Assembly: GCF_014640975.1 (NCBI RefSeq)
Contig: NZ_BMHO01000002.1
Coordinates: 1 to 64,000, forward strand
Length of the DNA: 64,000 bases
Origin: Microbacterium faecale
Lineage (GTDB): Bacteria; Actinomycetota; Actinomycetes; Actinomycetales; Microbacteriaceae
Reading direction: 5' to 3'
Of this stretch, positions 1 to 64,000 are shown piece after piece (position 1 is the stretch's first letter; every line of letters begins with the position of its first letter). A program made the translations under genes and the position numbers. A model generated the notes under the pieces. That model saw nothing but the letters and a program-made list of their open reading frames with translations, ran no database searches and was not told the origin of the DNA.

Positions 1-173
1 TGAAACTGACCAATAAAAATGTCAACTGACATCAATTGATCCAAAGGAATCTCCATAACCCCAAAAAAGGGCTACAGGGACAAAATTTGGCATTTGACAA
101 GTGCACGCTGTTGAGTTCTCAAAGATCAGACGCACCCAGCCCTCGACAACCAAGCCGAGCCCTCCGGGGCAAC
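1..173 (-). other. 16S rRNA precursor leader (rRNA operon, 16S gene off left edge)
   Basis: Read on the minus strand, this A/T-rich stretch matches the leader that precedes 16S rRNA in Microbacteriaceae: an inverted repeat TTTGAGAACTCAA (positions 111-123), then CTTGTCAAATGCC, then short repeats around TTGACATTTTTATTGG near the edge. The inverted repeat resembles the antitermination (boxA-type) element of actinobacterial rrn leaders. The mature 16S should begin a few tens of bases beyond position 1. The leader is co-directional with tyrS and the preceding gene but has its own promoter. Assignment rests on recalled family leader sequences, not on visible rRNA. Confidence 0.75.
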
Positions 174-179
174 TTCTCA

Positions 180-208
180 ATCCTAACCACACCACAACCA
201 ACAGTCAA
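180..208 (-). promoter_or_regulatory. rRNA operon promoter
   Basis: On the minus strand a -35 TTGACT (203-208) and a -10 TAGGAT (180-185) are separated by exactly 17 bp, close to sigma-70 consensus and better than any other promoter in the window. The predicted start is about position 173. It sits about 95 bp after the stop of the preceding gene, so rRNA transcription does not depend on tyrS read-through. Confidence 0.75.
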
Positions 209-302
209 AACAACACGCCGGTCTGTGGAAGGTGAGGATCTGTCGTCGTCATGGGGTGGGGAGCTTCTCAGCTCAACCTCACCGCTTGGCGGCGACAAGT
301 GA

Positions 303-1175
303 TTACATTACGCGCCGGAGGAGGCCGGCGCCAATCCAGTCGATCGCCGGGCGTGTCGCCGCCTGGGCGACCGTGTCCGCTCCCCCGTCGAACAAGCTGC
401 CGAGCAACGCGACAGCTCCGATGAGGATCCCCACGAGCACGACGATGAGCACGATGCCACCGATGAGCAGCCCGCGGCCGAGCCGTGCGGCGCCGCCACG
501 CAGACGGTCGTTCTCGAGCAGCTTCTGCACTGCTTCTCGGCGATCGCCGATCGAATCGCCGCGCCCCGTGATGTACCGCATGAGGTCGCTGTCCGCACCG
601 TCGGTGTACTCCGCCATCAGCGCCCGTCGGCCTTCCGGAGTGCGCAGGGCACGTGACGCCTCCAGCAAGCGGGCGGCCTCGGCGTCCTCGACGCCGTATC
701 GTTCCGCGAGGTGACCCGACATGTGCACGCCGAGCTCACGCATCGCGGCCGCACGGCCTTCGTCGGTTGCGAGAGCCCGCACCGAGGCGTCGACACCGGC
801 TGGATCGATATCGAGGCCGGCGCGTTCCGCGTACTCCTCCGACATGTGCACGCCGATGTCGTTCAGCGCCTCGCGGCGACCCTCAGGCGTGGATGCCTGG
901 CGCGCCCACCGTTCCGCAGTCGCCGGTTCGACACCGGCGGGAAGTCGCTCTTCGATCGCGTTCACGGCGCCGTCGGGCATCGACCAGGAGCCGGCAGGAA
1001 GTTCTGCGGCATCCGCGGGTGCGTCTGAGGAAACGGCGCGGTCGTCGCTCACGAGCTCCGGCACGTCGCCGGCCCCGTCCGGCCGCGGCGATCCATCGAC
1101 CGCGTCGAGCGTGGCGTCGCCCGTGACGGATCCCTGCCAGGGCATGCGCTCGGCCCATCCGCTGCTGATGCTCAT
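303..1175 (-). CDS. Hypothetical membrane protein with three short helical repeats
   Basis: A protein of 290 residues that I cannot assign to a named family. The first 75 residues are acidic and Pro/Ala-rich. Residues about 88-125, 130-165 and 172-205 are three related segments with the core x-EGRxxA...; the first two also share GVHMSxxxAERxG. One transmembrane helix lies at about 234-259. The ATG at 1175 was chosen over 1193 because GGAGGAG lies 6 bp upstream of it. It follows tyrS at short spacing and precedes the rrn promoter, so it is probably co-transcribed with tyrS. The layout suggests a cytoplasmic repeat domain anchored by a C-terminal helix; function unknown. Confidence 0.75.
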   Translation of the reverse strand: MSISSGWAERMPWQGSVTGDATLDAVDGSPRPDGAGDVPELVSDDRAVSSDAPADAAELPAGSWSMPDGAVNAIEERLPAGVEPATAERWARQASTPEGRREALNDIGVHMSEEYAERAGLDIDPAGVDASVRALATDEGRAAAMRELGVHMSGHLAERYGVEDAEAARLLEASRALRTPEGRRALMAEYTDGADSDLMRYITGRGDSIGDRREAVQKLLENDRLRGGAARLGRGLLIGGIVLIVVLVGILIGAVALLGSLFDGGADTVAQAATRPAIDWIGAGLLRRVM

Positions 1176-1201
1176 CCGCGCCTCCTCCGACATCGCCGCC
1201 G

Positions 1202-2503
1202 TCAGGCGATGAACACTCCTGCGAGAGCTTTCTTTCCTCGCCGCAGAACCGACACGTTGCCGGGAAGCGACGCCGGGAGCCGTGCATCGTCGGAGCCCAC
1301 GCGTTCGCCGTCGACGGAGACGCCCCCCTGCGCGATCGCGCGCCGCGCTTCAGAAACGCTCGCGACGAGTTCCGTCGCGACGAGCGCATCGATCACCGAC
1401 GTTCCGTCTGCGACCGTCGCGTGGGGAAGTTCCGTCAACGCAGCCGCGAGGGTGCTCGCATCAAGCGATGCGAGATCCCCCTTGCCGAACAGCGCCTCGG
1501 ACGCCGCGATCGCCTTCGCCGTCGCCTCTTCACCGTGCACCGCCGTCACGACCTCGACAGCCAGCCGCTTCTGCGCCGCACGACGGAAGGGCTCATCCGC
1601 CACCAGCCGTTCGTACTCGGCGATCTCTTCGCGCGTCAGGAACGTGAACACCTTCAGGCGATCGACGACGTCGGCATCGGCCGTCCCGAGCCAGAACTGG
1701 TAGAACGCGTATGGGCTCGTCATCTCCGCGTCGATCCAGATTGCGTTGCCCTCGCTCTTGCCGAACTTGGTGCCGTCGCTGTTCGTGATGAGCGGGGTCC
1801 CGAACGCGTGGGCGGAGACGCCCTCGACGCGGTGGATCAGGTCGGTGCCGCTCGTGAGATTGCCCCACTGATCGGACCCGCCCGTCTGCAGCACGCAGCC
1901 GTACTGCCGGTACAGCTCGAGGAAGTCGAGCCCCTGCAGGATCTGGTAGCTGAACTCCGTGTAACTGATGCCCGCATCGGAGTTGAGGCGCGCGCTCACC
2001 GCGTCCTTCTTGATCATCGTGCCGACACGGAAGTGCTTGCCGATCTCCCGCAGAAAATCGATCGCCGACAGCGGTGCCGTCCAGTCGAGGTTGTTGACCA
2101 TGCGCGCGGCGTTTTCCCCCTCGAAGCTGAGGTACTGCTCGACCTGACCGCGGAGCTGGTCGACCCACTCCGCGACGGTCTCGCGCGTGTTGAGCGTGCG
2201 TTCCGCCGTCGGACGCGGATCTCCGATGAGGCCGGTGGATCCGCCGACGAGGCCGAGCGGACGGTGACCGGCCAACTGGATCCGGCGCATCGTCAGCAGC
2301 TGCACGAGATGGCCGAGGTGCAGGCTCGGAGCCGTCGGGTCGAACCCGCAGTAATAGGCGATCGGATCCCCGTCGAGCAGCTCGCGGAGGGCGTCCTCGT
2401 CCGTCGAGACGTGGACGAGCCCGCGCCAGCGGAGCTCATCCCAGAGTGTGTCGAAGCTGTCGTCGAGCCGCTGTGGCGCGACGGAGATCGCGGGGGTCGT
2501 CAT
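1202..2503 (-). CDS. tyrS: Tyrosyl-tRNA synthetase
   Basis: Charges tRNA-Tyr with tyrosine in the cytoplasm. The 433-residue length is typical of the bacterial enzyme. The class I signatures are present: HLGH at residues 62-65 and KFGKS at 246-250 (the KMSKS equivalent). The Tyr-binding region includes YCGFDPTAPS, and an S4 RNA-binding domain fills the last about 65 residues. It begins 11 bp after the argH stop, but a TAGGAT hexamer 8 bp before the ATG suggests its own leaderless transcript. No clear Shine-Dalgarno is present. Assignment is secure. Confidence 0.98.
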   Translation of the reverse strand: MTTPAISVAPQRLDDSFDTLWDELRWRGLVHVSTDEDALRELLDGDPIAYYCGFDPTAPSLHLGHLVQLLTMRRIQLAGHRPLGLVGGSTGLIGDPRPTAERTLNTRETVAEWVDQLRGQVEQYLSFEGENAARMVNNLDWTAPLSAIDFLREIGKHFRVGTMIKKDAVSARLNSDAGISYTEFSYQILQGLDFLELYRQYGCVLQTGGSDQWGNLTSGTDLIHRVEGVSAHAFGTPLITNSDGTKFGKSEGNAIWIDAEMTSPYAFYQFWLGTADADVVDRLKVFTFLTREEIAEYERLVADEPFRRAAQKRLAVEVVTAVHGEEATAKAIAASEALFGKGDLASLDASTLAAALTELPHATVADGTSVIDALVATELVASVSEARRAIAQGGVSVDGERVGSDDARLPASLPGNVSVLRRGKKALAGVFIA

Positions 2504-2514
2504 AGGAGATGATC

Positions 2515-3966
<1,452 letters not shown>

Positions 3967-3993
3967 ACGGCGCGCGTACCGCAGCAGCGACCG

Positions 3994-5016
3994 TTACCGG
4001 CCCCGCACGACCGCGTGCGTGATTCCGCGCACCGCCCACTCAAGCGGCCCGCGGCCGATCACGACCGCCCACAGTGAGCAGCCGATGATCGTCGCGATCG
4101 TCAGCACCCAGAACACCCCGACTCCGCGGAAATCGAACATCGCCATCTCCGGCGCGGGCTGCATCAGCGCCCACACGCCCCAGGCGACAAGCTGCGCCGC
4201 GTATGCGGTCAACGGCATGGACCCGACTGCGCGCAGCGGCCAGACGACCCACGACACGACGGTGCGACACAGGAGCACGCACGCGCAGATCGCGGCGATC
4301 GCGAGGCCGCCGGAGCCCAGCATCTCCCCGATGCCCGTCTCGTGCGGCACGGCGGTGAATGCCGGATGCGTCACGCGGCCGAGGACGGCGAACCCGACGG
4401 CCGAGACGATGCCACCGCCGAGCCCCATGGCGGCGACGCGGCGGGGCGAGGCGAACCCGATCCGCGACACCGCGAGACCGGCTGCGACGAACGCGATCCA
4501 CGCGATGAACGGGTAGTGCCATCCGATGAGCGCAGAGACGACCTCCCCGCCGTCCGTCGACCAGAAGGGCGACGCGTTGATCGTTCGCACGAGGAAGGGC
4601 GCCGCGACGGCGACGACGCCGGCGAGGATCAGCAGCGCGGCCGGCCGCAGCGCGATCAGCGGCAGCGCCAGGAGAAACAGGATCGCATAGGCGGGAAGGA
4701 TCACGTAGACGGGCGTCGGCAGGATCCAGAGCGCGATACCGAGAGCGAAGATCACCGCGGCGCGCACGGCGATCCGGGCACGCTCCCGCGCGCGCGGCGC
4801 ACCGAGGCGGGGCGCGGATCCGCCTGTGACGAGGCCGAGCGAGACGCCCGCGAGCGTCGCGAACAGGATCGACGAGTTGCCGTTGACGACGGCCGCCCAG
4901 CTCGACGGATCCGACCAGGACAGCGCCGTCGGCGTCGCGAGCGTGTGCGCGGCGAACATGCCGAGCACGGCCAGCCCCCGAGCGAGGTCGATACCGGGTT
5001 CGCGCCTCGGAAGCAT
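3994..5016 (-). CDS. Multi-pass membrane protein, heparan-alpha-glucosaminide N-acetyltransferase/DUF1624-like
   Basis: A 340-residue polytopic protein with about ten hydrophobic segments. It opens with PGIDLARGLAVLGMFAAH (about 7-24), the start typical of DUF418/DUF1624 and HGSNAT-like membrane acyltransferases, where an Arg-Gly-hydrophobic helix leads to a His. Such proteins are thought to pass acyl groups across the membrane; the acceptor here is unknown. It lies between argF (14 bp upstream) and argH (39 bp downstream), where actinobacterial arg operons usually carry argR and argG. Nothing in the sequence ties it to arginine itself, so co-location may be incidental. Confidence 0.75.
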   Translation of the reverse strand: MLPRREPGIDLARGLAVLGMFAAHTLATPTALSWSDPSSWAAVVNGNSSILFATLAGVSLGLVTGGSAPRLGAPRARERARIAVRAAVIFALGIALWILPTPVYVILPAYAILFLLALPLIALRPAALLILAGVVAVAAPFLVRTINASPFWSTDGGEVVSALIGWHYPFIAWIAFVAAGLAVSRIGFASPRRVAAMGLGGGIVSAVGFAVLGRVTHPAFTAVPHETGIGEMLGSGGLAIAAICACVLLCRTVVSWVVWPLRAVGSMPLTAYAAQLVAWGVWALMQPAPEMAMFDFRGVGVFWVLTIATIIGCSLWAVVIGRGPLEWAVRGITHAVVRGR

Positions 5017-5030
5017 GGCTCGCGTCCCGG

Positions 5031-5954
5031 CTACCCCTGGCGCAGCAGCCAGACGAGCAGCGCTTTCTGGGCGTGCAAGCGGTTCTCTGCCTCGTCCCAG
5101 ATCACGCTCTGCGGTCCGTCGATCACCGCACTATCGACCTCGTAGCCGCGATCCGCGGGCAGACAGTGGATGAAGATCGCATCGTCCTTCGCCCGCGCCA
5201 TGAGCTCGGAGGTGACCTTATAGCCGCCGAGCTCGAGCAAGCGCTGCGCCTTCTCCTCTTCCTTGCCCATCGAGACCCAGGTGTCGGTGACCACGACGTC
5301 CGCGCCGACTGCTGCCTCGTCGACGTCGCCCGTGAGACTCAGCGATCCGCCCGTCTCCGCGGCGATCCGGTGGGCGTCGGCCACGATGTCTTCGCGCGGG
5401 CGGTACCCCTCGGGGCTCACGACGCGCACATGCATCCCCGCCATGACACCGGCGAGCACGTAGGAGTGCGCCATGTTGGAGCCGCCGTCGCCGTAGAAAC
5501 TCATCGTCAGGCCGGCGGTGCGCCCCTTGTGCTCACGGATCGTCAGCAGGTCGGCCAGCAGCTGGCAGGGGTGGAAGTCGTCGCTCAGCGCGTTGACGAC
5601 GGGGACCTGCGTCCCCTCGGCCATCTGCTCGAGCCCCGCCTGCGCGTACGTGCGCCACACGATGGCCGACACCTGCCGCTCCAGCACGCGCGCCGTATCG
5701 GCCGGAGTCTCCTTGCCGCCGAGCTGACTCGACGCCGTCGTGATGATCAGCGGCGACCCGCCCAGATCGGCGATGCCGACCGCGAACGAGACGCGCGTCC
5801 GCGTGGAGGACTTATCGAAGATGACCGCGACCGTCTGCGGACCCTCGAGCGGCTTCTGCGCCCAACGATCCTTCTTCAGCTCCGCGGCGAGGTCGAGGAT
5901 CTCGGCCTGCTCGGCCGGGGTGATGCTGTCGTCGCGTAGGAAATGGCGCGTCAT
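5031..5954 (-). CDS. argF: Ornithine carbamoyltransferase
   Basis: Transfers a carbamoyl group from carbamoyl phosphate to ornithine, giving citrulline. The 307-residue length is standard. The carbamoyl-phosphate site STRTR is at residues 50-54, FHPCQ at 127-131, and the ornithine-site HCLP near residue 260. The ATG shares one base with the argD stop (TAATG), so translation is coupled to argD. Its place right after argD fits the argCJBDF order. Anabolic rather than catabolic function is inferred from this context. Confidence 0.97.
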   Translation of the reverse strand: MTRHFLRDDSITPAEQAEILDLAAELKKDRWAQKPLEGPQTVAVIFDKSSTRTRVSFAVGIADLGGSPLIITTASSQLGGKETPADTARVLERQVSAIVWRTYAQAGLEQMAEGTQVPVVNALSDDFHPCQLLADLLTIREHKGRTAGLTMSFYGDGGSNMAHSYVLAGVMAGMHVRVVSPEGYRPREDIVADAHRIAAETGGSLSLTGDVDEAAVGADVVVTDTWVSMGKEEEKAQRLLELGGYKVTSELMARAKDDAIFIHCLPADRGYEVDSAVIDGPQSVIWDEAENRLHAQKALLVWLLRQG

Positions 5955-7159
5955 TACGGCTCCGTCGAGGTCGGGGTGCGGTCGGCGACGGCGGCGAGCG
6001 CCTGGCCGAAGAGGTCGAAGAACTCGCGGACCTCTTCGTCGCCGAGCGTGTACGCGGGTGCGAGACGGATCACGTCGGGCGCGGGAGCATTGACGATCAG
6101 GCCGCGCGCGAACGCCTCGCCGGCGACGTCAGCCGCCACCGGCTCGGTGAGTTCGATGCCGATGAGGAGGCCGCGCCCGCGCGTCGAGCGGACGAGTGGG
6201 AGGTCGGCGACGCCCGCACGCAGCTCGGATCCGCGGGCGGTGACGTTGTCGAGGATCCGCTCGCGCTCGATGTGATCCAGCACGGCGTTCGCCACCGCGC
6301 TCGCGAGCGGGTTGCCGCCGAACGTGCTGTTGTGCGTTCCCGGGAAGAACAGCTCGCTCGCCCTCCCGAAGGTGATCATTCCGCCGAGGGGGAAGCCCGC
6401 GGCGATCGACTTCGCGAAGGTCACCGCGTCGGGCGTGATGCCCTCCGTCTGGAAGGCGAACCAATCGCCGGTGCGCCCGGATCCGGTCTGTACCTCGTCG
6501 AGGATCAGCAGCGCGTCGTGCTCGTCCGCGAGCGCGCGCGCCCGAGCGAGGTAACCGTCCGGCAGCGGGACGACGCCCGCCTCGCCCTGGATCGGCTCGG
6601 CGAACAGCGCAGCGACGCCGCCCGCGGCGAACGCCTCTTCGAGCGCCTCGATCGTCGGGTCGATCGCCTTCGTTCCCGACATCATCGGGGCGAACGGATC
6701 CTGGTAGGCGGCCTTCGGCGTGATCGCGAGCGCGCCCATGGACCGACCATGAAACGCGCCGTTGAGGCACAGGATGGTCTCGGCGCCCGTGGCGTTGCCA
6801 TGCAGACGCGCGAGCTTGATCGCCGTCTCGTTCGCTTCCGTGCCCGAATTCGCGAGGAAGACACGTCCATCCTCGCCCGTCCCGGCGAGACGTTTCAGGC
6901 GCGCGGCGAGCTCCAGCTGCTGCGGCGAGGCGAAGAAATTCGATACGTGCACGAGGCGGCCGGCCTGCTGCGTGACGGCGTCGACGAAGACCGGGTGTGC
7001 GTGGCCGAGGCAGTTGACGGCGATGCCGCCGAGGAAATCGAGGTAGCGCGTGCCGTCGACATCCCAGACGTGCGATCCGCGGCCGCGCTCGAGGTTCGCC
7101 AGTCGCCCACCGAGGCTCATCAGGTCGCGCCCCGCCGCATCCTTCCAGTCGTGACTCAT
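5954..7159 (-). CDS. argD: Acetylornithine aminotransferase
   Basis: PLP-dependent class III aminotransferase converting N-acetylglutamate semialdehyde to N-acetylornithine. 401 residues. Visible family features are SGTEANE (105-111), the PLP-contacting DEVQTGSGRTG (221-231), and the Schiff-base Lys250 in TFAKSIAAG. The start was set at ATG 7159, which overlaps the argB stop as ATGA; the longer upstream reading is only argB out of frame. It sits between argB and argF in a tightly coupled operon. It could also serve as succinyldiaminopimelate aminotransferase, as some ArgD proteins do. Confidence 0.97.
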   Translation of the reverse strand: MSHDWKDAAGRDLMSLGGRLANLERGRGSHVWDVDGTRYLDFLGGIAVNCLGHAHPVFVDAVTQQAGRLVHVSNFFASPQQLELAARLKRLAGTGEDGRVFLANSGTEANETAIKLARLHGNATGAETILCLNGAFHGRSMGALAITPKAAYQDPFAPMMSGTKAIDPTIEALEEAFAAGGVAALFAEPIQGEAGVVPLPDGYLARARALADEHDALLILDEVQTGSGRTGDWFAFQTEGITPDAVTFAKSIAAGFPLGGMITFGRASELFFPGTHNSTFGGNPLASAVANAVLDHIERERILDNVTARGSELRAGVADLPLVRSTRGRGLLIGIELTEPVAADVAGEAFARGLIVNAPAPDVIRLAPAYTLGDEEVREFFDLFGQALAAVADRTPTSTEP

Positions 7160-8061
7160 GCTGCCGTGACCTCCGTTCCGATGCCGTTGCTGGTGAAGAG
7201 TTCGACAAGGACCGAGTGGGGCACTCGGCCGTCGATGATGGACGCCTTCTGCACGCCGTCTTCGATCGCGTCGAGGCACGCCTGCATCTTCGGGATCATG
7301 CCCGCCTCGAGCTTCGGGAGCAGCGTGCGCAGCTCGGCGGACGTCAGGTGCGAGACGAGCGAATCGCGATTCGGCCAGTCGGCGTAGAGGCCGGGCACAT
7401 CCGTGAGGATGACGAGCTTCTTCGCGCCGAGCGCGCGCGCGAGGGCCGAAGCGGCCGCATCCGCGTTGATGTTGAGCGTGTGTCCGGGGTTGTCGAGATC
7501 TGGCGCGACTCCGGCGACGACAGGGATCCGGTCGGCGCGCAGGTGGTCGAGCACGGGCTTCGGATCCACGCGCTCCACATTGCCGACGCGCCCGAGGCTC
7601 TCCTCACGCCCCTCGATCACCACGCCGCGGCGTCGACCGCCGAACAGCGCTGCGTCCTCGCCGGACAGCCCCACCGCGAACGGGCCGTGCGAGTTGATCT
7701 TGGCGACGAGCTGCGGGTTGATCTGGCCCGTCAGGACCATGCGCACGACGCTGATGGCCTCGGTCGAGGTCACGCGGTAGCCGCCCTTGAACTCGCTCGG
7801 GATCGCGAGCCGGTCGAGCATGTTCGAGATCTGCGGGCCGCCGCCGTGCACGACCACGGGCTTGATGCCGACATAGCGCAGGTACGCGATGTCTTCCGCG
7901 AACGCGTCCTGCAGCTCCTCGGAGATCATCGCGTTGCCGCCGTACTTGACGACGACGATCTCGTCTCGGTACTGCTTCAGCCACGGGAGCGATTCGATGA
8001 GCGTCGAGGCCTTGAACTCGGCCTCTTCCGCACTCGTCTGCTGCAGGTCGATCGGTGTCAT
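7156..8061 (-). CDS. argB: Acetylglutamate kinase
   Basis: Phosphorylates N-acetylglutamate, the usual arginine feedback point. 301 residues. The phosphate-binding VKYGGNAM is near residues 39-46 and VHGGGPQI near 74-81. An N-terminal helix of about 25 residues precedes the kinase core, a feature of hexameric, arginine-inhibited enzymes; feedback inhibition is therefore likely but inferred. The start ATG overlaps the argJ stop as ATGA, and its stop overlaps argD in the same way. Confidence 0.97.
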   Translation of the reverse strand: MTPIDLQQTSAEEAEFKASTLIESLPWLKQYRDEIVVVKYGGNAMISEELQDAFAEDIAYLRYVGIKPVVVHGGGPQISNMLDRLAIPSEFKGGYRVTSTEAISVVRMVLTGQINPQLVAKINSHGPFAVGLSGEDAALFGGRRRGVVIEGREESLGRVGNVERVDPKPVLDHLRADRIPVVAGVAPDLDNPGHTLNINADAAASALARALGAKKLVILTDVPGLYADWPNRDSLVSHLTSAELRTLLPKLEAGMIPKMQACLDAIEDGVQKASIIDGRVPHSVLVELFTSNGIGTEVTAA

Positions 8062-9215
8062 GAGGAATAGGCGCTGTTCTCGTGGACGTAGGCGTGCGTC
8101 AGGTCGTTGGTCATGATCGTCGCTTCAGCGTCGCCCGTGCGCAGATCGATCTCGATGTCGGTACGGCGCGGCGTCAGGTCCACGTCTTCGCGCGGCCGGT
8201 CCGGGCCGCCCTTCGTGCACACGCGCACGCCGTTCATCGTGACATCGACGTCGTACGGGTCGAACTCCGCATCCGTCGTGCCGATCGCCGCGAGCACCCG
8301 CCCCCAGTTAGCGTCGTTGCCGAAGATGGCCGTCTTGAAGAGACTGTTGCGCGCGACCGAGCGGCCGACCGTGACGGCGTCGTCCTCGTTCGCCGCGCCG
8401 ATGACGCGGATCAGGATGTCGTGGCTTGCGCCCTCGGCATCGCCCATCAGCTGCTCTGCGAGCGAGAGACACACTTCGCTCAGCGCGGCACCAAACGAGG
8501 CCGGGTCCGGGCGTACGCCGCTCGCGCCGCTCGCCAGCAGCGTGACCTGGTCGTTCGTCGACATCGCGCCGTCGGAGTCGAGGCGATCGAAGCTGACCCG
8601 CGTCGCGTCACGGAGATACTGGTTCGCCTCGTCAGCCGAGATCTCGGCGTCGGTCGTGATGACGACGAGCATCGTCGCGAGGCCGGGCGCCAGCATTCCC
8701 GCGCCCTTCGCCATGCCGCCGACGGTCCAGCCGTCCCGCGACACGGTCGCGATCTTCGGCACGGTGTCCGTCGTCATGATCGCGTGCGCTGCCTCGTCGC
8801 CACCACGCTCGGAGAGCTCGGCTGCGGCGCGCGTCGCGCCGTCGAGGACGCGGCTGCGGAAGGTCGCATCGCCGGTGCCGATCAGACCGGTCGAGCAGAC
8901 GAGGACATCACCCGCTCCGACGCCGAGGGAGCGCGCGACCTGCTCGGCCGTGTGGTGCACGGTCTCGAATCCGAACGACCCGGTGAAGCAGTTGGCGCCG
9001 CCGGAGTTCAGGACGATCGCCTCGACGACGCCGTCCGCGACGACCTGCTGCGACCAGATGATCGGGTTGGCCTTCGCGCGGTTGGTCGTGAAGACGGCTG
9101 CGCCGACCTTCTGCGGTCCGCCGTTAACGATGAGTGCGACGTCGGGTTTGCCGGTGCTCTTGAGTCCCGCTGCGACGCCGGCCGCGGTGAATCCGGCCGC
9201 TGCCGTGACGCTCAC
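8058..9215 (-). CDS. argJ: Bifunctional glutamate N-acetyltransferase / amino-acid acetyltransferase
   Basis: Transfers acetyl from acetylornithine back to glutamate and, in bifunctional members, also uses acetyl-CoA. 385 residues. The self-cleavage site is clear: [11 protein letters not shown] is followed by the nucleophile Thr181 in TMLVV, so the precursor would split between Ala180 and Thr181 into alpha and beta chains. No argA is seen here, which supports the bifunctional role. The start overlaps the argC stop (ATGA), and the stop overlaps argB. Confidence 0.96.
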
Positions 9216-10255
9216 GGGGCGACCCCGTCCACGGGGAGGGCCGTCGCCTCGTCCAGGCCCAGCGCGATGTTCATCGACTGGATGGCGGCTCCCGCCGTGC
9301 CCTTCGCGAGGTTATCGACGGCGGTCACGACGACCACGCGGTTCGCCGAACGGTCGATCGCGAGGCCCATCAGTGCCGTGTTCGCGCCCGTCACATCGAC
9401 GGTGCGCGGAAAGCGTCCTTCGGGCAGAAGCTGCACGAACGGCTCGTTCGCGTACGCGGTCTCCCACGCGTCGCGCACCTCGGCGTCGGTCACACCCTCC
9501 GCCATCGGCGCGGAAGTCGTCGCGAGAATCCCGCGCGCCATCGGCACGAGCACCGGCGTGAACGACACGCGCGGGTCGGAAGCACCCGCCGCGCGCAGGG
9601 CCTGCTGGATCTCAGGGATGTGACGGTGCGTTCCGCCGACCGCATACGGTGTCGCGGATCCCATCAGCTCGGCGCCGAGAAGGTGCGGCTTGACCGCTTT
9701 GCCCGCGCCGGACGGGCCGACCGCCAGCACGGTGACGATATCGGTCGCATCGACGACGCCCGCGGCGACGCCGGGCGCCATGCTCAGCGACACCGTAGAG
9801 GCGTTGCACCCCGGCGCCGCGATGCGCGTCGCGCTGGCGAGGCGCTCGCGCTGCTTGCTCCCGTCGACGAGCAGCTCGGGCACGCCGTACGTCCACGGCT
9901 CATGGAACAATCCGCCGTAGAACGCGTTCCAGTCGTCTTCCGAGGTGAGCCGGTGGTCGGCGCCCGCGTCGATGATCAGCGAGGCGCCGCCGAGCGCATC
10001 CGTGTACTGGCCCGACTGCCCATGCGGCAGCGCGAGGAACACGATGTCGTGGCCCGCGAGCACCTCGGGTGTCGTGGGCTGCAGGGTGAGGTGCCGCAGC
10101 GAACGCAGGTGTGGCTGGTGATCGACGAGCGCATCGCCCGCGCTCGAATGTGCCGTGACCGTGCGGATCTCGACATCAGGGTGGCGCGCGAGCAAGCGGA
10201 GGATCTCGCCGCCCGCATAGCCGGAGGCGCCGGACACGGCGACCGAATACGTCAT
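9212..10255 (-). CDS. argC: N-acetyl-gamma-glutamyl-phosphate reductase
   Basis: NADPH-dependent reduction of acetylglutamyl phosphate to the semialdehyde. 347 residues from ATG 10255. The nucleotide-binding [10 protein letters not shown] is at residues 8-17 and the catalytic Cys150 in APGCNAS. The ATG at 10255 was chosen over 10300 because conserved homology begins there and a TAGAGT hexamer lies 7 bp upstream, the leaderless pattern. First gene of argCJBDF. It begins 48 bp after the small symporter-associated gene, so read-through is also possible. I see no convincing ArgR box. Confidence 0.96.
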
Positions 10256-10262
10256 GGGGTCT

Positions 10263-10268
10263 ACTCTA
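10263..10268 (-). promoter_or_regulatory. Putative -10 element for argC operon
   Basis: TAGAGT 7 bp before the argC ATG, which predicts a leaderless arginine-operon mRNA. The region upstream has no good -35 and no clear arginine-repressor palindrome. Confidence 0.5.
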
Positions 10269-10303
10269 TTGCGTCGTGGCTGGTCGACCGTGTCCGGCAT
10301 CCG

Positions 10304-10432
10304 TCAGATGATCTGCTTCCCTCGCTCACGCGCGGTCCGGGCGTCCTTCACGAACGCTCGGATGAGCACGGCGAGGGTGCCGGCCACGATGACCGGCCAC
10401 ACGAGCACGTACAGGGTGAGCGCGATGGTCAT
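10304..10432 (-). CDS. Putative transporter small subunit (42-residue membrane peptide)
   Basis: A short gene, ATG 10432 to TGA 10304, beginning inside the symporter stop codon (ATGA overlap). It encodes 42 residues: one hydrophobic helix at about 3-25 (LTLYVLVWPVIVAGTLAVL), then a charged tail rich in Arg and Lys (RAFVKDARTARERGK). This matches my memory of the tiny conserved subunits found after sodium:solute and NSS-type symporters in Actinobacteria and Gram-positives. Overlap with the symporter implies translational coupling and a shared complex. The next gene, argC, starts 48 bp on. The role (stabilising or regulating the carrier) is inferred. Confidence 0.8.
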   Translation of the reverse strand: MTIALTLYVLVWPVIVAGTLAVLIRAFVKDARTARERGKQII

Positions 10433-12099
10433 CGCGTGACTCCTTCCTTCGTCTCCTGCTCTTCATGCGCGGGGTCGAAGTCACCCGTGCGGACCTTGAT
10501 GAGCGAGAAGTCAAACGACTTCGAGGTGTTGAACATCGTGATCGCGACGCAGACGATCGTGCTGACCGCATAGGCGATCAGTGAGCCCGACAGCACGGAA
10601 TACTGGTGCAGGAATCCGATGGCGAACGGTGCGCTCGCCAACGTCGCGACTGTTCCGATGATCAGACCGGCGCGACGCCCGAGGAAGCCGAAGGCCATGA
10701 GGCCGAGCACAACTCCGACGCCGACGGTCGACAGCACGTCGCTCGTAATCGCGATTGCCCCCGTCATCGGGATCCATTCGAAGCGCACCGGGATGAATGC
10801 CACAAGCGCGACGAGCACGGAGACGGTGAACGCGACGTTCGTGACGCGCTTCCAGTAGAAGCTCGAGATCACGGGGAAAACGAGCGCGCCCCACAGTGCG
10901 CCGACGAACACGAGCAGATCGAGAATGCTGAACTGGATCGATGCGAAGCCGAGTGCGGCGACGACCGCCACGACCATCGTGACGCGACCGACGAATAGCA
11001 TGACCTTCGGGTTCGCGTTGCGCTTCCCCGCGACGTTCTGACCGTAGACGTCTGCCATCATGATCGACGACAGGGCCGTCAGATCGGAGTCGGCGGTCGA
11101 CGAGAGCGATCCGATGATCATCACGAAGAACACGCAGATCAGCACCGGGCCCAGGTAGGTCGCGGCCATCTGCGGGATCAGGTTGTTGACGTCGCCGCCC
11201 AGCGGCTCGATCCCCGCGTACAGCGCGATCACGCCGAGCATACCGACGCCGATAATGGTCGCGCCGTAGCCGACGGTCGCCGTGACGAAGGTCTTCTTGA
11301 TCAGGTCCTCACGCACCGCGAACAGGCGCTGCGCAATCGTCTGGTTGCCGATCGCATAGGCGAGAACAGCGGCGATGTACGGAGCGCCCTGCTCGAAGAA
11401 CGCCTTCGAGGAGAAGAAGTTCCCCTGCTCCGGCGTGAGGTTGTCGGCACCCGCCTCGAAGAGCCCGGGACCGCCGGCCGCGAAGAACACGACGGGCACG
11501 ATGATGACGACAGCGCCGAGCATCGCGATGACCTGCGCGAAGTCGGTCAGCACCGATGCGCGGAAGCCGCTCCACAGCGTGTACAGGAGCACGCCCGCGC
11601 CGATCGCGAGGATCCCCTGCGTGAAGGTGAACGGCGACAGCAGCGAGATGAGAGCGCCGCCCGCGATGAGGTTCGACGTCAAGCTGATGACGCTGCCGAG
11701 AACGTTCGATCCGGCGAGCATGAGCTGACTGGAACGACCGTGACGAGCGAACATCACCTCGGCGATCGTGTGCGCGCGCGGTGCCACCTTGCGGATGCGG
11801 CGACCGAACGGGTAGATCAGGAGGATCATCAGGGCTCCCCAGAGCCCATAGTGGATCGGTCCGGAGATGCCGAACTGGTAGCCGGAGGTTGCGGACGCGT
11901 ACATCGACGACGCCCAGATCCAGGTGGCGGTCATCGAGGCCGCCGAGATGCCGAAGCCGATCTTTCCGCCGCCGGTCATGTATCCGTCGGCGTTCTCGCG
12001 TTTGCGGGAGATGCGCGTCGACATGTAGAAGCTGCCGCCGTAGAAGGCCAGCATGAGGATGACCACGACGGGCCATGCGATCTGTTGAAGTTCGCCCAC
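10429..12099 (-). CDS. Sodium:solute symporter (SSS family)
   Basis: A 556-residue integral membrane protein with about 13 hydrophobic helices, resembling the SSS family. The N-terminal region carries the family pattern GGGKIGFG...SASMTATWIWASS, and the middle has SSTADSDLTALSSI, the usual sodium-site helix. Substrate cannot be read from sequence; among SSS members it looks closest to urea (Dur3)-type or related carriers, though shorter than plant and fungal Dur3. The start is GTG with AAAGGGAA upstream. The stop overlaps the 42-residue companion gene. It is preceded by a long 5' gap after pheT. Confidence 0.9.
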   Translation of the reverse strand: MGELQQIAWPVVVILMLAFYGGSFYMSTRISRKRENADGYMTGGGKIGFGISAASMTATWIWASSMYASATSGYQFGISGPIHYGLWGALMILLIYPFGRRIRKVAPRAHTIAEVMFARHGRSSQLMLAGSNVLGSVISLTSNLIAGGALISLLSPFTFTQGILAIGAGVLLYTLWSGFRASVLTDFAQVIAMLGAVVIIVPVVFFAAGGPGLFEAGADNLTPEQGNFFSSKAFFEQGAPYIAAVLAYAIGNQTIAQRLFAVREDLIKKTFVTATVGYGATIIGVGMLGVIALYAGIEPLGGDVNNLIPQMAATYLGPVLICVFFVMIIGSLSSTADSDLTALSSIMMADVYGQNVAGKRNANPKVMLFVGRVTMVVAVVAALGFASIQFSILDLLVFVGALWGALVFPVISSFYWKRVTNVAFTVSVLVALVAFIPVRFEWIPMTGAIAITSDVLSTVGVGVVLGLMAFGFLGRRAGLIIGTVATLASAPFAIGFLHQYSVLSGSLIAYAVSTIVCVAITMFNTSKSFDFSLIKVRTGDFDPAHEEQETKEGVTR

Positions 12100-12415
12100 G
12101 AAGGCGTTCCCTTTCTCGAGTCGCGCGAGCTCGTCGCGCAGGAGGATGAGTACGAACCTGGGCCACTGCTGCGGTCACAACGCCGGCGAACAGCCCGGGG
12201 TGCAGCTCCTTTCCGGCATGGTTCAGTCACTGCTGCGCACAGAGGCACAGCGGTGCGAGGGGATCCTCACGCGAGGCGATTCGAGCCGTCTGTGACACGG
12301 CGATCGCGGCCGGAGGAACGAAGCCGTCGTTCCACTCCTGCCCTCGCGCTGATGCGCGAGCACCACACCACCCTAGCAAATGGATGGTTTTTCACTGAAC
12401 CTTAGCTGTGCGTGC
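12100..12415 (-). other. Long leader of the symporter gene, no recognised element
   Basis: The gap between the symporter start and the pheT terminator carries no convincing gene. On the minus strand a possible -10 TAGGGT (12370-12375) would give a leader of about 260 nt. The leader contains a 14-codon reading frame from an ATG at 12219 and several small GC-rich stems. I compared it by eye with guanidine, glycine and SAM riboswitch cores and found no match. An uncharacterised regulatory leader is possible but unproven. Confidence 0.35.
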
Positions 12416-12458
12416 ACGGAACGGACGCCCGGGGGCGTGCCCCGGGCGTCCGTTCCGT
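12416..12458 (-). terminator. Terminator hairpin after pheT
   Basis: A perfect 19-bp stem (12416-12434 with 12440-12458) and a 5-nt loop begin 8 bp after the pheT stop. There is no U-tract directly after it on the minus strand, as in many actinobacterial terminators. Its strength and position make transcription termination the best explanation. Confidence 0.85.
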
Positions 12459-12466
12459 CGTCGCCG

Positions 12467-14965
12467 TCAGTCGCGGATCCGTGCTCCGAAGCGCTGCTCA
12501 GCGACCGCGACACCCGCCATCTTCGCCTCCGTGGCCTCCGCAGCGGTGAGCGTGCGATCCTCGGCGCGGAATCGGAGCGCGAACGTGAGCGACTTCTGCC
12601 CCTCATCCAGGCCCTGGCCGCGGTAATCGTCGACGAGGCGTACCTGCTCCAGGAGATCCCCTGCGCCCTGCACGAGCGCGGCGCGCACGTCGGCCGCCGG
12701 GAGCTCCGCGGGCACCACGACCGACACGTCCTGCGTCGCGGCCGGGTACGTCGACAGCGGTCCCGCGGTCACGCGGCTCGGTGCGAGGGCGATGGCGCGA
12801 TCGAGGTCGAGTTCCGCGATGGCGACGCGTCCGACGAGGTCGGCCTCGCCCGCGACGTCGGGGTGGAGTTCGCCGACGTACCCGACGTCCTCCCCCGCGA
12901 CTGTCAGCATGCCCGCACGGCCGGGGTGAAGAGCGACGCGCTGCGTCTGCGCGACGTCGATGGTAACGCCCACCGCCGCGCCGATGACGCGAATCGCGTC
13001 GAGCGCAGACGCGAGGCCCGCGGCCTCCGCGGGTCGTCCCGGCTGCTTTGGAGAGACGTCGCCGGCGAACAGCACGGCCACGTGACGCGGCTGCGGCGGA
13101 ATTGACGCGTGGATCCGGTCGAGGTCGTCATCCGAGGGACGCGCCGCGCGCGGCGGGTTGAAGTCCGTCCCGTAGGTCACGCCGTCCTCGGGGAGGAACA
13201 CCGCGCCCGTCTCGAAGAGCGACAGGTCGGTCACACCGCGCGCCAGGTTGCGGTGCGCGGTGGCGACGAGCCCCGGGATCAGCGAGCGCCGCAGGAACGG
13301 CGCGGTCTGGTCGAGCGCATTCGCGATGCGCACCGCGGGCGCGCCGTCACCGGAGGCCGAACCGTACAGCGCGTTCGACTGCTCATCGACGAACGGGAAG
13401 GAAATGGTCTCGACGAGACCCGCGGCGGCAAGCGCATCCGCGACGCGGCGGCGAGCCTGTTGCGCGCGCGTGTAGCCGCGGCCGGAGGGCGGAGTCGGCA
13501 GGATCGACGGAACCTTGTCCAGACCGTCGACGCGCGCGATCTCCTCCGCGAGGCTCCACTTATCGACGATGTCGGGGCGCCACGAAGGCGGCGTGACCGC
13601 GAAGCCTGTCTCGGTGCGGGCCACGCCGCATCCGATCTGCTCGAGGATCCGCTGCTGCAGGTCGGCGTCGTAGGGGACGCCGATGAGGTCAGCGGCGAAC
13701 GTTTCCGGGAGCGCGATGCTCAGCGGTTCGTACGCGTACGTGAGGTCGGTGCCGACCGTGCCGGCGGTGCCGCCCGCGAGCTCGACCATCAGGTCGACCA
13801 CACGCTGAGCGGCTGCGTGCGCGACCAACGGATCCACGCCCCGTTCGAATCGCTTGGAGGCCTCGCTCGGGAGGCGATGACGTCGCGCCGTGCGCGCGAT
13901 CGACACGGATTCGAACGCGGCCGCCTCGACGACGACGTTCGTCGTGTCGTCGCCCAGCTCCGTCGTGGATCCTCCCATGACTCCCGCGAGACCGATCGGC
14001 CCCGAGTCGTCGGTGATGAGCAGGTCCTCGGCACTGAGCGTGCGCTCGACGCCATCGAGGGTCGTGAGCTTCTCCGCCTCCGCCGCGCGCCGGACCGTGA
14101 TCCCCCCGGTGAGGCGGTCGGCGTCGTAGCCGTGGATCGGATTGCCGAGTTCGAGCATCACGTAGTTGGTGATGTCGATGAGCACGCCGAGCGGTCGAAT
14201 GCCCGCCAGCAGGAGGCGTGAGCGCATCCAGGTCGGGGTCGGGCGCGATGGGTCCACGCCGTTGACCGTCCGCACGACGAACTGCGTGACGCCCTGCTGT
14301 CCCCGGATCGGGTTGTCGTCGGCGATGGTCAGCGCGAACCCGGATCCTGGCGCAACCTCAGCCGGCTCGCGCATGCCCGGATCCGCGAATGCCGCGCCGG
14401 TCGAGAGCGCGTACTCCCGCGCGAGGCCTCGAATGGACAGCGCGTAGCCGCGGTCGGGCGTGACGTTGACATCGACCGCGACGTCGTCGACGCCGAGCAG
14501 CGCGATCGCATCCGTACCGACCTCGGGATCGAGGCCCCATTCGGCCAGCCGGATGATGCCGTCGTGGTCGTCGCCGAGGCCGAGCTCTTTCACCGACGCG
14601 ATCATGCCGTCGGACACGTGTCCGTACGTCTTCCGCGCGGAGATGGGGAACGGTCCCGGCAGCACCGCGCCGGGGAGGCTCACGACGACCTTGTCGCCCG
14701 GGAGGAAGTTCTGTGCACCGCAGATGATGCCGCGCGGCTCCGACTCACCGACGTCGACCTGGCACCAGCGGATGACCTTGCCGTTCTTCTGCGGCTCGGC
14801 GTCGAATGACTCGACCCGCCCGACGACGACCGGTCCGGTCACGTCGAAGCCGATCAGGTCTTCCTCCTCGAAGCCGACGGCCACGAGCGACGCGTACACG
14901 TCGTCCGGCGTCGCATCCGCAGGAACCTCGACGAACTCACGCAGCCACGAAAGGGGGACGCGCAT
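12467..14965 (-). CDS. pheT: Phenylalanyl-tRNA synthetase, beta subunit
   Basis: Large subunit of the alpha2-beta2 enzyme that charges tRNA-Phe. 832 residues, normal for the bacterial long form. Order of domains: N-terminal EMAP/OB-type tRNA-binding domain (about 40-150), B3/4 editing domain (around 200-400), B5 domain, catalytic-like core and a C-terminal ferredoxin-fold anticodon-binding domain (about 740-832, with LRFRAEDRTLT). The ATG shares one base with the pheS stop (TGATG), so the subunits are translationally coupled. A strong hairpin follows. Confidence 0.97.
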   Translation of the reverse strand: MRVPLSWLREFVEVPADATPDDVYASLVAVGFEEEDLIGFDVTGPVVVGRVESFDAEPQKNGKVIRWCQVDVGESEPRGIICGAQNFLPGDKVVVSLPGAVLPGPFPISARKTYGHVSDGMIASVKELGLGDDHDGIIRLAEWGLDPEVGTDAIALLGVDDVAVDVNVTPDRGYALSIRGLAREYALSTGAAFADPGMREPAEVAPGSGFALTIADDNPIRGQQGVTQFVVRTVNGVDPSRPTPTWMRSRLLLAGIRPLGVLIDITNYVMLELGNPIHGYDADRLTGGITVRRAAEAEKLTTLDGVERTLSAEDLLITDDSGPIGLAGVMGGSTTELGDDTTNVVVEAAAFESVSIARTARRHRLPSEASKRFERGVDPLVAHAAAQRVVDLMVELAGGTAGTVGTDLTYAYEPLSIALPETFAADLIGVPYDADLQQRILEQIGCGVARTETGFAVTPPSWRPDIVDKWSLAEEIARVDGLDKVPSILPTPPSGRGYTRAQQARRRVADALAAAGLVETISFPFVDEQSNALYGSASGDGAPAVRIANALDQTAPFLRRSLIPGLVATAHRNLARGVTDLSLFETGAVFLPEDGVTYGTDFNPPRAARPSDDDLDRIHASIPPQPRHVAVLFAGDVSPKQPGRPAEAAGLASALDAIRVIGAAVGVTIDVAQTQRVALHPGRAGMLTVAGEDVGYVGELHPDVAGEADLVGRVAIAELDLDRAIALAPSRVTAGPLSTYPAATQDVSVVVPAELPAADVRAALVQGAGDLLEQVRLVDDYRGQGLDEGQKSLTFALRFRAEDRTLTAAEATEAKMAGVAVAEQRFGARIRD

Positions 14966-16005
14966 CAGACCACCATCCCGAACTGCTCGCTGAAGCGGAC
15001 ATCGCCCTCGGCCATGTCGCGCATGTCCTGCACGTCGCTCCGGAACATCAGCGCGCGCTCGATCCCGATCCCGAAAGCGAACCCGCTGTACACCTCGGGG
15101 TCGATGCCCGCGGCACGAAGCACATTGGGGTTAACCATGCCGCAGCCGCCCCATTCGATCCATCGGGCGCCGCCGGAGAACGTCGGATGCCACAGATCGA
15201 ATTCGGCGCTCGGCTCGGTGAACGGGAAGTGGTTGATGCGCAGGCGGGTCTCCGCCGCGTCGCCGAACAGCTGCTTGGCGACGTGATCGAGCGCGCCCTT
15301 GAGGTGCGCCATCGTGATGCCCTTGTCGACGACGAGCCCCTCGGCCTGCGTGAAGACGGGCAGGTGCGTCGCGTCAAACTCGTCGGTGCGGGCAACCTTG
15401 CCGGGCGAGAGGATGTAGATCGGCACGTCGCGTTCGAGCATCGTGCGCATCTGCACGGGGCTCGTCTGAGTGCGCATCACGAGGTGACGTTCGGGCGGAT
15501 CCACGAAGAACGTGTCCTGCTCCTGGCGCGCGGGGTGATCCTCGTCCAGGTTCAGGGAGTCGAAGTTGAACCACTCGTGCTCGAGTTCCGGTCCGTCGGC
15601 GATCTCCCACCCCATCCCGACGAAGAGGTCGGCGATGCGCTCCTGCATGAGCGCCACGGGGTGGCGCGCACCGGTGCGCGTACGCTGGGGAATCGCCGTG
15701 ATGTCGAGGCGCTCGGCCTCGAGACGCGCCGCGTCCTCCGCGCTCTTCAGGGTCTCTTCGCGCGCCTGGAACGCCTGAGCGACGCGGCCACGCGCCTGTC
15801 CCACAATCTTGCCGAATTCCGCCTTGCGGTCCTTCGGCACGTGGCGCATCTGCGCGTTCAACGCGGCGAGCGCGCTGCCGTCGCCCTGGTGCGCGGAGCG
15901 CGCCTTCTTCAGCGCGGCCGTATCGGGGGCATCGGCGGCCGCAGCGAGGGCGTCCGCGACGGCGGCGTCCACTCGCTCGGGAGTGATCTCGGGTACGTCA
16001 GACAC
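14965..16005 (-). CDS. pheS: Phenylalanyl-tRNA synthetase, alpha subunit
   Basis: Catalytic subunit of PheRS. 346 residues from GTG 16005, the usual size. It carries class II motif regions including HPVALMQERI, the motif-2 stretch with MRTQTSPVQMRTM, and the C-terminal GFAFGIGIERALMFR that forms motif 3. GTG 16005 was chosen because homology (SDVPEITPERVD) starts there and TAGACT lies 8 bp upstream; the longer upstream reading runs into the preceding gene out of frame. It is followed directly by pheT. Confidence 0.97.
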   Translation of the reverse strand: MSDVPEITPERVDAAVADALAAAADAPDTAALKKARSAHQGDGSALAALNAQMRHVPKDRKAEFGKIVGQARGRVAQAFQAREETLKSAEDAARLEAERLDITAIPQRTRTGARHPVALMQERIADLFVGMGWEIADGPELEHEWFNFDSLNLDEDHPARQEQDTFFVDPPERHLVMRTQTSPVQMRTMLERDVPIYILSPGKVARTDEFDATHLPVFTQAEGLVVDKGITMAHLKGALDHVAKQLFGDAAETRLRINHFPFTEPSAEFDLWHPTFSGGARWIEWGGCGMVNPNVLRAAGIDPEVYSGFAFGIGIERALMFRSDVQDMRDMAEGDVRFSEQFGMVV

Positions 16006-16013
16006 GAGAGACA

Positions 16014-16019
16014 AGTCTA
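16014..16019 (-). promoter_or_regulatory. Putative -10 element for leaderless pheS
   Basis: TAGACT 8 bp upstream of the pheS GTG codon, inside the 28-bp gap after the secreted-protein gene. No ribosome binding site is seen. Confidence 0.45.
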
Positions 16020-16033
16020 CCGGGAGGACCCGC

Positions 16034-17440
16034 TCATCCCCGCGGCGCGAAGAACGCGACGCCCTCGTACGCCCAGTTGGGGTCGTTCGTCCGCAGTCGA
16101 TTCGCCTCGGTGACGTTGGCTGTGTAGAAGTGCTTGCCGAACTTCGTGCTCCAGAAGCGGTGCACCGGCGCTGTGCCGGACGGTCCCGACGCCGCGCAGA
16201 ACCCCACGCCCTCATACGCCCAGTTGCGGTCACCCGTGCGCACCTGCTGCGCCTCGGACGCGTCCGCCGTATAGAAGTGTGACGCGAACTTCGACGACCA
16301 GAACCGGTGGACGCCGACCGACCCGGCGCGGCAGGATCCGTTCGACGCGGTCCACACGCGGAAGTCGCGCCCCTCGTACGTCCAGTTCCGGTCTGTCCGG
16401 CGCAGGGTGTTCGCCTCGGCGTCGTTCACGGTGTAGAAGTGCGCGTTGTCGAACTTCGCGCTCCAGAAGCGGTGCACCGCCACGCTGTCACGCGGATCGG
16501 CCTTCCCGCCGCCTCCCCCGCCCTGCGTCGAGCCGAACCAGTCGGTGAAGTAGTTATAGAAGTTTCGGTTACCGTACGCCGAACATCCATCACCGGTGCC
16601 GTAGCCCGCGTTGAGGGCCGCACGGTTCGGCTGGTACGGCGTGTAGTAATACAGCGCGGCGGTGGCGTTGTTCCGGATCGTGACGGGACCGGATCCGCAG
16701 GCCGCGTTCGGGTGCCAGCGCACCTGCGAGGTCTTGCCTACGGGGTACCAGCTGAAGTAGGGATCCTTGGTGTACCGCTGCAACTGCTTCGCCGCCATGT
16801 ACACCTGGTTCTGGAACCCGAAGTACTGCGAGTCGCACGCCGCGCCGTCCGGGCAGCCGAAGCCCATCGCGATGTCGTATCGCCAGTCGCTCGGCCACGT
16901 GTGCGTCACGAGACCCTGCTCCTTCTGCAGGGTCACCAGCAGCACGCGCTCGCTGACCTGGCACGCCTTCGACACCTTCGAGATGATCTGCGCCGCCGTG
17001 TCCCTCGCCGCGCCGCGGTACGTGCCGCCGCAGTAAGCGTTCGCCGGCTTCGTCGCCGTGCGCATCGCGAAGTCCTTGAGGCACGTGTAGTTGGGGTCGC
17101 ACCTGGCGACCTTCCCGTTGAGGAACCGCTGGATCGCGTCCGCCGACATCGTGCCGGAGCGGTACATCGTCTTGTCGTTGATGATGTTGCCGGGGTCGAA
17201 GCCCTTCAGCGTCGCGGGCTGCACGCCCGGCATCGTCTGCGCGTACCCGCCAGGGTCGGCCTCGTCCTCGGTCGTCGACCCGAGATAGTCGCCGTTCTCC
17301 GGCAGCGGGATCTCGTCGACTGGCGGCGTCGACTCCGCGGCCGACGCCGAGGCAGGCAGGAAAGCGACGGCGAGAGCACCGACGGCGAGGAGGGCGAACG
17401 CGAGGCGTTTCAGGGACATGCGAGGCAGCGCAGCGGGCAC
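16034..17440 (-). CDS. Secreted protein, lysozyme-like N-terminal region plus three DUF5648-type repeats
   Basis: 468 residues with a signal peptide (cleavage after ASASA near residue 34). The middle part (about 75-300) is cysteine-containing, with LLVTLQKEQGLVTH and FGFQNQVYMAAKQLQRY, seen in actinobacterial secreted proteins that look lysozyme-like; the Glu in KEQG is a possible catalytic residue. A GGGGGG linker follows, then three repeats of about 45-54 residues (about 321-374, 375-423, 424-468), each with VHRFWSxKF...HFYT...NWxYEG, as in DUF5648. GTG 17440 is supported by CATACT 6 bp upstream; ATG 17419 is the alternative. A cell-wall role is inferred only. Confidence 0.75.
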   Translation of the reverse strand: MPAALPRMSLKRLAFALLAVGALAVAFLPASASAAESTPPVDEIPLPENGDYLGSTTEDEADPGGYAQTMPGVQPATLKGFDPGNIINDKTMYRSGTMSADAIQRFLNGKVARCDPNYTCLKDFAMRTATKPANAYCGGTYRGAARDTAAQIISKVSKACQVSERVLLVTLQKEQGLVTHTWPSDWRYDIAMGFGCPDGAACDSQYFGFQNQVYMAAKQLQRYTKDPYFSWYPVGKTSQVRWHPNAACGSGPVTIRNNATAALYYYTPYQPNRAALNAGYGTGDGCSAYGNRNFYNYFTDWFGSTQGGGGGGKADPRDSVAVHRFWSAKFDNAHFYTVNDAEANTLRRTDRNWTYEGRDFRVWTASNGSCRAGSVGVHRFWSSKFASHFYTADASEAQQVRTGDRNWAYEGVGFCAASGPSGTAPVHRFWSTKFGKHFYTANVTEANRLRTNDPNWAYEGVAFFAPRG

Positions 17441-17446
17441 GGCTCA

Positions 17447-17452
17447 AGTATG
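17447..17452 (-). promoter_or_regulatory. Possible extended -10 for the secreted repeat protein
   Basis: CATACT preceded by TGG, an extended -10 arrangement, 6 bp upstream of GTG 17440. It supports the longer start and leaderless translation but is a weak match. Confidence 0.3.
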
Positions 17453-17471
17453 CCAGTTGCGCATCGTCGAC

Positions 17472-18368
17472 TCAGAACTTCCCGGTCGACTTCTGCGCCG
17501 CGATCGCCTCGGTCATGGTCGACTCGTCGTCGGCGGCGGGGTCCGGCTCTTCGTCGTGCCTCTTCGGTGACCGTCGACTGCGTTTCTCTACGACATTCGC
17601 GAGCCACGACAGCAGCAGACACATCACGATGTAGATGCCGCCGATCACGAACGCCGCCTGCAGGATCGGACGCCCGAGCTCTGCCTGACTCGCGAGCAGC
17701 TTCACGTAGTAGAGGAGCTCGTGATACGTGATGATGAAGCCGAGCGCGGTGTCCTTCAGGGTCACGACGAGCTGGGCGATGATGACGGGAAGCATCGCGC
17801 GCACCGCCTGCGGCAGCAGGATGAGCGTCATCACGCCGCTCTTGCGCAGCCCGATCGCGTAGCCGGCTTCCTTCTGGCCGCGCGGGATCGCCTCGACACC
17901 CGCGCGCAACGCCTCGGCCAGCACGGACCCGTTGTACACCATCAGCGCGAGCACGACGGCCCAGTAGGGCGACATCGCGATGCCCAGCGTCGGAAGGCCG
18001 TAGTAGAGGATCATCATCATCACGAGCACGGGGACAGCTCGGAACCCCTCGGTGATGACTGTGGCCGGGATCCGGATCCAGGAATGATCGGAGAGGCGAC
18101 CGACCGCGAGCACGAAGCCGAGAGCGAGGCTCAGTACTCCCGCCAGCAGGAACGCGCGCAGCGTGCCCCACGCGTACTCGAGGATCGACATCCATACCGT
18201 GGTGTAGGAGAAGACCTCCCACTTGGCGGCCGTGAACTGGCCGGTCAGCGCGAGGCGCCAGCCGACGAACGCGACGACCGCGAGAACGACGACGATCGTC
18301 GCCGTGGCGAGGATGCCGTTGCGGCGGCGAGCTCGGGGCCCGGGCACATCGTAGAGAACGGACGTCAT
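17472..18368 (-). CDS. gluD: Glutamate/polar amino-acid ABC transporter permease (GluD-like)
   Basis: Membrane subunit of a polar amino-acid uptake system. 298 residues from ATG 18368, which overlaps the gluC stop as ATGA. About six hydrophobic helices. The coupling-loop signature for the ATPase lies around EALRAGVEAIPRGQKEAGYAIG. The C-terminal 50 residues are charged and extend past the last helix, as in corynebacterial GluD. Last gene of gluABCD. Substrate specificity is inferred from synteny and family resemblance. Confidence 0.88.
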   Translation of the reverse strand: MTSVLYDVPGPRARRRNGILATATIVVVLAVVAFVGWRLALTGQFTAAKWEVFSYTTVWMSILEYAWGTLRAFLLAGVLSLALGFVLAVGRLSDHSWIRIPATVITEGFRAVPVLVMMMILYYGLPTLGIAMSPYWAVVLALMVYNGSVLAEALRAGVEAIPRGQKEAGYAIGLRKSGVMTLILLPQAVRAMLPVIIAQLVVTLKDTALGFIITYHELLYYVKLLASQAELGRPILQAAFVIGGIYIVMCLLLSWLANVVEKRSRRSPKRHDEEPDPAADDESTMTEAIAAQKSTGKF

Positions 18369-19021
18369 CGTGCGATCCTCCATCGGTTCTCGAGCGTTCG
18401 CTGCAGCCAGGTGAGGAGCATCACCACGGCGATGAAGAACGCCGCCACCCAGAGCAGCACTTCCATCGGACTTCCCGGGCGCGTGTGTGAGTTCGAGATC
18501 GACGCCTGCAGCGCGGGGAGCACCGAGATCGAGAACCCGGCGGCGACGGTGGTGTTCTTCAGCAGGGCGATGAGCACGCTCATCATCGGCGGCACGACGG
18601 ACCGGAAGGCCTGCGGCAGGACGACGACGGACATGACCTGACCGAACGGCAGGCCGATCGCACGCGCTGCCTCGGCCTGACCGACGGGAACCGTGTTGAT
18701 CCCCGCGCGAAGCGTCTCGGCGACGTAGGTCGCGGTGTAGACGCCGATGGCGAGGGTTCCGAGCACCGTGTTCGACAGGGCCGGAAGCGCGAGGGCGCTA
18801 TAGCCGAAGATGAAGAAGAAGAAGACGAGCGTCAGCGGCGTATTCCGCACGAGGTTGACGTAGGCCCAACCCACCGCCCGAGCGATCGGTACCGGCGATA
18901 CGCGCATCGCCCCGACGATCGTGCCGAGCACGAGCGCGATGATGCCGCCGAACACGAACACCGCGATCGTGAAGGTGATCCCCTCGCGCCACAGGTCGAG
19001 GTTGCCGAAGATGGCGTCCAC
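18365..19021 (-). CDS. gluC: Glutamate/polar amino-acid ABC transporter permease (GluC-like)
   Basis: Second membrane subunit, 218 residues. The start is GTG 19021, with GAGAGGAAAC about 6 bp upstream; the longer upstream reading is out-of-frame gluB and intergenic DNA. The EAA-type loop is in AETLRAGINTVPVGQAEAARAIG. About five transmembrane segments. It is separated from gluB by a strong hairpin, so less permease than binding-protein mRNA is expected. It overlaps gluD by four bases. Confidence 0.88.
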   Translation of the reverse strand: MDAIFGNLDLWREGITFTIAVFVFGGIIALVLGTIVGAMRVSPVPIARAVGWAYVNLVRNTPLTLVFFFFIFGYSALALPALSNTVLGTLAIGVYTATYVAETLRAGINTVPVGQAEAARAIGLPFGQVMSVVVLPQAFRSVVPPMMSVLIALLKNTTVAAGFSISVLPALQASISNSHTRPGSPMEVLLWVAAFFIAVVMLLTWLQRTLENRWRIAR

Positions 19022-19045
19022 GCGTTTCCTCTCTCTCCGCCCATC

Positions 19046-19076
19046 CGGGTGCGGGGCCGGCCTGGCCCCGCACCCG
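19046..19076 (-). terminator. Intercistronic hairpin between gluB and gluC
   Basis: A perfect 13-bp GC stem (19046-19058 with 19064-19076) and a 5-nt loop lie 6 bp after the gluB stop and 24 bp before the gluC start. Such hairpins after binding-protein genes commonly act as partial terminators or 3'-end stabilisers that set subunit ratios; that role is inferred here. Confidence 0.6.
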
Positions 19077-19082
19077 TGGTGA

Positions 19083-19979
19083 TCACTCGACCGCGTCGAC
19101 CGCCGGCTGGTCGATCTCGATGCCGGACTGACCGAGCGTCGCGTCGAAGATCTCCTGCCACGTGTCGCCACCATCGGTGAACATGGTGTTGATGAACTCC
19201 TGCAGCTCCGTGTCGCCCTTCGGGACGCCGACGCCGTAGCGCTCCTCGGTGAAGAGGCCGTCGAGCACCTTCAGGTTGTCCGGGTCCTGCGCGGCATAGC
19301 CGATGAGGATCGCCGCGTCGGTCGTGACCGCGTCGACCCTGTCGTTGAGCAGGTCCTCGACACACTACGAGTAGATGTCGTACTCCTCGGTGCTGACCTC
19401 AGGGAAGTTCTCCTTGATGTTCTGAATCGGCGTCGATCCCGTCGCCGAGCAGACGGTCATCCCGTTGAAGTCCGACACATCGTTGACCTCGGTCATCTCG
19501 CTGTCGCCGGCGACGAGGAAGCCCTGGCCCGTGACGAAGTACGGTCCGGCGAAGTCAATCTGCTCCTTGCGCTGGTCCGTGATCGAGTACGTGCCGACGT
19601 AATAGTCGATGTCGCCGTTCACGATCGCCTGCTCGCGGTTGGCCGACGCGATCGGCTCATACGAGATGTCGTCCTCGCTGAAGCCGAGCTCCGCGGCGAT
19701 CCAGCGTGCGATCTCGACATCGAATCCGCTGCGCTCGCCCGTCGTGGCGTCGAGGTATCCGAGGTTCGGCTGATCCTCCTTGACACCGATGACCGGTCCA
19801 CCGCGCTCGACCATCGCATCGTAGGTGGGGCTGCCTTCGAGAGCGACGTCCTCCGAGACCTCCTGCTCGGGGGCGTCATCTCCTGATCCGCCCGTCGGCG
19901 AGCCGCTGTTGCACGCCGTCAGCGCGAAGAGCGCGCCAGCCGCGATCCCGACAGCGGCCGCGTTACGGAACTTTCGCAT
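19083..19979 (-). pseudogene. gluB: Glutamate-binding lipoprotein gene interrupted by an in-frame amber codon
   Basis: The reading frame starts at ATG 19979 with GGAGGAAAAC upstream and a lipobox LTAC (Cys near residue 23), then encodes a family-3 solute-binding protein. Codon 205 (19365-19367) is TAG, after EEYDIYS. Without a frame change it continues for 93 more sense codons (CVEDLLNDRVDAVTTDAAIL...) to TGA at 19083. The total of 298 codons matches intact GluB. A single C-to-T change from CAG (Gln) would explain the TAG. The product would be a 204-residue truncated lipoprotein lacking part of lobe 1 and the C-terminus. A sequencing error or suppression cannot be excluded. Confidence 0.85.
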
Positions 19980-20044
19980 GTTTTCCTCCTGGTGTGGTGG
20001 TGTGATGGCGCCGCCTGCTGTGTGTGATGCATGGCGCCGTGGGG

Positions 20045-20785
20045 TCATTGCGTGAGCAGCTTCGAGAGGAAGTCTTTCGCGCGTGACGACTGCGGGTTGG
20101 TGAAGAAGTCTTCCGGCTTCGCCTGTTCGACGATCTCGCCATCGGCCATGAAGACCACGCGGTCGGCGGCCTTGCGAGCGAAGCCCATCTCGTGCGTGAC
20201 GACGACCATGGTCATGCCGTCGTGCGCGAGATCGACCATCACGTCAAGCACCTCGTTGATCATCTCGGGGTCGAGCGCGCTGGTCGGCTCGTCGAACAGC
20301 ATGATCTTGGGATGCATCGCCAGCGCGCGGGCGATCGCGACGCGCTGCTGCTGGCCACCCGACAGTTGAGCGGGGTACTTCTCGGCCTGATGCGCGATCC
20401 CGACGCGGTCGAGCAGGCGGCGCGCCTCCTTATCGGCGTCGGCCTTCTTCATCCCCTTGACCTTGATCGGTCCGAGAGTCACGTTCTCGAGGATCGTGAG
20501 GTGGCTGAAGAGGTTGAACGACTGGAACACCATGCCGACTTCAGCACGGAGCTTCGCGAGCTCCTTGCCCTCCGCGGGAAGTTCCTTGCCGTCGATCGCG
20601 ATGGACCCGCTCGTGATCGTCTCGAGGCGGTTGATCGTCCGACACAGCGTCGATTTACCGGATCCTGACGGCCCGATCACGATGACGACCTCACCCGGAT
20701 CGACGGTGAGGTTGATGTCCTTCAGCGCGTGGAAGTCACCGTAGTGCTTCTCGACATGGTCAATGACAACGAGCGGCTCTGCCAT
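20045..20785 (-). CDS. gluA: Glutamate/polar amino-acid ABC transporter ATP-binding protein
   Basis: ATPase of the importer, 246 residues. Walker [10 protein letters not shown] at 38-46, signature LSGGQQQR near 141-148, Walker [13 protein letters not shown], and the switch His in [12 protein letters not shown]. First gene of gluABCD, 65 bp ahead of gluB. TAGGCT 7 bp before the ATG points to a leaderless transcript for the whole operon. The ATPase and permeases look intact although gluB is interrupted. Confidence 0.95.
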
Positions 20786-20792
20786 GGCGGTC

Positions 20793-20798
20793 AGCCTA
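20793..20798 (-). promoter_or_regulatory. Putative -10 element for gluABCD
   Basis: TAGGCT 7 bp upstream of the gluA ATG, without a Shine-Dalgarno sequence. It predicts a leaderless operon transcript. The -35 region shows no consensus. Confidence 0.5.
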
Positions 20799-20860
20799 GA
20801 CTGAGATCCCCCGCCGCGCCACGCTCCCGCGCCGACGAATTCTTCAGCGTTATCGGACCG

Positions 20861-21679
20861 TCACGCAGCGCGATGCGCGAACGCTGACTCGTACAGACAC
20901 ACGCTCGCGGCGGTCGCCAGGTTGAGTGACTCCGCTCGCCCATAGATCGGCAGCTTCAGCGACCGGTCGCAGAGGGCGACGGCGTCGCTCGTGAGCCCCC
21001 GCGCTTCGTTGCCGAAGACCCAGGCCGTGGGGTTCTCGAGTGCGCCCTCCCGGCGCGCGCCGAGCAGGTCCTCTCCCCGCACATCGGCGGCGAAGACCTG
21101 GAGCCCTGCCGCACGGGCGCGACCGGCGACATCCGCCAGATCCGCATCGACGGCGAACGGGACGTGGAACAGCGAGCCCGTTGTCGACCGCACGACTTTC
21201 GCGTTGAAGGGATCGACCGTGCGACCGGTGAGCACGACGCCGTCGGCGCCGACCGCGTCCGCCGCACGCAGGATCGTGCCGAGGTTCCCGGGGTCTCGCA
21301 CCTCTTCGCAGATCACGATGAGTCGTGGGGCGCCTGCGAAGATGTCCTTCAGCGCCGTGGGGTTCTGCCGCGCGACGGCGACGACCCCCTGCGGCGTCAC
21401 CGTGTCCGACATCGCGTCGATGACGGTCTCGTCGGCGTACTCCCACACGAGCTCCGGGTTCTCCGCCACAGCGTCATCGATGAGTGTGCGGATGTCGCGG
21501 TGCTTCTCGAGAGCCGTCGGCGTCGTATACAGCTGCTCGACGAGGTCGGGACGGGCGGTGAGCGCGTCTCGAACCGCCTGCGGGCCCTCGAGGACGAACC
21601 GCCCGGTGTCACGGCGCACACTGCGCTGGGAGAGCTTGCGGATCGTGCGGACACGCGCGGCGCGGGGGTTCTCGAGCAT
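20861..21679 (-). CDS. TrmH/SpoU-family RNA 2'-O-methyltransferase
   Basis: S-adenosylmethionine-dependent ribose methyltransferase with a SPOUT trefoil knot. 272 residues: an N-terminal substrate-binding domain with the typical [13 protein letters not shown], then the catalytic domain. Motif 1 is [14 protein letters not shown], motif 2 FGNEARGL, motif 3 near [15 protein letters not shown]. Likely target is 23S rRNA, but the nucleotide cannot be told from sequence. It lies after the rplT terminator; TAGACT 6 bp before the ATG suggests its own leaderless transcript. The stop is 75 bp before gluA. Confidence 0.92.
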
Positions 21680-21685
21680 CCCCCC

Positions 21686-21691
21686 AGTCTA
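21686..21691 (-). promoter_or_regulatory. Putative -10 element for the RNA methyltransferase gene
   Basis: TAGACT 6 bp upstream of ATG 21679, in the gap after the rplT terminator hairpin. The intervening bases are six G residues on the coding strand. Leaderless initiation is inferred. Confidence 0.45.
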
Positions 21692-21719
21692 CGAAGACCG
21701 ACCACGTCGCGGAGACGCG

Positions 21720-21753
21720 AAGAGGGGCGCTCCCGAACGGGAGCGCCCCTCTT
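21720..21753 (-). terminator. Terminator after infC-rpmI-rplT
   Basis: A 15-bp perfect stem (21720-21734 with 21739-21753) with loop GAAC begins 12 bp after the rplT stop. There is little U-tract downstream. Position at the end of the ribosomal operon supports termination. Confidence 0.85.
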
Positions 21754-21764
21754 GTGAGACCTGG

Positions 21765-22148
21765 TTACGCGGCCTTCGGCGCGTTGACGTCGGAGGGCAG
21801 AGCGCCCTTGGCGACCTCGACGAGCTTCGCGAACGTCGCGGGCTCGTTCACCGCGAGCTCCGCGAGCATGCGGCGGTCGACCTCGACACCCGCGGCGTTC
21901 AAGCCCTGGATGAAGCGGTTGTACGTCAGGCCGTTCGCGCGTGCGCCGGCGTTGATGCGCTGGATCCACAGGCGGCGGAAGTCGCCCTTGCGCTTACGAC
22001 GGTCGCGGTACGCGTAAACGAGCGAGTGAGTGACCTGCTCCTTGGCCTTGCGGTAGAGGCGCGAACGCTGACCGCGGTAGCCGGAGGCACGCTCGAGGAT
22101 GACGCGACGCTTCTTGTGCGCGTTTACCGCGCGCTTGACTCTTGCCAT
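21765..22148 (-). CDS. rplT: 50S ribosomal protein L20
   Basis: Binds 23S rRNA early in 50S assembly. 127 residues with the basic N-terminal extension ([15 protein letters not shown]) and conserved [11 protein letters not shown]. Third gene of infC-rpmI-rplT, 32 bp after rpmI. In other bacteria L20 represses this operon; no matching repressor site could be recognised here. Confidence 0.98.
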
Positions 22149-22180
22149 GATATTTCCTTAACGAATTCGGTTCGAGCGGC

Positions 22181-22375
22181 TCAGCGGCCGAGGAGCTTCT
22201 TGACGGCCTTGACGTCGGAACTGGCGACGATCTGGTCCTTGTTCAGGCGACGCGTCCGGCGGCTCGACTTGTGCTCAAGGTTGTGGCGCATTCCCGACTG
22301 CTGCTTCTTGAGCTTGCCGCTGCCGGTGATCTTGAAGCGCTTCTTGGCTCCCGAGTGGGTCTTCTGCTTCGGCAT
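22181..22375 (-). CDS. rpmI: 50S ribosomal protein L35
   Basis: Small basic 50S protein, 64 residues, with the hallmark start [20 protein letters not shown] and [15 protein letters not shown]. It lies between infC (79 bp upstream) and rplT. Length and sequence are typical. Confidence 0.98.
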
Positions 22376-22454
22376 TGTTCTTTCCTTGACGTGTGCGCCC
22401 CTGGAGGCGACGTGGGTCCTGCCCGCACATGCGGCGGGAAGACATTCTGCGTGA

Positions 22455-23060
22455 CTACTCGCTCGCGGATTCCTTGTCAGCGTGCTTCGCGTCGCGCGCT
22501 GCTCGCTTGTTGGCCGCGCGCTGTGCGTTCTGCTCGGCCTTCGCCTCAGACTTGTTCTTCGTCGGGGCGATGATCATGACCATGTTTCGCCCGTCGATCT
22601 TCGGCCGCGACTCGACGACTCCGAGCTCAGCAACTTCCTCAGCGAAATTCATCAGCAGGCGAACGCCCATCTCGGGACGCTGCTGCTCGCGCCCACGGAA
22701 CAGGATCATGGCCTTGACCTTGTCGCCGGCCTTGAGGAACCCCTCAGCACGCTTGCGCTTCGTCTCATAGTCGTGCTGATCGATCTTCAGGCGGAAGCGG
22801 ACTTCCTTGAGGACCGTGTTGGCCTGGTTGCGGCGTGCTTCCTTGGCCTTCTGCGCGGTCTCGTACTTGAACTTCCCGTAGTCCATGATCTTGGCGACGG
22901 GAGGACGTGAGTTGGGTGCCACCTCGACGAGGTCGAGGTCGGCTTCCTGCGCGAGGCGCAGGGCCACCGAGCTTGCGACAACGCCGATCTGCTCGCCTCC
23001 GGGTCCGATGAGACGGACCTCGGGAACGCGAATGCGCTCGTTGATACGGGGATCGCTGAT
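22455..23060 (-). CDS. infC: Translation initiation factor IF-3, AUC start codon
   Basis: Binds the 30S subunit and checks start-codon/initiator pairing. Conserved homology begins [20 protein letters not shown], directly after an ATC codon at 23058-23060. That codon has AGGAG 6 bp upstream and no ATG, GTG or TTG is suitably placed, so ATC is taken as the start. This gives 201 residues. A GTG at 22967 would remove most of the N-terminal domain. Rare starts (AUU/AUC) are the known basis of infC autoregulation: IF-3 rejects its own start codon. The C-terminal 35 residues are a charged Ala/Lys/Glu tail. First gene of the operon with rpmI and rplT. Confidence 0.93.
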
Positions 23061-23333
23061 GCGGAACTCCTAGTGTGCGGTAGTCGATGAGCCACCGTGA
23101 TGCGAGGATCGCGCCACGGGCGGGAGAGAGATCACCAGCCACCCGTGCGACGCGACAGACCGCTCGCGCACACCTTCACCCTCAGGCGAGCAGATGCCCG
23201 CCCCTACCCACCTTGCGGCGGGCGGAGTGTCATGTGGACCCGGTAGCCTGGAACGGCAAGCGCGGGTGGGATGGAGATCCTCTTTCGTCCGAACAAGGTT
23301 CGGAGCCCGCAACAGTCTAGCAGAAGGCAGTTC
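23061..23333. other. Divergent infC / DUF1844 promoter region
   Basis: 273 bp without a gene. On the minus strand it is the infC leader, ending in AGGAG before the ATC start; a 9-bp imperfect stem (CACGGG..CCCGTG) lies near 23116-23148. On the plus strand a possible -10 TAGCCT is at 23243-23248 and AGAAGG precedes the DUF1844 ATG. No consensus -35 elements are seen. Confidence 0.4.
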
Positions 23334-23747
23334 ATGAGCACGACGACCGGCGACCACGCACATTCCTTCGACGCCGAGCGTCACGCTCACTGGGAGGAGC
23401 AGCAGCGCGCTGCGGCGGCAACCGACGCCGTCCGCGACATCGCCGACGTCGCGGCCGTCGAAGTCATTGCGTCGGGGTGCGTGCACCTCATGAGCGCCGC
23501 CGCCGTCAAGCTCGGGCTCGGCGAGGATCCCGATGCGGAGCGGTTCACCGACCTGGACGAAGCGCGCAAGCTGATCAACGCCCTCGCCGGCCTCGTCACC
23601 GCCGCCGCACCCGAGATCAGCGACATGCACGCGCGTCCGATCCGCGACGGGCTGCGCTCCCTGCAGCTGCGCTTCCGTGAGATCTCCGCCATCCCCGACC
23701 CCATCGGCAAGGGCCCGGGCGAGAAGTTCACGGGCCCCGTCTCCTAG
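23334..23747 (+). CDS. DUF1844 family protein
   Basis: 137 residues, soluble, acidic, without catalytic motifs. The region ASGCVHLMSAAAVKLGLGED, followed by an Asp-Leu-Asp-Glu-Ala stretch and LINALAGLVTAAAPEI, matches the small DUF1844 family found beside infC in Actinobacteria. Start ATG 23334 has AGAAGG upstream; the upstream extension is not conserved. Divergent from infC. Function unknown. Confidence 0.8.
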   Translation: MSTTTGDHAHSFDAERHAHWEEQQRAAAATDAVRDIADVAAVEVIASGCVHLMSAAAVKLGLGEDPDAERFTDLDEARKLINALAGLVTAAAPEISDMHARPIRDGLRSLQLRFREISAIPDPIGKGPGEKFTGPVS

Positions 23748-23838
23748 GGTGCGTTGCTCAACGGCGTGCCTCGGCCAGCGCAGTAGGTGCCAGGTTTAGC
23801 GACGCGCCCCAGCGGCCGCAGTGCTCCTCAGCGGGGCG

Positions 23839-24627
23839 TCAGCGAAGGGAGACCTGCATGGAATCGACGAGAACTGCGATCCGGTCGTCGGCCGCCCACC
23901 GCTTCGCGAGTCGCTGCATCACCGTGTCGAGCTCGCTGCGGTCCAGTCCCTGCATGAGTGTGAGTGTCACGGTGACCTCGGGGCCGCGGAGTCGCGCCTC
24001 GGGGTCACCGGGCTCGACGCGCAGGTCGTGAACGGCGAGCTCGGATCCGATCGACGCGTGGAATGCGCCCACGACCTCTTCGCTCAGCCACGCGGGAACC
24101 CACGGTTGATCCTGTGCGATGGCCCAAACCGCCGGGCGGCGCACGACGAACTCCGTCGGGCTCGTCGGGTCGAGCACGACGAGGTCGGTATCCTCCCCCG
24201 CGGCCGCGAGGGCCGCGCGCGTGCCCGCGACCGGGATCGGACGCGCGTGGAGATTCCACGCGCGCATCGTCTCTACACAACTGAAGGCCGGAAGCACCTT
24301 CCGTCCGTCGGGTGCCCACACCGTGACGATGGACAGTTCCTGCGTCTTGTCGACGGTGAGTCCGGTTGGGCCGACGCCTTCCTCGCCCTTTTCGGCGACG
24401 AGCGGCACCAGCACGCGTGCCTCGCGCAGCGCATCGACGACGTCGGTCATCTCCGCGGTTCCCTCACGGAATCGCGTCAGCGCTGCCCACAGTGCGGGAT
24501 CCGCGGATCCGTCGTCGCCGGCTGCCGGGTTCTGCTGGAACGTACGGCCCGCCCACGGCTGCCCCGCCGAGTCGGCGAGGTGCGGCGGGAGTGGCCGCGC
24601 GTCGCTGCCATCACTGTCCGGCGACAT
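23839..24627 (-). CDS. SseB family protein
   Basis: 262 residues from ATG 24627, preceded by GAGG at good spacing; it overlaps the end of priA by 17 bp. The core [10 protein letters not shown]...[27 protein letters not shown] is the SseB N-terminal domain pattern, and the C-terminal half ([25 protein letters not shown]) looks like the SseB C-terminal domain. Role poorly known in Actinobacteria. Overlap suggests co-transcription with priA. It converges with the DUF1844 gene. Confidence 0.85.
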
Positions 24628-25357
24628 CCAGTGCCTCGGCGAGCGTGAACGCACCCGCGTAGAGCGCCTTGCCCACGATCGCGCCTTCGACTCCATGGGA
24701 GACGAGGTCGCGGATCGCGACGATGTCATCGAGACTCGAGACGCCGCCGGAGGCGACGATGGGCTTGTCGGTGCGCTCCGTCATCTGCTTCAGCAGGTCG
24801 ATGTTCGGGCCGCGAAGGGTTCCGTCCTTCGTCACATCGGTGACGACGTAGCGCGCGCATCCGGCGCGCTCGAGACGATCGAGCACCTCCCAGAGGTCGC
24901 CGCCGTCCTTCGTCCAGCCGCGTGCGGCGAGCGTCGTGCCGCGCACGTCGAGCCCCACGGCGACGGCCTCGCCATAGCGAGCGATGACCGCTTCGGTCCA
25001 GTCGGGGTTCTCCAGCGCGGCGGTGCCGAGGTTGACCCGCTCCGCTCCGGAGGCCAGCGCGGCCTCGAGCGACGCGTCGTCGCGGATGCCGCCCGAGATC
25101 TCGACGTTGATGCCCTTCATGTGCTTGATCACCTTGCGGAGGATCGCGGTGTTCTCACCGCGCCCGAAGGCCGCATCGAGGTCGACGAGGTGGATCCATT
25201 CGGCGCCCTGATCGCGCCACTGCTCGGCGGCTTCGACGGGATCTCCGTAACTCGTCTCGGATCCCGCTTCGCCCTGAGTGAGGCGGACCGCCTTGCCGTC
25301 TGCGACGTCAACGGCGGGCAGGAGGGTCAGGCCGGGTGTAGAAGCGAAGTCGTTCAT
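24611..25357 (-). CDS. priA: Phosphoribosyl isomerase PriA (HisA/TrpF)
   Basis: Isomerises ProFAR in histidine synthesis and, in Actinobacteria lacking trpF, also phosphoribosylanthranilate in tryptophan synthesis. 248 residues, a (beta/alpha)8 barrel. [19 protein letters not shown] holds the first catalytic Asp, with [14 protein letters not shown] carrying the second and [14 protein letters not shown] the phosphate site. Bifunctionality is inferred from taxonomy and sequence. The start ATG 25357 has GAGGAGAG upstream. A promoter is visible in the 95-bp gap after hisH. It overlaps the SseB-like gene. Confidence 0.93.
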
Positions 25358-25403
25358 CTCTCCTCGATCGCCGCGGGAATCTCCTGCGGATGCACAATCG
25401 CTA

Positions 25404-25433
25404 AGGCTAGACGGCTCTCCCGGTTCCGCACAA
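25404..25433 (-). promoter_or_regulatory. Putative priA promoter
   Basis: On the minus strand TTGTGC (25428-25433) and TAGCCT (25404-25409) are 18 bp apart, about 47 bp before the ATG. Unlike its neighbours, priA has a leader with a good Shine-Dalgarno sequence. Confidence 0.5.
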
Positions 25434-25452
25434 TCCGAGCGGGGTGCACCGG

Positions 25453-26088
25453 TCAGAGGGTTTCGATCCAGTTGCGCAGCAGCGCGATGCCGGCGTCGCC
25501 GGACTTCTCCGGGTGGAACTGCGTCGCCGTCAGCGGGCCGTTCTCCACCGCCGCCACGAAACGGGATCCGTGGGTCGCCCACGTCACCGCGGGCTCCGGG
25601 AACGGCGGGTCGACCTCGAGCGTCCAGTCCTGGGCCGCGAACGAGTGCACGAAGTAGAAGCGCTCGTCCTCGATCCCCGCGAACAGGCGAGAGTCAGCGC
25701 CGGGTTCGACGCGGCTCCACCCGATGTGCGGCACGACGGGTGCATCGAGCTCGGAAATCTCTCCCGGCCACTGTGCGAGTCCATCGGCGCCCTCGCCGCG
25801 TTCGGTGCCGCGCTCGAAGAGGATCTGCATCCCGACGCAGATGCCGAGCACCGGTCGGCCACCGGCGAGACGACGTTCGATCATCATGTCACCGTGCACG
25901 CCGCGCAGCTGGTCCATCACCGCACTGAACGCGCCGACGCCGGGGACGAGCAGTCCATCGGCCGCTGCGATGAGACCAGCGTCTCGCGTCAGACGCGCGT
26001 CCGCCCCCGCGGACTCCAGCGCCTTGACTGCAGAGTGGACGTTGCCGGACCCGTATTCGAGGATCGCGACGACGGGGGCTTGGGCCAT
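25453..26088 (-). CDS. hisH: Imidazole glycerol phosphate synthase, glutaminase subunit
   Basis: Supplies ammonia from glutamine to HisF. 211 residues of class I amidotransferase fold: [12 protein letters not shown] forms the oxyanion region, the nucleophile Cys is in [11 protein letters not shown] (near residue 85), and the His/Glu pair is in [12 protein letters not shown] to [10 protein letters not shown]. The ATG overlaps the hisB stop (TAATG). Its partner hisF is not in this window. Confidence 0.97.
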
Positions 26089-26693
26089 TACAGGGCGCCC
26101 TTGGTCGACGGGATCCCATCAACAGCGGCGTCGAGCGCCTTCGCCTGACGGAACGCCCGGGCGAACGCCTTGAACTCGGCCTCCGCGATGTGGTGAGGGT
26201 CGCGGCCAGCGAGCACGCGGACGTGCACCGTGAGGCCAGCGTGGTACGTGACGGCCTCGAAGGCGTGACGCACCATCGAGCCGGTGAAGTGGCCGCCGAT
26301 GAGGTGCAGCTCGAATCCGTCCGGCTCACCGGAGTGCACGAGATACGGGCGCCCCGAGATGTCGACAACCGCCTGGGCGAGCGCTTCGTCGAGCGGGACG
26401 AGGGCGTCGCCGTAGCGCGAGATGCCAGACTTGTCACCGAGCGCCTCGCGGATCGCCTCGCCGAGCACGATCGCGGTGTCCTCAACCGTGTGGTGCACGT
26501 CGATGTGCGTGTCGCCCGTCGCGCGCACGGTGAGGTCGGTCAGCGAGTGCTTCGCGAACGCCGTGAGCATGTGGTCGAAGAACGGAACCGTCGTGTCGAT
26601 GTCGCTCGCACCCGTGCCATCGAGGTTGATCTCGAGCTCGATCGAGGACTCGCTCGTGGTGCGGGTGCGGCGCGCGGTGCGGGCGTTGGTCAT
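26088..26693 (-). CDS. hisB: Imidazoleglycerol-phosphate dehydratase
   Basis: Mn-dependent dehydration of IGP. 201 residues, the monofunctional form without a phosphatase domain. Metal-binding motifs [16 protein letters not shown] and the second repeat around [28 protein letters not shown] are clear. It overlaps hisH by one base. TAGGAT 6 bp upstream of the ATG allows separate leaderless expression, although hisC ends only 17 bp before. Confidence 0.97.
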
Positions 26694-26699
26694 ATCCGA

Positions 26700-26705
26700 A
26701 TCCTA
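26700..26705 (-). promoter_or_regulatory. Putative -10 element for hisB
   Basis: TAGGAT 6 bp before the hisB ATG, between the hisC stop and the hisB start. It predicts an internal leaderless start within the his cluster. Confidence 0.4.
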
Positions 26706-26710
26706 GACGC

Positions 26711-27793
26711 TCAGGCGTCGCCGACGGCCGCGAGGGCGTCGAGGAACGCGGTCGTCTCGCTCTCGGTGCCTGCCGAGACGCGGAGGTGGCCGGCAACGCC
26801 GACGTCGCGGATCAGCACGCCCCGGTCGTACAATCGGCGCCACGTCTCCTGCGGGTCCTCGACGCCGCCGAACATGACGAAGTTGCTCCAGGATGGGTAG
26901 GGGTCGTAGCCGAGCGCTTCAAGCGTCGCCGAGATGCGATCGCGCTGCACGACGATGTCGTCCACGGTCCGCAGCATCTCGTCGCTGTGGCGCAGCGCGG
27001 CCACCGCGGCCGCCTGCGTGAGCGCACTGAGGTGGTACGGCAGGCGCACCAGACGCAGGGCGTCGGTGACGGCGGCATCCGCCGCGAGGTATCCGACGCG
27101 CGCCCCCGCGAAGGCGAACGCCTTGCTCATCGTGCGAGACACGATGAGTCGCTCCCGTCCGGGAAGAAGGGTGAGTGCCGACGGCGCCTCGGACGGCGCG
27201 AACTCGAAGTATGCCTCGTCGACGACGACGATCCCCCGCGCGGCCTCATAGACGCTCTCGACGACCTCGATCGGCAACGGTGTACCGGTCGGATTGTTCG
27301 GCGCGCAGAGGATCACGACGTCCGCGTCGGCCGCGCGCACCTGCTCCGCGGCGTCCTCGGGTGTGATCTCGTAGCGCGGGCCACGCGACCCGGCCACCCA
27401 CTCGGCGCCCACACCGCGCGTCAGCAGCGGATACATCGAGTACGTCGGCGAGAAGCCGAAGACGCGGCGCCCCGGTCCGGCGAAGGCCTGCAACACCTGC
27501 TGGAGGACTTCGTTCGAGCCGTTGCCCGCCCAGATCTGCTCGGGAGTCAGTCCGTGACCGAGGTAGGAGGCGAACGCCTCGCGCAGGTCGGTGAACTCAC
27601 GGTCGGGATACCGGTTCAGCTCGGAGATCGTCTTCGCGATCGATCCGGCGATGTCATCGGCCACATCCTCGGAGATCACGTGAGTGTTCTCGTTGACGTT
27701 GAGTGCGATGGGAAGCGGCGCCTGCGGAGCTCCATACGGGCGCTGGCCCCGGAGGTCGTCGCGTATGGGGAGGTCGTCGAGTGTCGCGGTCAC
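26711..27793 (-). CDS. hisC: Histidinol-phosphate aminotransferase
   Basis: PLP-dependent class I/II aminotransferase. 360 residues. The N-terminal LNVNENTH, NPTGTPL, and the Schiff-base Lys in SRTMSKAFAFAGARVGYL are present. The start is GTG 27793, with TAGCAT 6 bp upstream. It heads hisC-hisB-hisH; hisD, normally just upstream in Actinobacteria, is absent here, the neighbour instead being the LysM gene. Confidence 0.95.
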   Translation of the reverse strand: MTATLDDLPIRDDLRGQRPYGAPQAPLPIALNVNENTHVISEDVADDIAGSIAKTISELNRYPDREFTDLREAFASYLGHGLTPEQIWAGNGSNEVLQQVLQAFAGPGRRVFGFSPTYSMYPLLTRGVGAEWVAGSRGPRYEITPEDAAEQVRAADADVVILCAPNNPTGTPLPIEVVESVYEAARGIVVVDEAYFEFAPSEAPSALTLLPGRERLIVSRTMSKAFAFAGARVGYLAADAAVTDALRLVRLPYHLSALTQAAAVAALRHSDEMLRTVDDIVVQRDRISATLEALGYDPYPSWSNFVMFGGVEDPQETWRRLYDRGVLIRDVGVAGHLRVSAGTESETTAFLDALAAVGDA

Positions 27794-27799
27794 CCCTCC

Positions 27800-27805
27800 A
27801 TGCTA
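27800..27805 (-). promoter_or_regulatory. Putative -10 element for hisCBH
   Basis: TAGCAT 6 bp upstream of the hisC GTG, in the 23-bp gap after the LysM gene. The gap reads GGAGGG, which is too close to GTG to act as a normal ribosome binding site, so leaderless initiation is favoured. Confidence 0.45.
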
Positions 27806-27816
27806 CGACCGTGTGG

Positions 27817-28188
27817 TCAGCTTCCGGTCGAGTAAGCCGCCGGAATGGAGAGCTTCTGGCCCGCGTCGACGCCCGAGCTCGACAGCTGGTTCAGCGAACT
27901 GATCTCGGCAACGACGTCACGCGGGTCCTGCGCTGGCGCGACGCTCTGGGCAATCGACCACAGGGAGTCCCCCGGCATGACGGTCACGGTGTCGAACGTT
28001 CCCGCCGGAGCGCCGCCGTCTCCGGACCCAACGGCGGACCCGCCGCCGATGATTCCGACGGCGACCGCCGCGGCGATGGGAAGGGCGGCAAGCGATGCGA
28101 GGACGCGGCGACCGCGCGTCGTGAGACGCAGTCGCGTGCGGGTGGCCGGAATGTGCGACGCGGGTGCCGTGAGGGTAACCGTGCTCAT
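27817..28188 (-). CDS. LysM-domain membrane protein, likely SOS cell-division inhibitor (YneA/ChiZ-like)
   Basis: 123 residues from ATG 28188 (AGAAGG 8 bp upstream). A basic N-terminus is followed by one transmembrane helix (about 29-48), a Gly/Ser linker, and a LysM domain (about 66-116: VTVMPGDSLWSIAQ...LSIP) that would bind peptidoglycan outside the membrane. It is divergent from lexA, exactly like yneA of Bacillus and the LysM gene next to lexA in mycobacteria and corynebacteria, which delay division after DNA damage. Function is inferred from this layout. The promoter holds a TTCGAA-type palindrome in its spacer. Confidence 0.8.
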   Translation of the reverse strand: MSTVTLTAPASHIPATRTRLRLTTRGRRVLASLAALPIAAAVAVGIIGGGSAVGSGDGGAPAGTFDTVTVMPGDSLWSIAQSVAPAQDPRDVVAEISSLNQLSSSGVDAGQKLSIPAAYSTGS

Positions 28189-28218
28189 CAGATGACCTTC
28201 TCTCGTATTGATGTACCG

Positions 28219-28248
28219 AATGTATCTTCGAATGTTCGAATCCGTCAA
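28219..28248 (-). promoter_or_regulatory. LysM-gene promoter with candidate LexA operator in the spacer
   Basis: On the minus strand TTGACG (28243-28248) and TACATT (28219-28224) lie 18 bp apart. The spacer contains TTCGAACATTCGAA (28227-28240), two TTCGAA units 2 bp apart. It shares the CGAA/TTCG halves of the Gram-positive SOS box CGAAC-N4-GTTCG but not its spacing, so LexA binding is plausible rather than shown. Further TTCGAA copies at 28256-28261 and 28368-28373 lie toward lexA. Confidence 0.6.
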
Positions 28249-28386
28249 GCGGTTTTTCGAATAATCCGGAGATCAATTGGCGACACACTCGAACAAATCT
28301 CCCGAAGATCGCCCCGTTTCCGGTAGCGTCTCCTTCACGCAGCACACCTCACCAGCAACCACTGACATTCGAAGAGGAACGAGCGG

Positions 28387-29070
28387 ATGAGCGCCGACAT
28401 CACCCCGCAGACCGCCCCGAGGGGGCGCCGTCGCAAACAGTTGAGCGAGAAGCAGATCGCCATCCTCGAAGTCATCCAGCGCTCGATCCAGGTGAACGGC
28501 TATCCGCCGAGCATGCGCGAGATCGGCGACGCAGTGGGCCTCAAATCGCTGTCGAGTGTCACTCACCAGCTCGGTCAGCTCGAGCTCAGTGGCTATCTCC
28601 GACGCGACCCCGGCAAGACGCGCGCGATGGAGGTACTCGTCGAGCTTCCCGGCACATCGACCGAGAGCCCGGCCGACGCGGCTCCGGCCGTCGGGGACGC
28701 GGCGATGGTGCCACTCGTCGGCCAGATCGCGGCCGGCGTGCCGATCACGGCGGACCAGCACGTCGAAGAGGTCTTCCCCCTGCCCCGCCAACTGGTCGGC
28801 AATGGCGAGCTGTTCATGCTGAAGGTGTCCGGCGATTCGATGATCGACGCTGCCATCTGCGACGGCGACTGGGTCGTCGTACGCACGCAGAACACGGCAG
28901 AGAACGGCGAGATCGTCGCGGCCATGCTCGATGGCGAGGCCACAGTGAAGACCTTCCGCAAGCGCGACGGGCACGTGTGGCTCCTCCCGCGCAACACCGC
29001 GTTCGAGCCGATCCTCGGCGATGAGGCTGTCGTGCTCGGCAAGATCGTGGCCGTGATGCGCGCCGTATAG
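28387..29070 (+). CDS. lexA: LexA repressor
   Basis: SOS master repressor, 227 residues. Winged helix-turn-helix DNA-binding domain at about 20-85 ([20 protein letters not shown]). Self-cleavage site Ala116-Gly117 in IAAGVP, with the Ser151 (SGDSMI) and Lys188 (ATVKTF) dyad. ATG 28387 has GAGGAAC upstream. Divergent from the LysM gene, and by known function also the regulator of recA at 44074-45135, whose promoter carries a perfect box. A half-site TCGAAC at 28289-28294 may serve autoregulation. Confidence 0.97.
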
Positions 29071-29165
29071 CGCATATCTCACAATCGCTCGCCTCTGCGC
29101 AGGCTCCGAGCGCGCGACGGCTCCACAACCCGGCGCCCCGGGTGCGATCGGCCAGGCGCGTGCCA

Positions 29166-29171
29166 TAGCGT
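29166..29171 (+). promoter_or_regulatory. Putative -10 element for the S9 peptidase gene
   Basis: TAGCGT followed by GGAGAC and the ATG, 6 bp away. GGAG is too close to the ATG for normal ribosome binding, so a leaderless start is favoured. Confidence 0.4.
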
Positions 29172-29177
29172 GGAGAC

Positions 29178-31169
29178 ATGGCTGATCTCACCTCTCGCCC
29201 ATACGGCACGTGGCCCTCGCCGATCCATCCCGAGGACATGCCGCTCGGCACGCTTCGGCTGGGACACGCGCAGTACGTCGCCGACGAGGTGTGGTGGGCC
29301 GAGTCGGTGCCTTCCGAGAAGGGGCGTACGGCGATCCTCGGATCCGGCCACGATGCGCCGATCCTGCCTGCGCCGTGGAGCGCGCGATCGCGCGTGCACG
29401 AGTACGGCGGAGGTGCGTGGACCGTCATCTCGCAGGAGCAGGGACGCTTCGTCTTCGTCGAGCAGAGCGATCAGCGCGTGTACCTGGCCGCGCCCGGCGT
29501 CGAGCCTGCCCCGCTGACGCCCGCAGACTCACGATTCGTGCACGGCGATCTCGTGTGGGCCGATGACGCACTGTGGGCCGTGCGCGAGACGCACGAGCGC
29601 CCGCACGAGACCCCGCGACGCGAGATCGTCCGCATCCCTCTCGACGCTTCCGGCGCCACGGATCCGGTCGCCATTACGTCAGTCGTCGCGGGAAGCGATT
29701 TCCTCGCCTTCCCCTCCCCGCGGGGCGACCGCCTTGCGTGGGTCGCGTGGGACCACCCCGACATGCCATGGGACGCCGCAGAGCTGCGCGTCGGCACGCT
29801 CGCCGACGACGGCACAGTCACCGACTGGCGATGCCTCGCCGGCGGGCGCGAAGCGAGCCGCGGTGAGAACGTCTCGGCCCTGCAGCCGGAGTGGACCGGC
29901 GACGACGAGCTGTTGTTCACCCAGGATCCGCCCACGACGGCCGCGCGCGCCGACCGCACGTGGACGCAGCGATGGAACCTCTTCCGGATCCGCTTCGATG
30001 ACGGGCTCGCGACGAGCGCTCCGGAGCCGATCTACTCGGTCGATGGCGACACCGGCGGCCCGCTCTGGAGCCTCGGGTCGCGGTGGTTCGCCGAGCTCGA
30101 GGACGGAAACGTCGTCGCGGTCGTCACGAACGGTCGCTCGCGTCTCATGCTCGTCGAGCCCACGTCGGGGATCGTGACCGAGCTCGAGACGCCATTGACG
30201 GGCGACATCCAGCTCCAGGACGTGCGTGGGCGCACGGCGCTCTTGACGGGCGGCGGAGCGACGGTGCCCGGCGGGCTCTGGGAGCTCGACGTGTCCGCGC
30301 GTTCCCTTCGACCGCTGCGCGGTGGCGAGGCCGATCTCTCCTCGGGCATGCAGTCCGTCGCCGAGCCGCTGACCTTCCCCGGTCCACTGGGTCCGGTCCA
30401 TGCCTTCTTCTATCCGCCGGCGAACGCGGCCGCGACCGCGCCTGCCGGAGAACTGCCGCCGGTTCTCGTGCTCGTGCACGGCGGCCCCACGGGTCACGTC
30501 ACGGGCGACCTCTCGCAGAATGCGTCGTTCTTCACGAGCCGCGGCATCGGCGTATTGGATGTGAACTACGGCGGATCGAGCGGCTACGGACGCGCCTACC
30601 GCGAGCGGCTCAACGGCGCGTGGGGCATCGCGGACGTGCAGGACGTCGCGGCCGCCGCGAACGGACTCGTGGAAGCCGGGCGCGCGGATCCGAAGCGACT
30701 CGCGATCAAGGGCGGATCCGCGGGCGGCTGGACCGTGCTGTGCGCCCTCGCCGACACGGATGTCTTCGCCGCAGGCATCAGTCGCTACGGAGTCGCCGAT
30801 CTGCGCATGCTGCTCGCCGAGACGCACGACTTCGAGGCACGCTACCTCGACGGCCTCGTCGGGCCGTGGCCGGAGGACGAGCAGGAGTACATCGTGCGCT
30901 CGCCCCTCTCACGCCCCGAGACGCTCACCACCCCGCTGCTGATCCTGCAGGGTAGCGAGGATCCGGTGGTGCCGCCGTCGCAGTCCGAGGCTCTGCGGGA
31001 CGCGGTCGCGAAGAACGGGGTGCCGCACGCGTACCTCTTGTTCGAGGGCGAGAGTCACGGATTCCGACGCTCGGAGACGATCGTGCGCTGCTTCGAGAGC
31101 GAGCTCGCCTTCCTCGGTCAGGTGCTCGGTTTCGAGGCGCCTGGCGTGGATCCGATCACGCTCGACTGA
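29178..31169 (+). CDS. S9 family serine peptidase (prolyl oligopeptidase/acylaminoacyl peptidase type)
   Basis: 663-residue cytoplasmic serine peptidase. The first about 400 residues look like a beta-propeller (repeated WSPDG-like strands), and the C-terminal about 250 form an alpha/beta hydrolase. The nucleophile Ser is in IKGGSAGGWTVL (near 515), preceded by DVNYGGSSGYGR; the Asp is in GSEDPVVP and the His in ESHGFRR. No signal peptide. Substrate probably short or N-acylated peptides; not resolvable from sequence. It converges on hflX with a 6-bp gap. Confidence 0.92.
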   Translation: MADLTSRPYGTWPSPIHPEDMPLGTLRLGHAQYVADEVWWAESVPSEKGRTAILGSGHDAPILPAPWSARSRVHEYGGGAWTVISQEQGRFVFVEQSDQRVYLAAPGVEPAPLTPADSRFVHGDLVWADDALWAVRETHERPHETPRREIVRIPLDASGATDPVAITSVVAGSDFLAFPSPRGDRLAWVAWDHPDMPWDAAELRVGTLADDGTVTDWRCLAGGREASRGENVSALQPEWTGDDELLFTQDPPTTAARADRTWTQRWNLFRIRFDDGLATSAPEPIYSVDGDTGGPLWSLGSRWFAELEDGNVVAVVTNGRSRLMLVEPTSGIVTELETPLTGDIQLQDVRGRTALLTGGGATVPGGLWELDVSARSLRPLRGGEADLSSGMQSVAEPLTFPGPLGPVHAFFYPPANAAATAPAGELPPVLVLVHGGPTGHVTGDLSQNASFFTSRGIGVLDVNYGGSSGYGRAYRERLNGAWGIADVQDVAAAANGLVEAGRADPKRLAIKGGSAGGWTVLCALADTDVFAAGISRYGVADLRMLLAETHDFEARYLDGLVGPWPEDEQEYIVRSPLSRPETLTTPLLILQGSEDPVVPPSQSEALRDAVAKNGVPHAYLLFEGESHGFRRSETIVRCFESELAFLGQVLGFEAPGVDPITLD

Positions 31170-31175
31170 GCGTGC

Positions 31176-32690
31176 TCAGGCCGCGAGGAAGGGCCCGAGC
31201 TCCGCGGCAAGACGCTGCCCGACGCGCGCATGCACCAGCGTTCCCTGCTCCTCGTGACGCTGGTCGAGGAACTGCCCCGACTCATGGATCTGCGCGAGCA
31301 GATCCCCCCGCCCGTACGGGATGAGCGCGCGCACCTCGACCTCGGGGCGCGGCAGAGTGTCCTCGACGAGGCTCCGCAGCTGATCGATTCCCTCACCCGT
31401 GCGCGAGGAGACGAACGCCGCGCGCGGCGCGAGACCCGCGAGGACGAGCCGCTGGGAGTCGTCCACGAGGTCGATCTTGTTGAACACGACGATCTCGGGG
31501 ATGGCCCGCGCGCCCACCTCCGTGAGCACGTCGCGGACGGTCTGCAGCTGGCCTGCCGGGTCGGGGTGATTGCCGTCGACGACATGGACGATGACGTCGG
31601 CCGACGCCACCTCCTCGAGCGTCGAGCGGAATGCTTCGACGAGCTGGTGCGGCAGGTTGCGCACGAACCCGACGGTGTCGGCCAGCGTGAAGACGCGACC
31701 GTCGGCTGTCTCCGTGCGGCGCACAGTCGAGTCGAGCGTCGCGAACAGCGCGTTCTCCACGAGCACACCCGCCTGCGTGAGGCGGTTCAGGAGGCTCGAC
31801 TTGCCGGCGTTCGTGTAGCCGGCGATCGCGACAGACGGGATCGCGTTGCGGCCGCGCTCCGCACGCTTCGCCTCACGCGCGGGCGCGAAGCTGCGGATCT
31901 GCTTGCGCAGCACCGCCATGCGCGTGCGGATGCGGCGGCGGTCGAGCTCGATCTTCGTCTCACCCGGGCCGCGGGATCCCATGCCGGCGCCGGCGGCACC
32001 GACCTGGCCACCGGCCTGGCGGCTCATCGATTCACCCCAGCCGCGCAGTCGCGGCAGCAGGTACTCGAGCTGGGCGAGCTCCACCTGCGCCTTGCCCTCG
32101 CGGGTCTTGGCGTGTTGAGCGAAGATGTCGAGGATCACCGCGGTGCGATCGATCACCTTGACCTTGACGACGTCCTCGAGCGCGCGACGCTGGCTCGGCG
32201 CGAGTTCCGTGTCGGCGATGACGGTGTCCGCACCGACCGCGTTCACGACGTCTCGCAGCTCCTCGGCCTTGCCGCGACCGACATAGGTCGCCGGATCCGG
32301 GTTCGGACGGCGCTGCAGCATACCGTCGAGGACGACGGATCCCGCGGTCTCGGCGAGCGCCGCGAGCTCACGGAGGGAGTTCTCGGCGTCGACCTGTGCG
32401 CCGGTGGAGTAGATGCCGACGAGGACGACGTTCTCCATCCGCACCTGGCGGTACTCGACCTCGGTGATGTCCTCGAGCTCGGTGGAGAGACCTCCGACGC
32501 GGCGGAGCGCGTGGCGGTCGGCGAGATCCCACTGCTCGTCGTCGACGACGATGGAATCGTCGGGCTGCAGCGCCTGCGCGGCACCGAAGATGCGCGCCTC
32601 GCCGCGTGCACGGTCGCGGGCGAGGACACGTTCGACGACGTCGTCGGTCTCGATGTCGGGGTGGTTCTCAGCGCCTGTGGTGTCGGGCAC
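31176..32690 (-). CDS. hflX: Ribosome-associated GTPase HflX
   Basis: GTPase that splits or rescues 70S/50S particles under stress. 504 residues: N-terminal domain with AETAGSVVLDGMLQRRPNPDPATYVGRGK, a linker rich in Gly (GAAGAGMGSRGPGETK), then the G domain with G1 GYTNAGKSSLLNR (about 290-302), DTVGFVRNLP and NKID. The extended N-terminus of about 90 residues is common in Actinobacteria. Start GTG 32690 with AAAGGA 6 bp upstream. Confidence 0.94.
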   Translation of the reverse strand: MPDTTGAENHPDIETDDVVERVLARDRARGEARIFGAAQALQPDDSIVVDDEQWDLADRHALRRVGGLSTELEDITEVEYRQVRMENVVLVGIYSTGAQVDAENSLRELAALAETAGSVVLDGMLQRRPNPDPATYVGRGKAEELRDVVNAVGADTVIADTELAPSQRRALEDVVKVKVIDRTAVILDIFAQHAKTREGKAQVELAQLEYLLPRLRGWGESMSRQAGGQVGAAGAGMGSRGPGETKIELDRRRIRTRMAVLRKQIRSFAPAREAKRAERGRNAIPSVAIAGYTNAGKSSLLNRLTQAGVLVENALFATLDSTVRRTETADGRVFTLADTVGFVRNLPHQLVEAFRSTLEEVASADVIVHVVDGNHPDPAGQLQTVRDVLTEVGARAIPEIVVFNKIDLVDDSQRLVLAGLAPRAAFVSSRTGEGIDQLRSLVEDTLPRPEVEVRALIPYGRGDLLAQIHESGQFLDQRHEEQGTLVHARVGQRLAAELGPFLAA

Positions 32691-32720
32691 GAGGGTCCTT
32701 TCGCGGATGGTCAGCCCTCC

Positions 32721-32726
32721 AGTTTA
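32721..32726 (-). promoter_or_regulatory. Putative -10 element for hflX
   Basis: TAAACT on the minus strand about 30 bp upstream of the hflX GTG, which has its own ribosome binding site. A short leader is predicted. It shares the intergenic gap with the divergent methyltransferase promoter. Confidence 0.4.
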
Positions 32727-32775
32727 GCGCGGGAACGGCACGCGGGGGCAGGTACCGCGACGCCGCGTGCTCCGG

Positions 32776-32781
32776 TAGGCT
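32776..32781 (+). promoter_or_regulatory. Putative -10 element for the RsmC-like gene
   Basis: TAGGCT 8 bp upstream of ATG 32790 on the plus strand, with no Shine-Dalgarno; a leaderless transcript is predicted. Confidence 0.5.
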
Positions 32782-32789
32782 CGCCGCCT

Positions 32790-33428
32790 ATGGCGGATCA
32801 CTATTTCAGCGCGGCGCCCGCGAGCCCTGAACAGACCCGCCGGATCCGTGTGACCCTCGATGGCCGCGAGGTCGGGGTCACCACGGCGAACGGCGTCTTC
32901 AGCCCCGACCGCATCGACCGGGGCACCGACGTGCTGCTGTCGAACTCACCCGATGCGCCGCCCGGCGGAGATTTCCTCGACCTCGGGTGCGGCTGGGGCG
33001 CCATCTCGCTGACGCTCGCGATGCAGGCGCCGCACGCACGCATCTGGGCCCTCGACGTCAACGAGCGCGCGCTCGACCTCGTACGGCGCAACGCCGAGGC
33101 GCTCGGCCTCGACAATGTTCGCGCCGTCACCGCCGATGAGATCCCTTCGGACGTCGCCTTTCGGACGATCCGGTCCAACCCGCCGATCCGCATCGGCAAG
33201 CCGGCCCTGCATGAGCTCCTCGAGACGTGGATCCCGCGCCTCGATCGCAAGAGCGATGCATACCTGGTCGTGCAGAAGAACCTGGGCAGCGACTCCCTGC
33301 AGCGCTGGATGGAGGCCACCTTCACCACCGATTTCTCCACCCGCCGCCACGCGACGGCGAAGGGGTTCCGGGTCATCAAGGTGCGCCACCACAGCGACCC
33401 GCGAACCGGTCCGATCGCGACCAGCTGA
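32790..33428 (+). CDS. Class I SAM-dependent methyltransferase, RsmC-like
   Basis: 212 residues. The AdoMet-binding motif I is DLGCGWGAISL (about 67-77), followed by ALDVNERALDLVRRNAE and the catalytic SNPPIRIG (about 130-137), the NPP signature of N2-guanine rRNA methyltransferases of the RsmC/RlmG group. It corresponds to the catalytic half only; no duplicated N-terminal domain. Likely modifies 16S rRNA, target inferred. Divergent from hflX. An inverted repeat follows the stop. Confidence 0.88.
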   Translation: MADHYFSAAPASPEQTRRIRVTLDGREVGVTTANGVFSPDRIDRGTDVLLSNSPDAPPGGDFLDLGCGWGAISLTLAMQAPHARIWALDVNERALDLVRRNAEALGLDNVRAVTADEIPSDVAFRTIRSNPPIRIGKPALHELLETWIPRLDRKSDAYLVVQKNLGSDSLQRWMEATFTTDFSTRRHATAKGFRVIKVRHHSDPRTGPIATS

Positions 33429-33446
33429 CTCCGCTCAGTCGCAACG

Positions 33447-33500
33447 GCTCGGCGAAGTGCCGGGCAGGCTGCCGAACGCTACACGGCCGCTTCGCCGAGC
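33447..33500 (+). repeat. Inverted repeat after the RsmC-like gene
   Basis: Perfect 11-bp arms GCTCGGCGAAG (33447-33457) and CTTCGCCGAGC (33490-33500) with a 32-nt loop that can itself fold (GGCAG/CTGCC). The right arm runs into the first copy of the 86-bp repeat. It may serve as a terminator or belong to the repeat element. Confidence 0.65.
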
Positions 33501-33577
33501 GTCGGGAAATTCGACCGCAACGGGCCGGATCGGCGGAGCACTCGAGATACTCGGCGAATCTCGAGATGCTCGGCGAG
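33492..33577 (+). repeat. 86-bp palindromic repeat, copy 1
   Basis: Aligns without gaps to 34131-34216, with about nine differences in 86 bp. Internally it has a left arm TCGCCGAGCGTCGGGAAATTCG and a right part containing two tandem units of about 19 bp, TCGAGATACTCGGCGAATC and TCGAGATGCTCGGCGAGGT. The left arm is an imperfect inverted copy of the right. It ends 32 bp before the histidine-phosphatase start. Confidence 0.8.
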
Positions 33578-33609
33578 GTGCCACAGTAGAGATCTGCGAC
33601 GATCGAGAA

Positions 33610-34122
33610 ATGCGAACCATCACGCTCGTGCGTCACACGATGCCGGAGGTCGATGCCGCCACCGATCCCTCGCGTTGGCGCCTCACGACAGCCGGGCGGG
33701 CGGCCGCGCTCGGTAGGGCGCTGTCGTCGAGAGGCACGTGTTCGATCCTCGCGAGCGACGAGGTCAAAGCCGCGCAAACCGTCGCCCTCATGACCGGTCA
33801 CGATGTCGCCGACGTCATCGTGGATCCGGACTTCGGCGAGGCACGGAGGAAGGAAGCCGTCGACGAGGGCTTTCGCGAACGTCGTGACGCGTGGATCCGC
33901 GGCGAGACAGACGATCGGCATCACGGCTGGGAGTCGTTCTCGAAGGCGGGCGCACGGTTCGACGCGGCGGTCGAACGGCACGAGGGCGATCTGATCATCG
34001 GAACGCACGGCATGGTGCTCACAGCGTGGCTCGTCCGCATCGGGATCGTTTCACCCGGCAACGCGGCCTCTGCATACTGGCGTGCGCTGGGTCTCCCCGA
34101 GGTCATCACCATCGATCGATAG
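33610..34122 (+). CDS. Histidine phosphatase superfamily protein with RHT instead of RHG
   Basis: 170 residues resembling SixA/phosphoglycerate-mutase-like phosphatases. The catalytic His is in TLVRHTMPE (near residue 8), where the usual Gly after the His is Thr; a second His is in IGTHGMVLTAW. A Glu/Asp-rich middle part (FGEARRKEAVDEGFRERRD) follows. The start ATG 33610 has only weak ribosome-binding bases (GAG). The gene sits precisely between two copies of an 86-bp palindromic repeat, hinting at a mobilised or deletable cassette. Substrate unknown. Confidence 0.8.
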   Translation: MRTITLVRHTMPEVDAATDPSRWRLTTAGRAAALGRALSSRGTCSILASDEVKAAQTVALMTGHDVADVIVDPDFGEARRKEAVDEGFRERRDAWIRGETDDRHHGWESFSKAGARFDAAVERHEGDLIIGTHGMVLTAWLVRIGIVSPGNAASAYWRALGLPEVITIDR

Positions 34123-34130
34123 CTTCCCGC

Positions 34131-34216
34131 TCGCCGAGCGTCGGGAAATTCGGCCGCAATGGGCCGGATCCGCGAATTGCTCGAGATGCTCGGCGAATTT
34201 CGAGATGCTCGGCGAA
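34131..34216 (+). repeat. 86-bp palindromic repeat, copy 2
   Basis: Second copy, same orientation as 33492-33577, beginning 8 bp after the phosphatase stop. Here the palindrome is clearer: the arm at 34131-34152 pairs with 34194-34215 (outer 8 bp and inner 8 bp perfect, centre mismatched), with a loop of 41 nt. Resembles REP/BIME-type intergenic elements. It also lies between convergent genes, so may act as terminator. Confidence 0.8.
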
Positions 34217-34235
34217 GGGGCCGGCCGGCCGTGGC

Positions 34236-34964
34236 TCAGCCGAGAGCGAGGGCGGTGGCGAGGCCGAGCATCAGCACCGCGACGGCGGCATCGAGGATCC
34301 GCCAGGAACGCGGCGAGCCCATCCAGCGAGCGGCGGCGCGCGCCCCGAAGGTGAGGACCGCGAACCACACCGCGCTGCCGAGGATCGCGCCGACCGCGAA
34401 GAACCATCGCGCGTCGCCGTAGGTGGTGGAGATGGATCCGAGCAGGAGCACGGTGTCGAGGTAGGTGTGCGGGTTCAGCCACGTGATGGCGAGACACGTG
34501 AGCACGGCCGGGAGCAGCGTGCCGCGCGTGCGCTGCGCGCGAGCGACGATCGTGGCGGTCGCGACGTTCCCGTACGCGGGATCCTCCGACAACGTGCCGG
34601 CGTCGGCAGACACCTCCGCGGATCCGCCACGTGCGTGGCCCTCTCCCCCGACATCGATCGCCGATCCGCCGCGAAACGCGCGCCATGCGGCGAGCAGGCC
34701 GTACCCGGCGAGGAAGACGACACCGGCCCAGCGCGCGGCGTCAAAGAGCCACGGCACCTCCTCGACGACGATGCCGAATCCTCCGACCCCCGCGGAGACG
34801 AGGACGACGTCGCACGCGAGGCAGATGATCGCGAGCACGATCGGGTGCCGCGTGGTGCCGTCCGAATGACGAATGCCCTCCCGCAGGAGGAACACGTTCT
34901 GTGCGCCGGGCGCGGCGATGATCGACAGGCACAGACCGAGGCCGGCCAAGAGAGCGGTGAACAC
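34236..34964 (-). CDS. lysE: LysE-family basic amino-acid exporter
   Basis: Exports lysine and/or arginine. 242 residues with about six hydrophobic helices. The family start LLAGLGLCLSIIAAPGAQNVFLLREG is clear, and ITWLNPHTYLDTVLLLGSI carries the conserved LNPH(A/T)YLD motif. A hydrophilic loop of about 55 residues (about 108-165) rich in Gly/Glu is longer than in corynebacterial LysE. Start GTG 34964 with AAGGAT upstream. Divergent from the LysG-type regulator, as in Corynebacterium. Substrate inferred from family and neighbour. Confidence 0.92.
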   Translation of the reverse strand: MFTALLAGLGLCLSIIAAPGAQNVFLLREGIRHSDGTTRHPIVLAIICLACDVVLVSAGVGGFGIVVEEVPWLFDAARWAGVVFLAGYGLLAAWRAFRGGSAIDVGGEGHARGGSAEVSADAGTLSEDPAYGNVATATIVARAQRTRGTLLPAVLTCLAITWLNPHTYLDTVLLLGSISTTYGDARWFFAVGAILGSAVWFAVLTFGARAAARWMGSPRSWRILDAAVAVLMLGLATALALG

Positions 34965-35038
34965 GCCCCCATCCTTCGCGGATCCGTGCGACAATCCAAA
35001 GCAGATACGGATATTTGCAGGATGGTGAAGCAACGCTA

Positions 35039-35926
35039 ATGTGGATCGCACCGGAGCTCGCCGAAACCGTGGCGATGATCGTCGATGAGGGATCCTTCGA
35101 GCGCGCGGCACAGCGCCTCAAGGTCTCGCCGTCGGCCGTGAGCCAGCGCCTGCGCGCGCTCGAATCGCAGCTGGGGCGGGTGCTGATCATCCGGTCGCGC
35201 CCCATCCGCGCGACACCGGCGGGCGCGACCGTCGTCCGTCTCGCCCGCCAGTACGCGGCAGTCGGCCATGACGCGTCGGTCGCGCTCGCGATCGAGCGCG
35301 AGGAGAGAATGCACGTGCCGATCGCTGTTAATGCCGATTCACTGGCCACGTGGCTGCTGCCGGCGCTCGAGGCGGTCACCCATGCGCACGATCTCACGTT
35401 CGAACTGCTGCGAGAAGACGAGGATCACACGGCGCGGCTGCTGGAATCCGGATCCGCTCTGGCCGCGATCACGTCGCAGCGCACGCCGATCGCGGGCTGC
35501 GTCGTCACGCCTCTCGGCGCGACCGAGTACCTCGCGGTCGCGACCCCGACGTTCGTGCGGAGGTGGTTCCGCGGCGGCGTCACTCCCGCGGCGCTCGTGT
35601 CGGCTCCTGTGATCGAGTTCGACCGCACGGACGATGTGCAGTCAGACTGGCTCCGAGCCAACGGCGTCGAGGCCGACACTCCCCCGCGACACTACGTGCC
35701 GGCCTCAGAGGACTACGCCTCGGCGGTGCGCCTCGGTATGGGCTGGGGCATGCTCCCACCCGCGCAAGCGCAGCCGTCGCTCGAGGCGGGGACACTCGCT
35801 CCGCTCGGCGGACCCGATATGACCGAGCCGCTCTTCTGGCAGCAGTGGAACATCGCCTCGGAGGCACTCACCGCGATCCGCGAGTCGGTCGTCTCGCACG
35901 CTCGCGCCGCGCTCGCTCCGCTGTAA
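35039..35926 (+). CDS. lysG: LysR-type regulator LysG/ArgP
   Basis: 295 residues from ATG 35039. N-terminal winged HTH (about 5-62: DEGSFERAAQRLKVSPSAVSQRLRALE), then a periplasmic-binding-like sensor domain with the LysG/ArgP pattern INADSLATWLLPAL (near 97) and GLGWGMLP-like RLGMGWGMLPPAQ. It normally activates lysE when lysine, arginine or citrulline is high. The 74-bp gap to lysE holds ATACGGATAT around 35005, a possible LysR-type half-site pair. TTG 35015 is an alternative start. Stop is 6 bp from the convergent dapF. Confidence 0.92.
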   Translation: MWIAPELAETVAMIVDEGSFERAAQRLKVSPSAVSQRLRALESQLGRVLIIRSRPIRATPAGATVVRLARQYAAVGHDASVALAIEREERMHVPIAVNADSLATWLLPALEAVTHAHDLTFELLREDEDHTARLLESGSALAAITSQRTPIAGCVVTPLGATEYLAVATPTFVRRWFRGGVTPAALVSAPVIEFDRTDDVQSDWLRANGVEADTPPRHYVPASEDYASAVRLGMGWGMLPPAQAQPSLEAGTLAPLGGPDMTEPLFWQQWNIASEALTAIRESVVSHARAALAPL

Positions 35927-35932
35927 CCGGCG

Positions 35933-36799
35933 TCAGGCCAGCGATACGGTGCCGGAGAAGACGAGCGTCGCCGGACCGGAGAGCGCGACGTGTTCGCCGC
36001 CGGCGCCCTGGAACATCCTCACCCCGAGCGTGCCGCCGGGCACCTCGACGCGCCATTGGTCCGGTGCACCGTCGCCCGCCCAACTGCGTACGGCGAGTGC
36101 GGCGGCGACCGTGCCCGTGCCACACGACAGCGTCTCGCCGACGCCACGTTCGAACACACGCATGCGGATCCGTCCGACGCCCGCCGTCACAAGCGGGTCC
36201 GAGGGCACCACGAACTCGACGTTCGCGCCGTTCGCGGGCACCGGATCGAGCTGCGGGATGACCGTGAGGTCGAGCTGATCCAGCTCCTCCTCGCTCGCGA
36301 GGGCCACGACCGTGTGGGGATTGCCGAGATCGATGTTCATGCCGGGCCGGGGAACGTCCAGCCCTCGGGCGCGCACGAGCGGATCCGCTCCGTCCGACGA
36401 CCAGGTGCCGAGGTCTGCCTCGAACCCGTCGCCGCTGCGGGTCACGAGTTTCACACCATCCCGGGTCCCAACCGCAAGGGCGGCGCCCTCGGCGAGCGTC
36501 GCGAGGCCCGTGTCGAGGAGGTAGCGGGCGAAGACCCGGACGCCGTTGCCGCACATCTCAGCGATCGACCCGTCCGCGTTGCGGTAGTCCATGAACCACT
36601 CGGCCTCTGGCGTCGCGGATCCGGCGCCGAGCGCACGCGAGCGGACGACCCGCAGGAACCCGTCACCGCCGATCCCGAAGCGCCGGTCGCACAGCGCGGC
36701 GACCTGATCGGCGGACAGGTCACGCTCGCCATCCGGGTCGGCGACGATGACGAAGTCGTTGCCGGTGCCGTGGCCTTTCGTGAACGCGATCTCGGGCAT
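35933..36799 (-). CDS. dapF: Diaminopimelate epimerase
   Basis: Interconverts LL- and meso-diaminopimelate for lysine and peptidoglycan. 288 residues, two-fold symmetric. The two catalytic cysteines are in [13 protein letters not shown] (near 88) and [14 protein letters not shown] (near 230); GNDFV and the substrate Asn residues are present. The start ATG 36799 is supported by homology and by TAGACT 7 bp upstream. It stands alone; dapA and dapB lie elsewhere in the window. Confidence 0.96.
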
Positions 36800-36806
36800 G
36801 CAGACG

Positions 36807-36812
36807 AGTCTA
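36807..36812 (-). promoter_or_regulatory. Putative -10 element for dapF
   Basis: TAGACT 7 bp upstream of the dapF ATG, predicting a leaderless mRNA. The facing ABC-transporter gene starts about 90 bp away on the other strand. Confidence 0.5.
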
Positions 36813-36900
36813 CGGTCCGATCTCGGGGTCGTCCCCCGGTACGACGAGCCGGCCCCGAGGATCATCCCGACCGCCGATGTGGCACCCCTGATGTCGGCGA

Positions 36901-37833
36901 ATGATGGAAGACATGATCACCGCACAGAACCTCACCAAGCGTTTCGGCGCGCACACCGCCGTCGACGACGTGTCCTTCACGATCAAGCCCGGGCAGGTCA
37001 CGGGCTTCCTCGGGCCGAACGGCGCCGGCAAGTCGACCACCATGCGCATGATCATGGGGCTCGACCGCCCGACGCACGGCTCCACCACCGTGAACGGCCG
37101 GCCGTTCGGCGAGCACACGGATCCCATGCGGCAGGCGGGTGCCCTGCTCGATGCGAAGGCCGCCCACCCCGGACGCCGCGCCGCCGACCACCTCCGCCTC
37201 CTCGCCGCCACGAACGGCATCGCCCGCTCGCGCGTCGACGACGTGCTGGAACTCACCGGCATCGCCTCCGTGGCGCGCCGCCGCATCGGCGGGTTCTCCC
37301 TCGGCATGCATCAGCGTCTCGGCATCGCGGCCACGATGCTGGGCGACCCCGAAGTACTGATCTTCGACGAACCCGTCAACGGCCTCGACCCCGAGGGCGT
37401 GCACTGGGTGCGCGGATTCGCGAAGGCACGCGCGGCGGAAGGTCGCACCGTCTTCATCTCGTCTCACCTCATGAGCGAGATGGCGCAGACTGCCGACCAC
37501 ATCATCGTCCTCGGCAAGGGCCGCGTGCTCGCCGACGCTCCGATCGCGCAGTTCCTCGGAGGCGCGGGCCAGGAGCGAACGCGCGTTCGAGTGTCGGACG
37601 CCACCGTGCTCGGCTCGATCTTGTCAGCCGATGGCGTCTCGATCACGCAGACGGACGCCGAGTCCCTCGAGATCGCCGGCCTGCCACCCGCCCACATCGC
37701 GCGACGCGCGGCGCTCGAGAACCTCGACCTGCACGAGCTGACGCCCCTCAACGCCTCGCTCGAGGAGGCGTACCTCGCTCTCACGGACGACGCCACCGAG
37801 TACCGCTCCGACCGCACGGCCGTTGCCGCGTAA
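36901..37833 (+). CDS. ABC exporter ATP-binding protein
   Basis: 310-residue ATPase of a DrrA/CcmA-like exporter. Walker [10 protein letters not shown] at 38-46, a degenerate signature [11 protein letters not shown] in place of LSGGQ (common in this group), Walker [16 protein letters not shown] and the switch His in ISSHLMSEM. The last about 90 residues are the family's C-terminal extension. Starts at 36901, 36904 or 36913 are all possible (the last is MITAQNL, where homology begins). Pairs with the permease 42 bp on and, by context, the two-component system that follows. Substrate unknown: drug, peptide or lipid. Confidence 0.9.
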
Positions 37834-37875
37834 CCCGCACCTGACGTCTTCACGACACGAAAAAGGACTCTCACC

Positions 37876-38721
37876 ATGACTACTGCCGTCGCTTTCCCGG
37901 GCACCGCGACCCGGACCCCGACATCTCATGTGAGCTTCGGCTCACTCCTCCGCGCCGAGTGGATCGGCCTCACCAGTCTGCGCGGCACCTACGCCGCCCT
38001 CATCGTCGGCTTCGCGCTCATCCTTCTCCCCGCAGCGGCGTTCTCCCTGGTCTACGGCATCGACTTCGCCGGAGCCTCGGCAGCCGAGCAACAGGAGATG
38101 CTCGCGTGGATCCCGCCTGCCGGGATGCTCGCGGTCAACGGCGCGATGTTCTCCGTCGTCGTCGCAACGATCGTCGGCGCATCGATCTTCGCGAAGGAGC
38201 ACTCGACGGGCTCTCTGCGGACGCAACTGTCGGCGGCACCTCGTCGGCTCCCGATGTTCACGGCGAAGGCCGCCGTCGTCACCGTCGCGACGCTCGTCGC
38301 GTCGCTTGTGGCGTTCGCCCTCGCCTTCGCGCTCGCGGCCGTCGTCTACGGCGCGTTCGAGATCCCACTCGCTCTCGATGACGCGCTGGTCGGCGTGGTC
38401 GTGCCGATCGTCGGAGCGGCGCTGTTCACCGCATGCACGGCGCTGTTCGCGCTCGGGATCGCCGGACTGCTCCGTTCGGAGACCTGGACGGTGACGCTGG
38501 TGATCGCGTTCCTTTTCGTCGTGCCGACGATCCTGATGACGCTCCCGTGGGCATGGGGCGCGGAGGTGTCCGAGCTCCTTCTCGGCACGACCGGCCAGTC
38601 CCTCGCCTTCGCCGCGAACGGGGTTGACGCGGCGTACTGGACAGACCTCGCGCTGACGGTCGGTTGGGCGGCCGTCGCGTTCTTCGGTGGCGCGGCCATT
38701 ATGAATCGCCGGGACGCGTAG
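37876..38721 (+). CDS. ABC exporter permease
   Basis: 281 residues, ABC-2 type, with six hydrophobic helices (about 40-60, 88-115, 140-170, 180-205, 208-230, 255-275). FAKEHSTGSLRTQLSAAPRR is the conserved cytoplasmic coupling loop. ATG 37876 has AAAAGGA 8 bp upstream. It forms an exporter with the preceding ATPase. Its TAG stop doubles as the start of a TAGGTT -10 for the next gene. Confidence 0.88.
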   Translation: MTTAVAFPGTATRTPTSHVSFGSLLRAEWIGLTSLRGTYAALIVGFALILLPAAAFSLVYGIDFAGASAAEQQEMLAWIPPAGMLAVNGAMFSVVVATIVGASIFAKEHSTGSLRTQLSAAPRRLPMFTAKAAVVTVATLVASLVAFALAFALAAVVYGAFEIPLALDDALVGVVVPIVGAALFTACTALFALGIAGLLRSETWTVTLVIAFLFVVPTILMTLPWAWGAEVSELLLGTTGQSLAFAANGVDAAYWTDLALTVGWAAVAFFGGAAIMNRRDA

Positions 38722-38724
38722 GTT
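38719..38724 (+). promoter_or_regulatory. Putative -10 element for the sensor-kinase gene
   Basis: TAGGTT, whose TAG is the stop codon of the permease, 7 bp before the GTG start of the kinase. It would give a leaderless kinase-regulator transcript in addition to any read-through. Confidence 0.4.
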
Positions 38725-38731
38725 CGTACAC

Positions 38732-40003
38732 GTGACCGGAACCACGCCTGCCTCGCCCGGCCCCGCACAGGGGTCGGGCGAGCTCGCGCTTCCGCGTCCG
38801 CCCGGGTTCTTCCGCCGCTGGATCGACCGCCATCCGCGCACGGTCGACATCGTCATCGCGACGGTCACCGTTCTGATACCGGCGGCACTGATCCCCATCA
38901 TGGCGGCCACCGTCAGTGAGTGGCCACTCCTCCCGGTCGGCTTCGTGTGCGCCGCCGCGCTCTTCGCGGCGACACTCCTCCGACGCCGGATCCCGTTCGT
39001 ACTGCTCGTGATCGCGATCATCACCGGCGCGATACCGGTCGTCGGCGAGCCCCTCGGGGTGCTCTCGGCCTGGGTCGCGTTGTACTCTCTCGCGGTCTTC
39101 GCGCGCTCCAAACAGGCGTGGATCGGCTTCGCGCTCACGACACTCGTGTGGTTCGTCACCTTCCTCATCGACAACACCGATTCGCTCGACTTCGCGCCGG
39201 ACGCCGCGGCCCCGGCCGTCTGGATCCAGGTGGTCGCCTTCTTCCTGCAGGCGGCGTCGGCATTCATCGTTCCGACGCTTGTCGGGCTCTGGGTCGGCGG
39301 CAGGCGCCGCTACGAGCGCGCCCTCATCGCTCGCGCCGAAGACCTCGCGCGCGAGCGCGACCAGCGCGCACAGCTCGCGGTGAGCGAGGAACGCACCCGC
39401 ATCGCGCGTGAGATGCACGACATCGTCTCGCACAGCCTCACGGTCATGATCACGCTCAGCGAGGGGGCGGCGGCACAGGCCGAGGCCGGATCGGATCGGG
39501 CGCCCGCGGCCATGCGTCGCGTCGCCGACACGGGGCGCGACTCGCTTGCCGAGATGCGACGTCTGCTGGGCGTGCTGCGCGCACCCGACGCCCCCGCTGA
39601 ACTCGCCCCGCTGCCCGTGAACGGGTCGATCCAGACCCTCGTGTCGCAGTTCCGCGACGCCGGACTCCCCGTGCGCTGGCATGGTGAGGGCGACCCCATC
39701 CCGTCCGGCGGCGGCGTCGCCCTGACCACGTACCGCATCGTCCAGGAGTCGCTCACCAACGTGCTGCGCCACGCTCCGCACACGCGCCATGTGGACGTCA
39801 CCGCCACGAACATCGACGGCACGATCACGCTCACCATCGACAACGAAACGACGGCGGCCTCGCCCCCTGCTGATGGCACGGGGCGTGGTCTCGTGGGAAT
39901 GCGCGAGCGTGCGGCTCTGCACGACGGTACGGTCGAAGCCGGGCCGCGCCCGGATGGGCGCTGGCGCGTCCGCGTGACGCTCAGCACGAAGGGAACGACA
40001 TGA
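38732..40003 (+). CDS. Sensor histidine kinase (HisKA_3/NarL-type)
   Basis: 423 residues. N-terminal membrane part with five to six helices (about 37-188) and no large extracellular loop, suggesting an intramembrane sensor. The DHp domain has ARExHD with phospho-acceptor His229 (REMHDIVSHSL), then a HATPase region (SLTNVLRHAP, GTGRGLVGMRERA). Start GTG 38732. Its stop overlaps the response regulator (ATGA). Following an ABC exporter, it resembles systems in which the exporter removes what the kinase senses, or is itself the regulated target; this is inference. Confidence 0.93.
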   Translation: MTGTTPASPGPAQGSGELALPRPPGFFRRWIDRHPRTVDIVIATVTVLIPAALIPIMAATVSEWPLLPVGFVCAAALFAATLLRRRIPFVLLVIAIITGAIPVVGEPLGVLSAWVALYSLAVFARSKQAWIGFALTTLVWFVTFLIDNTDSLDFAPDAAAPAVWIQVVAFFLQAASAFIVPTLVGLWVGGRRRYERALIARAEDLARERDQRAQLAVSEERTRIAREMHDIVSHSLTVMITLSEGAAAQAEAGSDRAPAAMRRVADTGRDSLAEMRRLLGVLRAPDAPAELAPLPVNGSIQTLVSQFRDAGLPVRWHGEGDPIPSGGGVALTTYRIVQESLTNVLRHAPHTRHVDVTATNIDGTITLTIDNETTAASPPADGTGRGLVGMRERAALHDGTVEAGPRPDGRWRVRVTLSTKGTT

Positions 40004-40665
40004 CCGAGGCTGCGGTGATCCGCGTCGCCATCACGGATGATCAGGAACTCGTGCGGATGGGACTGCGCATGATGCTCGAGGCGCAGCCCGACATCGACGT
40101 CGTCGCTGAGGCCGACGACGGGCACGCGGCCGTGGAGCTCGCCGAGGCCGGCGGCATCGACATCATGCTCATGGACGTGCGCATGCCCGGCCTCGACGGC
40201 ATCGCCGCGACGGACCGCATCACGTCGCGCGATGACGCCCCGAAGATCCTGGTGCTGACGACCTTCGATCTCGACGAGTACGCCTTCGGCGCGCTCCGCG
40301 CCGGCGCCAGCGGCTTCCTCCTCAAGGACGCTCGGCCGCCCGAGCTGCTCGGGGCGATTCGGGCGGTGCATTCCGGAGACGCCGCGCTCGCACCGCGCGT
40401 CACGGCCCGGATGATCGAGCAGTTCGTCTCAGCGCCCGAGCGGACCACCGCCGACGATGAACGCCTCGCCGTCCTCACCCCGCGTGAGCGCGAAATCCTC
40501 GTCGCGATCGGCGCGGGGCTGACGAACGATGAACTCGCCGAGAAATTCTTCCTGTCGATCTCGACGGTCAAGACCCACATCGGGCGGATCCTGCAGAAGC
40601 TCGGGGCGCGCGACCGCGTCCAGCTCGTGATCCTCGCCTACGAAGCTGGCCTCGTCGGTCGTTGA
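40000..40665 (+). CDS. LuxR/NarL-family response regulator
   Basis: 221 residues. Receiver domain (about 7-123) with the acidic pair in ITDDQ, phospho-acceptor Asp59 in LMDVRMPG and Lys near 108 in FLLKDAR. C-terminal LuxR HTH (about 155-218: LTPREREILVAIGAGLTNDELAEKFFLS). Translationally coupled to the kinase by ATGA. Likely targets include the adjacent exporter genes, but no operator was recognised. Confidence 0.95.
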   Translation: MTEAAVIRVAITDDQELVRMGLRMMLEAQPDIDVVAEADDGHAAVELAEAGGIDIMLMDVRMPGLDGIAATDRITSRDDAPKILVLTTFDLDEYAFGALRAGASGFLLKDARPPELLGAIRAVHSGDAALAPRVTARMIEQFVSAPERTTADDERLAVLTPREREILVAIGAGLTNDELAEKFFLSISTVKTHIGRILQKLGARDRVQLVILAYEAGLVGR

Positions 40666-40710
40666 GCGCGCTCGTCTCGCACGCTGCGTTGCACGGTGTC
40701 ACGGAGCACA

Positions 40711-40800
40711 GCGATCGTGCCCTCGCCGACGCTGGCTCGGGCCTGGCGGGCGGAGCCGCGCAGCGGGTTCGCGGGATCGCGTCGGCGAGGGCACGATCGC
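40711..40800. repeat. Inverted repeat with 22-bp perfect arms
   Basis: Arms 40711-40732 and 40779-40800 are perfect reverse complements, with a 46-nt loop that contains its own GGCTC/GAGCC stem. It lies between the convergent response regulator and miaA. It could end transcription from both sides; the arms are much longer and the loop much larger than in usual terminators. Confidence 0.85.
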
Positions 40801-40827
40801 GGAGCGACACGTCACGACCGCAAAGAA

Positions 40828-41739
40828 CTACCCGAGCACATCACGCGCGGATACGGCCCCCGCATCGAACCAACGAACGTCGGCGTATCGCTTGAACCAG
40901 CTGACCTGGCGACGCGCGTAGCGGCGCGTGAGCGCCTGGGTCTCCGCGATAGCTTCGTCCTCGGTCTTGTTTCCGGCGAGCTGGTCGAGCGCCTGAGCGT
41001 AACCGATCGCGCGACTGGCGGTCTTGCCCCGTTCGAGGCCGCGGTCGCGGAGTTCGGCGGTTTCTGCGAGCATGCCGTCGGCCCACATCTGCGTTACGCG
41101 CGCGTCGAGGCGCTCGACGAGCTGTGCGCGTTCCATGGCGAGACCCACGAGGTCGGTCTCACGCCAGGCCCGGGGTTCGGCGGGGAGGGCGGCGCCGTGG
41201 CCCGTGCCGCCCTGATCGAGCACCTCGAGCGCGCGAACGACGCGACGTTCGTTCCGCGGATCGATCCGCTCGGCGGTGGCGGCGTCGCGCTCGCGGAGCT
41301 CGGCGTAGAGCGAGCCGATGCCCTCAGCGGCCAAGCGGCCCTCGAGTGCGACGCGGCGCTCGGGGTCGCGGGGCGGGAAGCGGAAGTCGTAAATGACGCT
41401 CGAGACGTACAGCCCGGACCCACCCACGAGGATCGCGTGACGACCGCGCGAGAGAATGTCATCGATCACCCCGCGGGCACGCGTCTGATAGTCGGCGACC
41501 GCCGCCTCCTCGGTGACGTCCAGCACGTCGAACAGGTAGTGCGGGATGCCGCGCTGTTCATGGGCCGACAGTTTCGCCGTACCGATGTCCATGCCGCGAT
41601 ACAGCTGCATCGCGTCGGCGTTGATGACCTCGGCGGCTTCTCCTCGTGCGGCGAGACTCTCGGCGAGACCGAGAGAGAGCGAGCTCTTCCCCGTCCCGGT
41701 CGCGCCGACGATCGCCCAGAGGCGGGCATCGGCGGACAC
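40828..41739 (-). CDS. miaA: tRNA dimethylallyltransferase
   Basis: Adds the dimethylallyl group to A37 of tRNAs. 303 residues from GTG 41739, which follows the miaB stop by 2 bp. P-loop [12 protein letters not shown] (about 10-21), [18 protein letters not shown], and [13 protein letters not shown] are all conserved, with the C-terminal [13 protein letters not shown]. It works before MiaB on the same base, so the miaB-miaA pair is functionally coherent. Confidence 0.96.
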
Positions 41740-41741
41740 CG

Positions 41742-43289
41742 TCAGGCCCCGGCGCGCAACGTCGGCAGGCCGAGGCTCACCGCGCCGTCGGCTGTTGCGC
41801 CGCCGGTCGCCGGCACGGCGCACGATGAGGACTGGCGGCGGTCGTGGGCATCGCCTGCCTGCGTGCGGCGGATGATGAGCGGGGAACCATCGATACTGTC
41901 GGCGAGAAGGTGCGAGGGCGCGGCATGCGTCACAGTAACGGTCACGACGTCGCCCGGACGCGGGGTCTCGCTCCCTTCGGGGACGGCGAAGTGCACGAGG
42001 CGGTTGTCCTCCGCGCGGCCCGTGAGGCGGTGCGTTGCGGCGTCCTTCTTGCCTTCGCCCGTCGAGACAAGCAGATCGAGCGTGCGACCTAGCTGCTTCT
42101 CGTTCTCCTCCAGCGTGATGCGCTTCTGCAGGGCCATCAGGCGGTCGTAGCGCTCCTGCACGACCTCCTTCGGGATCTGGTCGGGCATCGTGGCCGCCGG
42201 AGTCCCTTCCCGGATCGAATACTGGAACGTGAAGGCGCTGGCGAAGCGAGCCGCTTCGACGACGCGCAGCGTGTCTTCGAAGTCCTCGTCGGTCTCCCCC
42301 GGGAACCCGACGATGATGTCGGTCGTGATCGCCGCCTCGGGCATTCGCTCACGCACGCGGTCGAGGATGCCGAGGAACTTCTTGGAGCGGTACGAGCGCC
42401 GCATGTCCTTCAGAACCTTGTCACTGCCCGATTGCAGGGGCATGTGCAGCTGCGGCATGACGTTCGGCGTCTCCGCCATCGCGTCGATCACATCGTCGGT
42501 GAATGCCGCCGGGTGCGGGCTGGTGAAGCGCACGCGCTCCAGGCCGTCGATCTCGCCGCAGGCGCGGAGGAGCTTGCTGAAGGCGTGGCGGTCACCGAAC
42601 TCGACGCCGTACGTGTTGACGTTCTGTCCGAGGAGCGTGACTTCGATCGCGCCGTCGTCGACGAGCAGCTTGATCTCCTCGAGGATGTCGCCGGGGCGGC
42701 GGTCCTTCTCTTTGCCACGCAGGCTCGGCACGATGCAGAAGGTGCAGGTGTTATTGCAGCCGACCGAGATCGACACCCAGCCGGAGTAGTGCGACTCGCG
42801 CTTCGTCGGAAGCGTCGAGGGGAACACCTCGAGCGATTCGAGGATCTCGAGTTCGGCCTGCTCGTTGTGGCGCGACCGTTCGAGCAGCTGCGGAAGTGAC
42901 CCCATGTTGTGCGTACCGAAAACGACATCCACCCAGGGCGCCTTCTCGGAGACGGCGTCTTTGTCCATCTGCGCGAGGCAGCCGCCGACGGCGATCTGCA
43001 TTCCCTCGTGACGGTCCTTCTTCGATTTCAGGTACCCGAGGGTGCCGTAGAGCTTTCCGGCAGCGTTCTCGCGGACAGCGCACGTGTTGATGATGATGAC
43101 ATCGGCGTCTTCCCCCGCGTCCACGGGCACGTACCCGGCGCTCTCCAGCGAGCCAGACAGACGCTCGGAGTCGTGCACGTTCATCTGGCAGCCGAACGTC
43201 CGCACCTCGTAGGAGCGTGCACGGCCCGTCTCGTCGAACGCTGCGGGCGAGGTGTCGATGAGCGTCGGTGCGCTGGATGGCGTGGTCAT
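41742..43289 (-). CDS. miaB: tRNA-2-methylthio-N6-dimethylallyladenosine synthase
   Basis: Radical SAM enzyme adding the methylthio group to i6A37. 515 residues from ATG 43289. N-terminal UPF0004 domain with iron-sulfur cysteines ([23 protein letters not shown]), radical SAM CxxxCxxC in [12 protein letters not shown], and a C-terminal TRAM domain with an extra tail of about 35 residues. It is followed by miaA. TAGAAT lies 10 bp before the ATG. Confidence 0.96.
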
Positions 43290-43334
43290 AACGCCTGCAA
43301 TTCTACGTAATGCTGCGACACCGCGCGCCGTCAC

Positions 43335-44066
43335 CTACCGGAAGCGCACCGATGCCGTGCCCGACTGTGCCTCGTCGAGCGCCTGCCGCGCGACGCTCAT
43401 CACGAGCGACCCTCCGAACCCACGCCGCGAGAGCTGCCCCACGAGACGACGCAGCGCCGTCTCGTGATCGAATCGCGCCAGCTGCGGCGCCTTCCCGCGG
43501 GCGAACTCCAGCGCGCGCTCGTAGTCGTCATCTGGCAGATCCTCGAGCGCCGCATCGATAGATTCGCGCGCGATGCCCCGTTTCGCGAGCGCCTGCGCGA
43601 TCGCACGCCGTCCCTGGTTCTTGCGCGTGAGCGCGGCGTGCAGGAGCTGCTCGGCAAGACGATCGTCATCGATCGCACCGACGCGCAGCAGACGGTCGAT
43701 GATGTCCTCGACCGCGTGCGGCTCGACGTTGTCGCGCCGCAGCCGATCACGTGCTTCGCGTTCGGACATGCCGCGTGCGGCCAGCGCGCGCTCAAGCCGC
43801 CGCGTCGCGCGGTCGGCGATCACCTGCGATTCGTCACCGTCGCCGTCGCTCTCGTCATCGATATCGTCGGCCGGCGCGGCCTGCTCGTCGGCCACGGGGG
43901 GCGCGGCGGCGGCGCCGCGCCACGTCGTGTGCCAATCGTCAGCGCCGTCCGAACCGACGTCAGGCGCCTCGTCAGCGCCGGCAACGGGGCGATCCGGCAC
44001 CGTCCCACCGAACAGGGGCACGACAGGGGCGAGACGCTCGCCCCCGTCCGTGTCGTGGTCAGACAT
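43335..44066 (-). CDS. recX: Regulatory protein RecX
   Basis: Modulates RecA filaments. 243 residues from ATG 44066, 7 bp after the recA stop. The first about 90 residues are acidic and low-complexity (DDIDDESDGDGDES); the conserved three-helix RecX modules start at ATRRLERALAARGMSEREARDRL and end with HETALRRLVGQLSRRGFG. Co-transcribed with recA and thus under the same SOS control. Confidence 0.93.
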   Translation of the reverse strand: MSDHDTDGGERLAPVVPLFGGTVPDRPVAGADEAPDVGSDGADDWHTTWRGAAAAPPVADEQAAPADDIDDESDGDGDESQVIADRATRRLERALAARGMSEREARDRLRRDNVEPHAVEDIIDRLLRVGAIDDDRLAEQLLHAALTRKNQGRRAIAQALAKRGIARESIDAALEDLPDDDYERALEFARGKAPQLARFDHETALRRLVGQLSRRGFGGSLVMSVARQALDEAQSGTASVRFR

Positions 44067-44073
44067 GATCAGC

Positions 44074-45135
44074 TCAGGCCGTTCGGCGTGCCGCGATGTC
44101 GTCGACCGGGGCCTCAGCCTCCGCTGCCGCCTCCGGGTCCTTGAGGAGACCGATCTTGACCTTGATCTTGTCTTCGATCTCCTGGGCCACATCGGTGTTC
44201 TGCTTGAGGAACCGACGAGCGTTCTCCTTGCCCTGGCCGAGCTGGTCGCCGTCGTACGTGTACCAGGAGCCCGACTTCTTGACGATGCCGTGCTCCACGC
44301 CGAAGTCGATCAGCGACCCCTCGCGCGAGATGCCCGTGCCGTACAGGATGTCGAATTCGGCCTGCTTGAACGGCGGCGCCATCTTGTTCTTGACGACCTT
44401 GACGCGCGTGCGGTTTCCAATGGCCTCCGCGCCTTCCTTCATCGTCTCGATCCTGCGGATGTCGAGACGGACCGACGCATAGAACTTGAGCGCCTTACCG
44501 CCGGCCGTCGTCTCGGGCGAGCCGAAGAACACGCCGACCTTCTCGCGAAGCTGGTTGATGAAAATCGCGGTCGTCTTGGTCTGGCTGAGCCCACCGGTGA
44601 TCTTCCGCAGGGCCTGCGACATCAGTCGCGCCTGCAGACCGACGTGGGAGTCGCCCATCTCGCCCTCGATCTCGGCACGCGGAACGAGTGCCGCCACCGA
44701 GTCGATGACGACGAGGTCGATCGCGCCGGAGCGGATGAGCATGTCGGAGATCTCAAGCGCCTGCTCACCCGTGTCGGGCTGCGAGACGAGCAGCGCGTCG
44801 ATGTCGACGCCGAGCTTCTGTGCGTATTCGGGGTCGAGCGCGTGCTCGGCGTCGACGAAGGCCGCGATGCCGCCAGCGGCCTGGGCGTTCGCGATCGCGT
44901 GAAGCGTCAGCGTCGTCTTACCCGACGACTCCGGGCCGTAGATCTCGACGACGCGGCCTCGCGGAAGGCCGCCGACGCCGAGCGCCACATCGAGGGCGAT
45001 GGAGCCCGTGGGGATGACGTCGACCGGGGCGCGCTCTTCGCTGCCCAGGCGCATGACGGTTCCCTTGCCGAACTGGCGATCGATCTGGGCGAGGGCCGTT
45101 TCGAGGACCTTCTCGCGGTCTGCTGCTGTTGCCAT
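44074..45135 (-). CDS. recA: Recombinase RecA
   Basis: Strand-exchange ATPase and LexA co-protease. 353 residues from ATG 45135 (AGAAGGAG upstream). Walker A GPESSGKT at 67-74, [11 protein letters not shown] as Walker B, and loop 2 [21 protein letters not shown] are intact, with an acidic C-terminal tail. No intein. Preceded by a leader of about 180 nt with two SOS boxes, and followed closely by recX. Confidence 0.99.
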
Positions 45136-45320
45136 GGTGGACTCCTTCTCCGCTCGTGTACTGCCGCCCAAAGGCTGTCGTGACCCGCCTCGGAGGGGCG
45201 GATTCTTCGACAGGGCGCGTGGCGTCTGCTGCCACTCGTCACGTTACGGATGACCACTGACAAACGAAGCCGGGGCCTGCCGGAATGTGGACGAGTCGTA
45301 CAGATTCCACGTTGTGCACG

Positions 45321-45326
45321 AGACTA
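45321..45326 (-). promoter_or_regulatory. Putative recA -10 element
   Basis: TAGTCT on the minus strand, just downstream of the degenerate SOS box at 45334-45349, so repressor binding would cover the spacer or -35. It predicts a recA leader of about 180 nt. Confidence 0.45.
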
Positions 45327-45333
45327 CGCGCGT

Positions 45334-45349
45334 TAGAACGAATCTTCGA
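45334..45349 (-). promoter_or_regulatory. Second, degenerate LexA box upstream of recA
   Basis: TCGAAGATTCGTTCTA on the minus strand matches 10 of 12 fixed positions of TCGAAC-N4-GTTCGA. It lies 17 bp from the perfect box and overlaps the predicted promoter spacer. Confidence 0.55.
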
Positions 45350-45366
45350 CAGCGACGCGCCGAAGA

Positions 45367-45382
45367 TCGAACTCAGGTTCGA
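45367..45382 (-). promoter_or_regulatory. Perfect LexA (SOS) box upstream of recA
   Basis: TCGAACTCAGGTTCGA is a perfect match to the actinobacterial/Gram-positive SOS consensus TCGAAC-N4-GTTCGA. It lies 11 bp after the DUF3046 stop and about 230 bp before recA. With lexA at 28387-29070 it gives direct sequence support for LexA control of recA-recX. Confidence 0.88.
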
Positions 45383-45392
45383 ACGCGCGGCG

Positions 45393-45614
45393 TCAACCGC
45401 TCTTCGCCTGGCGCAGCCCGACGCCGTACCGTGCGGACGCGGGAAGGTCGGTCTCTTCGCACAGCGCCGTCCAGATGTCGCGCGGAGGGGTGCCGCCATC
45501 GAGCGCCTCTGCGGCTGTGCGGTTGAGACCGGGGAGCACCAGATCGTCGAGGATCCAGCTGGCACGCGCGCCGAAATGCTGATCGACCGCGCGAAGGAAT
45601 TCGCTGCGCCTCAT
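45393..45614 (-). CDS. DUF3046 family protein
   Basis: 73 residues from ATG 45614. The pattern RRSEFLRAVDQHFG...LVLPGLNRTAAEALDGGTPPRDIWTALCEETDLP is that of DUF3046, a small actinobacterial family almost always encoded next to recA. No catalytic motif or membrane segment. It starts 10 bp after clgR, so clgR-DUF3046 form a unit just ahead of the recA promoter. Function unknown. Confidence 0.88.
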   Translation of the reverse strand: MRRSEFLRAVDQHFGARASWILDDLVLPGLNRTAAEALDGGTPPRDIWTALCEETDLPASARYGVGLRQAKSG

Positions 45615-45624
45615 GCGCGCGCAA

Positions 45625-45936
45625 TCATCGCAGCGACAGCTCGGGTTCGACCTCGGCCACAAGATCGTCGGGCACGACGTCCGGGAACGCATCCTCGATG
45701 CCCTCGAGCACCGCAAGGCGGTCGCCCACGCGGCGCATCACTTCAGCCATCGACACACCCAGCGCCTCGGTCACCGAAGCGAGGATCTCGCTCGAGACCT
45801 CCTTCTGGCCGCGTTCGACCTCGCTGAGATATCCGAGCGCAACACTCGCTCTGCTCGCTACCTGACGGAGCGTCTGCCCCTGCTGCTGTCGGAAATCGCG
45901 AAGCACGTCGCCGATCTCTTGACGTACCAGGATCAT
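45625..45936 (-). CDS. clgR: XRE-family regulator ClgR
   Basis: 103 residues. Helix-turn-helix at about 14-68 (GQTLRQVASRASVALGYLSEVERGQKEVSSEIL), the ClgR signature. In Actinobacteria ClgR activates Clp protease and stress genes and is itself unstable. Its location between cinA and recA is the conserved one. ATG 45936 has AGGAGGGG upstream. A 7-bp perfect hairpin lies 38 bp before the start. Confidence 0.9.
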   Translation of the reverse strand: MILVRQEIGDVLRDFRQQQGQTLRQVASRASVALGYLSEVERGQKEVSSEILASVTEALGVSMAEVMRRVGDRLAVLEGIEDAFPDVVPDDLVAEVEPELSLR

Positions 45937-45973
45937 GGCGGCCCCTCCTGTCTCTCGCGTTTCTCGAATCGTC

Positions 45974-45992
45974 GTCCGCCTGATCGGCGGAC
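45974..45992. promoter_or_regulatory. Inverted repeat upstream of clgR
   Basis: GTCCGCC and GGCGGAC flank a 5-nt centre. It could be an operator for clgR or a weak terminator after cinA. It resembles, but does not match in spacing, the CGC-N5-GCG type of ClgR box. Confidence 0.35.
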
Positions 45993-46079
45993 CGTCTGAT
46001 ACCAGGTTAATCGAGGATCGACCGCCTGAGGCACGATTCGGTGAACGGTTACGTCGATGAAACTGTTCTCACAGCTGGT

Positions 46080-46574
46080 TCATTCCCGCACGGCGTCGAT
46101 TGCCAGGCGGAGCGCGAGCGCGACACACGCCCGGCGGATCTGAGCGCGGTCGCCCTCGAGCACCTCGCGTACAGTGCGCACACCGTGCGGTGTCGCGACC
46201 GCGACATGCACGGTCCCCGCGGGATGCCCGTCGGCCGGACCCGGTCCCGCCACGCCCGTCGTCGCAAGGCCGACATCGGCGGGGCGTCCGTCGAGTTCCA
46301 GCGCGCGACGCACCCCGCCGGCCATCTGCCGCGCGACGTCCGCGTCCACGGGCCCGCGCGTGCGCAGCAGCTCGGCATCGACGCCGAGCAGCTGGCGCTT
46401 CAGCTCCGTGTCATACGCGATGACGCCGCCGCGCATGCTCGCCGACGCGCCGGGCACGTCGACGAGCGCGCTCGCCAAGAGGCCGCCCGTCAACGATTCG
46501 GCCGTCGCAATCGACCAGTCCCGCTCCGCGAGCAGCGCGAGCAGCGCGCGGGCATCCGGGAGCGGATCCGTCAT
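46080..46574 (-). CDS. cinA: CinA-like nicotinamide-nucleotide amidohydrolase (C-terminal domain only)
   Basis: 164 residues covering only the PncC/CinA C-terminal domain, which deamidates nicotinamide mononucleotide; the N-terminal molybdopterin-like domain of full CinA is absent, as usual in Actinobacteria. Conserved: ATAESLTGGLLASALVDVPGAS, GGVIAYDTELKRQLLGV, and TTGVAGPGPADGHPAGTVHVAV. The start ATG 46574 overlaps the pgsA stop (ATGA). Followed by clgR. Confidence 0.93.
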   Translation of the reverse strand: MTDPLPDARALLALLAERDWSIATAESLTGGLLASALVDVPGASASMRGGVIAYDTELKRQLLGVDAELLRTRGPVDADVARQMAGGVRRALELDGRPADVGLATTGVAGPGPADGHPAGTVHVAVATPHGVRTVREVLEGDRAQIRRACVALALRLAIDAVRE

Positions 46575-47146
46575 GTCGCGGACCGCGCCCCTCGGACCTG
46601 CGCGATGACATAGTCGATGCCGCTTGCGATGGTGAGAAGCACCACGGCCCACATGAGCACCGAGGTCGTCACCGCCCACGCGTCGATCCCGATGACCGGG
46701 TGGAGCGGAAGGAGCGCCCACGACAGCGCGACGCCCTGGAGCGCCGTCTTGACCTTGCCCATCCAGGCCGCCGCGACCACGTGAGATCGCCGCACGACGA
46801 GGCGGTGCACGGTAATGCCCCACTCCCGGACGAGGATCACGACGACCATCCACCAAGGGATCTCACCGAGGATCGCCAGGCCGACGAAGGCCGATCCGGT
46901 CAACAGCTTGTCAGCGATCGGATCCCAGAGCTTGCCGAAGTCGCTGACGATGTCGTGGCGGCGGGCGAGCCAACCGTCGACCCAGTCGGTCGAGATCGCG
47001 ACGATGAACAGGACAGCGGCCGCGATTCGGACGCCGAACTGCGTCTCCCCCAGCCATCCGCCGATGAGCAGGAGGACGAAGAAGAGGACCGCGAGCGGTA
47101 TCCGAACGATCGTGATCGCGTTCGGAAGCTGGGGGTGGATCGCCAT
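46571..47146 (-). CDS. pgsA: CDP-diacylglycerol--glycerol-3-phosphate 3-phosphatidyltransferase
   Basis: Makes phosphatidylglycerol phosphate in the membrane. 191 residues with about six helices. The CDP-alcohol motif is intact in DWVDGWLARRHDIV then SDFGKLWDPIADK (D-G-x2-A-R-x8-G-x3-D-x3-D). Conserved order ftsK-pgsA-cinA-clgR-recA. 12 bp after ftsK. CAGACT 6 bp before the ATG is a weak leaderless signal. Confidence 0.93.
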   Translation of the reverse strand: MAIHPQLPNAITIVRIPLAVLFFVLLLIGGWLGETQFGVRIAAAVLFIVAISTDWVDGWLARRHDIVSDFGKLWDPIADKLLTGSAFVGLAILGEIPWWMVVVILVREWGITVHRLVVRRSHVVAAAWMGKVKTALQGVALSWALLPLHPVIGIDAWAVTTSVLMWAVVLLTIASGIDYVIAQVRGARSAT

Positions 47147-47158
47147 GGGAACAGTCTG

Positions 47159-49951
47159 TCAGTCGCGACCCGTGAGTCCCCAGGCGTCCTCGTCGTCGCT
47201 GACCTCGACCGTCGGCATGCCGTCGAACTGCGCCTCGATCGGGTCGGTCTCTGCGCTCGGGACGGGGGCCGTCTGCGGCATGTCGTCTGCCTCCGGTGCG
47301 GAGGCTGCTGAGGGCGCCGCGGCCGGCGGCTGCTGGCCCTTCAATCGCGCCAGGACGTTCGGGAGCTGATCCGGCGCCACCAGGACGTCTCGCGCCTTCG
47401 AACCCTCGGAGGGGCCGACGATCTCGCGCGACTCCAGCAGGTCCATGAGCCGACCGGCCTTCGCGAAGCCGACGCGGAGCTTGCGCTGCAGCATCGACGT
47501 CGAACCGAACTGGCTCGAGACGATCAGCTCGGTCGCCGCGAGCAGCACCTCGAGATCGTCGCCGATGTCTTCGTCGATCTCCTTCTTCGGTGCTTCGATC
47601 GCCTCCGCGACGTCCGCCCGATACTCCGGACGCGCCTGGCCGGTGACGTGCTTGACGACCGAATCGATTTCGTTCTCGGTCACCCACGCGCCCTGGAGTC
47701 GGAACGGCTTGCCGGACCCCATCGGGGAGAACAGCGCGTCACCCTGCCCGATGAGCTTGTCGGCGCCCGCACCGTCGAGGATGACGCGGGAGTCGGTCAC
47801 GCTCGTCACCGCGAATGCGAGGCGCGAGGGCACGTTGGCCTTGATGAGCCCGGTCACGACGTCGACCGAGGGTCGCTGCGTCGCCAGCACGAGGTGGATT
47901 CCGGACGCGCGCGCGAGCTGCGTGATGCGCACGATCGAGTCTTCGACGTCACGCGGTGCGACCATCATGAGGTCGGCCAGCTCGTCGACGACGACGAGCA
48001 GGTACGGGTAGGGCTTGAGGACGCGTTCGGATCCCGCGGGAAGCTCGATCTCACCCGCGACGACCGCGCGGTTGAAGTCGTCGATGTGGCGGTATCCGAA
48101 CGACGCGAGGTCGTCGTACCGCATGTCCATCTCCTTCACGACCCACTGCAGCGCTTCGGCCGCCTTCTTCGGGTTCGTGATGATCGGCGTAATCAGGTGC
48201 GGTACGCCCGCGTAGCTCGTGAGCTCGACGCGCTTCGGGTCGATCAGCACCATGCGCACCTCGCTCGGCTTGGCGCGCATGAGCAGACTCGTGATCATCG
48301 AGTTGACGAAGCTCGACTTACCGGATCCGGTCGAGCCGGCGACGAGAAGGTGCGGCATCTTCGCGAGATTGGCGATGACGAAGCCGCCCGAGACGTCCTT
48401 GCCGACGCCGATCGTCAACGGGTGCGTCGACTTTTGCGACGCCGGCGAACGCAGGATGTCGCCGAGCGCGACCGTCTCGCGGTCGGTGTTGGGGATCTCG
48501 ATGCCGATCGCGCTCTTACCGGGGATCGGTGCGAGGATCCGGACGTCGTTCGATGCGACCGCGTAGGAGATGTTGTTGGACAGCTGCGTGATCTTCTCGA
48601 CCTTGACGCCGGGGCCGAGCTCGACCTCGTACTGCGTCACCGTCGGGCCACGCGAGAAACCGGTCACCGACGCGTTGACCTTGAACTCCTCGAATACCTT
48701 CTCGATCTGCGCGACCATCCGGTCGTTCGCCTCCGAGGTCACGACCGCAGGGGGTCCGGCCGCGAGCGAGGCCGGCGACGGCAGCACGTACGGCGACTCC
48801 GGCGGCTGCGGACCGCGCGCTCCCGGGCCATCCGTGCCGAACCCGGAGATTCCGCCGAGCTCGCCGTCGAGACCCTCGTCGCCGTCGCCGACGAGACCGA
48901 GGTGGGCATCCTCGCCGCTCTGCGCACGCAGACGGGCAAGCGCCGGGTCGTCGAGCACCTGCGTGGCCTGATCAGCCGTGGTCGCGTCGTCGATCTCGAC
49001 GACGGACTGGTCGTAGCCGCGGTCATCCTGCTCGCCGAGCAGCTCGGTGAGCTGCTGCGGATCCGCGACGCCGTCGACGTCCTCTTCTCGGCCCGACGCG
49101 TTGCGTCGCCACCACGGAAGCTCGTCCGCGCCGTCGAACAGCTGCTCGTCGTCGTTCTTCTTGCGACCGCGACGCTTCCGCGCCGGCTTCTCGTCGAGGA
49201 CCTTCGTCGCCGTCTGGTCGTCGGAGGTCGACTCTTCGACCGGCTCGGCGTCGAACATCCAGGTGTACAGGTCGCGCAGGCGACGGCCGATGCGGTTCGG
49301 CGGGGTCTTCGTGATGATCAACAGGCTCAGCGCGATGAACACACCGAGCACGACGTAGGCGCCGATCGGCGTCACGAGGAGGCCGAGCGGCTCGCCGATC
49401 ATCCAGCCGAACAGGCCGCCGGACTCGCTGAGCGACGGCATGCCTTCGACAGGCGCGGGCCGCAGCAGCGCGAGATGGCAGATGGCCGCAACCGAGATCG
49501 TCAGCAGCGCGAAGCCGATGCCGACGCGGCCGTTGTCGTTGACCGTCGCCGGATGACGGAACAGCCAGCCCGCCAGCAGCAGGAGCAGCACGGGGAAGAC
49601 GAACGCCGTGCGGCCGATGAGCCCGCCGAACGTGTACGCGCTGATGGCGGCGGCCACCTCGTTGCCGATGAAGAACCATTCCGTGACGGCCCCGGCCACC
49701 GCGAGCAGCACCAGCAGAAGCGGGAAGCCGTCGCGACGGTCATCTTTCGCGAGCGTCTCCGAGCCGAAGGCACGGAACAGGCCACCGACAGCCCGTGCGA
49801 TGCCGTTCCAGGCACGCACGGGCACGGCCGGCCGATCGGGATCGTCGATGTGGTTCTTGGGCGCGGGCGCAGATCGCTTCGACGCGCCTCGTGCGGAGGC
49901 GCGCGATTCGTTCTGCGCGTTCTTCTTGGGCGCGGTTGACGAGCGGGCCAT
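47159..49951 (-). CDS. ftsK: DNA translocase FtsK
   Basis: Couples chromosome segregation to division. 930 residues. N-terminus with four transmembrane helices (about 75-205), a long low-complexity acidic linker (about 230-400), then the RecA-like motor: alpha/beta domain with Walker [11 protein letters not shown] (about 538-547), [14 protein letters not shown] as Walker B, and a C-terminal gamma winged helix ([20 protein letters not shown]) that reads KOPS-type DNA. Start ATG 49951 with TACCGT 7 bp upstream. It follows RNase J. Confidence 0.95.
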
Positions 49952-49958
49952 GGGCTCT

Positions 49959-49964
49959 ACGGTA
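49959..49964 (-). promoter_or_regulatory. Putative -10 element for leaderless ftsK
   Basis: TACCGT 7 bp upstream of the ftsK ATG in the 81-bp gap after rnj. No Shine-Dalgarno sequence. Confidence 0.4.
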
Positions 49965-50032
49965 CGTCCGACCCCCGACGAACACAGGGAGGACGCGCAC
50001 GGGAGGCCCCGATCGCTGTCAGATAGCGGCGA

Positions 50033-51709
50033 TCACGCCTCGATCACGAGCGGCACGATCATCGGGCGGCGACGCAGGCGCTGGCCCACCCACCGTCCGA
50101 TCGTGCGACGCATCGTCTGCGACAGGGCGTGATTGTCCCGCACCCCCTTCTCGGCCGCTTCTTCGAGCGCGGCGATGATCTTGGGCTTGATCTTGTCGAA
50201 CACCCCTTCGTCCTCGGCGACGCCGCGCGCGTGGATCTCGGGGCCCGTGATGATGCGCCCCGTCTTCGAGTCCATGACGACGATGACCGAGACGAATCCC
50301 TCCTCGCCGAGCACGCGGCGATCCTTGAGGTCGGCGTCGGTGATCGTGCCGACCGACGAACCGTCAACGTACACGAAGCCGAGATCGAGCTGGCCCGATG
50401 CCCAGGCCTCGCCGTCCTTGAGGTCGATCGACGTGCCGTTCTCAATGATGAACGTCGCGGCCTCGGCGATGCCGGTCTGGTGTGCGAGCTGGGCGCTCGC
50501 GGTCAGGTGACGGAACTCGCCGTGCACGGGGATGACGTTCTTCGGGCGCAGGATGTTGTAGCAATACAGGAGCTCGCCAGCGGCCGCGTGACCGGACACG
50601 TGCACCTTCGCGTTCGCCTTGTGCACCACGTTCGCGCCGAGCTTCGTGAGCCCATCGATGACCCGGTACACGGCGTTCTCGTTGCCCGGGATGAGGCTCG
50701 AGGCGAGGATGACCGTGTCGCCCTCGCCGGGCTCGATCACGTGGTCGAGGTTCGCCATGCGGCTCAGGACCGCCATGGGCTCGCCCTGCGACCCGGTGGA
50801 CATGTACACGATTTCGTTGTCGGGGATATCGTGCGACTTCTTGTAGTCGACGAGCGTGCCCGCGGGCACCTCGAGGTAGCCGAGCTGCTGTGCGATCGTC
50901 ATGTTGCGCACCATCGACCGTCCGAGCAGCGCCACGCGCCTGCCGTTGGCGTGCGCGGCGTCGATCACCTGCTGCACACGGTGGACGTGGCTCGCAAAGC
51001 TCGCGACGATGACGCGCCCTGTCGTCTTGGACATCACCTGGTCGATGACCGGCCCGATGTCGCGCTCCGTGGGCGTGAAGCCCGGCACATCGGCGTTCGT
51101 CGAGTCGGGCAGGAACAGGTCGACGCCCTCCTCCCCGAGGCGCGCGAACGCGCGCAGGTCGGTGAGCCGTCCGTCGAGCGGGAGCTGGTCCATCTTGAAG
51201 TCGCCCGTGTGCAGGACGAGGCCGGCATCGGTGCGGATCGCGACGGCCAGCGCGTCCGGGATCGAGTGGTTCACCGCGACGAATTCGAGCCCGAACGGAC
51301 CGACGTCCAGCGTCTCGCCCTCGCGGACGAGGTGCGTGTTCGGCGTGATCCGGTGCTCCTTGAGCTTCGCGGAGATGAGTGCGAGCGTCAGCTTCGAGCC
51401 GTAGATCGGAATGTCCGCCCGCATGCGGAGGAGGTACGGAACGGCGCCGATGTGGTCCTCGTGGCCGTGCGTGAGGACGAGGCCAACGACGTCATCGAGG
51501 CGATCGCGAAGCGGATCCATGTCCGGCAGGATCAGGTCGACGCCGGGCTGGTGCTCCTCGGGGAAAAGCACACCGCAGTCGACGATGAGGATCTTGCCGC
51601 CGAACTCGTACATGGCCATGTTGCGGCCGACCTCGCCGAGACCGCCGAGTGGCGTGAAGCGCAGCGCGCCGGACTCGAGTGCGGGGGGATCAAAAACAGG
51701 GGTGGACAT
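50033..51709 (-). CDS. rnj: Ribonuclease J
   Basis: 5'-3' exo/endoribonuclease in mRNA decay and rRNA maturation. 558 residues. Metallo-beta-lactamase site THGHEDHIGAVPYL (His81, His83, Asp85, His86), LHTGDFKMD, a beta-CASP domain with SFASHVHRVQQVIDAA and the C-terminal GHAAAGELL. Start ATG 51709 with AAAGGCG upstream. Conserved position after dapA. Confidence 0.95.
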   Translation of the reverse strand: MSTPVFDPPALESGALRFTPLGGLGEVGRNMAMYEFGGKILIVDCGVLFPEEHQPGVDLILPDMDPLRDRLDDVVGLVLTHGHEDHIGAVPYLLRMRADIPIYGSKLTLALISAKLKEHRITPNTHLVREGETLDVGPFGLEFVAVNHSIPDALAVAIRTDAGLVLHTGDFKMDQLPLDGRLTDLRAFARLGEEGVDLFLPDSTNADVPGFTPTERDIGPVIDQVMSKTTGRVIVASFASHVHRVQQVIDAAHANGRRVALLGRSMVRNMTIAQQLGYLEVPAGTLVDYKKSHDIPDNEIVYMSTGSQGEPMAVLSRMANLDHVIEPGEGDTVILASSLIPGNENAVYRVIDGLTKLGANVVHKANAKVHVSGHAAAGELLYCYNILRPKNVIPVHGEFRHLTASAQLAHQTGIAEAATFIIENGTSIDLKDGEAWASGQLDLGFVYVDGSSVGTITDADLKDRRVLGEEGFVSVIVVMDSKTGRIITGPEIHARGVAEDEGVFDKIKPKIIAALEEAAEKGVRDNHALSQTMRRTIGRWVGQRLRRRPMIVPLVIEA

Positions 51710-51743
51710 AGCGCCTTTCCGCGCGTGCGCGCAGGGTCAGACG

Positions 51744-52721
51744 TCACCGAGTGGTGCCAGGCACCTGGGGCAGTGCCCCACCCGCGGCCGCGTTGCGGTC
51801 TGGGCGGAAGTTCGACACGTCCACGCCGTCGATGCCGTCCACGAGGGCGAATCCGTCCTCGATCACAGCGGCCTCCCATTCCTCGGGACCGACGAGCGGC
51901 AGGCGCACGCGCGGACTCGAGATGCGGCCGAGGCCGTGGAGGATGTACTTCGTGGAGACCGTTCCCGGCACGTGAGTCATGACGGCGCGGACAAGCGGTT
52001 CGAGCTTCTTGTGCTGCTCGGTGGCGGTGGTGAGGTCTCCGCGATTCACTGCGTCGACCATGGTTCGATATGGACCGGCGGCGATATTCGCCGTGACGCC
52101 GATGAGGCCCGAGGCGCCGATGGACAGGAGGGGCAACGTGTTCGCGTCGTCGCCGGAGAAATAGATCAGATCAGTCTGGTTGAGCACGCGACTGACCTCG
52201 CTGAAGTCGGCCTTCGCGTCCTTCACCGCGAGGATATTCGGATGCTTCGCGAGACGGAGGAAGGTCTCATACCGGATCGGAACGCCCGTGCGCCCCGGGA
52301 TGTCGTAAAGGATCGTCGGCAGATCCGTCGAGTCGGCAATCAGCCGGAAGTGGGTGAGGATGCCCGCCTGCGTCGGCTTGTTGTAATACGGCGTGACGAT
52401 CATGATGCCGTCTGCGCCGGCCTTCTCGCTCTTCTCATAGAGCTCGATCGCGTGCGCGGTCTCGTTCGATCCGCCGCCCGTGATGATCTTCGCGCGACCC
52501 GATGCCACGGACTTTCCGACCTCGACGAGTCGGATCTTCTCCGGGTCGGTCAGGGTCGAGGTCTCCCCCGTCGTCCCGGTGACGACGACGCCATCCGCTC
52601 CCGAGACGATGACGTCGTCGATGAGCTGCTCCGTCGCACCCCAGTCGACCTCGCCGTCGGGCGTCATCGGCGTGACGAGCGCGACGAGCACCTGACCGAA
52701 CGGGTTCTCGGGTTGCGTCAT
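51744..52721 (-). CDS. dapA: 4-hydroxy-tetrahydrodipicolinate synthase
   Basis: Condenses pyruvate with aspartate semialdehyde, the first committed lysine/DAP step. 325 residues, TIM barrel. GTTGETSTL (49-57), Tyr139 in ILYDIPGRTG and Schiff-base Lys167 in ILAVKDAK. It is about 25 residues longer than E. coli DapA, with a C-terminal extension common in Actinobacteria. The start overlaps the dihydrofolate reductase stop (ATGA). Confidence 0.96.
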   Translation of the reverse strand: MTQPENPFGQVLVALVTPMTPDGEVDWGATEQLIDDVIVSGADGVVVTGTTGETSTLTDPEKIRLVEVGKSVASGRAKIITGGGSNETAHAIELYEKSEKAGADGIMIVTPYYNKPTQAGILTHFRLIADSTDLPTILYDIPGRTGVPIRYETFLRLAKHPNILAVKDAKADFSEVSRVLNQTDLIYFSGDDANTLPLLSIGASGLIGVTANIAAGPYRTMVDAVNRGDLTTATEQHKKLEPLVRAVMTHVPGTVSTKYILHGLGRISSPRVRLPLVGPEEWEAAVIEDGFALVDGIDGVDVSNFRPDRNAAAGGALPQVPGTTR

Positions 52722-53230
52722 GCCTCTAGGCTAGCGCGCGCTGAGCGTCGCGCGTACATGAGAAAGCGATATCGCGTGCCGGTGCTGCTCGTGTGCCAGC
52801 CCGTCTCCGGATCGCGCGATGAGAGGATCCACTCCGCGCCGAGCTCTGGCGCGGTCGTATCGCCGTCGACCGCGAGGTCGATCTCGGTCACGGCGACCTC
52901 GTCGAGCTCGGCCATCAGCTGTCGATAGATCTCGCCGCCGCCGATGACCCACGCGTCGACGCCGGCGATCCGGATCGCTTCGTCCGGCGATGAGACGGTC
53001 TCGCCGCCCGGCGCCTCGAACGCGGCGTCACGGGTGACGACGATGTTGCGCCTGCCAGGCAGCGGACGAAACCGGTCCGGGAACGACTGCCAGGTGCGCC
53101 GCCCCATGATGACGGCCGATCCCGCCGTCATGCGCGAGAAGTATGCGAGGTCCTCGGGAACGTGCCACGGCATGGTGCCGTCGGCGCCGAGGATCCGCCC
53201 GTGGGCCTGCGCCCAGATCGCCCGCAGCAC
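52718..53230 (-). CDS. folA: Dihydrofolate reductase
   Basis: Reduces dihydrofolate produced by ThyA. 170 residues from GTG 53230. The family pattern IWAQAHGRILGADGTMPWHVPEDLAYF, GRRTWQSFP and VIGGGEIYRQLM are present, with active-site Asp/Glu at EDLAYF. It follows thyA by 4 bp, the usual partner, and overlaps dapA by four bases. Confidence 0.95.
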   Translation of the reverse strand: MLRAIWAQAHGRILGADGTMPWHVPEDLAYFSRMTAGSAVIMGRRTWQSFPDRFRPLPGRRNIVVTRDAAFEAPGGETVSSPDEAIRIAGVDAWVIGGGEIYRQLMAELDEVAVTEIDLAVDGDTTAPELGAEWILSSRDPETGWHTSSTGTRYRFLMYARRSARASLEA

Positions 53231-53234
53231 GCGT

Positions 53235-54041
53235 CTAGACCGCGACCGCGCCGCGGATCGTAGGGTGGTGTCGGTAGTCGACGAGCTCGAAGTCGTCGAA
53301 CTCGTACGAGAAGATGCTGTCGGCGGGGCCGATCTTCAGCTGCGGGTAGGGGTAGGGATCCCGCGACAGCTGCTCCGCGACCTGCTCGCGGTGGTTGTCG
53401 TAGATGTGGCAGTCGCCGCCGGTCCAGACGAAGTCACCGGGTTCGAGGCCCGCCTGCTCGGCCATCATCATCGTGAGCATGGCGTAGCTGGCGATGTTGA
53501 ACGGCACCCCGAGGAAGAGGTCGGCGCTGCGTTGATAGAGCTGGCAGCTGAGGCGTCCGTCCGCGACATAGAACTGGAACATCGCGTGGCACGGCGGCAG
53601 CGCCATGTTGTCGACCTCCGCCGGGTTCCACGCGGAGACGATCATGCGACGCGAGTCGGGCGTCGCACGGATCTGATCGAGCACCTTCTCGATCTGGTCG
53701 ATGTGCCCGCCGTCGGGAGTGGGCCAGGAACGCCACTGCACGCCGTACACCGGGCCGAGGTCGCCGTTCTCGTCCGCCCACTCGTCCCAGATCGTCACGC
53801 CGCGCTCCTGCAGCCAGCGGACATTCGAGTCGCCGCGGAGGAACCACAGCAGCTCCAATGCGAGCGAACGGAAATGCACGCGCTTGGTCGTGATGAGGGG
53901 GAAGCCCTGCGAGAGGTCGAATCGCATCTGCCGACCGAACACGCTCGTGGTACCGGTCCCCGTGCGGTCAGATTTATGGGATCCGTGGGCGAGCACGTCG
54001 CGGAGGAGGTCTTCGTACGGGGTGGGGATCGGCGCCGACAT
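53235..54041 (-). CDS. thyA: Thymidylate synthase
   Basis: Makes dTMP from dUMP, producing dihydrofolate. 268 residues. Catalytic Cys151 in [21 protein letters not shown] phosphate loop at the N-terminus and [24 protein letters not shown] 54041 was chosen because homology starts there and TACGCT lies 6 bp upstream. Heads the thyA-folA-dapA-rnj-ftsK string. Divergent from osmC. Confidence 0.97.
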
Positions 54042-54047
54042 GCCCTC

Positions 54048-54053
54048 AGCGTA
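54048..54053 (-). promoter_or_regulatory. Putative -10 element for leaderless thyA
   Basis: TACGCT 6 bp upstream of the thyA ATG, in the 80-bp divergent gap with osmC. No ribosome binding site is present. Confidence 0.45.
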
Positions 54054-54074
54054 TCGCCCCACGCCGAGTGTGGT

Positions 54075-54080
54075 TAGGCT
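54075..54080 (+). promoter_or_regulatory. Putative -10 element for osmC
   Basis: TAGGCT about 40 bp before the osmC ATG, which has a GAGGAGG ribosome binding site. Here the transcript would have a normal short leader. Confidence 0.4.
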
Positions 54081-54121
54081 GGCCACGACCGGGCACATTC
54101 CAACCCCTCGAGGAGGCAATT

Positions 54122-54544
54122 ATGTCGGTAACCAGCGAAGCGACGGCAACGTGGTCCGGATCGCTCAAGGACGGGTCCGGATCCGTCGACCCGGCCTCGG
54201 GGATCGGCACGTTCCCCGTTGACTGGCGCGCGCGCAGTGAGGGCGCCGAATCGACGACGACGCCGGAGGAGCTCATCGCTGCTGCCCACTCGTCGTGCTT
54301 CAACATGGCGCTCTCGAATGAGCTCGGCCAGGCGGGCTTCACACCGGACAACGTCCGCACGACCGCGTCGGTGACGTTCGTTCCCGGCACCGGTGTGACG
54401 GGCAGTCACCTCAACGTCTCGGCCAGCGTGCCGGGGATCTCCGAGGATGAGTTCCAGAAGATCGCCGAGGGCGCGAAGTCGGGTTGCCCGATCTCGCAGG
54501 CTCTCGCCGGGATCGACATCACGATCGAGGCGTCCCTCGCGTAA
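54122..54544 (+). CDS. osmC: OsmC-family peroxiredoxin-like protein
   Basis: 140 residues. The two redox cysteines are present: Cys59 in AAAHSSCFNMALS and Cys122 in KSGCPISQAL. OsmC/Ohr proteins reduce organic hydroperoxides using dihydrolipoyl or other thiols; the sequence fits the OsmC branch. ATG 54122 has GAGGAGG 6-7 bp upstream. Divergent from thyA, convergent with the TPR membrane gene across a long inverted repeat. Confidence 0.93.
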   Translation: MSVTSEATATWSGSLKDGSGSVDPASGIGTFPVDWRARSEGAESTTTPEELIAAAHSSCFNMALSNELGQAGFTPDNVRTTASVTFVPGTGVTGSHLNVSASVPGISEDEFQKIAEGAKSGCPISQALAGIDITIEASLA

Positions 54545-54577
54545 CCACCATCCGCGGGCACGGTGAGGTCACCCGCT

Positions 54578-54675
54578 GAGCGAATGTCGTGTCGCCGCCG
54601 CAGTGCCGAAGGATCCGCAGACCGGCTCCTCCCCGCCAGGCCCGATGCCAGCGGCATCCGACACGACATTCGCTC
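54578..54675. repeat. Inverted repeat with 17-bp perfect arms plus 5-bp inner stem
   Basis: GAGCGAATGTCGTGTCG (54578-54594) pairs perfectly with 54659-54675, and GCCGC (54597-54601) with GCGGC (54651-54655). The loop is about 49 nt. It lies between convergent osmC and the TPR membrane gene. A bidirectional terminator is possible; the long arms and loop are unusual for that. Confidence 0.8.
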
Positions 54676-54688
54676 CGCGCCCCACTCG

Positions 54689-55144
54689 TTAGGCTCCGTG
54701 GCGCTCGAGACGGATCGCCTGACGCGTCGCCGCCCGCGCCCGTCGCCGGTCCCCCGCGGCGTCATACGCGACGCCGAGCCGGAACCACGCCCGCCAATCG
54801 TTCGGTGTCTGCTCGACGGCCGAGCGGTACGCGGGGAAGAGTTCGTCGGCGTCGCGGCGCACGACGCGGCCCGAGGGCATCAGGTCGACCTCGTCGTCGG
54901 GAAGCGCGCCTTCGGCTGCCAGCCGTTTCGCGAGCCGGTCGCCCCGCCAACCGAACCACAGCTCCCGCCCCAGAGCCCAGGCGCCGACGAGCGGGAAGAC
55001 TACGAGGGCGCCTCCCATCACGACCGCGATCGGCTCACCGGTGTCGAGACCCGCTCCGATCATGGCGATGGCGCGTCCGCCGAGCAGCCAGATGTAGAGA
55101 GCGAAAACGGCGGCCATGACGGCGACGCCGATGCGGACTCTCAC
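54689..55144 (-). CDS. Small membrane protein with a TPR-like C-terminus
   Basis: 151 residues. Two transmembrane helices (about 7-30 and 38-62), then a soluble part whose end (EQTPNDWRAWFRLGVAYDAAGDRRRARAATRQAIRLE, in pieces WRAWFRLGVAY and RRARAATRQA) looks like one or two tetratricopeptide helices. It starts with GTG inside the dapB stop (GTGA overlap), so it is translated with dapB. No known function; a scaffold or assembly role is possible. Confidence 0.8.
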   Translation of the reverse strand: MRVRIGVAVMAAVFALYIWLLGGRAIAMIGAGLDTGEPIAVVMGGALVVFPLVGAWALGRELWFGWRGDRLAKRLAAEGALPDDEVDLMPSGRVVRRDADELFPAYRSAVEQTPNDWRAWFRLGVAYDAAGDRRRARAATRQAIRLERHGA

Positions 55145-55908
55145 GACGCGGGGCCGTCCGACTCCGCCGGTCCCGATCGCGGGTCGCCGATTCCGATGTC
55201 GATGAAGTTCTCGAGCCCGACGGTCACCCCGCGCCGACCGCCGATGCCGGAGAGCGCGATGCGGATTCCCGGCCCGTACGCCTCGGCGGGGTCGGAGGTG
55301 TCGTGCACGATCGAGAGGGTCTCGCCGGGCCCGGACAGGATCGTCTGCTGCTGAGCGACGACGCCAGGACGCCGCAGCGAGTGGACGGGTACCGCCGCGA
55401 CCTGCTGGCCACGGGCGCGCTGGTCGGCGTGCGGGGCTTCGACCGGGAGATCCCTGGCCGCCGAGATCAGCTCCGCAGTGCGCACCGCCGTGCCGCTGGG
55501 CGAGTCGATCTTCGTGTCCCGGTGCGCCTCGATGATCTCAGCGAAGGGGAAGAAGCGTCCGGCCGCCGCGGACAGGGCGGACCCCAGCACGGAGCCGAGC
55601 GAGAAGTTCGGCACGACGACGACGCCGACCTCGGCGGCCTCCACGGGCTGCCGCAGACCGGCGACGCGCTCGGCCGACCAGCCGCTCGTCGCGATGACGA
55701 CGTCCGCCCCGCGCTCGATCGCGGCGCGGACGATGCGCTCGCTCGCGTCGGGCGTCGTGGCGTCGACGACGAGGTCGGCGCCGTCGAGCTCGTCGAGGCT
55801 GCTCGATGAGGTCAGCACGGCGTGCAGGTCGTATCCGGGCTCATCCTCGATGACGGTGCGAATGATGCTGCCGAGCTTGCCGTTTCCGGCCAGTGCCACG
55901 CGTCTCAT
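55141..55908 (-). CDS. dapB: 4-hydroxy-tetrahydrodipicolinate reductase
   Basis: NAD(P)H-dependent second step of the DAP pathway. 255 residues. N-terminal nucleotide fold AGNGKLG (one Gly of the usual GxxGxxG is Ala), VVDATTPDASE, and the active site EAHRDTKIDSPSGTA near 130-145, where the first His and the Lys are kept but the second His is Arg. ATG 55908 has TAGGAT 6 bp upstream. Coupled to the TPR membrane gene. Confidence 0.93.
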   Translation of the reverse strand: MRRVALAGNGKLGSIIRTVIEDEPGYDLHAVLTSSSSLDELDGADLVVDATTPDASERIVRAAIERGADVVIATSGWSAERVAGLRQPVEAAEVGVVVVPNFSLGSVLGSALSAAAGRFFPFAEIIEAHRDTKIDSPSGTAVRTAELISAARDLPVEAPHADQRARGQQVAAVPVHSLRRPGVVAQQQTILSGPGETLSIVHDTSDPAEAYGPGIRIALSGIGGRRGVTVGLENFIDIGIGDPRSGPAESDGPAS

Positions 55909-55914
55909 GCTTCC

Positions 55915-55920
55915 ATCCTA
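55915..55920 (-). promoter_or_regulatory. Putative -10 element for dapB
   Basis: TAGGAT followed by GGAAGC and ATG; 6 bp spacing predicts a leaderless dapB transcript. It lies in the 27-bp gap after the phosphatase gene. Confidence 0.45.
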
Positions 55921-55935
55921 CGGAGCCGTCGACGG

Positions 55936-56538
55936 TCAGACGGGCGGGATCTCCGGGAGGCCGGTGCGCAGCTCATACGGCAGGTGGGCGATGTCGTTGT
56001 GACTCACGAGGTTCCACGGCCGCCCCTGCTTCTGAGCGAGGACCGTGAGGCCGCAATGCGCCTGGTTCAGCGTCATCCAACGCCACTCCTCGGCGCCGAG
56101 CACCTCGCGGACGAACCACGAGATCACGAAGTTGTGCGAGATGAGCAGCTCGTGCACGTCGCCCGACTTGCGCACGAGGAACTCGCCGACGGCGTCGGCC
56201 ATCTGCGCCTGGCCCGCTTCGATCTCTTCGTCGCTGATGCCCCCGAAGAACGGTTCGAACACCGACGGGGTCTCGTCGGTCATGCCCGTCGGCACACAGT
56301 CGAACAGCAGCGCGTGCGGCTGCGGATCGATCGCCGGCATACGATCCGCGAGGATTCGCGCCGTCTCAGTCGCGCGCACGAGCGGCGAATGCCACACAGA
56401 CTCGAACGGCACGCCGGAAAGTCGATCGGCGAGCAGGGCCGCCTGGCGCGCGCCGCGCGCCGACAGCGGTCCGTCTTCGAGACCGTGCTCCGCGTCCTGG
56501 TGCTCACCGTGGCGTACAAGGTAGATGTAGTGCGTCAC
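55936..56538 (-). CDS. Histidine phosphatase family protein
   Basis: 200 residues of the phosphoglycerate-mutase-like superfamily. RHG motif YLVRHGEHQD near residue 8 (phospho-acceptor His), SPLVRATETARIL with the second Arg, and a second His in LLISHNFVISWFVRE. No fused domain. Unlike the phosphatase at 33610 its RHG is canonical. Substrate cannot be assigned. 27 bp ahead of dapB. Confidence 0.9.
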   Translation of the reverse strand: MTHYIYLVRHGEHQDAEHGLEDGPLSARGARQAALLADRLSGVPFESVWHSPLVRATETARILADRMPAIDPQPHALLFDCVPTGMTDETPSVFEPFFGGISDEEIEAGQAQMADAVGEFLVRKSGDVHELLISHNFVISWFVREVLGAEEWRWMTLNQAHCGLTVLAQKQGRPWNLVSHNDIAHLPYELRTGLPEIPPV

Positions 56539-56605
56539 AGCCGTCCGCTTCGTCGTGAAGTTCCGAGCGCGACCAGGATGCCACGGCCGCTGCCCGTGCT
56601 CCAGC

Positions 56606-57604
56606 CTATCGCGAACCGATGCGGTCCAGTCGCGCGGCCTGTGCCGTCGTCAGCTCCGCGGTCGCGGCGGGGGCGAGATCGTCGATGTGGTGCACGGCGA
56701 GCACGTCGACGATCGGCGCCGCGACGGCGCGCTGTGCGCGCACCCAAGCGAGCGCCGTGGCGGCCGCCGTCAGGCCCGCCTCGCGCGAGACGGCGTCGAG
56801 CGCGCGCATCAATCGCCCACGGAAACGAGGGATCCCCGCCCGCCCGGGGCGCGGAACGTGGGCCAGCAGGCTCAGGGGGATCGCATCGACGGGCGTCACC
56901 GCCACGCGCTGCGGCACAACGACGCGACGCAGATCGCCTTCGAACCCCGCCCGGTCGCCGAGGCCGTACGGGGTCTCGAATACATCAATGCGCGGGTAGC
57001 CGCCCGACGCCAAGACCCGCGCCTCGAGCAGCTGCGTGGCGTCGAGACCGTACGCGCCGACGGAGCGCACCGCATCGGAGGCGACGAGCGGCTCGGCGGC
57101 CGCGAGTGCGTGCTCGAGTCGCGTCGCGTCATGGCCCTGCGCGGCGGTGTCGAGTGTGAGAACGTCGACGCGCTCCGCCCGCAGTCCGTCGAGCACGCGA
57201 TCGAAGCCCGTGGCGAGGCGCTCGTCCCCCGTGCGCGTGCGCCGTGGTGCACCGACGCGGGCAGTCAGGAGGATGTCATCCCTGACGCCGCGCGAGCGGA
57301 TCCAGCCGCCGACGAGTTCGAGGACGTCCGCGTCGCGGTCGGTGACGTGCACGGCGTTGCCGCCCGACTCGGCGTAGCGATCCAGGATCGCGGTCGCGGC
57401 GCGAGGATCGATGCGGCCGAAGCCCGCGGTGCCGAGTGCGAATGGGAACACCTGGAGCCCGGTGCGACCGAGCGGAATCCGCGGGCCGTGTGCCACGGGC
57501 GGTCCGACCTCGGGAAGCGGCGCGGACGGATGTGTCGTCGCGTGGTCATCCCGCGCGCTGTGCGTCCGTGTCGGTGCTGTGTCCATCTGGTCCCCTCGAT
57601 CCAT
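56606..57604 (-). CDS. Aldo/keto reductase-like protein lacking the catalytic tetrad
   Basis: 332 residues with an AKR-type barrel: IPLGRTGLQVFPFALGTAGFG (about 43-63), AYGLDATQLLE and a C-terminal ALAWVRAQRAV region. Positions normally holding the Asp/Tyr (DTAxxYG) read VHVTDRDADVL, the Lys site reads LTARVG, and the His site (DLLxLH) reads VLTLDTAAQ. All four catalytic residues therefore seem replaced, so it may bind ligand or protein without reducing. A 40-residue hydrophilic N-terminus precedes the barrel. ATG 57586 (after GAGGGG) is an alternative start. Confidence 0.82.
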   Translation of the reverse strand: MDRGDQMDTAPTRTHSARDDHATTHPSAPLPEVGPPVAHGPRIPLGRTGLQVFPFALGTAGFGRIDPRAATAILDRYAESGGNAVHVTDRDADVLELVGGWIRSRGVRDDILLTARVGAPRRTRTGDERLATGFDRVLDGLRAERVDVLTLDTAAQGHDATRLEHALAAAEPLVASDAVRSVGAYGLDATQLLEARVLASGGYPRIDVFETPYGLGDRAGFEGDLRRVVVPQRVAVTPVDAIPLSLLAHVPRPGRAGIPRFRGRLMRALDAVSREAGLTAAATALAWVRAQRAVAAPIVDVLAVHHIDDLAPAATAELTTAQAARLDRIGSR

Positions 57605-57670
57605 TGAACCCCGCTCCCGCCGGACCCCGGCCGCGACACGCTTACGATTCGGTCACGGATCCGAACGACG

Positions 57671-57708
57671 ACGCGGCTCGGACGCCCCTGGGAGCGTCCG
57701 AGCCGCGT
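57671..57708 (-). terminator. Terminator after pnp
   Basis: Perfect 15-bp stem (57671-57685 with 57694-57708) with an 8-nt loop, 22 bp after the pnp stop. No U-tract, as for the pheT and rplT terminators in this window. Confidence 0.85.
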
Positions 57709-57730
57709 GGCGTCTCGCGTCAGATGAGGA

Positions 57731-59980
57731 TCAGGCCTCGACAGCCTCCTCGGCCGTCTCCTGGTCCTCCTGGACGAGCTCGAGCGACAGCTTGCCGCGG
57801 TCGTCGACCTTCGAGATCCGCACCAGGATCTTCTGGCCGACCGAGACGACCTCCTCGATGTTCTCGACGCGCTTGCCGCCGTTGAGCTTGCGCAGCTCGG
57901 TGACGTGCAGCAGGCCGTCCTTGCCCGGAAGCAGCGAGACGAACACGCCAAACTTCGCGATGTTCACCGCCGTTCCGAGGTACTGCTCGCCGACCTCGGG
58001 GTTGGTCGGGTTGGCGATCGCGTTCACCTGAGCACGGGCGGCCTCAGCCGTCGGGCCGTCCGTCGCGCCGATGTACACGGTGCCATCGTCCTCGATCGAG
58101 ATCGTCGCGCCGGTCTCGTCCTGGATGCCGTTGATCGTCTTGCCCTTCGGGCCGATCAGCTCGCCGATCTTGTCGACCGGGACCTGCACGCTGATCACGC
58201 GCGGCGCGGTCGGCGCCATCTCATCCGGGGCGTCGATCGCCGAGTTCAGCACCTCGAGGATGCGCAGGCGCGCATCCTTCGCCTGGGTGAGGGCGCCGGC
58301 GAGAACCTCGCTCGGGATGCCGTCGAGCTTCGTGTCGAGCTGCAGGGCCGTGATGAAGTCGCCGGTTCCCGCGACCTTGAAGTCCATGTCGCCGAGCGCG
58401 TCCTCCGCGCCCAGGATGTCCGTCAGAGCGGCGTAGCGCGTCTCGCCATCGACGTCCTCCGTCACGAGGCCCATCGCGATGCCTGCGACCGGAGCGCGCA
58501 GCGGCACGCCAGCGTTGAGCAGCGACAGCGTCGAGGCGCACACCGACCCCATCGAGGTCGAGCCGTTCGAGCTCAGCGCCTCCGAGACCTGGCGGATCGC
58601 GTAAGGGAACTCCTCGCGGGTCGGGAGCACCGGCACGAGCGCGCGCTCTGCCAGGAAGCCGTGGCCGATCTCGCGACGCTTCGGGCTGCCCACACGCCCC
58701 GTCTCGCCCGTCGAGTAGGGCGGGAAGTTGTAATGGTGCATGTAGCGCTTGGACGTCGTCGGCGACAGCGAGTCGATCTGCTGCTCCATCTTGAGCATGT
58801 TGAGCGTCGTGACGCCCATGATCTGCGTCTCGCCGCGCTGGAAGATCGCGGATCCGTGCACGCGCGGGATGACCTGAACTTCGGCATCGAGCGGACGGAT
58901 GTCCGCGAGACCGCGACCGTCGATGCGTGCGCCCTCGGTGAGGATCCGGCCGCGCACGACCTCCTTCGTCACGCCCTTGTAGGCCGCGGAGAACTCGCCG
59001 GGCGCGGTCGCCGGAAGCTCCTCGGATTCGGCCTTCGCGGCGACCTCGTCCTTGATGCGCGCCTTGAGCGCATCGTCGGCGTTCTGGCGCTCCTGCTTGT
59101 CGGCGATCTGATAGATGCCCGTCAGCTCCTCGAGCGCCTTGTCGCGCACGAACGAGAAGACCTCGTCGCTGTAGGACGGGAAGACGGGGAACTCGAGCGG
59201 CTCGCGAGTCGCCTGCGACGCCATCTCGGCCTGCGCCTGGACGAGCTGCTTGATGAACGGCTTCGCGGCCTCGAGGCCGCCGGCGACGATCTCCTCATTC
59301 GGCTTCACGGCGCCGCCGCGGATGAGGTTCCACGACCCCTCGGTCGCCTCGGCCTCGACCATCATGATCGCGACCTCGCCATTGTCGAGCACGCGGCCCG
59401 CGACCATGAGGTCGAAGACGGCGCTGTCCAGCTGCTCGGCATTCGGGAACGCGACCCACTGGTCCTCGTGCTGGCCGAGGCCGGGGACGAGTGCGAGGCG
59501 CACGCCGGCGATGGGCCCGGAGAACGGCAGACCGGAGATCTGCGTCGAGGCGCTCGCGGCGTTGATCGCGAGCGCGTCGTAGAACTCGCCCGGCGCGATC
59601 GAGAGGACGGTGACGACGATCTGAACCTCGTTGCGCAGACCCGTCACGAAGGACGGGCGCAGCGGGCGGTCGATCAGACGGCACACGAGAATCGCGTCGG
59701 TGGAGGGACGTCCCTCGCGACGGAAGAACGAACCGGGGATCTTGCCGGCGGCGTACGAGCGCTCCTCGACGTCCACCGTCAGGGGGAAGAAGTCGAAGCC
59801 CTCACGCGGGTGCTTGCCTGCGCTCGTCGCGGAGAGAAGCATGGTCTCTTCGTCGAGGTAGGCGGCGACGGCTCCCTGCGCCTGCTGGGCAAGGCGACCC
59901 GTCTCGAATCGAATGGTGCGGGTACCGAATCGTCCGTTGTCAAGGACAGTTTCGGCCGCGGTGATCTCTGGACCTTCCAC
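57731..59980 (-). CDS. pnp: Polyribonucleotide nucleotidyltransferase (PNPase)
   Basis: Phosphorolytic 3'-5' exoribonuclease of the degradosome. 749 residues from GTG 59980 (GAGAGG just upstream); the long upstream reading is leader DNA. Two RNase PH cores with [27 protein letters not shown] and [18 protein letters not shown] second core, then KH ([18 protein letters not shown], about 595-655) and S1 ([26 protein letters not shown], in pieces) near 670-740. rpsO, its usual neighbour, is not upstream here. Long leader, possibly autoregulatory. Confidence 0.96.
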
Positions 59981-60155
59981 GAGGCCTCTCACTTTCTGTC
60001 GTGCCCGCGCATACGGGCGTGCGTCGGGAGCAGGAGAGGAGATGTGTGCTGGCCACCAGGAGAAACCCACCGGGATGTCCGGGAGATCACTTCTAGGGAC
60101 CAGCTCCTGCACGAGCCTGCTCCACTGAGGTGTTGAGTTGTTCGTCGCCAGCCTA
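59981..60155 (-). promoter_or_regulatory. pnp promoter and structured leader
   Basis: A -10 TAGGCT (60150-60155) predicts a leader of about 163 nt before GTG 59980. Within it GGAGCAGG and CCTGCTCC can pair across about 65 nt, with further internal pairing, forming a long stem. In enterobacteria PNPase represses its own mRNA through an RNase III-cut leader stem; a similar role here is inference. Confidence 0.45.
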
Positions 60156-60212
60156 TCAGCGAGGGGTGTGAGAACGCCGGTGCGCGCGTACTGCCCGCCT
60201 GGGCGATCGCGA

Positions 60213-60218
60213 TAGCGT
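60213..60218 (+). promoter_or_regulatory. Putative -10 element for the DUF2207-like gene
   Basis: TAGCGT 6 bp upstream of the second of two adjacent GTG codons (60225), favouring that codon as the start of a leaderless mRNA. Confidence 0.4.
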
Positions 60219-60221
60219 GAG

Positions 60222-61376
60222 GTGGTGGAAGATCCCAACGCTCTCATCGGCTTTCTTGCGATCGGCATCCTCCTGGCCCTCGTCGGGCTGATCATCATCG
60301 CGATCACGAAGCCGATCCAACGCCACCTGCCGTCATCACCGACGGTCCTGTTCACGCCGCCTCCCGGCGACGTCTTCGAGCACGGTCTCGCTCTCCGCGC
60401 TGACCGCCGGGTGCTCTCCGCGGCGTTGACCGGGCTCGCCGTCGCGCGTCGCATCCGGATCCTCGCGCCGCGCGGACGGCGCGGACCCGTCGCCGTCGAG
60501 GTCGTCGATAAGGCGGGTCTGACCCCGCGTGAACACGCGTTTCTCTCCGCGCTGCGCCCAGGAAAGCTGCGGCCGCGGCAGCAGCGGCGCTACCTGCGCG
60601 CCCTGCGCGACATCGGCATCGAGGTTCCCGACGCGGCCCATGCCCCCGACGTGTTCTTCGTGAAGGGGCGGGCCGCGTTTCGGCGCCGTCAGCGCAAGCA
60701 GCTGACGCGCGTGATCGACGAGACGCGGCGCGAGATGCGCCGTGACGATCTCGTCCGTCGAGGATCCGGGTCGTTCCACCTCGTGCTGCTCTCGCTCATC
60801 TTCCTCGCAACCGCGGTCCTCGGTGCCGTCCTGATCCTCGGTGCGATCCTCGAGGGCGCGTGGCTGGGCGTCGTGGTCGTTTTCGTCGACATCGCGCTCG
60901 TATTCTGGGTGCTCACGCTCGCCCCGCCGCCACTGTTGCGCTTCACCGACCGCGGTCGCGCACTGCGGACGCACCTCTCTGGCCTGCGCAGCTACGTTCG
61001 GCTCGCCGAGGGCGAGCGGATGCGCGCGTTGCAATCGATGGACGGCGCCCTGCGCACCGGCGCGGGTGAGGCGACGGCGGGCGGCCGCGCCCTCGGGATC
61101 TCCCCCCGCCCGACAGCGGCGGACCCCGTCGCGCAAGCGCAGCTCGACCGCTACGTGCTCATCGAACGCCTCCTGCCGTACGCGATCCTCTTCCGACAGG
61201 AGCGGTCGTGGCAGCGGGAGTTCCAACACGTCGGCGGCGCACCGGACCTCGCTCAGAACGTGCGCGTGCTCGGTGCGACGCTGAATGGTCTGATGGCGGT
61301 GCTCGAAGTCCTCGTCATCATCGGCAAGGTGGGGCGGGCGGTCGGTCTCGTGCTGTCGTTCTTCGCTCGATCGTGA
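60222..61376 (+). CDS. DUF2207-like membrane protein
   Basis: 384 residues. N-terminal helix (about 8-30), a soluble winged-helix-like part (about 55-185, basic), two central helices (about 188-212 and 216-238) and a C-terminal hydrophobic stretch. [25 protein letters not shown] (split: [20 protein letters not shown]) matches the C-terminal part of DUF2207 proteins, which are shorter here because the N-terminal ectodomain is missing. Start GTG 60222 or 60225. Divergent from pnp. Function unknown. Confidence 0.75.
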
Positions 61377-61389
61377 CCCCGAACGGATC

Positions 61390-63366
61390 TCAGAGCGCCG
61401 CGGCGCCGTCGGACCCCTGACGGTCGCCCCGGTGATTCGGGACGACGACGTACTCGCTGTGCTTCGCCGACAGGCCGTCGCCGGCGGCGCGCCCGTGCAG
61501 CCGACGCCAGATCCACGGCAGCGCGTGACGGGTGAACCAGCGCCGACCGGACGAGTCCGCGGAGTGCAGCGCATCGTCGAGGTCGCCGAGCGCCACTGCG
61601 TCAGGAACGCCGAGGATCTCAGCGGCGCGGTACGACAGAATCCGGTGCCCGCGACTCGCGAGATGCACGCGGTCCTCCGCGAACATCTCGGGATCCGCGA
61701 GCTCGGGAAGTGCCTCGACGTCGACGAGGAATGACCCGGTCTGCCACGCGATGCGTCGCAGCTCGTGCGCGAATCGGGCGAAGCGACCAGCGAACATCCG
61801 CACGGCGCGCCGGCGCGGGAGGAACGGCATCACGAGCAGCACGTCGGCTCCGCTCGCGCGCACGCGGCGCACTTCGCGTTCGAGCTGATGCGCGAGGCGC
61901 ACCGGGTCCGCGACGTGCGTGACGAGGTCGTTCGCTCCCATGAAGATGGCGACGAGGTCCGGATCCAGCGCGAGCGCGGCAGGAACCTGCTCGCTCGTCA
62001 GGTCACGCACGCGGCGACTGCGCACCGCCAGATTCGCGTACTGGAACTCCTCCCGCGCGCTCTCCGCGAGCATCGTCGCAAGCCGATCCGCCCAGCCGCG
62101 GACGTGTCCCTCGTCCATGCGCGACGTATCGCACAGGCCCTCGGTCAGCGAATCGCCGAGCGCGACGAACCGTCGCCAGCGCGGTGTATCGGCACGCCGG
62201 ACGGGCGTGAGCGGGCGCGTCGCGGCGCGGACGACGAGACGATCGTCGAAGCGCCGCAGCCGCGCCGCTTCTGCGTAGTGCGACACCAGCTGCTCGGTGA
62301 GCGCTCGCCAGGTGCGCTGCCGCACCCCATCACGCGCCGCGGATCCGAAGGACCGTCGCTTCGCCTCGTCGCCCAGGAGGTCCTCGACGCGCCGGCGGAG
62401 GTCGGCGAGGTCTCCCGGGGCGTAGAGCCACCCATCGATCGAACTGCGGACGAGATCGACGGGACCACCCGATCCCGTCGCGACGACCGGAACGCCGCTC
62501 GCGAGCGCCTCCTGGACGGTCTGACAGAACGTCTCTGCCTCGCCCGGATGCACGAACACGTCGAAGCTGGCGACCGCCCGGCCGAGATCGCCGCCGTCAA
62601 GGAACCCCGTGAAGACGGCTCCGTCGAGCTCGCGCTCGAGCCGGGCGCGCTCGGGTCCGTCGCCGACGATCACGAGTCGCGCCCCGGGGATCCGCGTCAA
62701 TGCCCGCAGGTCGTCGACCTGCTTCTCCGGGGCGAGGCGTCCGACGTAGCCGATGATCCGTTCGCCGGGCGCCACCTGTTGCCGCCACGCATCCGACCGA
62801 TGCGCGGGCGAGAACTTCACCGAGTCGACGCCACGCCCCCACCGCCAGAGACGGTCGACCTCGAGCGCGGCGAGCTGACGCTCCGCGGCGCTCGAGGGTA
62901 CGAGAGACAGCGTCGCCCGACGATGCAGCCGCGCGACGTGCGCCTCCGCGAGAGCGGCGACGCCCGCCACCCCGTACTTCGAGGTGTAGGCGATGACATC
63001 AGTCTGGTAGACGGCGACCGTCGGGAGGCCGAGGGCATCCGCGGCCACGAGCCCCTGCCATCCCAGCACGGCCGGCGAGGCGAGGTGCACGACGTCGGGG
63101 ACGAAGCCCGCGAGGATCCGCTTGAGCTGCGCGACCGACGCGATCGCCACGCGCACGTCCGGGTAGCTCGGCAGCGGGACCGACGCGAGCAGCGCTGTCG
63201 CCGGAAGCTCATGGTTCACGTCCGAGCCGGATCCGCCCGCTGCGCGCGGCGCGACGATGAGCACCTCATGACCGAGGTCACGGAGGTGACGCGACACGTG
63301 CAGCACGGAGTTCGTGACGCCGTTCATGTGCGGAAGGAAGCTCTCGGTGACGATCGCGACGCGCAT
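61390..63366 (-). CDS. Glycosyltransferase (GT4) fused to an SGNH/GDSL hydrolase
   Basis: 658 residues in one uninterrupted frame. Residues 1-385 are a GT4 glycosyltransferase of the mannosyltransferase type: RVAIVTESFLPHMNGVTNSV, IGYVGRLAPEKQVDDL, and the E-x7-E motif in HPGEAETFCQTVQEALASG (about 275-283). Residues about 395-600 are an SGNH hydrolase with FVALGDSLTEG (Ser near 402), block III GANDL and block V DRVHLASRGH (catalytic Asp and His). No signal peptide. Possibly makes a membrane glycolipid and trims or deacylates it. Each half is well recognised; the fusion function is inferred. Confidence 0.9.
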   Translation of the reverse strand: MRVAIVTESFLPHMNGVTNSVLHVSRHLRDLGHEVLIVAPRAAGGSGSDVNHELPATALLASVPLPSYPDVRVAIASVAQLKRILAGFVPDVVHLASPAVLGWQGLVAADALGLPTVAVYQTDVIAYTSKYGVAGVAALAEAHVARLHRRATLSLVPSSAAERQLAALEVDRLWRWGRGVDSVKFSPAHRSDAWRQQVAPGERIIGYVGRLAPEKQVDDLRALTRIPGARLVIVGDGPERARLERELDGAVFTGFLDGGDLGRAVASFDVFVHPGEAETFCQTVQEALASGVPVVATGSGGPVDLVRSSIDGWLYAPGDLADLRRRVEDLLGDEAKRRSFGSAARDGVRQRTWRALTEQLVSHYAEAARLRRFDDRLVVRAATRPLTPVRRADTPRWRRFVALGDSLTEGLCDTSRMDEGHVRGWADRLATMLAESAREEFQYANLAVRSRRVRDLTSEQVPAALALDPDLVAIFMGANDLVTHVADPVRLAHQLEREVRRVRASGADVLLVMPFLPRRRAVRMFAGRFARFAHELRRIAWQTGSFLVDVEALPELADPEMFAEDRVHLASRGHRILSYRAAEILGVPDAVALGDLDDALHSADSSGRRWFTRHALPWIWRRLHGRAAGDGLSAKHSEYVVVPNHRGDRQGSDGAAAL

Positions 63367-63495
63367 GGCCTCATCGTGGCCCTGCGCACCGGAGGGCCAC
63401 GACCCGACGCGGCGGATGTTGCGCAGAGTTCACCGTCCCGCCCTCTGCCGCCCCCGTACCGTTCACCGCGCACCGCGGATCCCCGCGAGCGCGAG

Positions 63496-64000
63496 TCAGG
63501 TGAGCAGATCCGCGAAGGACGCGGCGCCGCCGAGATAGGCCTCGGGCGAGTACGGATCCTGCGCGGCGCGGTGAGGCCCTCCCACCAGCCGGTCGGCGAG
63601 TTCACGCGCGGCGCGGTCGATGCGCTTCTGCAGCGGCGCGACACGATCGGCGCCCTCGCCCCAGTCGTCGGACGCGGCGAAGACACCCGTCGTGACCGGT
63701 TCGGCGTGCAGGTAGGTGAACAGCGGCCGGATCGCGTAGTCGATCGCGAGCGAGTGGCGCGGGGTGCCCGCCGTGGCGCCGATCAGCACCGGAGTGCCCT
63801 CGAGCGCGTCGCGATCGAGCGCGTCGAGCCAGCTCTTGAACAGCCCGGAATAGCTCGTCGAGAAAATGGGCGTCACCACGACGAGCGCGTCCGCGGCTGC
63901 AACAGCCTCGTTCACCTCAGCGAGCGGCTTCGGAGCGAAGCCCGTCAGGAGGTGGTTGGTGATGTCGTGGGCGACATCGCGCAGTTCGAAGATGCTCGCG
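63496..64000 (-). CDS. FMN reductase, CE1759 family (N-terminus off right edge)
   Basis: Partial gene: the frame is open to position 64000, so the start lies beyond the window; 167 codons are visible. ELRDVAHDITNHLLTGFAP, then ALVVVTPIFSTSYSGLFKSWLD and PVLIGATAGTPRHSLAIDY, match flavodoxin-like NADPH-dependent FMN reductases of the CE1759 type, which supply reduced flavin to a partner luciferase-like monooxygenase. That partner would probably be to the right, outside the window. The GTG at 63915 is internal and not the start. Confidence 0.88.
   Translation of the reverse strand, partial: ASIFELRDVAHDITNHLLTGFAPKPLAEVNEAVAAADALVVVTPIFSTSYSGLFKSWLDALDRDALEGTPVLIGATAGTPRHSLAIDYAIRPLFTYLHAEPVTTGVFAASDDWGEGADRVAPLQKRIDRAARELADRLVGGPHRAAQDPYSPEAYLGGAASFADLLT

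Follow-up and report, generated by a model that had tools for sequence, protein, structure and literature searches.

An in-frame amber codon in the gluB-like lipoprotein gene of Microbacterium faecale, probably a recent nonsense substitution

In the 64,000-nucleotide stretch of Microbacterium faecale DNA that was analyzed here (the window), a gene for an amino-acid-binding lipoprotein is interrupted by a single in-frame amber codon. The question that is raised by this locus is whether the stop is a real mutation and, if so, what becomes of the importer to which the protein would belong. An open frame around a single stop is unable, by itself, to tell a young mutation from a base error. The initial annotation proposed recent loss of function, strain-level variation, an assembly error or readthrough as possible causes, and this was a sound list; the comparative data fit a single nonsense substitution followed by little or no decay. 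Our best explanation, to which we give a probability of about 0.6, is an isolated and recent nonsense substitution in one Microbacterium lineage or strain.

The interrupted gluB frame and its neighbors

gluB (19083..19979, minus strand) comprises 298 codons, the amber counted, and a final stop. The frame opens with an ATG at 19979 and runs through 204 sense codons to the TAG at 19367-19365 (19365..19367, minus strand), which is codon 205 when counted from MRKF, and continues for 93 sense codons to a TGA at 19085-19083. Re-reading the minus strand confirmed the earlier description of a frame that is open on either side of a single TAG, two-thirds of the way through. The part ahead of the amber (19368..19979, minus strand) encodes 204 residues. 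According to the general lipobox rule, a lipoprotein signal can be read by eye in it (...LTAC23NSG), the Cys23 of which is invariant across 28 aligned relatives. It also holds the N-terminal part of an SBP_bac_3 domain (PF00497; cut-off 26.4 bits), which scores 68.1 bits in the first 204 residues alone and 78.2 bits when the whole frame is read with the amber as X. The part beyond the amber (19086..19364, minus strand; 93 codons) is coding-like and conserved, and has no Pfam match when taken alone. With the stop at codon 205 the gene does not encode a complete two-lobe protein of about 300 residues. None of the NCBIfam models scored above its own cut-off against the binding protein; the name gluB is taken from the labels of relatives, and glutamate binding is putative.

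A codon model was trained on 38 long coding-like segments of the window and each stop was scored over 60 codons on either side. The gluB TAG ranked first among 1865 scored window stops for a two-sided coding signal (28.9 + 41.2 bits), while the runner-up (18.8 + 23.8 bits) terminates a long open segment. The GC content at third positions is 0.87 ahead of the amber and 0.95 beyond it. An open frame on both sides of this TAG is more than chance.

The neighboring genes follow an operon-like order on the minus strand: gluA (20045..20785; an ABC ATPase), gluB, gluC (18365..19021; a permease) and gluD (17472..18383; a permease). All three neighbors have open frames that score above cut-off for their Pfam families, in agreement with the earlier statement that the ATPase and both permeases are intact, and gluB is thus encoded together with an ATPase and two permeases. 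The gluC start at 19021, a likely GTG that lies 61 bases from the final stop of gluB, was chosen by us, and it fits relatives that align over residues 1-218 and 2-218. A scan for promoters and terminators between 17,300 and 20,900 found none, and shuffled sequences yield almost none too.

GluABCD is reportedly the glutamate ABC importer of Corynebacterium glutamicum, from work of Kronemeyer and colleagues in 1995 that is cited in PMC9769921. In both systems an ATPase, a family-3 binding lipoprotein and two permeases are encoded together, in a gene order that we take to be the same. They differ in that an amber interrupts the binding-protein gene here, and in that the glutamate specificity of the present system is putative.

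Relatives at codon 205 and the trace of selection

If proteins of this family normally ended at codon 205, no mutation would be needed. This check was run, and no such relative was found among the 120 database proteins listed (of 6146), which are all full length (294-323 amino acids), or among the DNA loci. We examined 140 gluB loci, two of which are the window's own gene; of the 138 others, some of which appear to be one genome reached through two collections, none carries a stop within the aligned gene. Of the loci of other genomes in which a stop had been flagged, those that fell within this set of 138 contain none in the aligned gene, and the flagged TAG of one genome (G347) lies outside the aligned residues 1-295. 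The premature stop is therefore absent from the intact relatives, as is expected of a nonsense pseudogene.

The residue at the codon-205 column is Ala in 66 and Gln in 54 of the 120 listed proteins. In the 138 loci it is Ala in 83, Gln in 38, Lys in 10, Glu and Thr in two each, and Asn, Gly and Leu in one each. The two closest relatives (P0002 and P0003, 94% identity) have Gln, and all 38 loci with Gln use CAG, so that the CAG-to-TAG change put forward in the initial annotation is compatible with these data. Across the wider family Ala and Gln occur about equally often, and the ancestral state is therefore indicated mainly by these closest relatives. The intact genes of P0002, P0003 and Microbacterium gubbeenense (85.5%) are of nearly equal length to the query, have the same lipobox region and share its conserved residues before and after codon 205; they differ from it in having a sense codon where the query has the amber. 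The protein database was clustered at 90%, so the P0002 cluster might conceal an intact sequence of this species, and the amber may vary between strains. A literature search that was not specific to this allele found, in the parts of the publications that it covered, no published work on it.

If the stop had been present for a long time, a decay of the sequence beyond it could be expected. At mature GluB columns that are at least 97% conserved, the query departs at 0 of 85 ahead of the stop and at 1 of 53 beyond it; 37 of 120 relatives equal or exceed this count beyond the stop. When the query branch is polarized by more distant relatives a single change is found, which lies beyond the stop. 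Ahead of the stop, 2 of 156 mature sites separate the query from both of its closest relatives, and beyond it 5 of 93 do, while the two relatives differ from each other at six and four sites, respectively. The identity of the query is lower beyond the stop than ahead of it against each of the 18 relatives listed. This faint excess of differences may reflect a slight relaxation of selection or simply the character of this region. There is no clear trace of decay beyond the stop. It follows that the stop is young, or not real, or without effect; the lack of a clear trace fits a very young mutation, and fits a base error or readthrough equally well.

Nonsense pseudogenes are a known kind in bacterial genomes generally, and gluB resembles them in its single in-frame stop and otherwise kept frame; it differs only in having had very little time for decay. 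The gluB amber is ordinary in kind; it involves no new mechanism and raises no new mechanistic question.

Decoding of the amber codon and quality of the assembly

The options in which full-length GluB, or both of its halves, would still be made depend on how the amber is decoded. RF1 is present (TIGR00019, 463.1 bits against a cut-off of 423.25), and TAG terminates 5 of the 38 long coding-like segments (a set that includes overlapping segments on opposite strands), as an ordinary stop does. All 46 Rfam tRNA matches of the genome lie within stretches scanned by ARAGORN, which called 45 of them; no CUA anticodon was found among the 46 (45 by ARAGORN, one weak match by eye). Reassignment or suppression of the amber was rejected in view of RF1, this tRNA survey and the ordinary use of TAG. 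It is unlikely, then, that misdecoding of the amber by a near-cognate tRNA-Gln is frequent enough to supply working full-length GluB, even though the part beyond the stop is still conserved, a tRNA-Gln with anticodon CUG is present and tRNA-Gln is reported to misread UAG in E. coli (PMC5289835). The signs of programmed readthrough are missing as well: the stop is shared by 0 of 138 other loci, no suppressor tRNA was found in the survey and RF1 is kept, and the 85 bases 3' of the stop fold like their shuffles (z -0.65), with no notable structure. The base after the amber is U. The same article reports low readthrough of UAG-U in yeast, whereas bacteria show a weak preference for +4U at UAG (PMC5289835), and on these grounds the context seems near neutral, from neutral to mildly against readthrough. 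We consider it slightly less probable still that the amber is read at a useful frequency which sets GluB to a reduced and tunable level under continued selection. The least credible option is that two halves of GluB are made separately and then assemble. The part beyond the stop does contain a short ORF that begins with GTG (19268, 61 amino acids), but this ORF lacks the first 32 codons of that part, which has no Pfam match, and a second half would need its own export signal, none of which is apparent by eye.

The serious rival, which we hold to be a real possibility though not the leading one, is a consensus-base error: the organism would have an intact gluB, and a single base of the assembly would be wrong. 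Over 12,001 bases the whole-genome copy is identical to the window; it comes from the same assembly, to which the TAG therefore belongs. To control for assembly damage, the ORFs in 60 kb of G108, a close relative, were compared with the window; 37 places were kept, which cover 36,662 of the 64,000 window bases and reach to about 40.7 kb. Stops were flagged at 7 of the 37 places: six are ORFs on the opposite strand or lie upstream of the real start, and the seventh is gluB. There were six partial matches and four with a second frame; among these, two second frames are gluC and gluD, similar permeases that match each other, and one match lies opposite real genes. Close examination was given to the second-frame match at 36,591-37,830, an apparent second broken gene that might have been a sign of poor assembly; it is explained by an ORF of the relative that is too long and overlaps a gene on the opposite strand. 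At the 37 places compared neither a second lesion nor a frameshift was recognized. The lack of a recognized second lesion, together with the lack of clear decay beyond the stop and the wide retention of the Glu system in the genus (a close GluB in 290 of 340 good Microbacterium genomes, the window's own counted), speaks for an error. Against it, the lesion is a lone substitution in an assembly of 3.12 Mb in only 4 contigs and 99.19% complete, contig 2 of which begins with the window, and no frameshift was recognized at the places compared; indels are a commoner consensus error than substitutions. We infer that the mutation is present in the cells, and not in the consensus alone, and that the truncated product is inactive.

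One further sequence came up in the tRNA survey. The weak match that ARAGORN did not call (30.3 bits; L161:200-269, G000:C1:2665549-2665618) repeats, by eye, part of the adjoining tRNA-Pro(GGG), including the anticodon loop, and is probably a degenerate partial copy of it.

Consequences for the importer and other uptake routes

The consequence of the truncation was examined on an AlphaFold2 model of the intact relative P0002 (94% identical; 28 sequences, pLDDT 83.3, pTM 0.80). Residue 205 lies within helix 203-211 of this model. The elements that are lost are the rest of this helix, strands 217-221, 236-240 and 246-253, and helices 222-231, 257-269 and 271-285. When the lobes are assigned according to the known two-lobe fold of the family, the model suggests that the truncated protein loses half of lobe 2 along with its return into lobe 1. 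Two conserved positions are also lost, the invariant Asp221 and Cys206, which is invariant in the 28 sequences together with Cys177 and could pair with it as a disulfide. Relatives of solved structure that were identified by sequence align through this point, namely 5eyf (residues 63-269) and the GlnH lipoprotein 6h1u (residues 58-279).

Under a real nonsense substitution, ribosomes would terminate at codon 205 through RF1, and the product would be a lipoprotein of 204 residues without half of lobe 2, the hinge return and the C-terminal helices. Such a GluB should be unable to close on its ligand, and the GluACD importer would therefore be left without a binding protein. If real, the allele is a clean natural loss of function of the binding protein in an importer that Microbacterium otherwise widely retains, and it would be useful for asking what role the importer has in that strain.

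The genome holds no close GluB paralogue, the best other match being 29% identical. It does encode an SDF-family symporter, which the DctA and GltP models both match below their own cut-offs, and elsewhere a GlnH-like protein adjoins a GlnP-like permease, with NCBIfam scores below cut-offs. These two systems could soften the loss of GluB, which may for this reason be tolerable. In C. glutamicum glutamate is stated to enter through GluABCD or GltS (PMC9769921); a GltS-family gene (PF03616) was not found in the genome.

Another question is whether loss of GluB with retention of the permeases is a pattern of the genus. A close GluB is missing at E 1e-90 in 59 of 366 genomes. The permease test, with G108 and G184 as positive controls, covered 18 of the 20 genomes listed among these 59, the other two (G067 and G130) having a completeness of less than 90. 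In 15 of the 18 good genomes only a diverged permease (43-47%) was found, and in three none at E 1e-30. No close permease without a close GluB occurred among the 18, and such a pattern was rejected. In two genomes (G049 and G051) the diverged permease adjoins a GluB-like gene of 41-42%, a pairing that suggests replacement or divergence of the whole system. Elsewhere in the M. faecale genome, a gene at L202:3906-4424 (G000:C1, about 2128405-2128923), which overlaps the start of a cation-efflux gene by four bases, encodes a protein of 172 residues with a partial SBP_bac_3 domain that may be a decayed binding protein.
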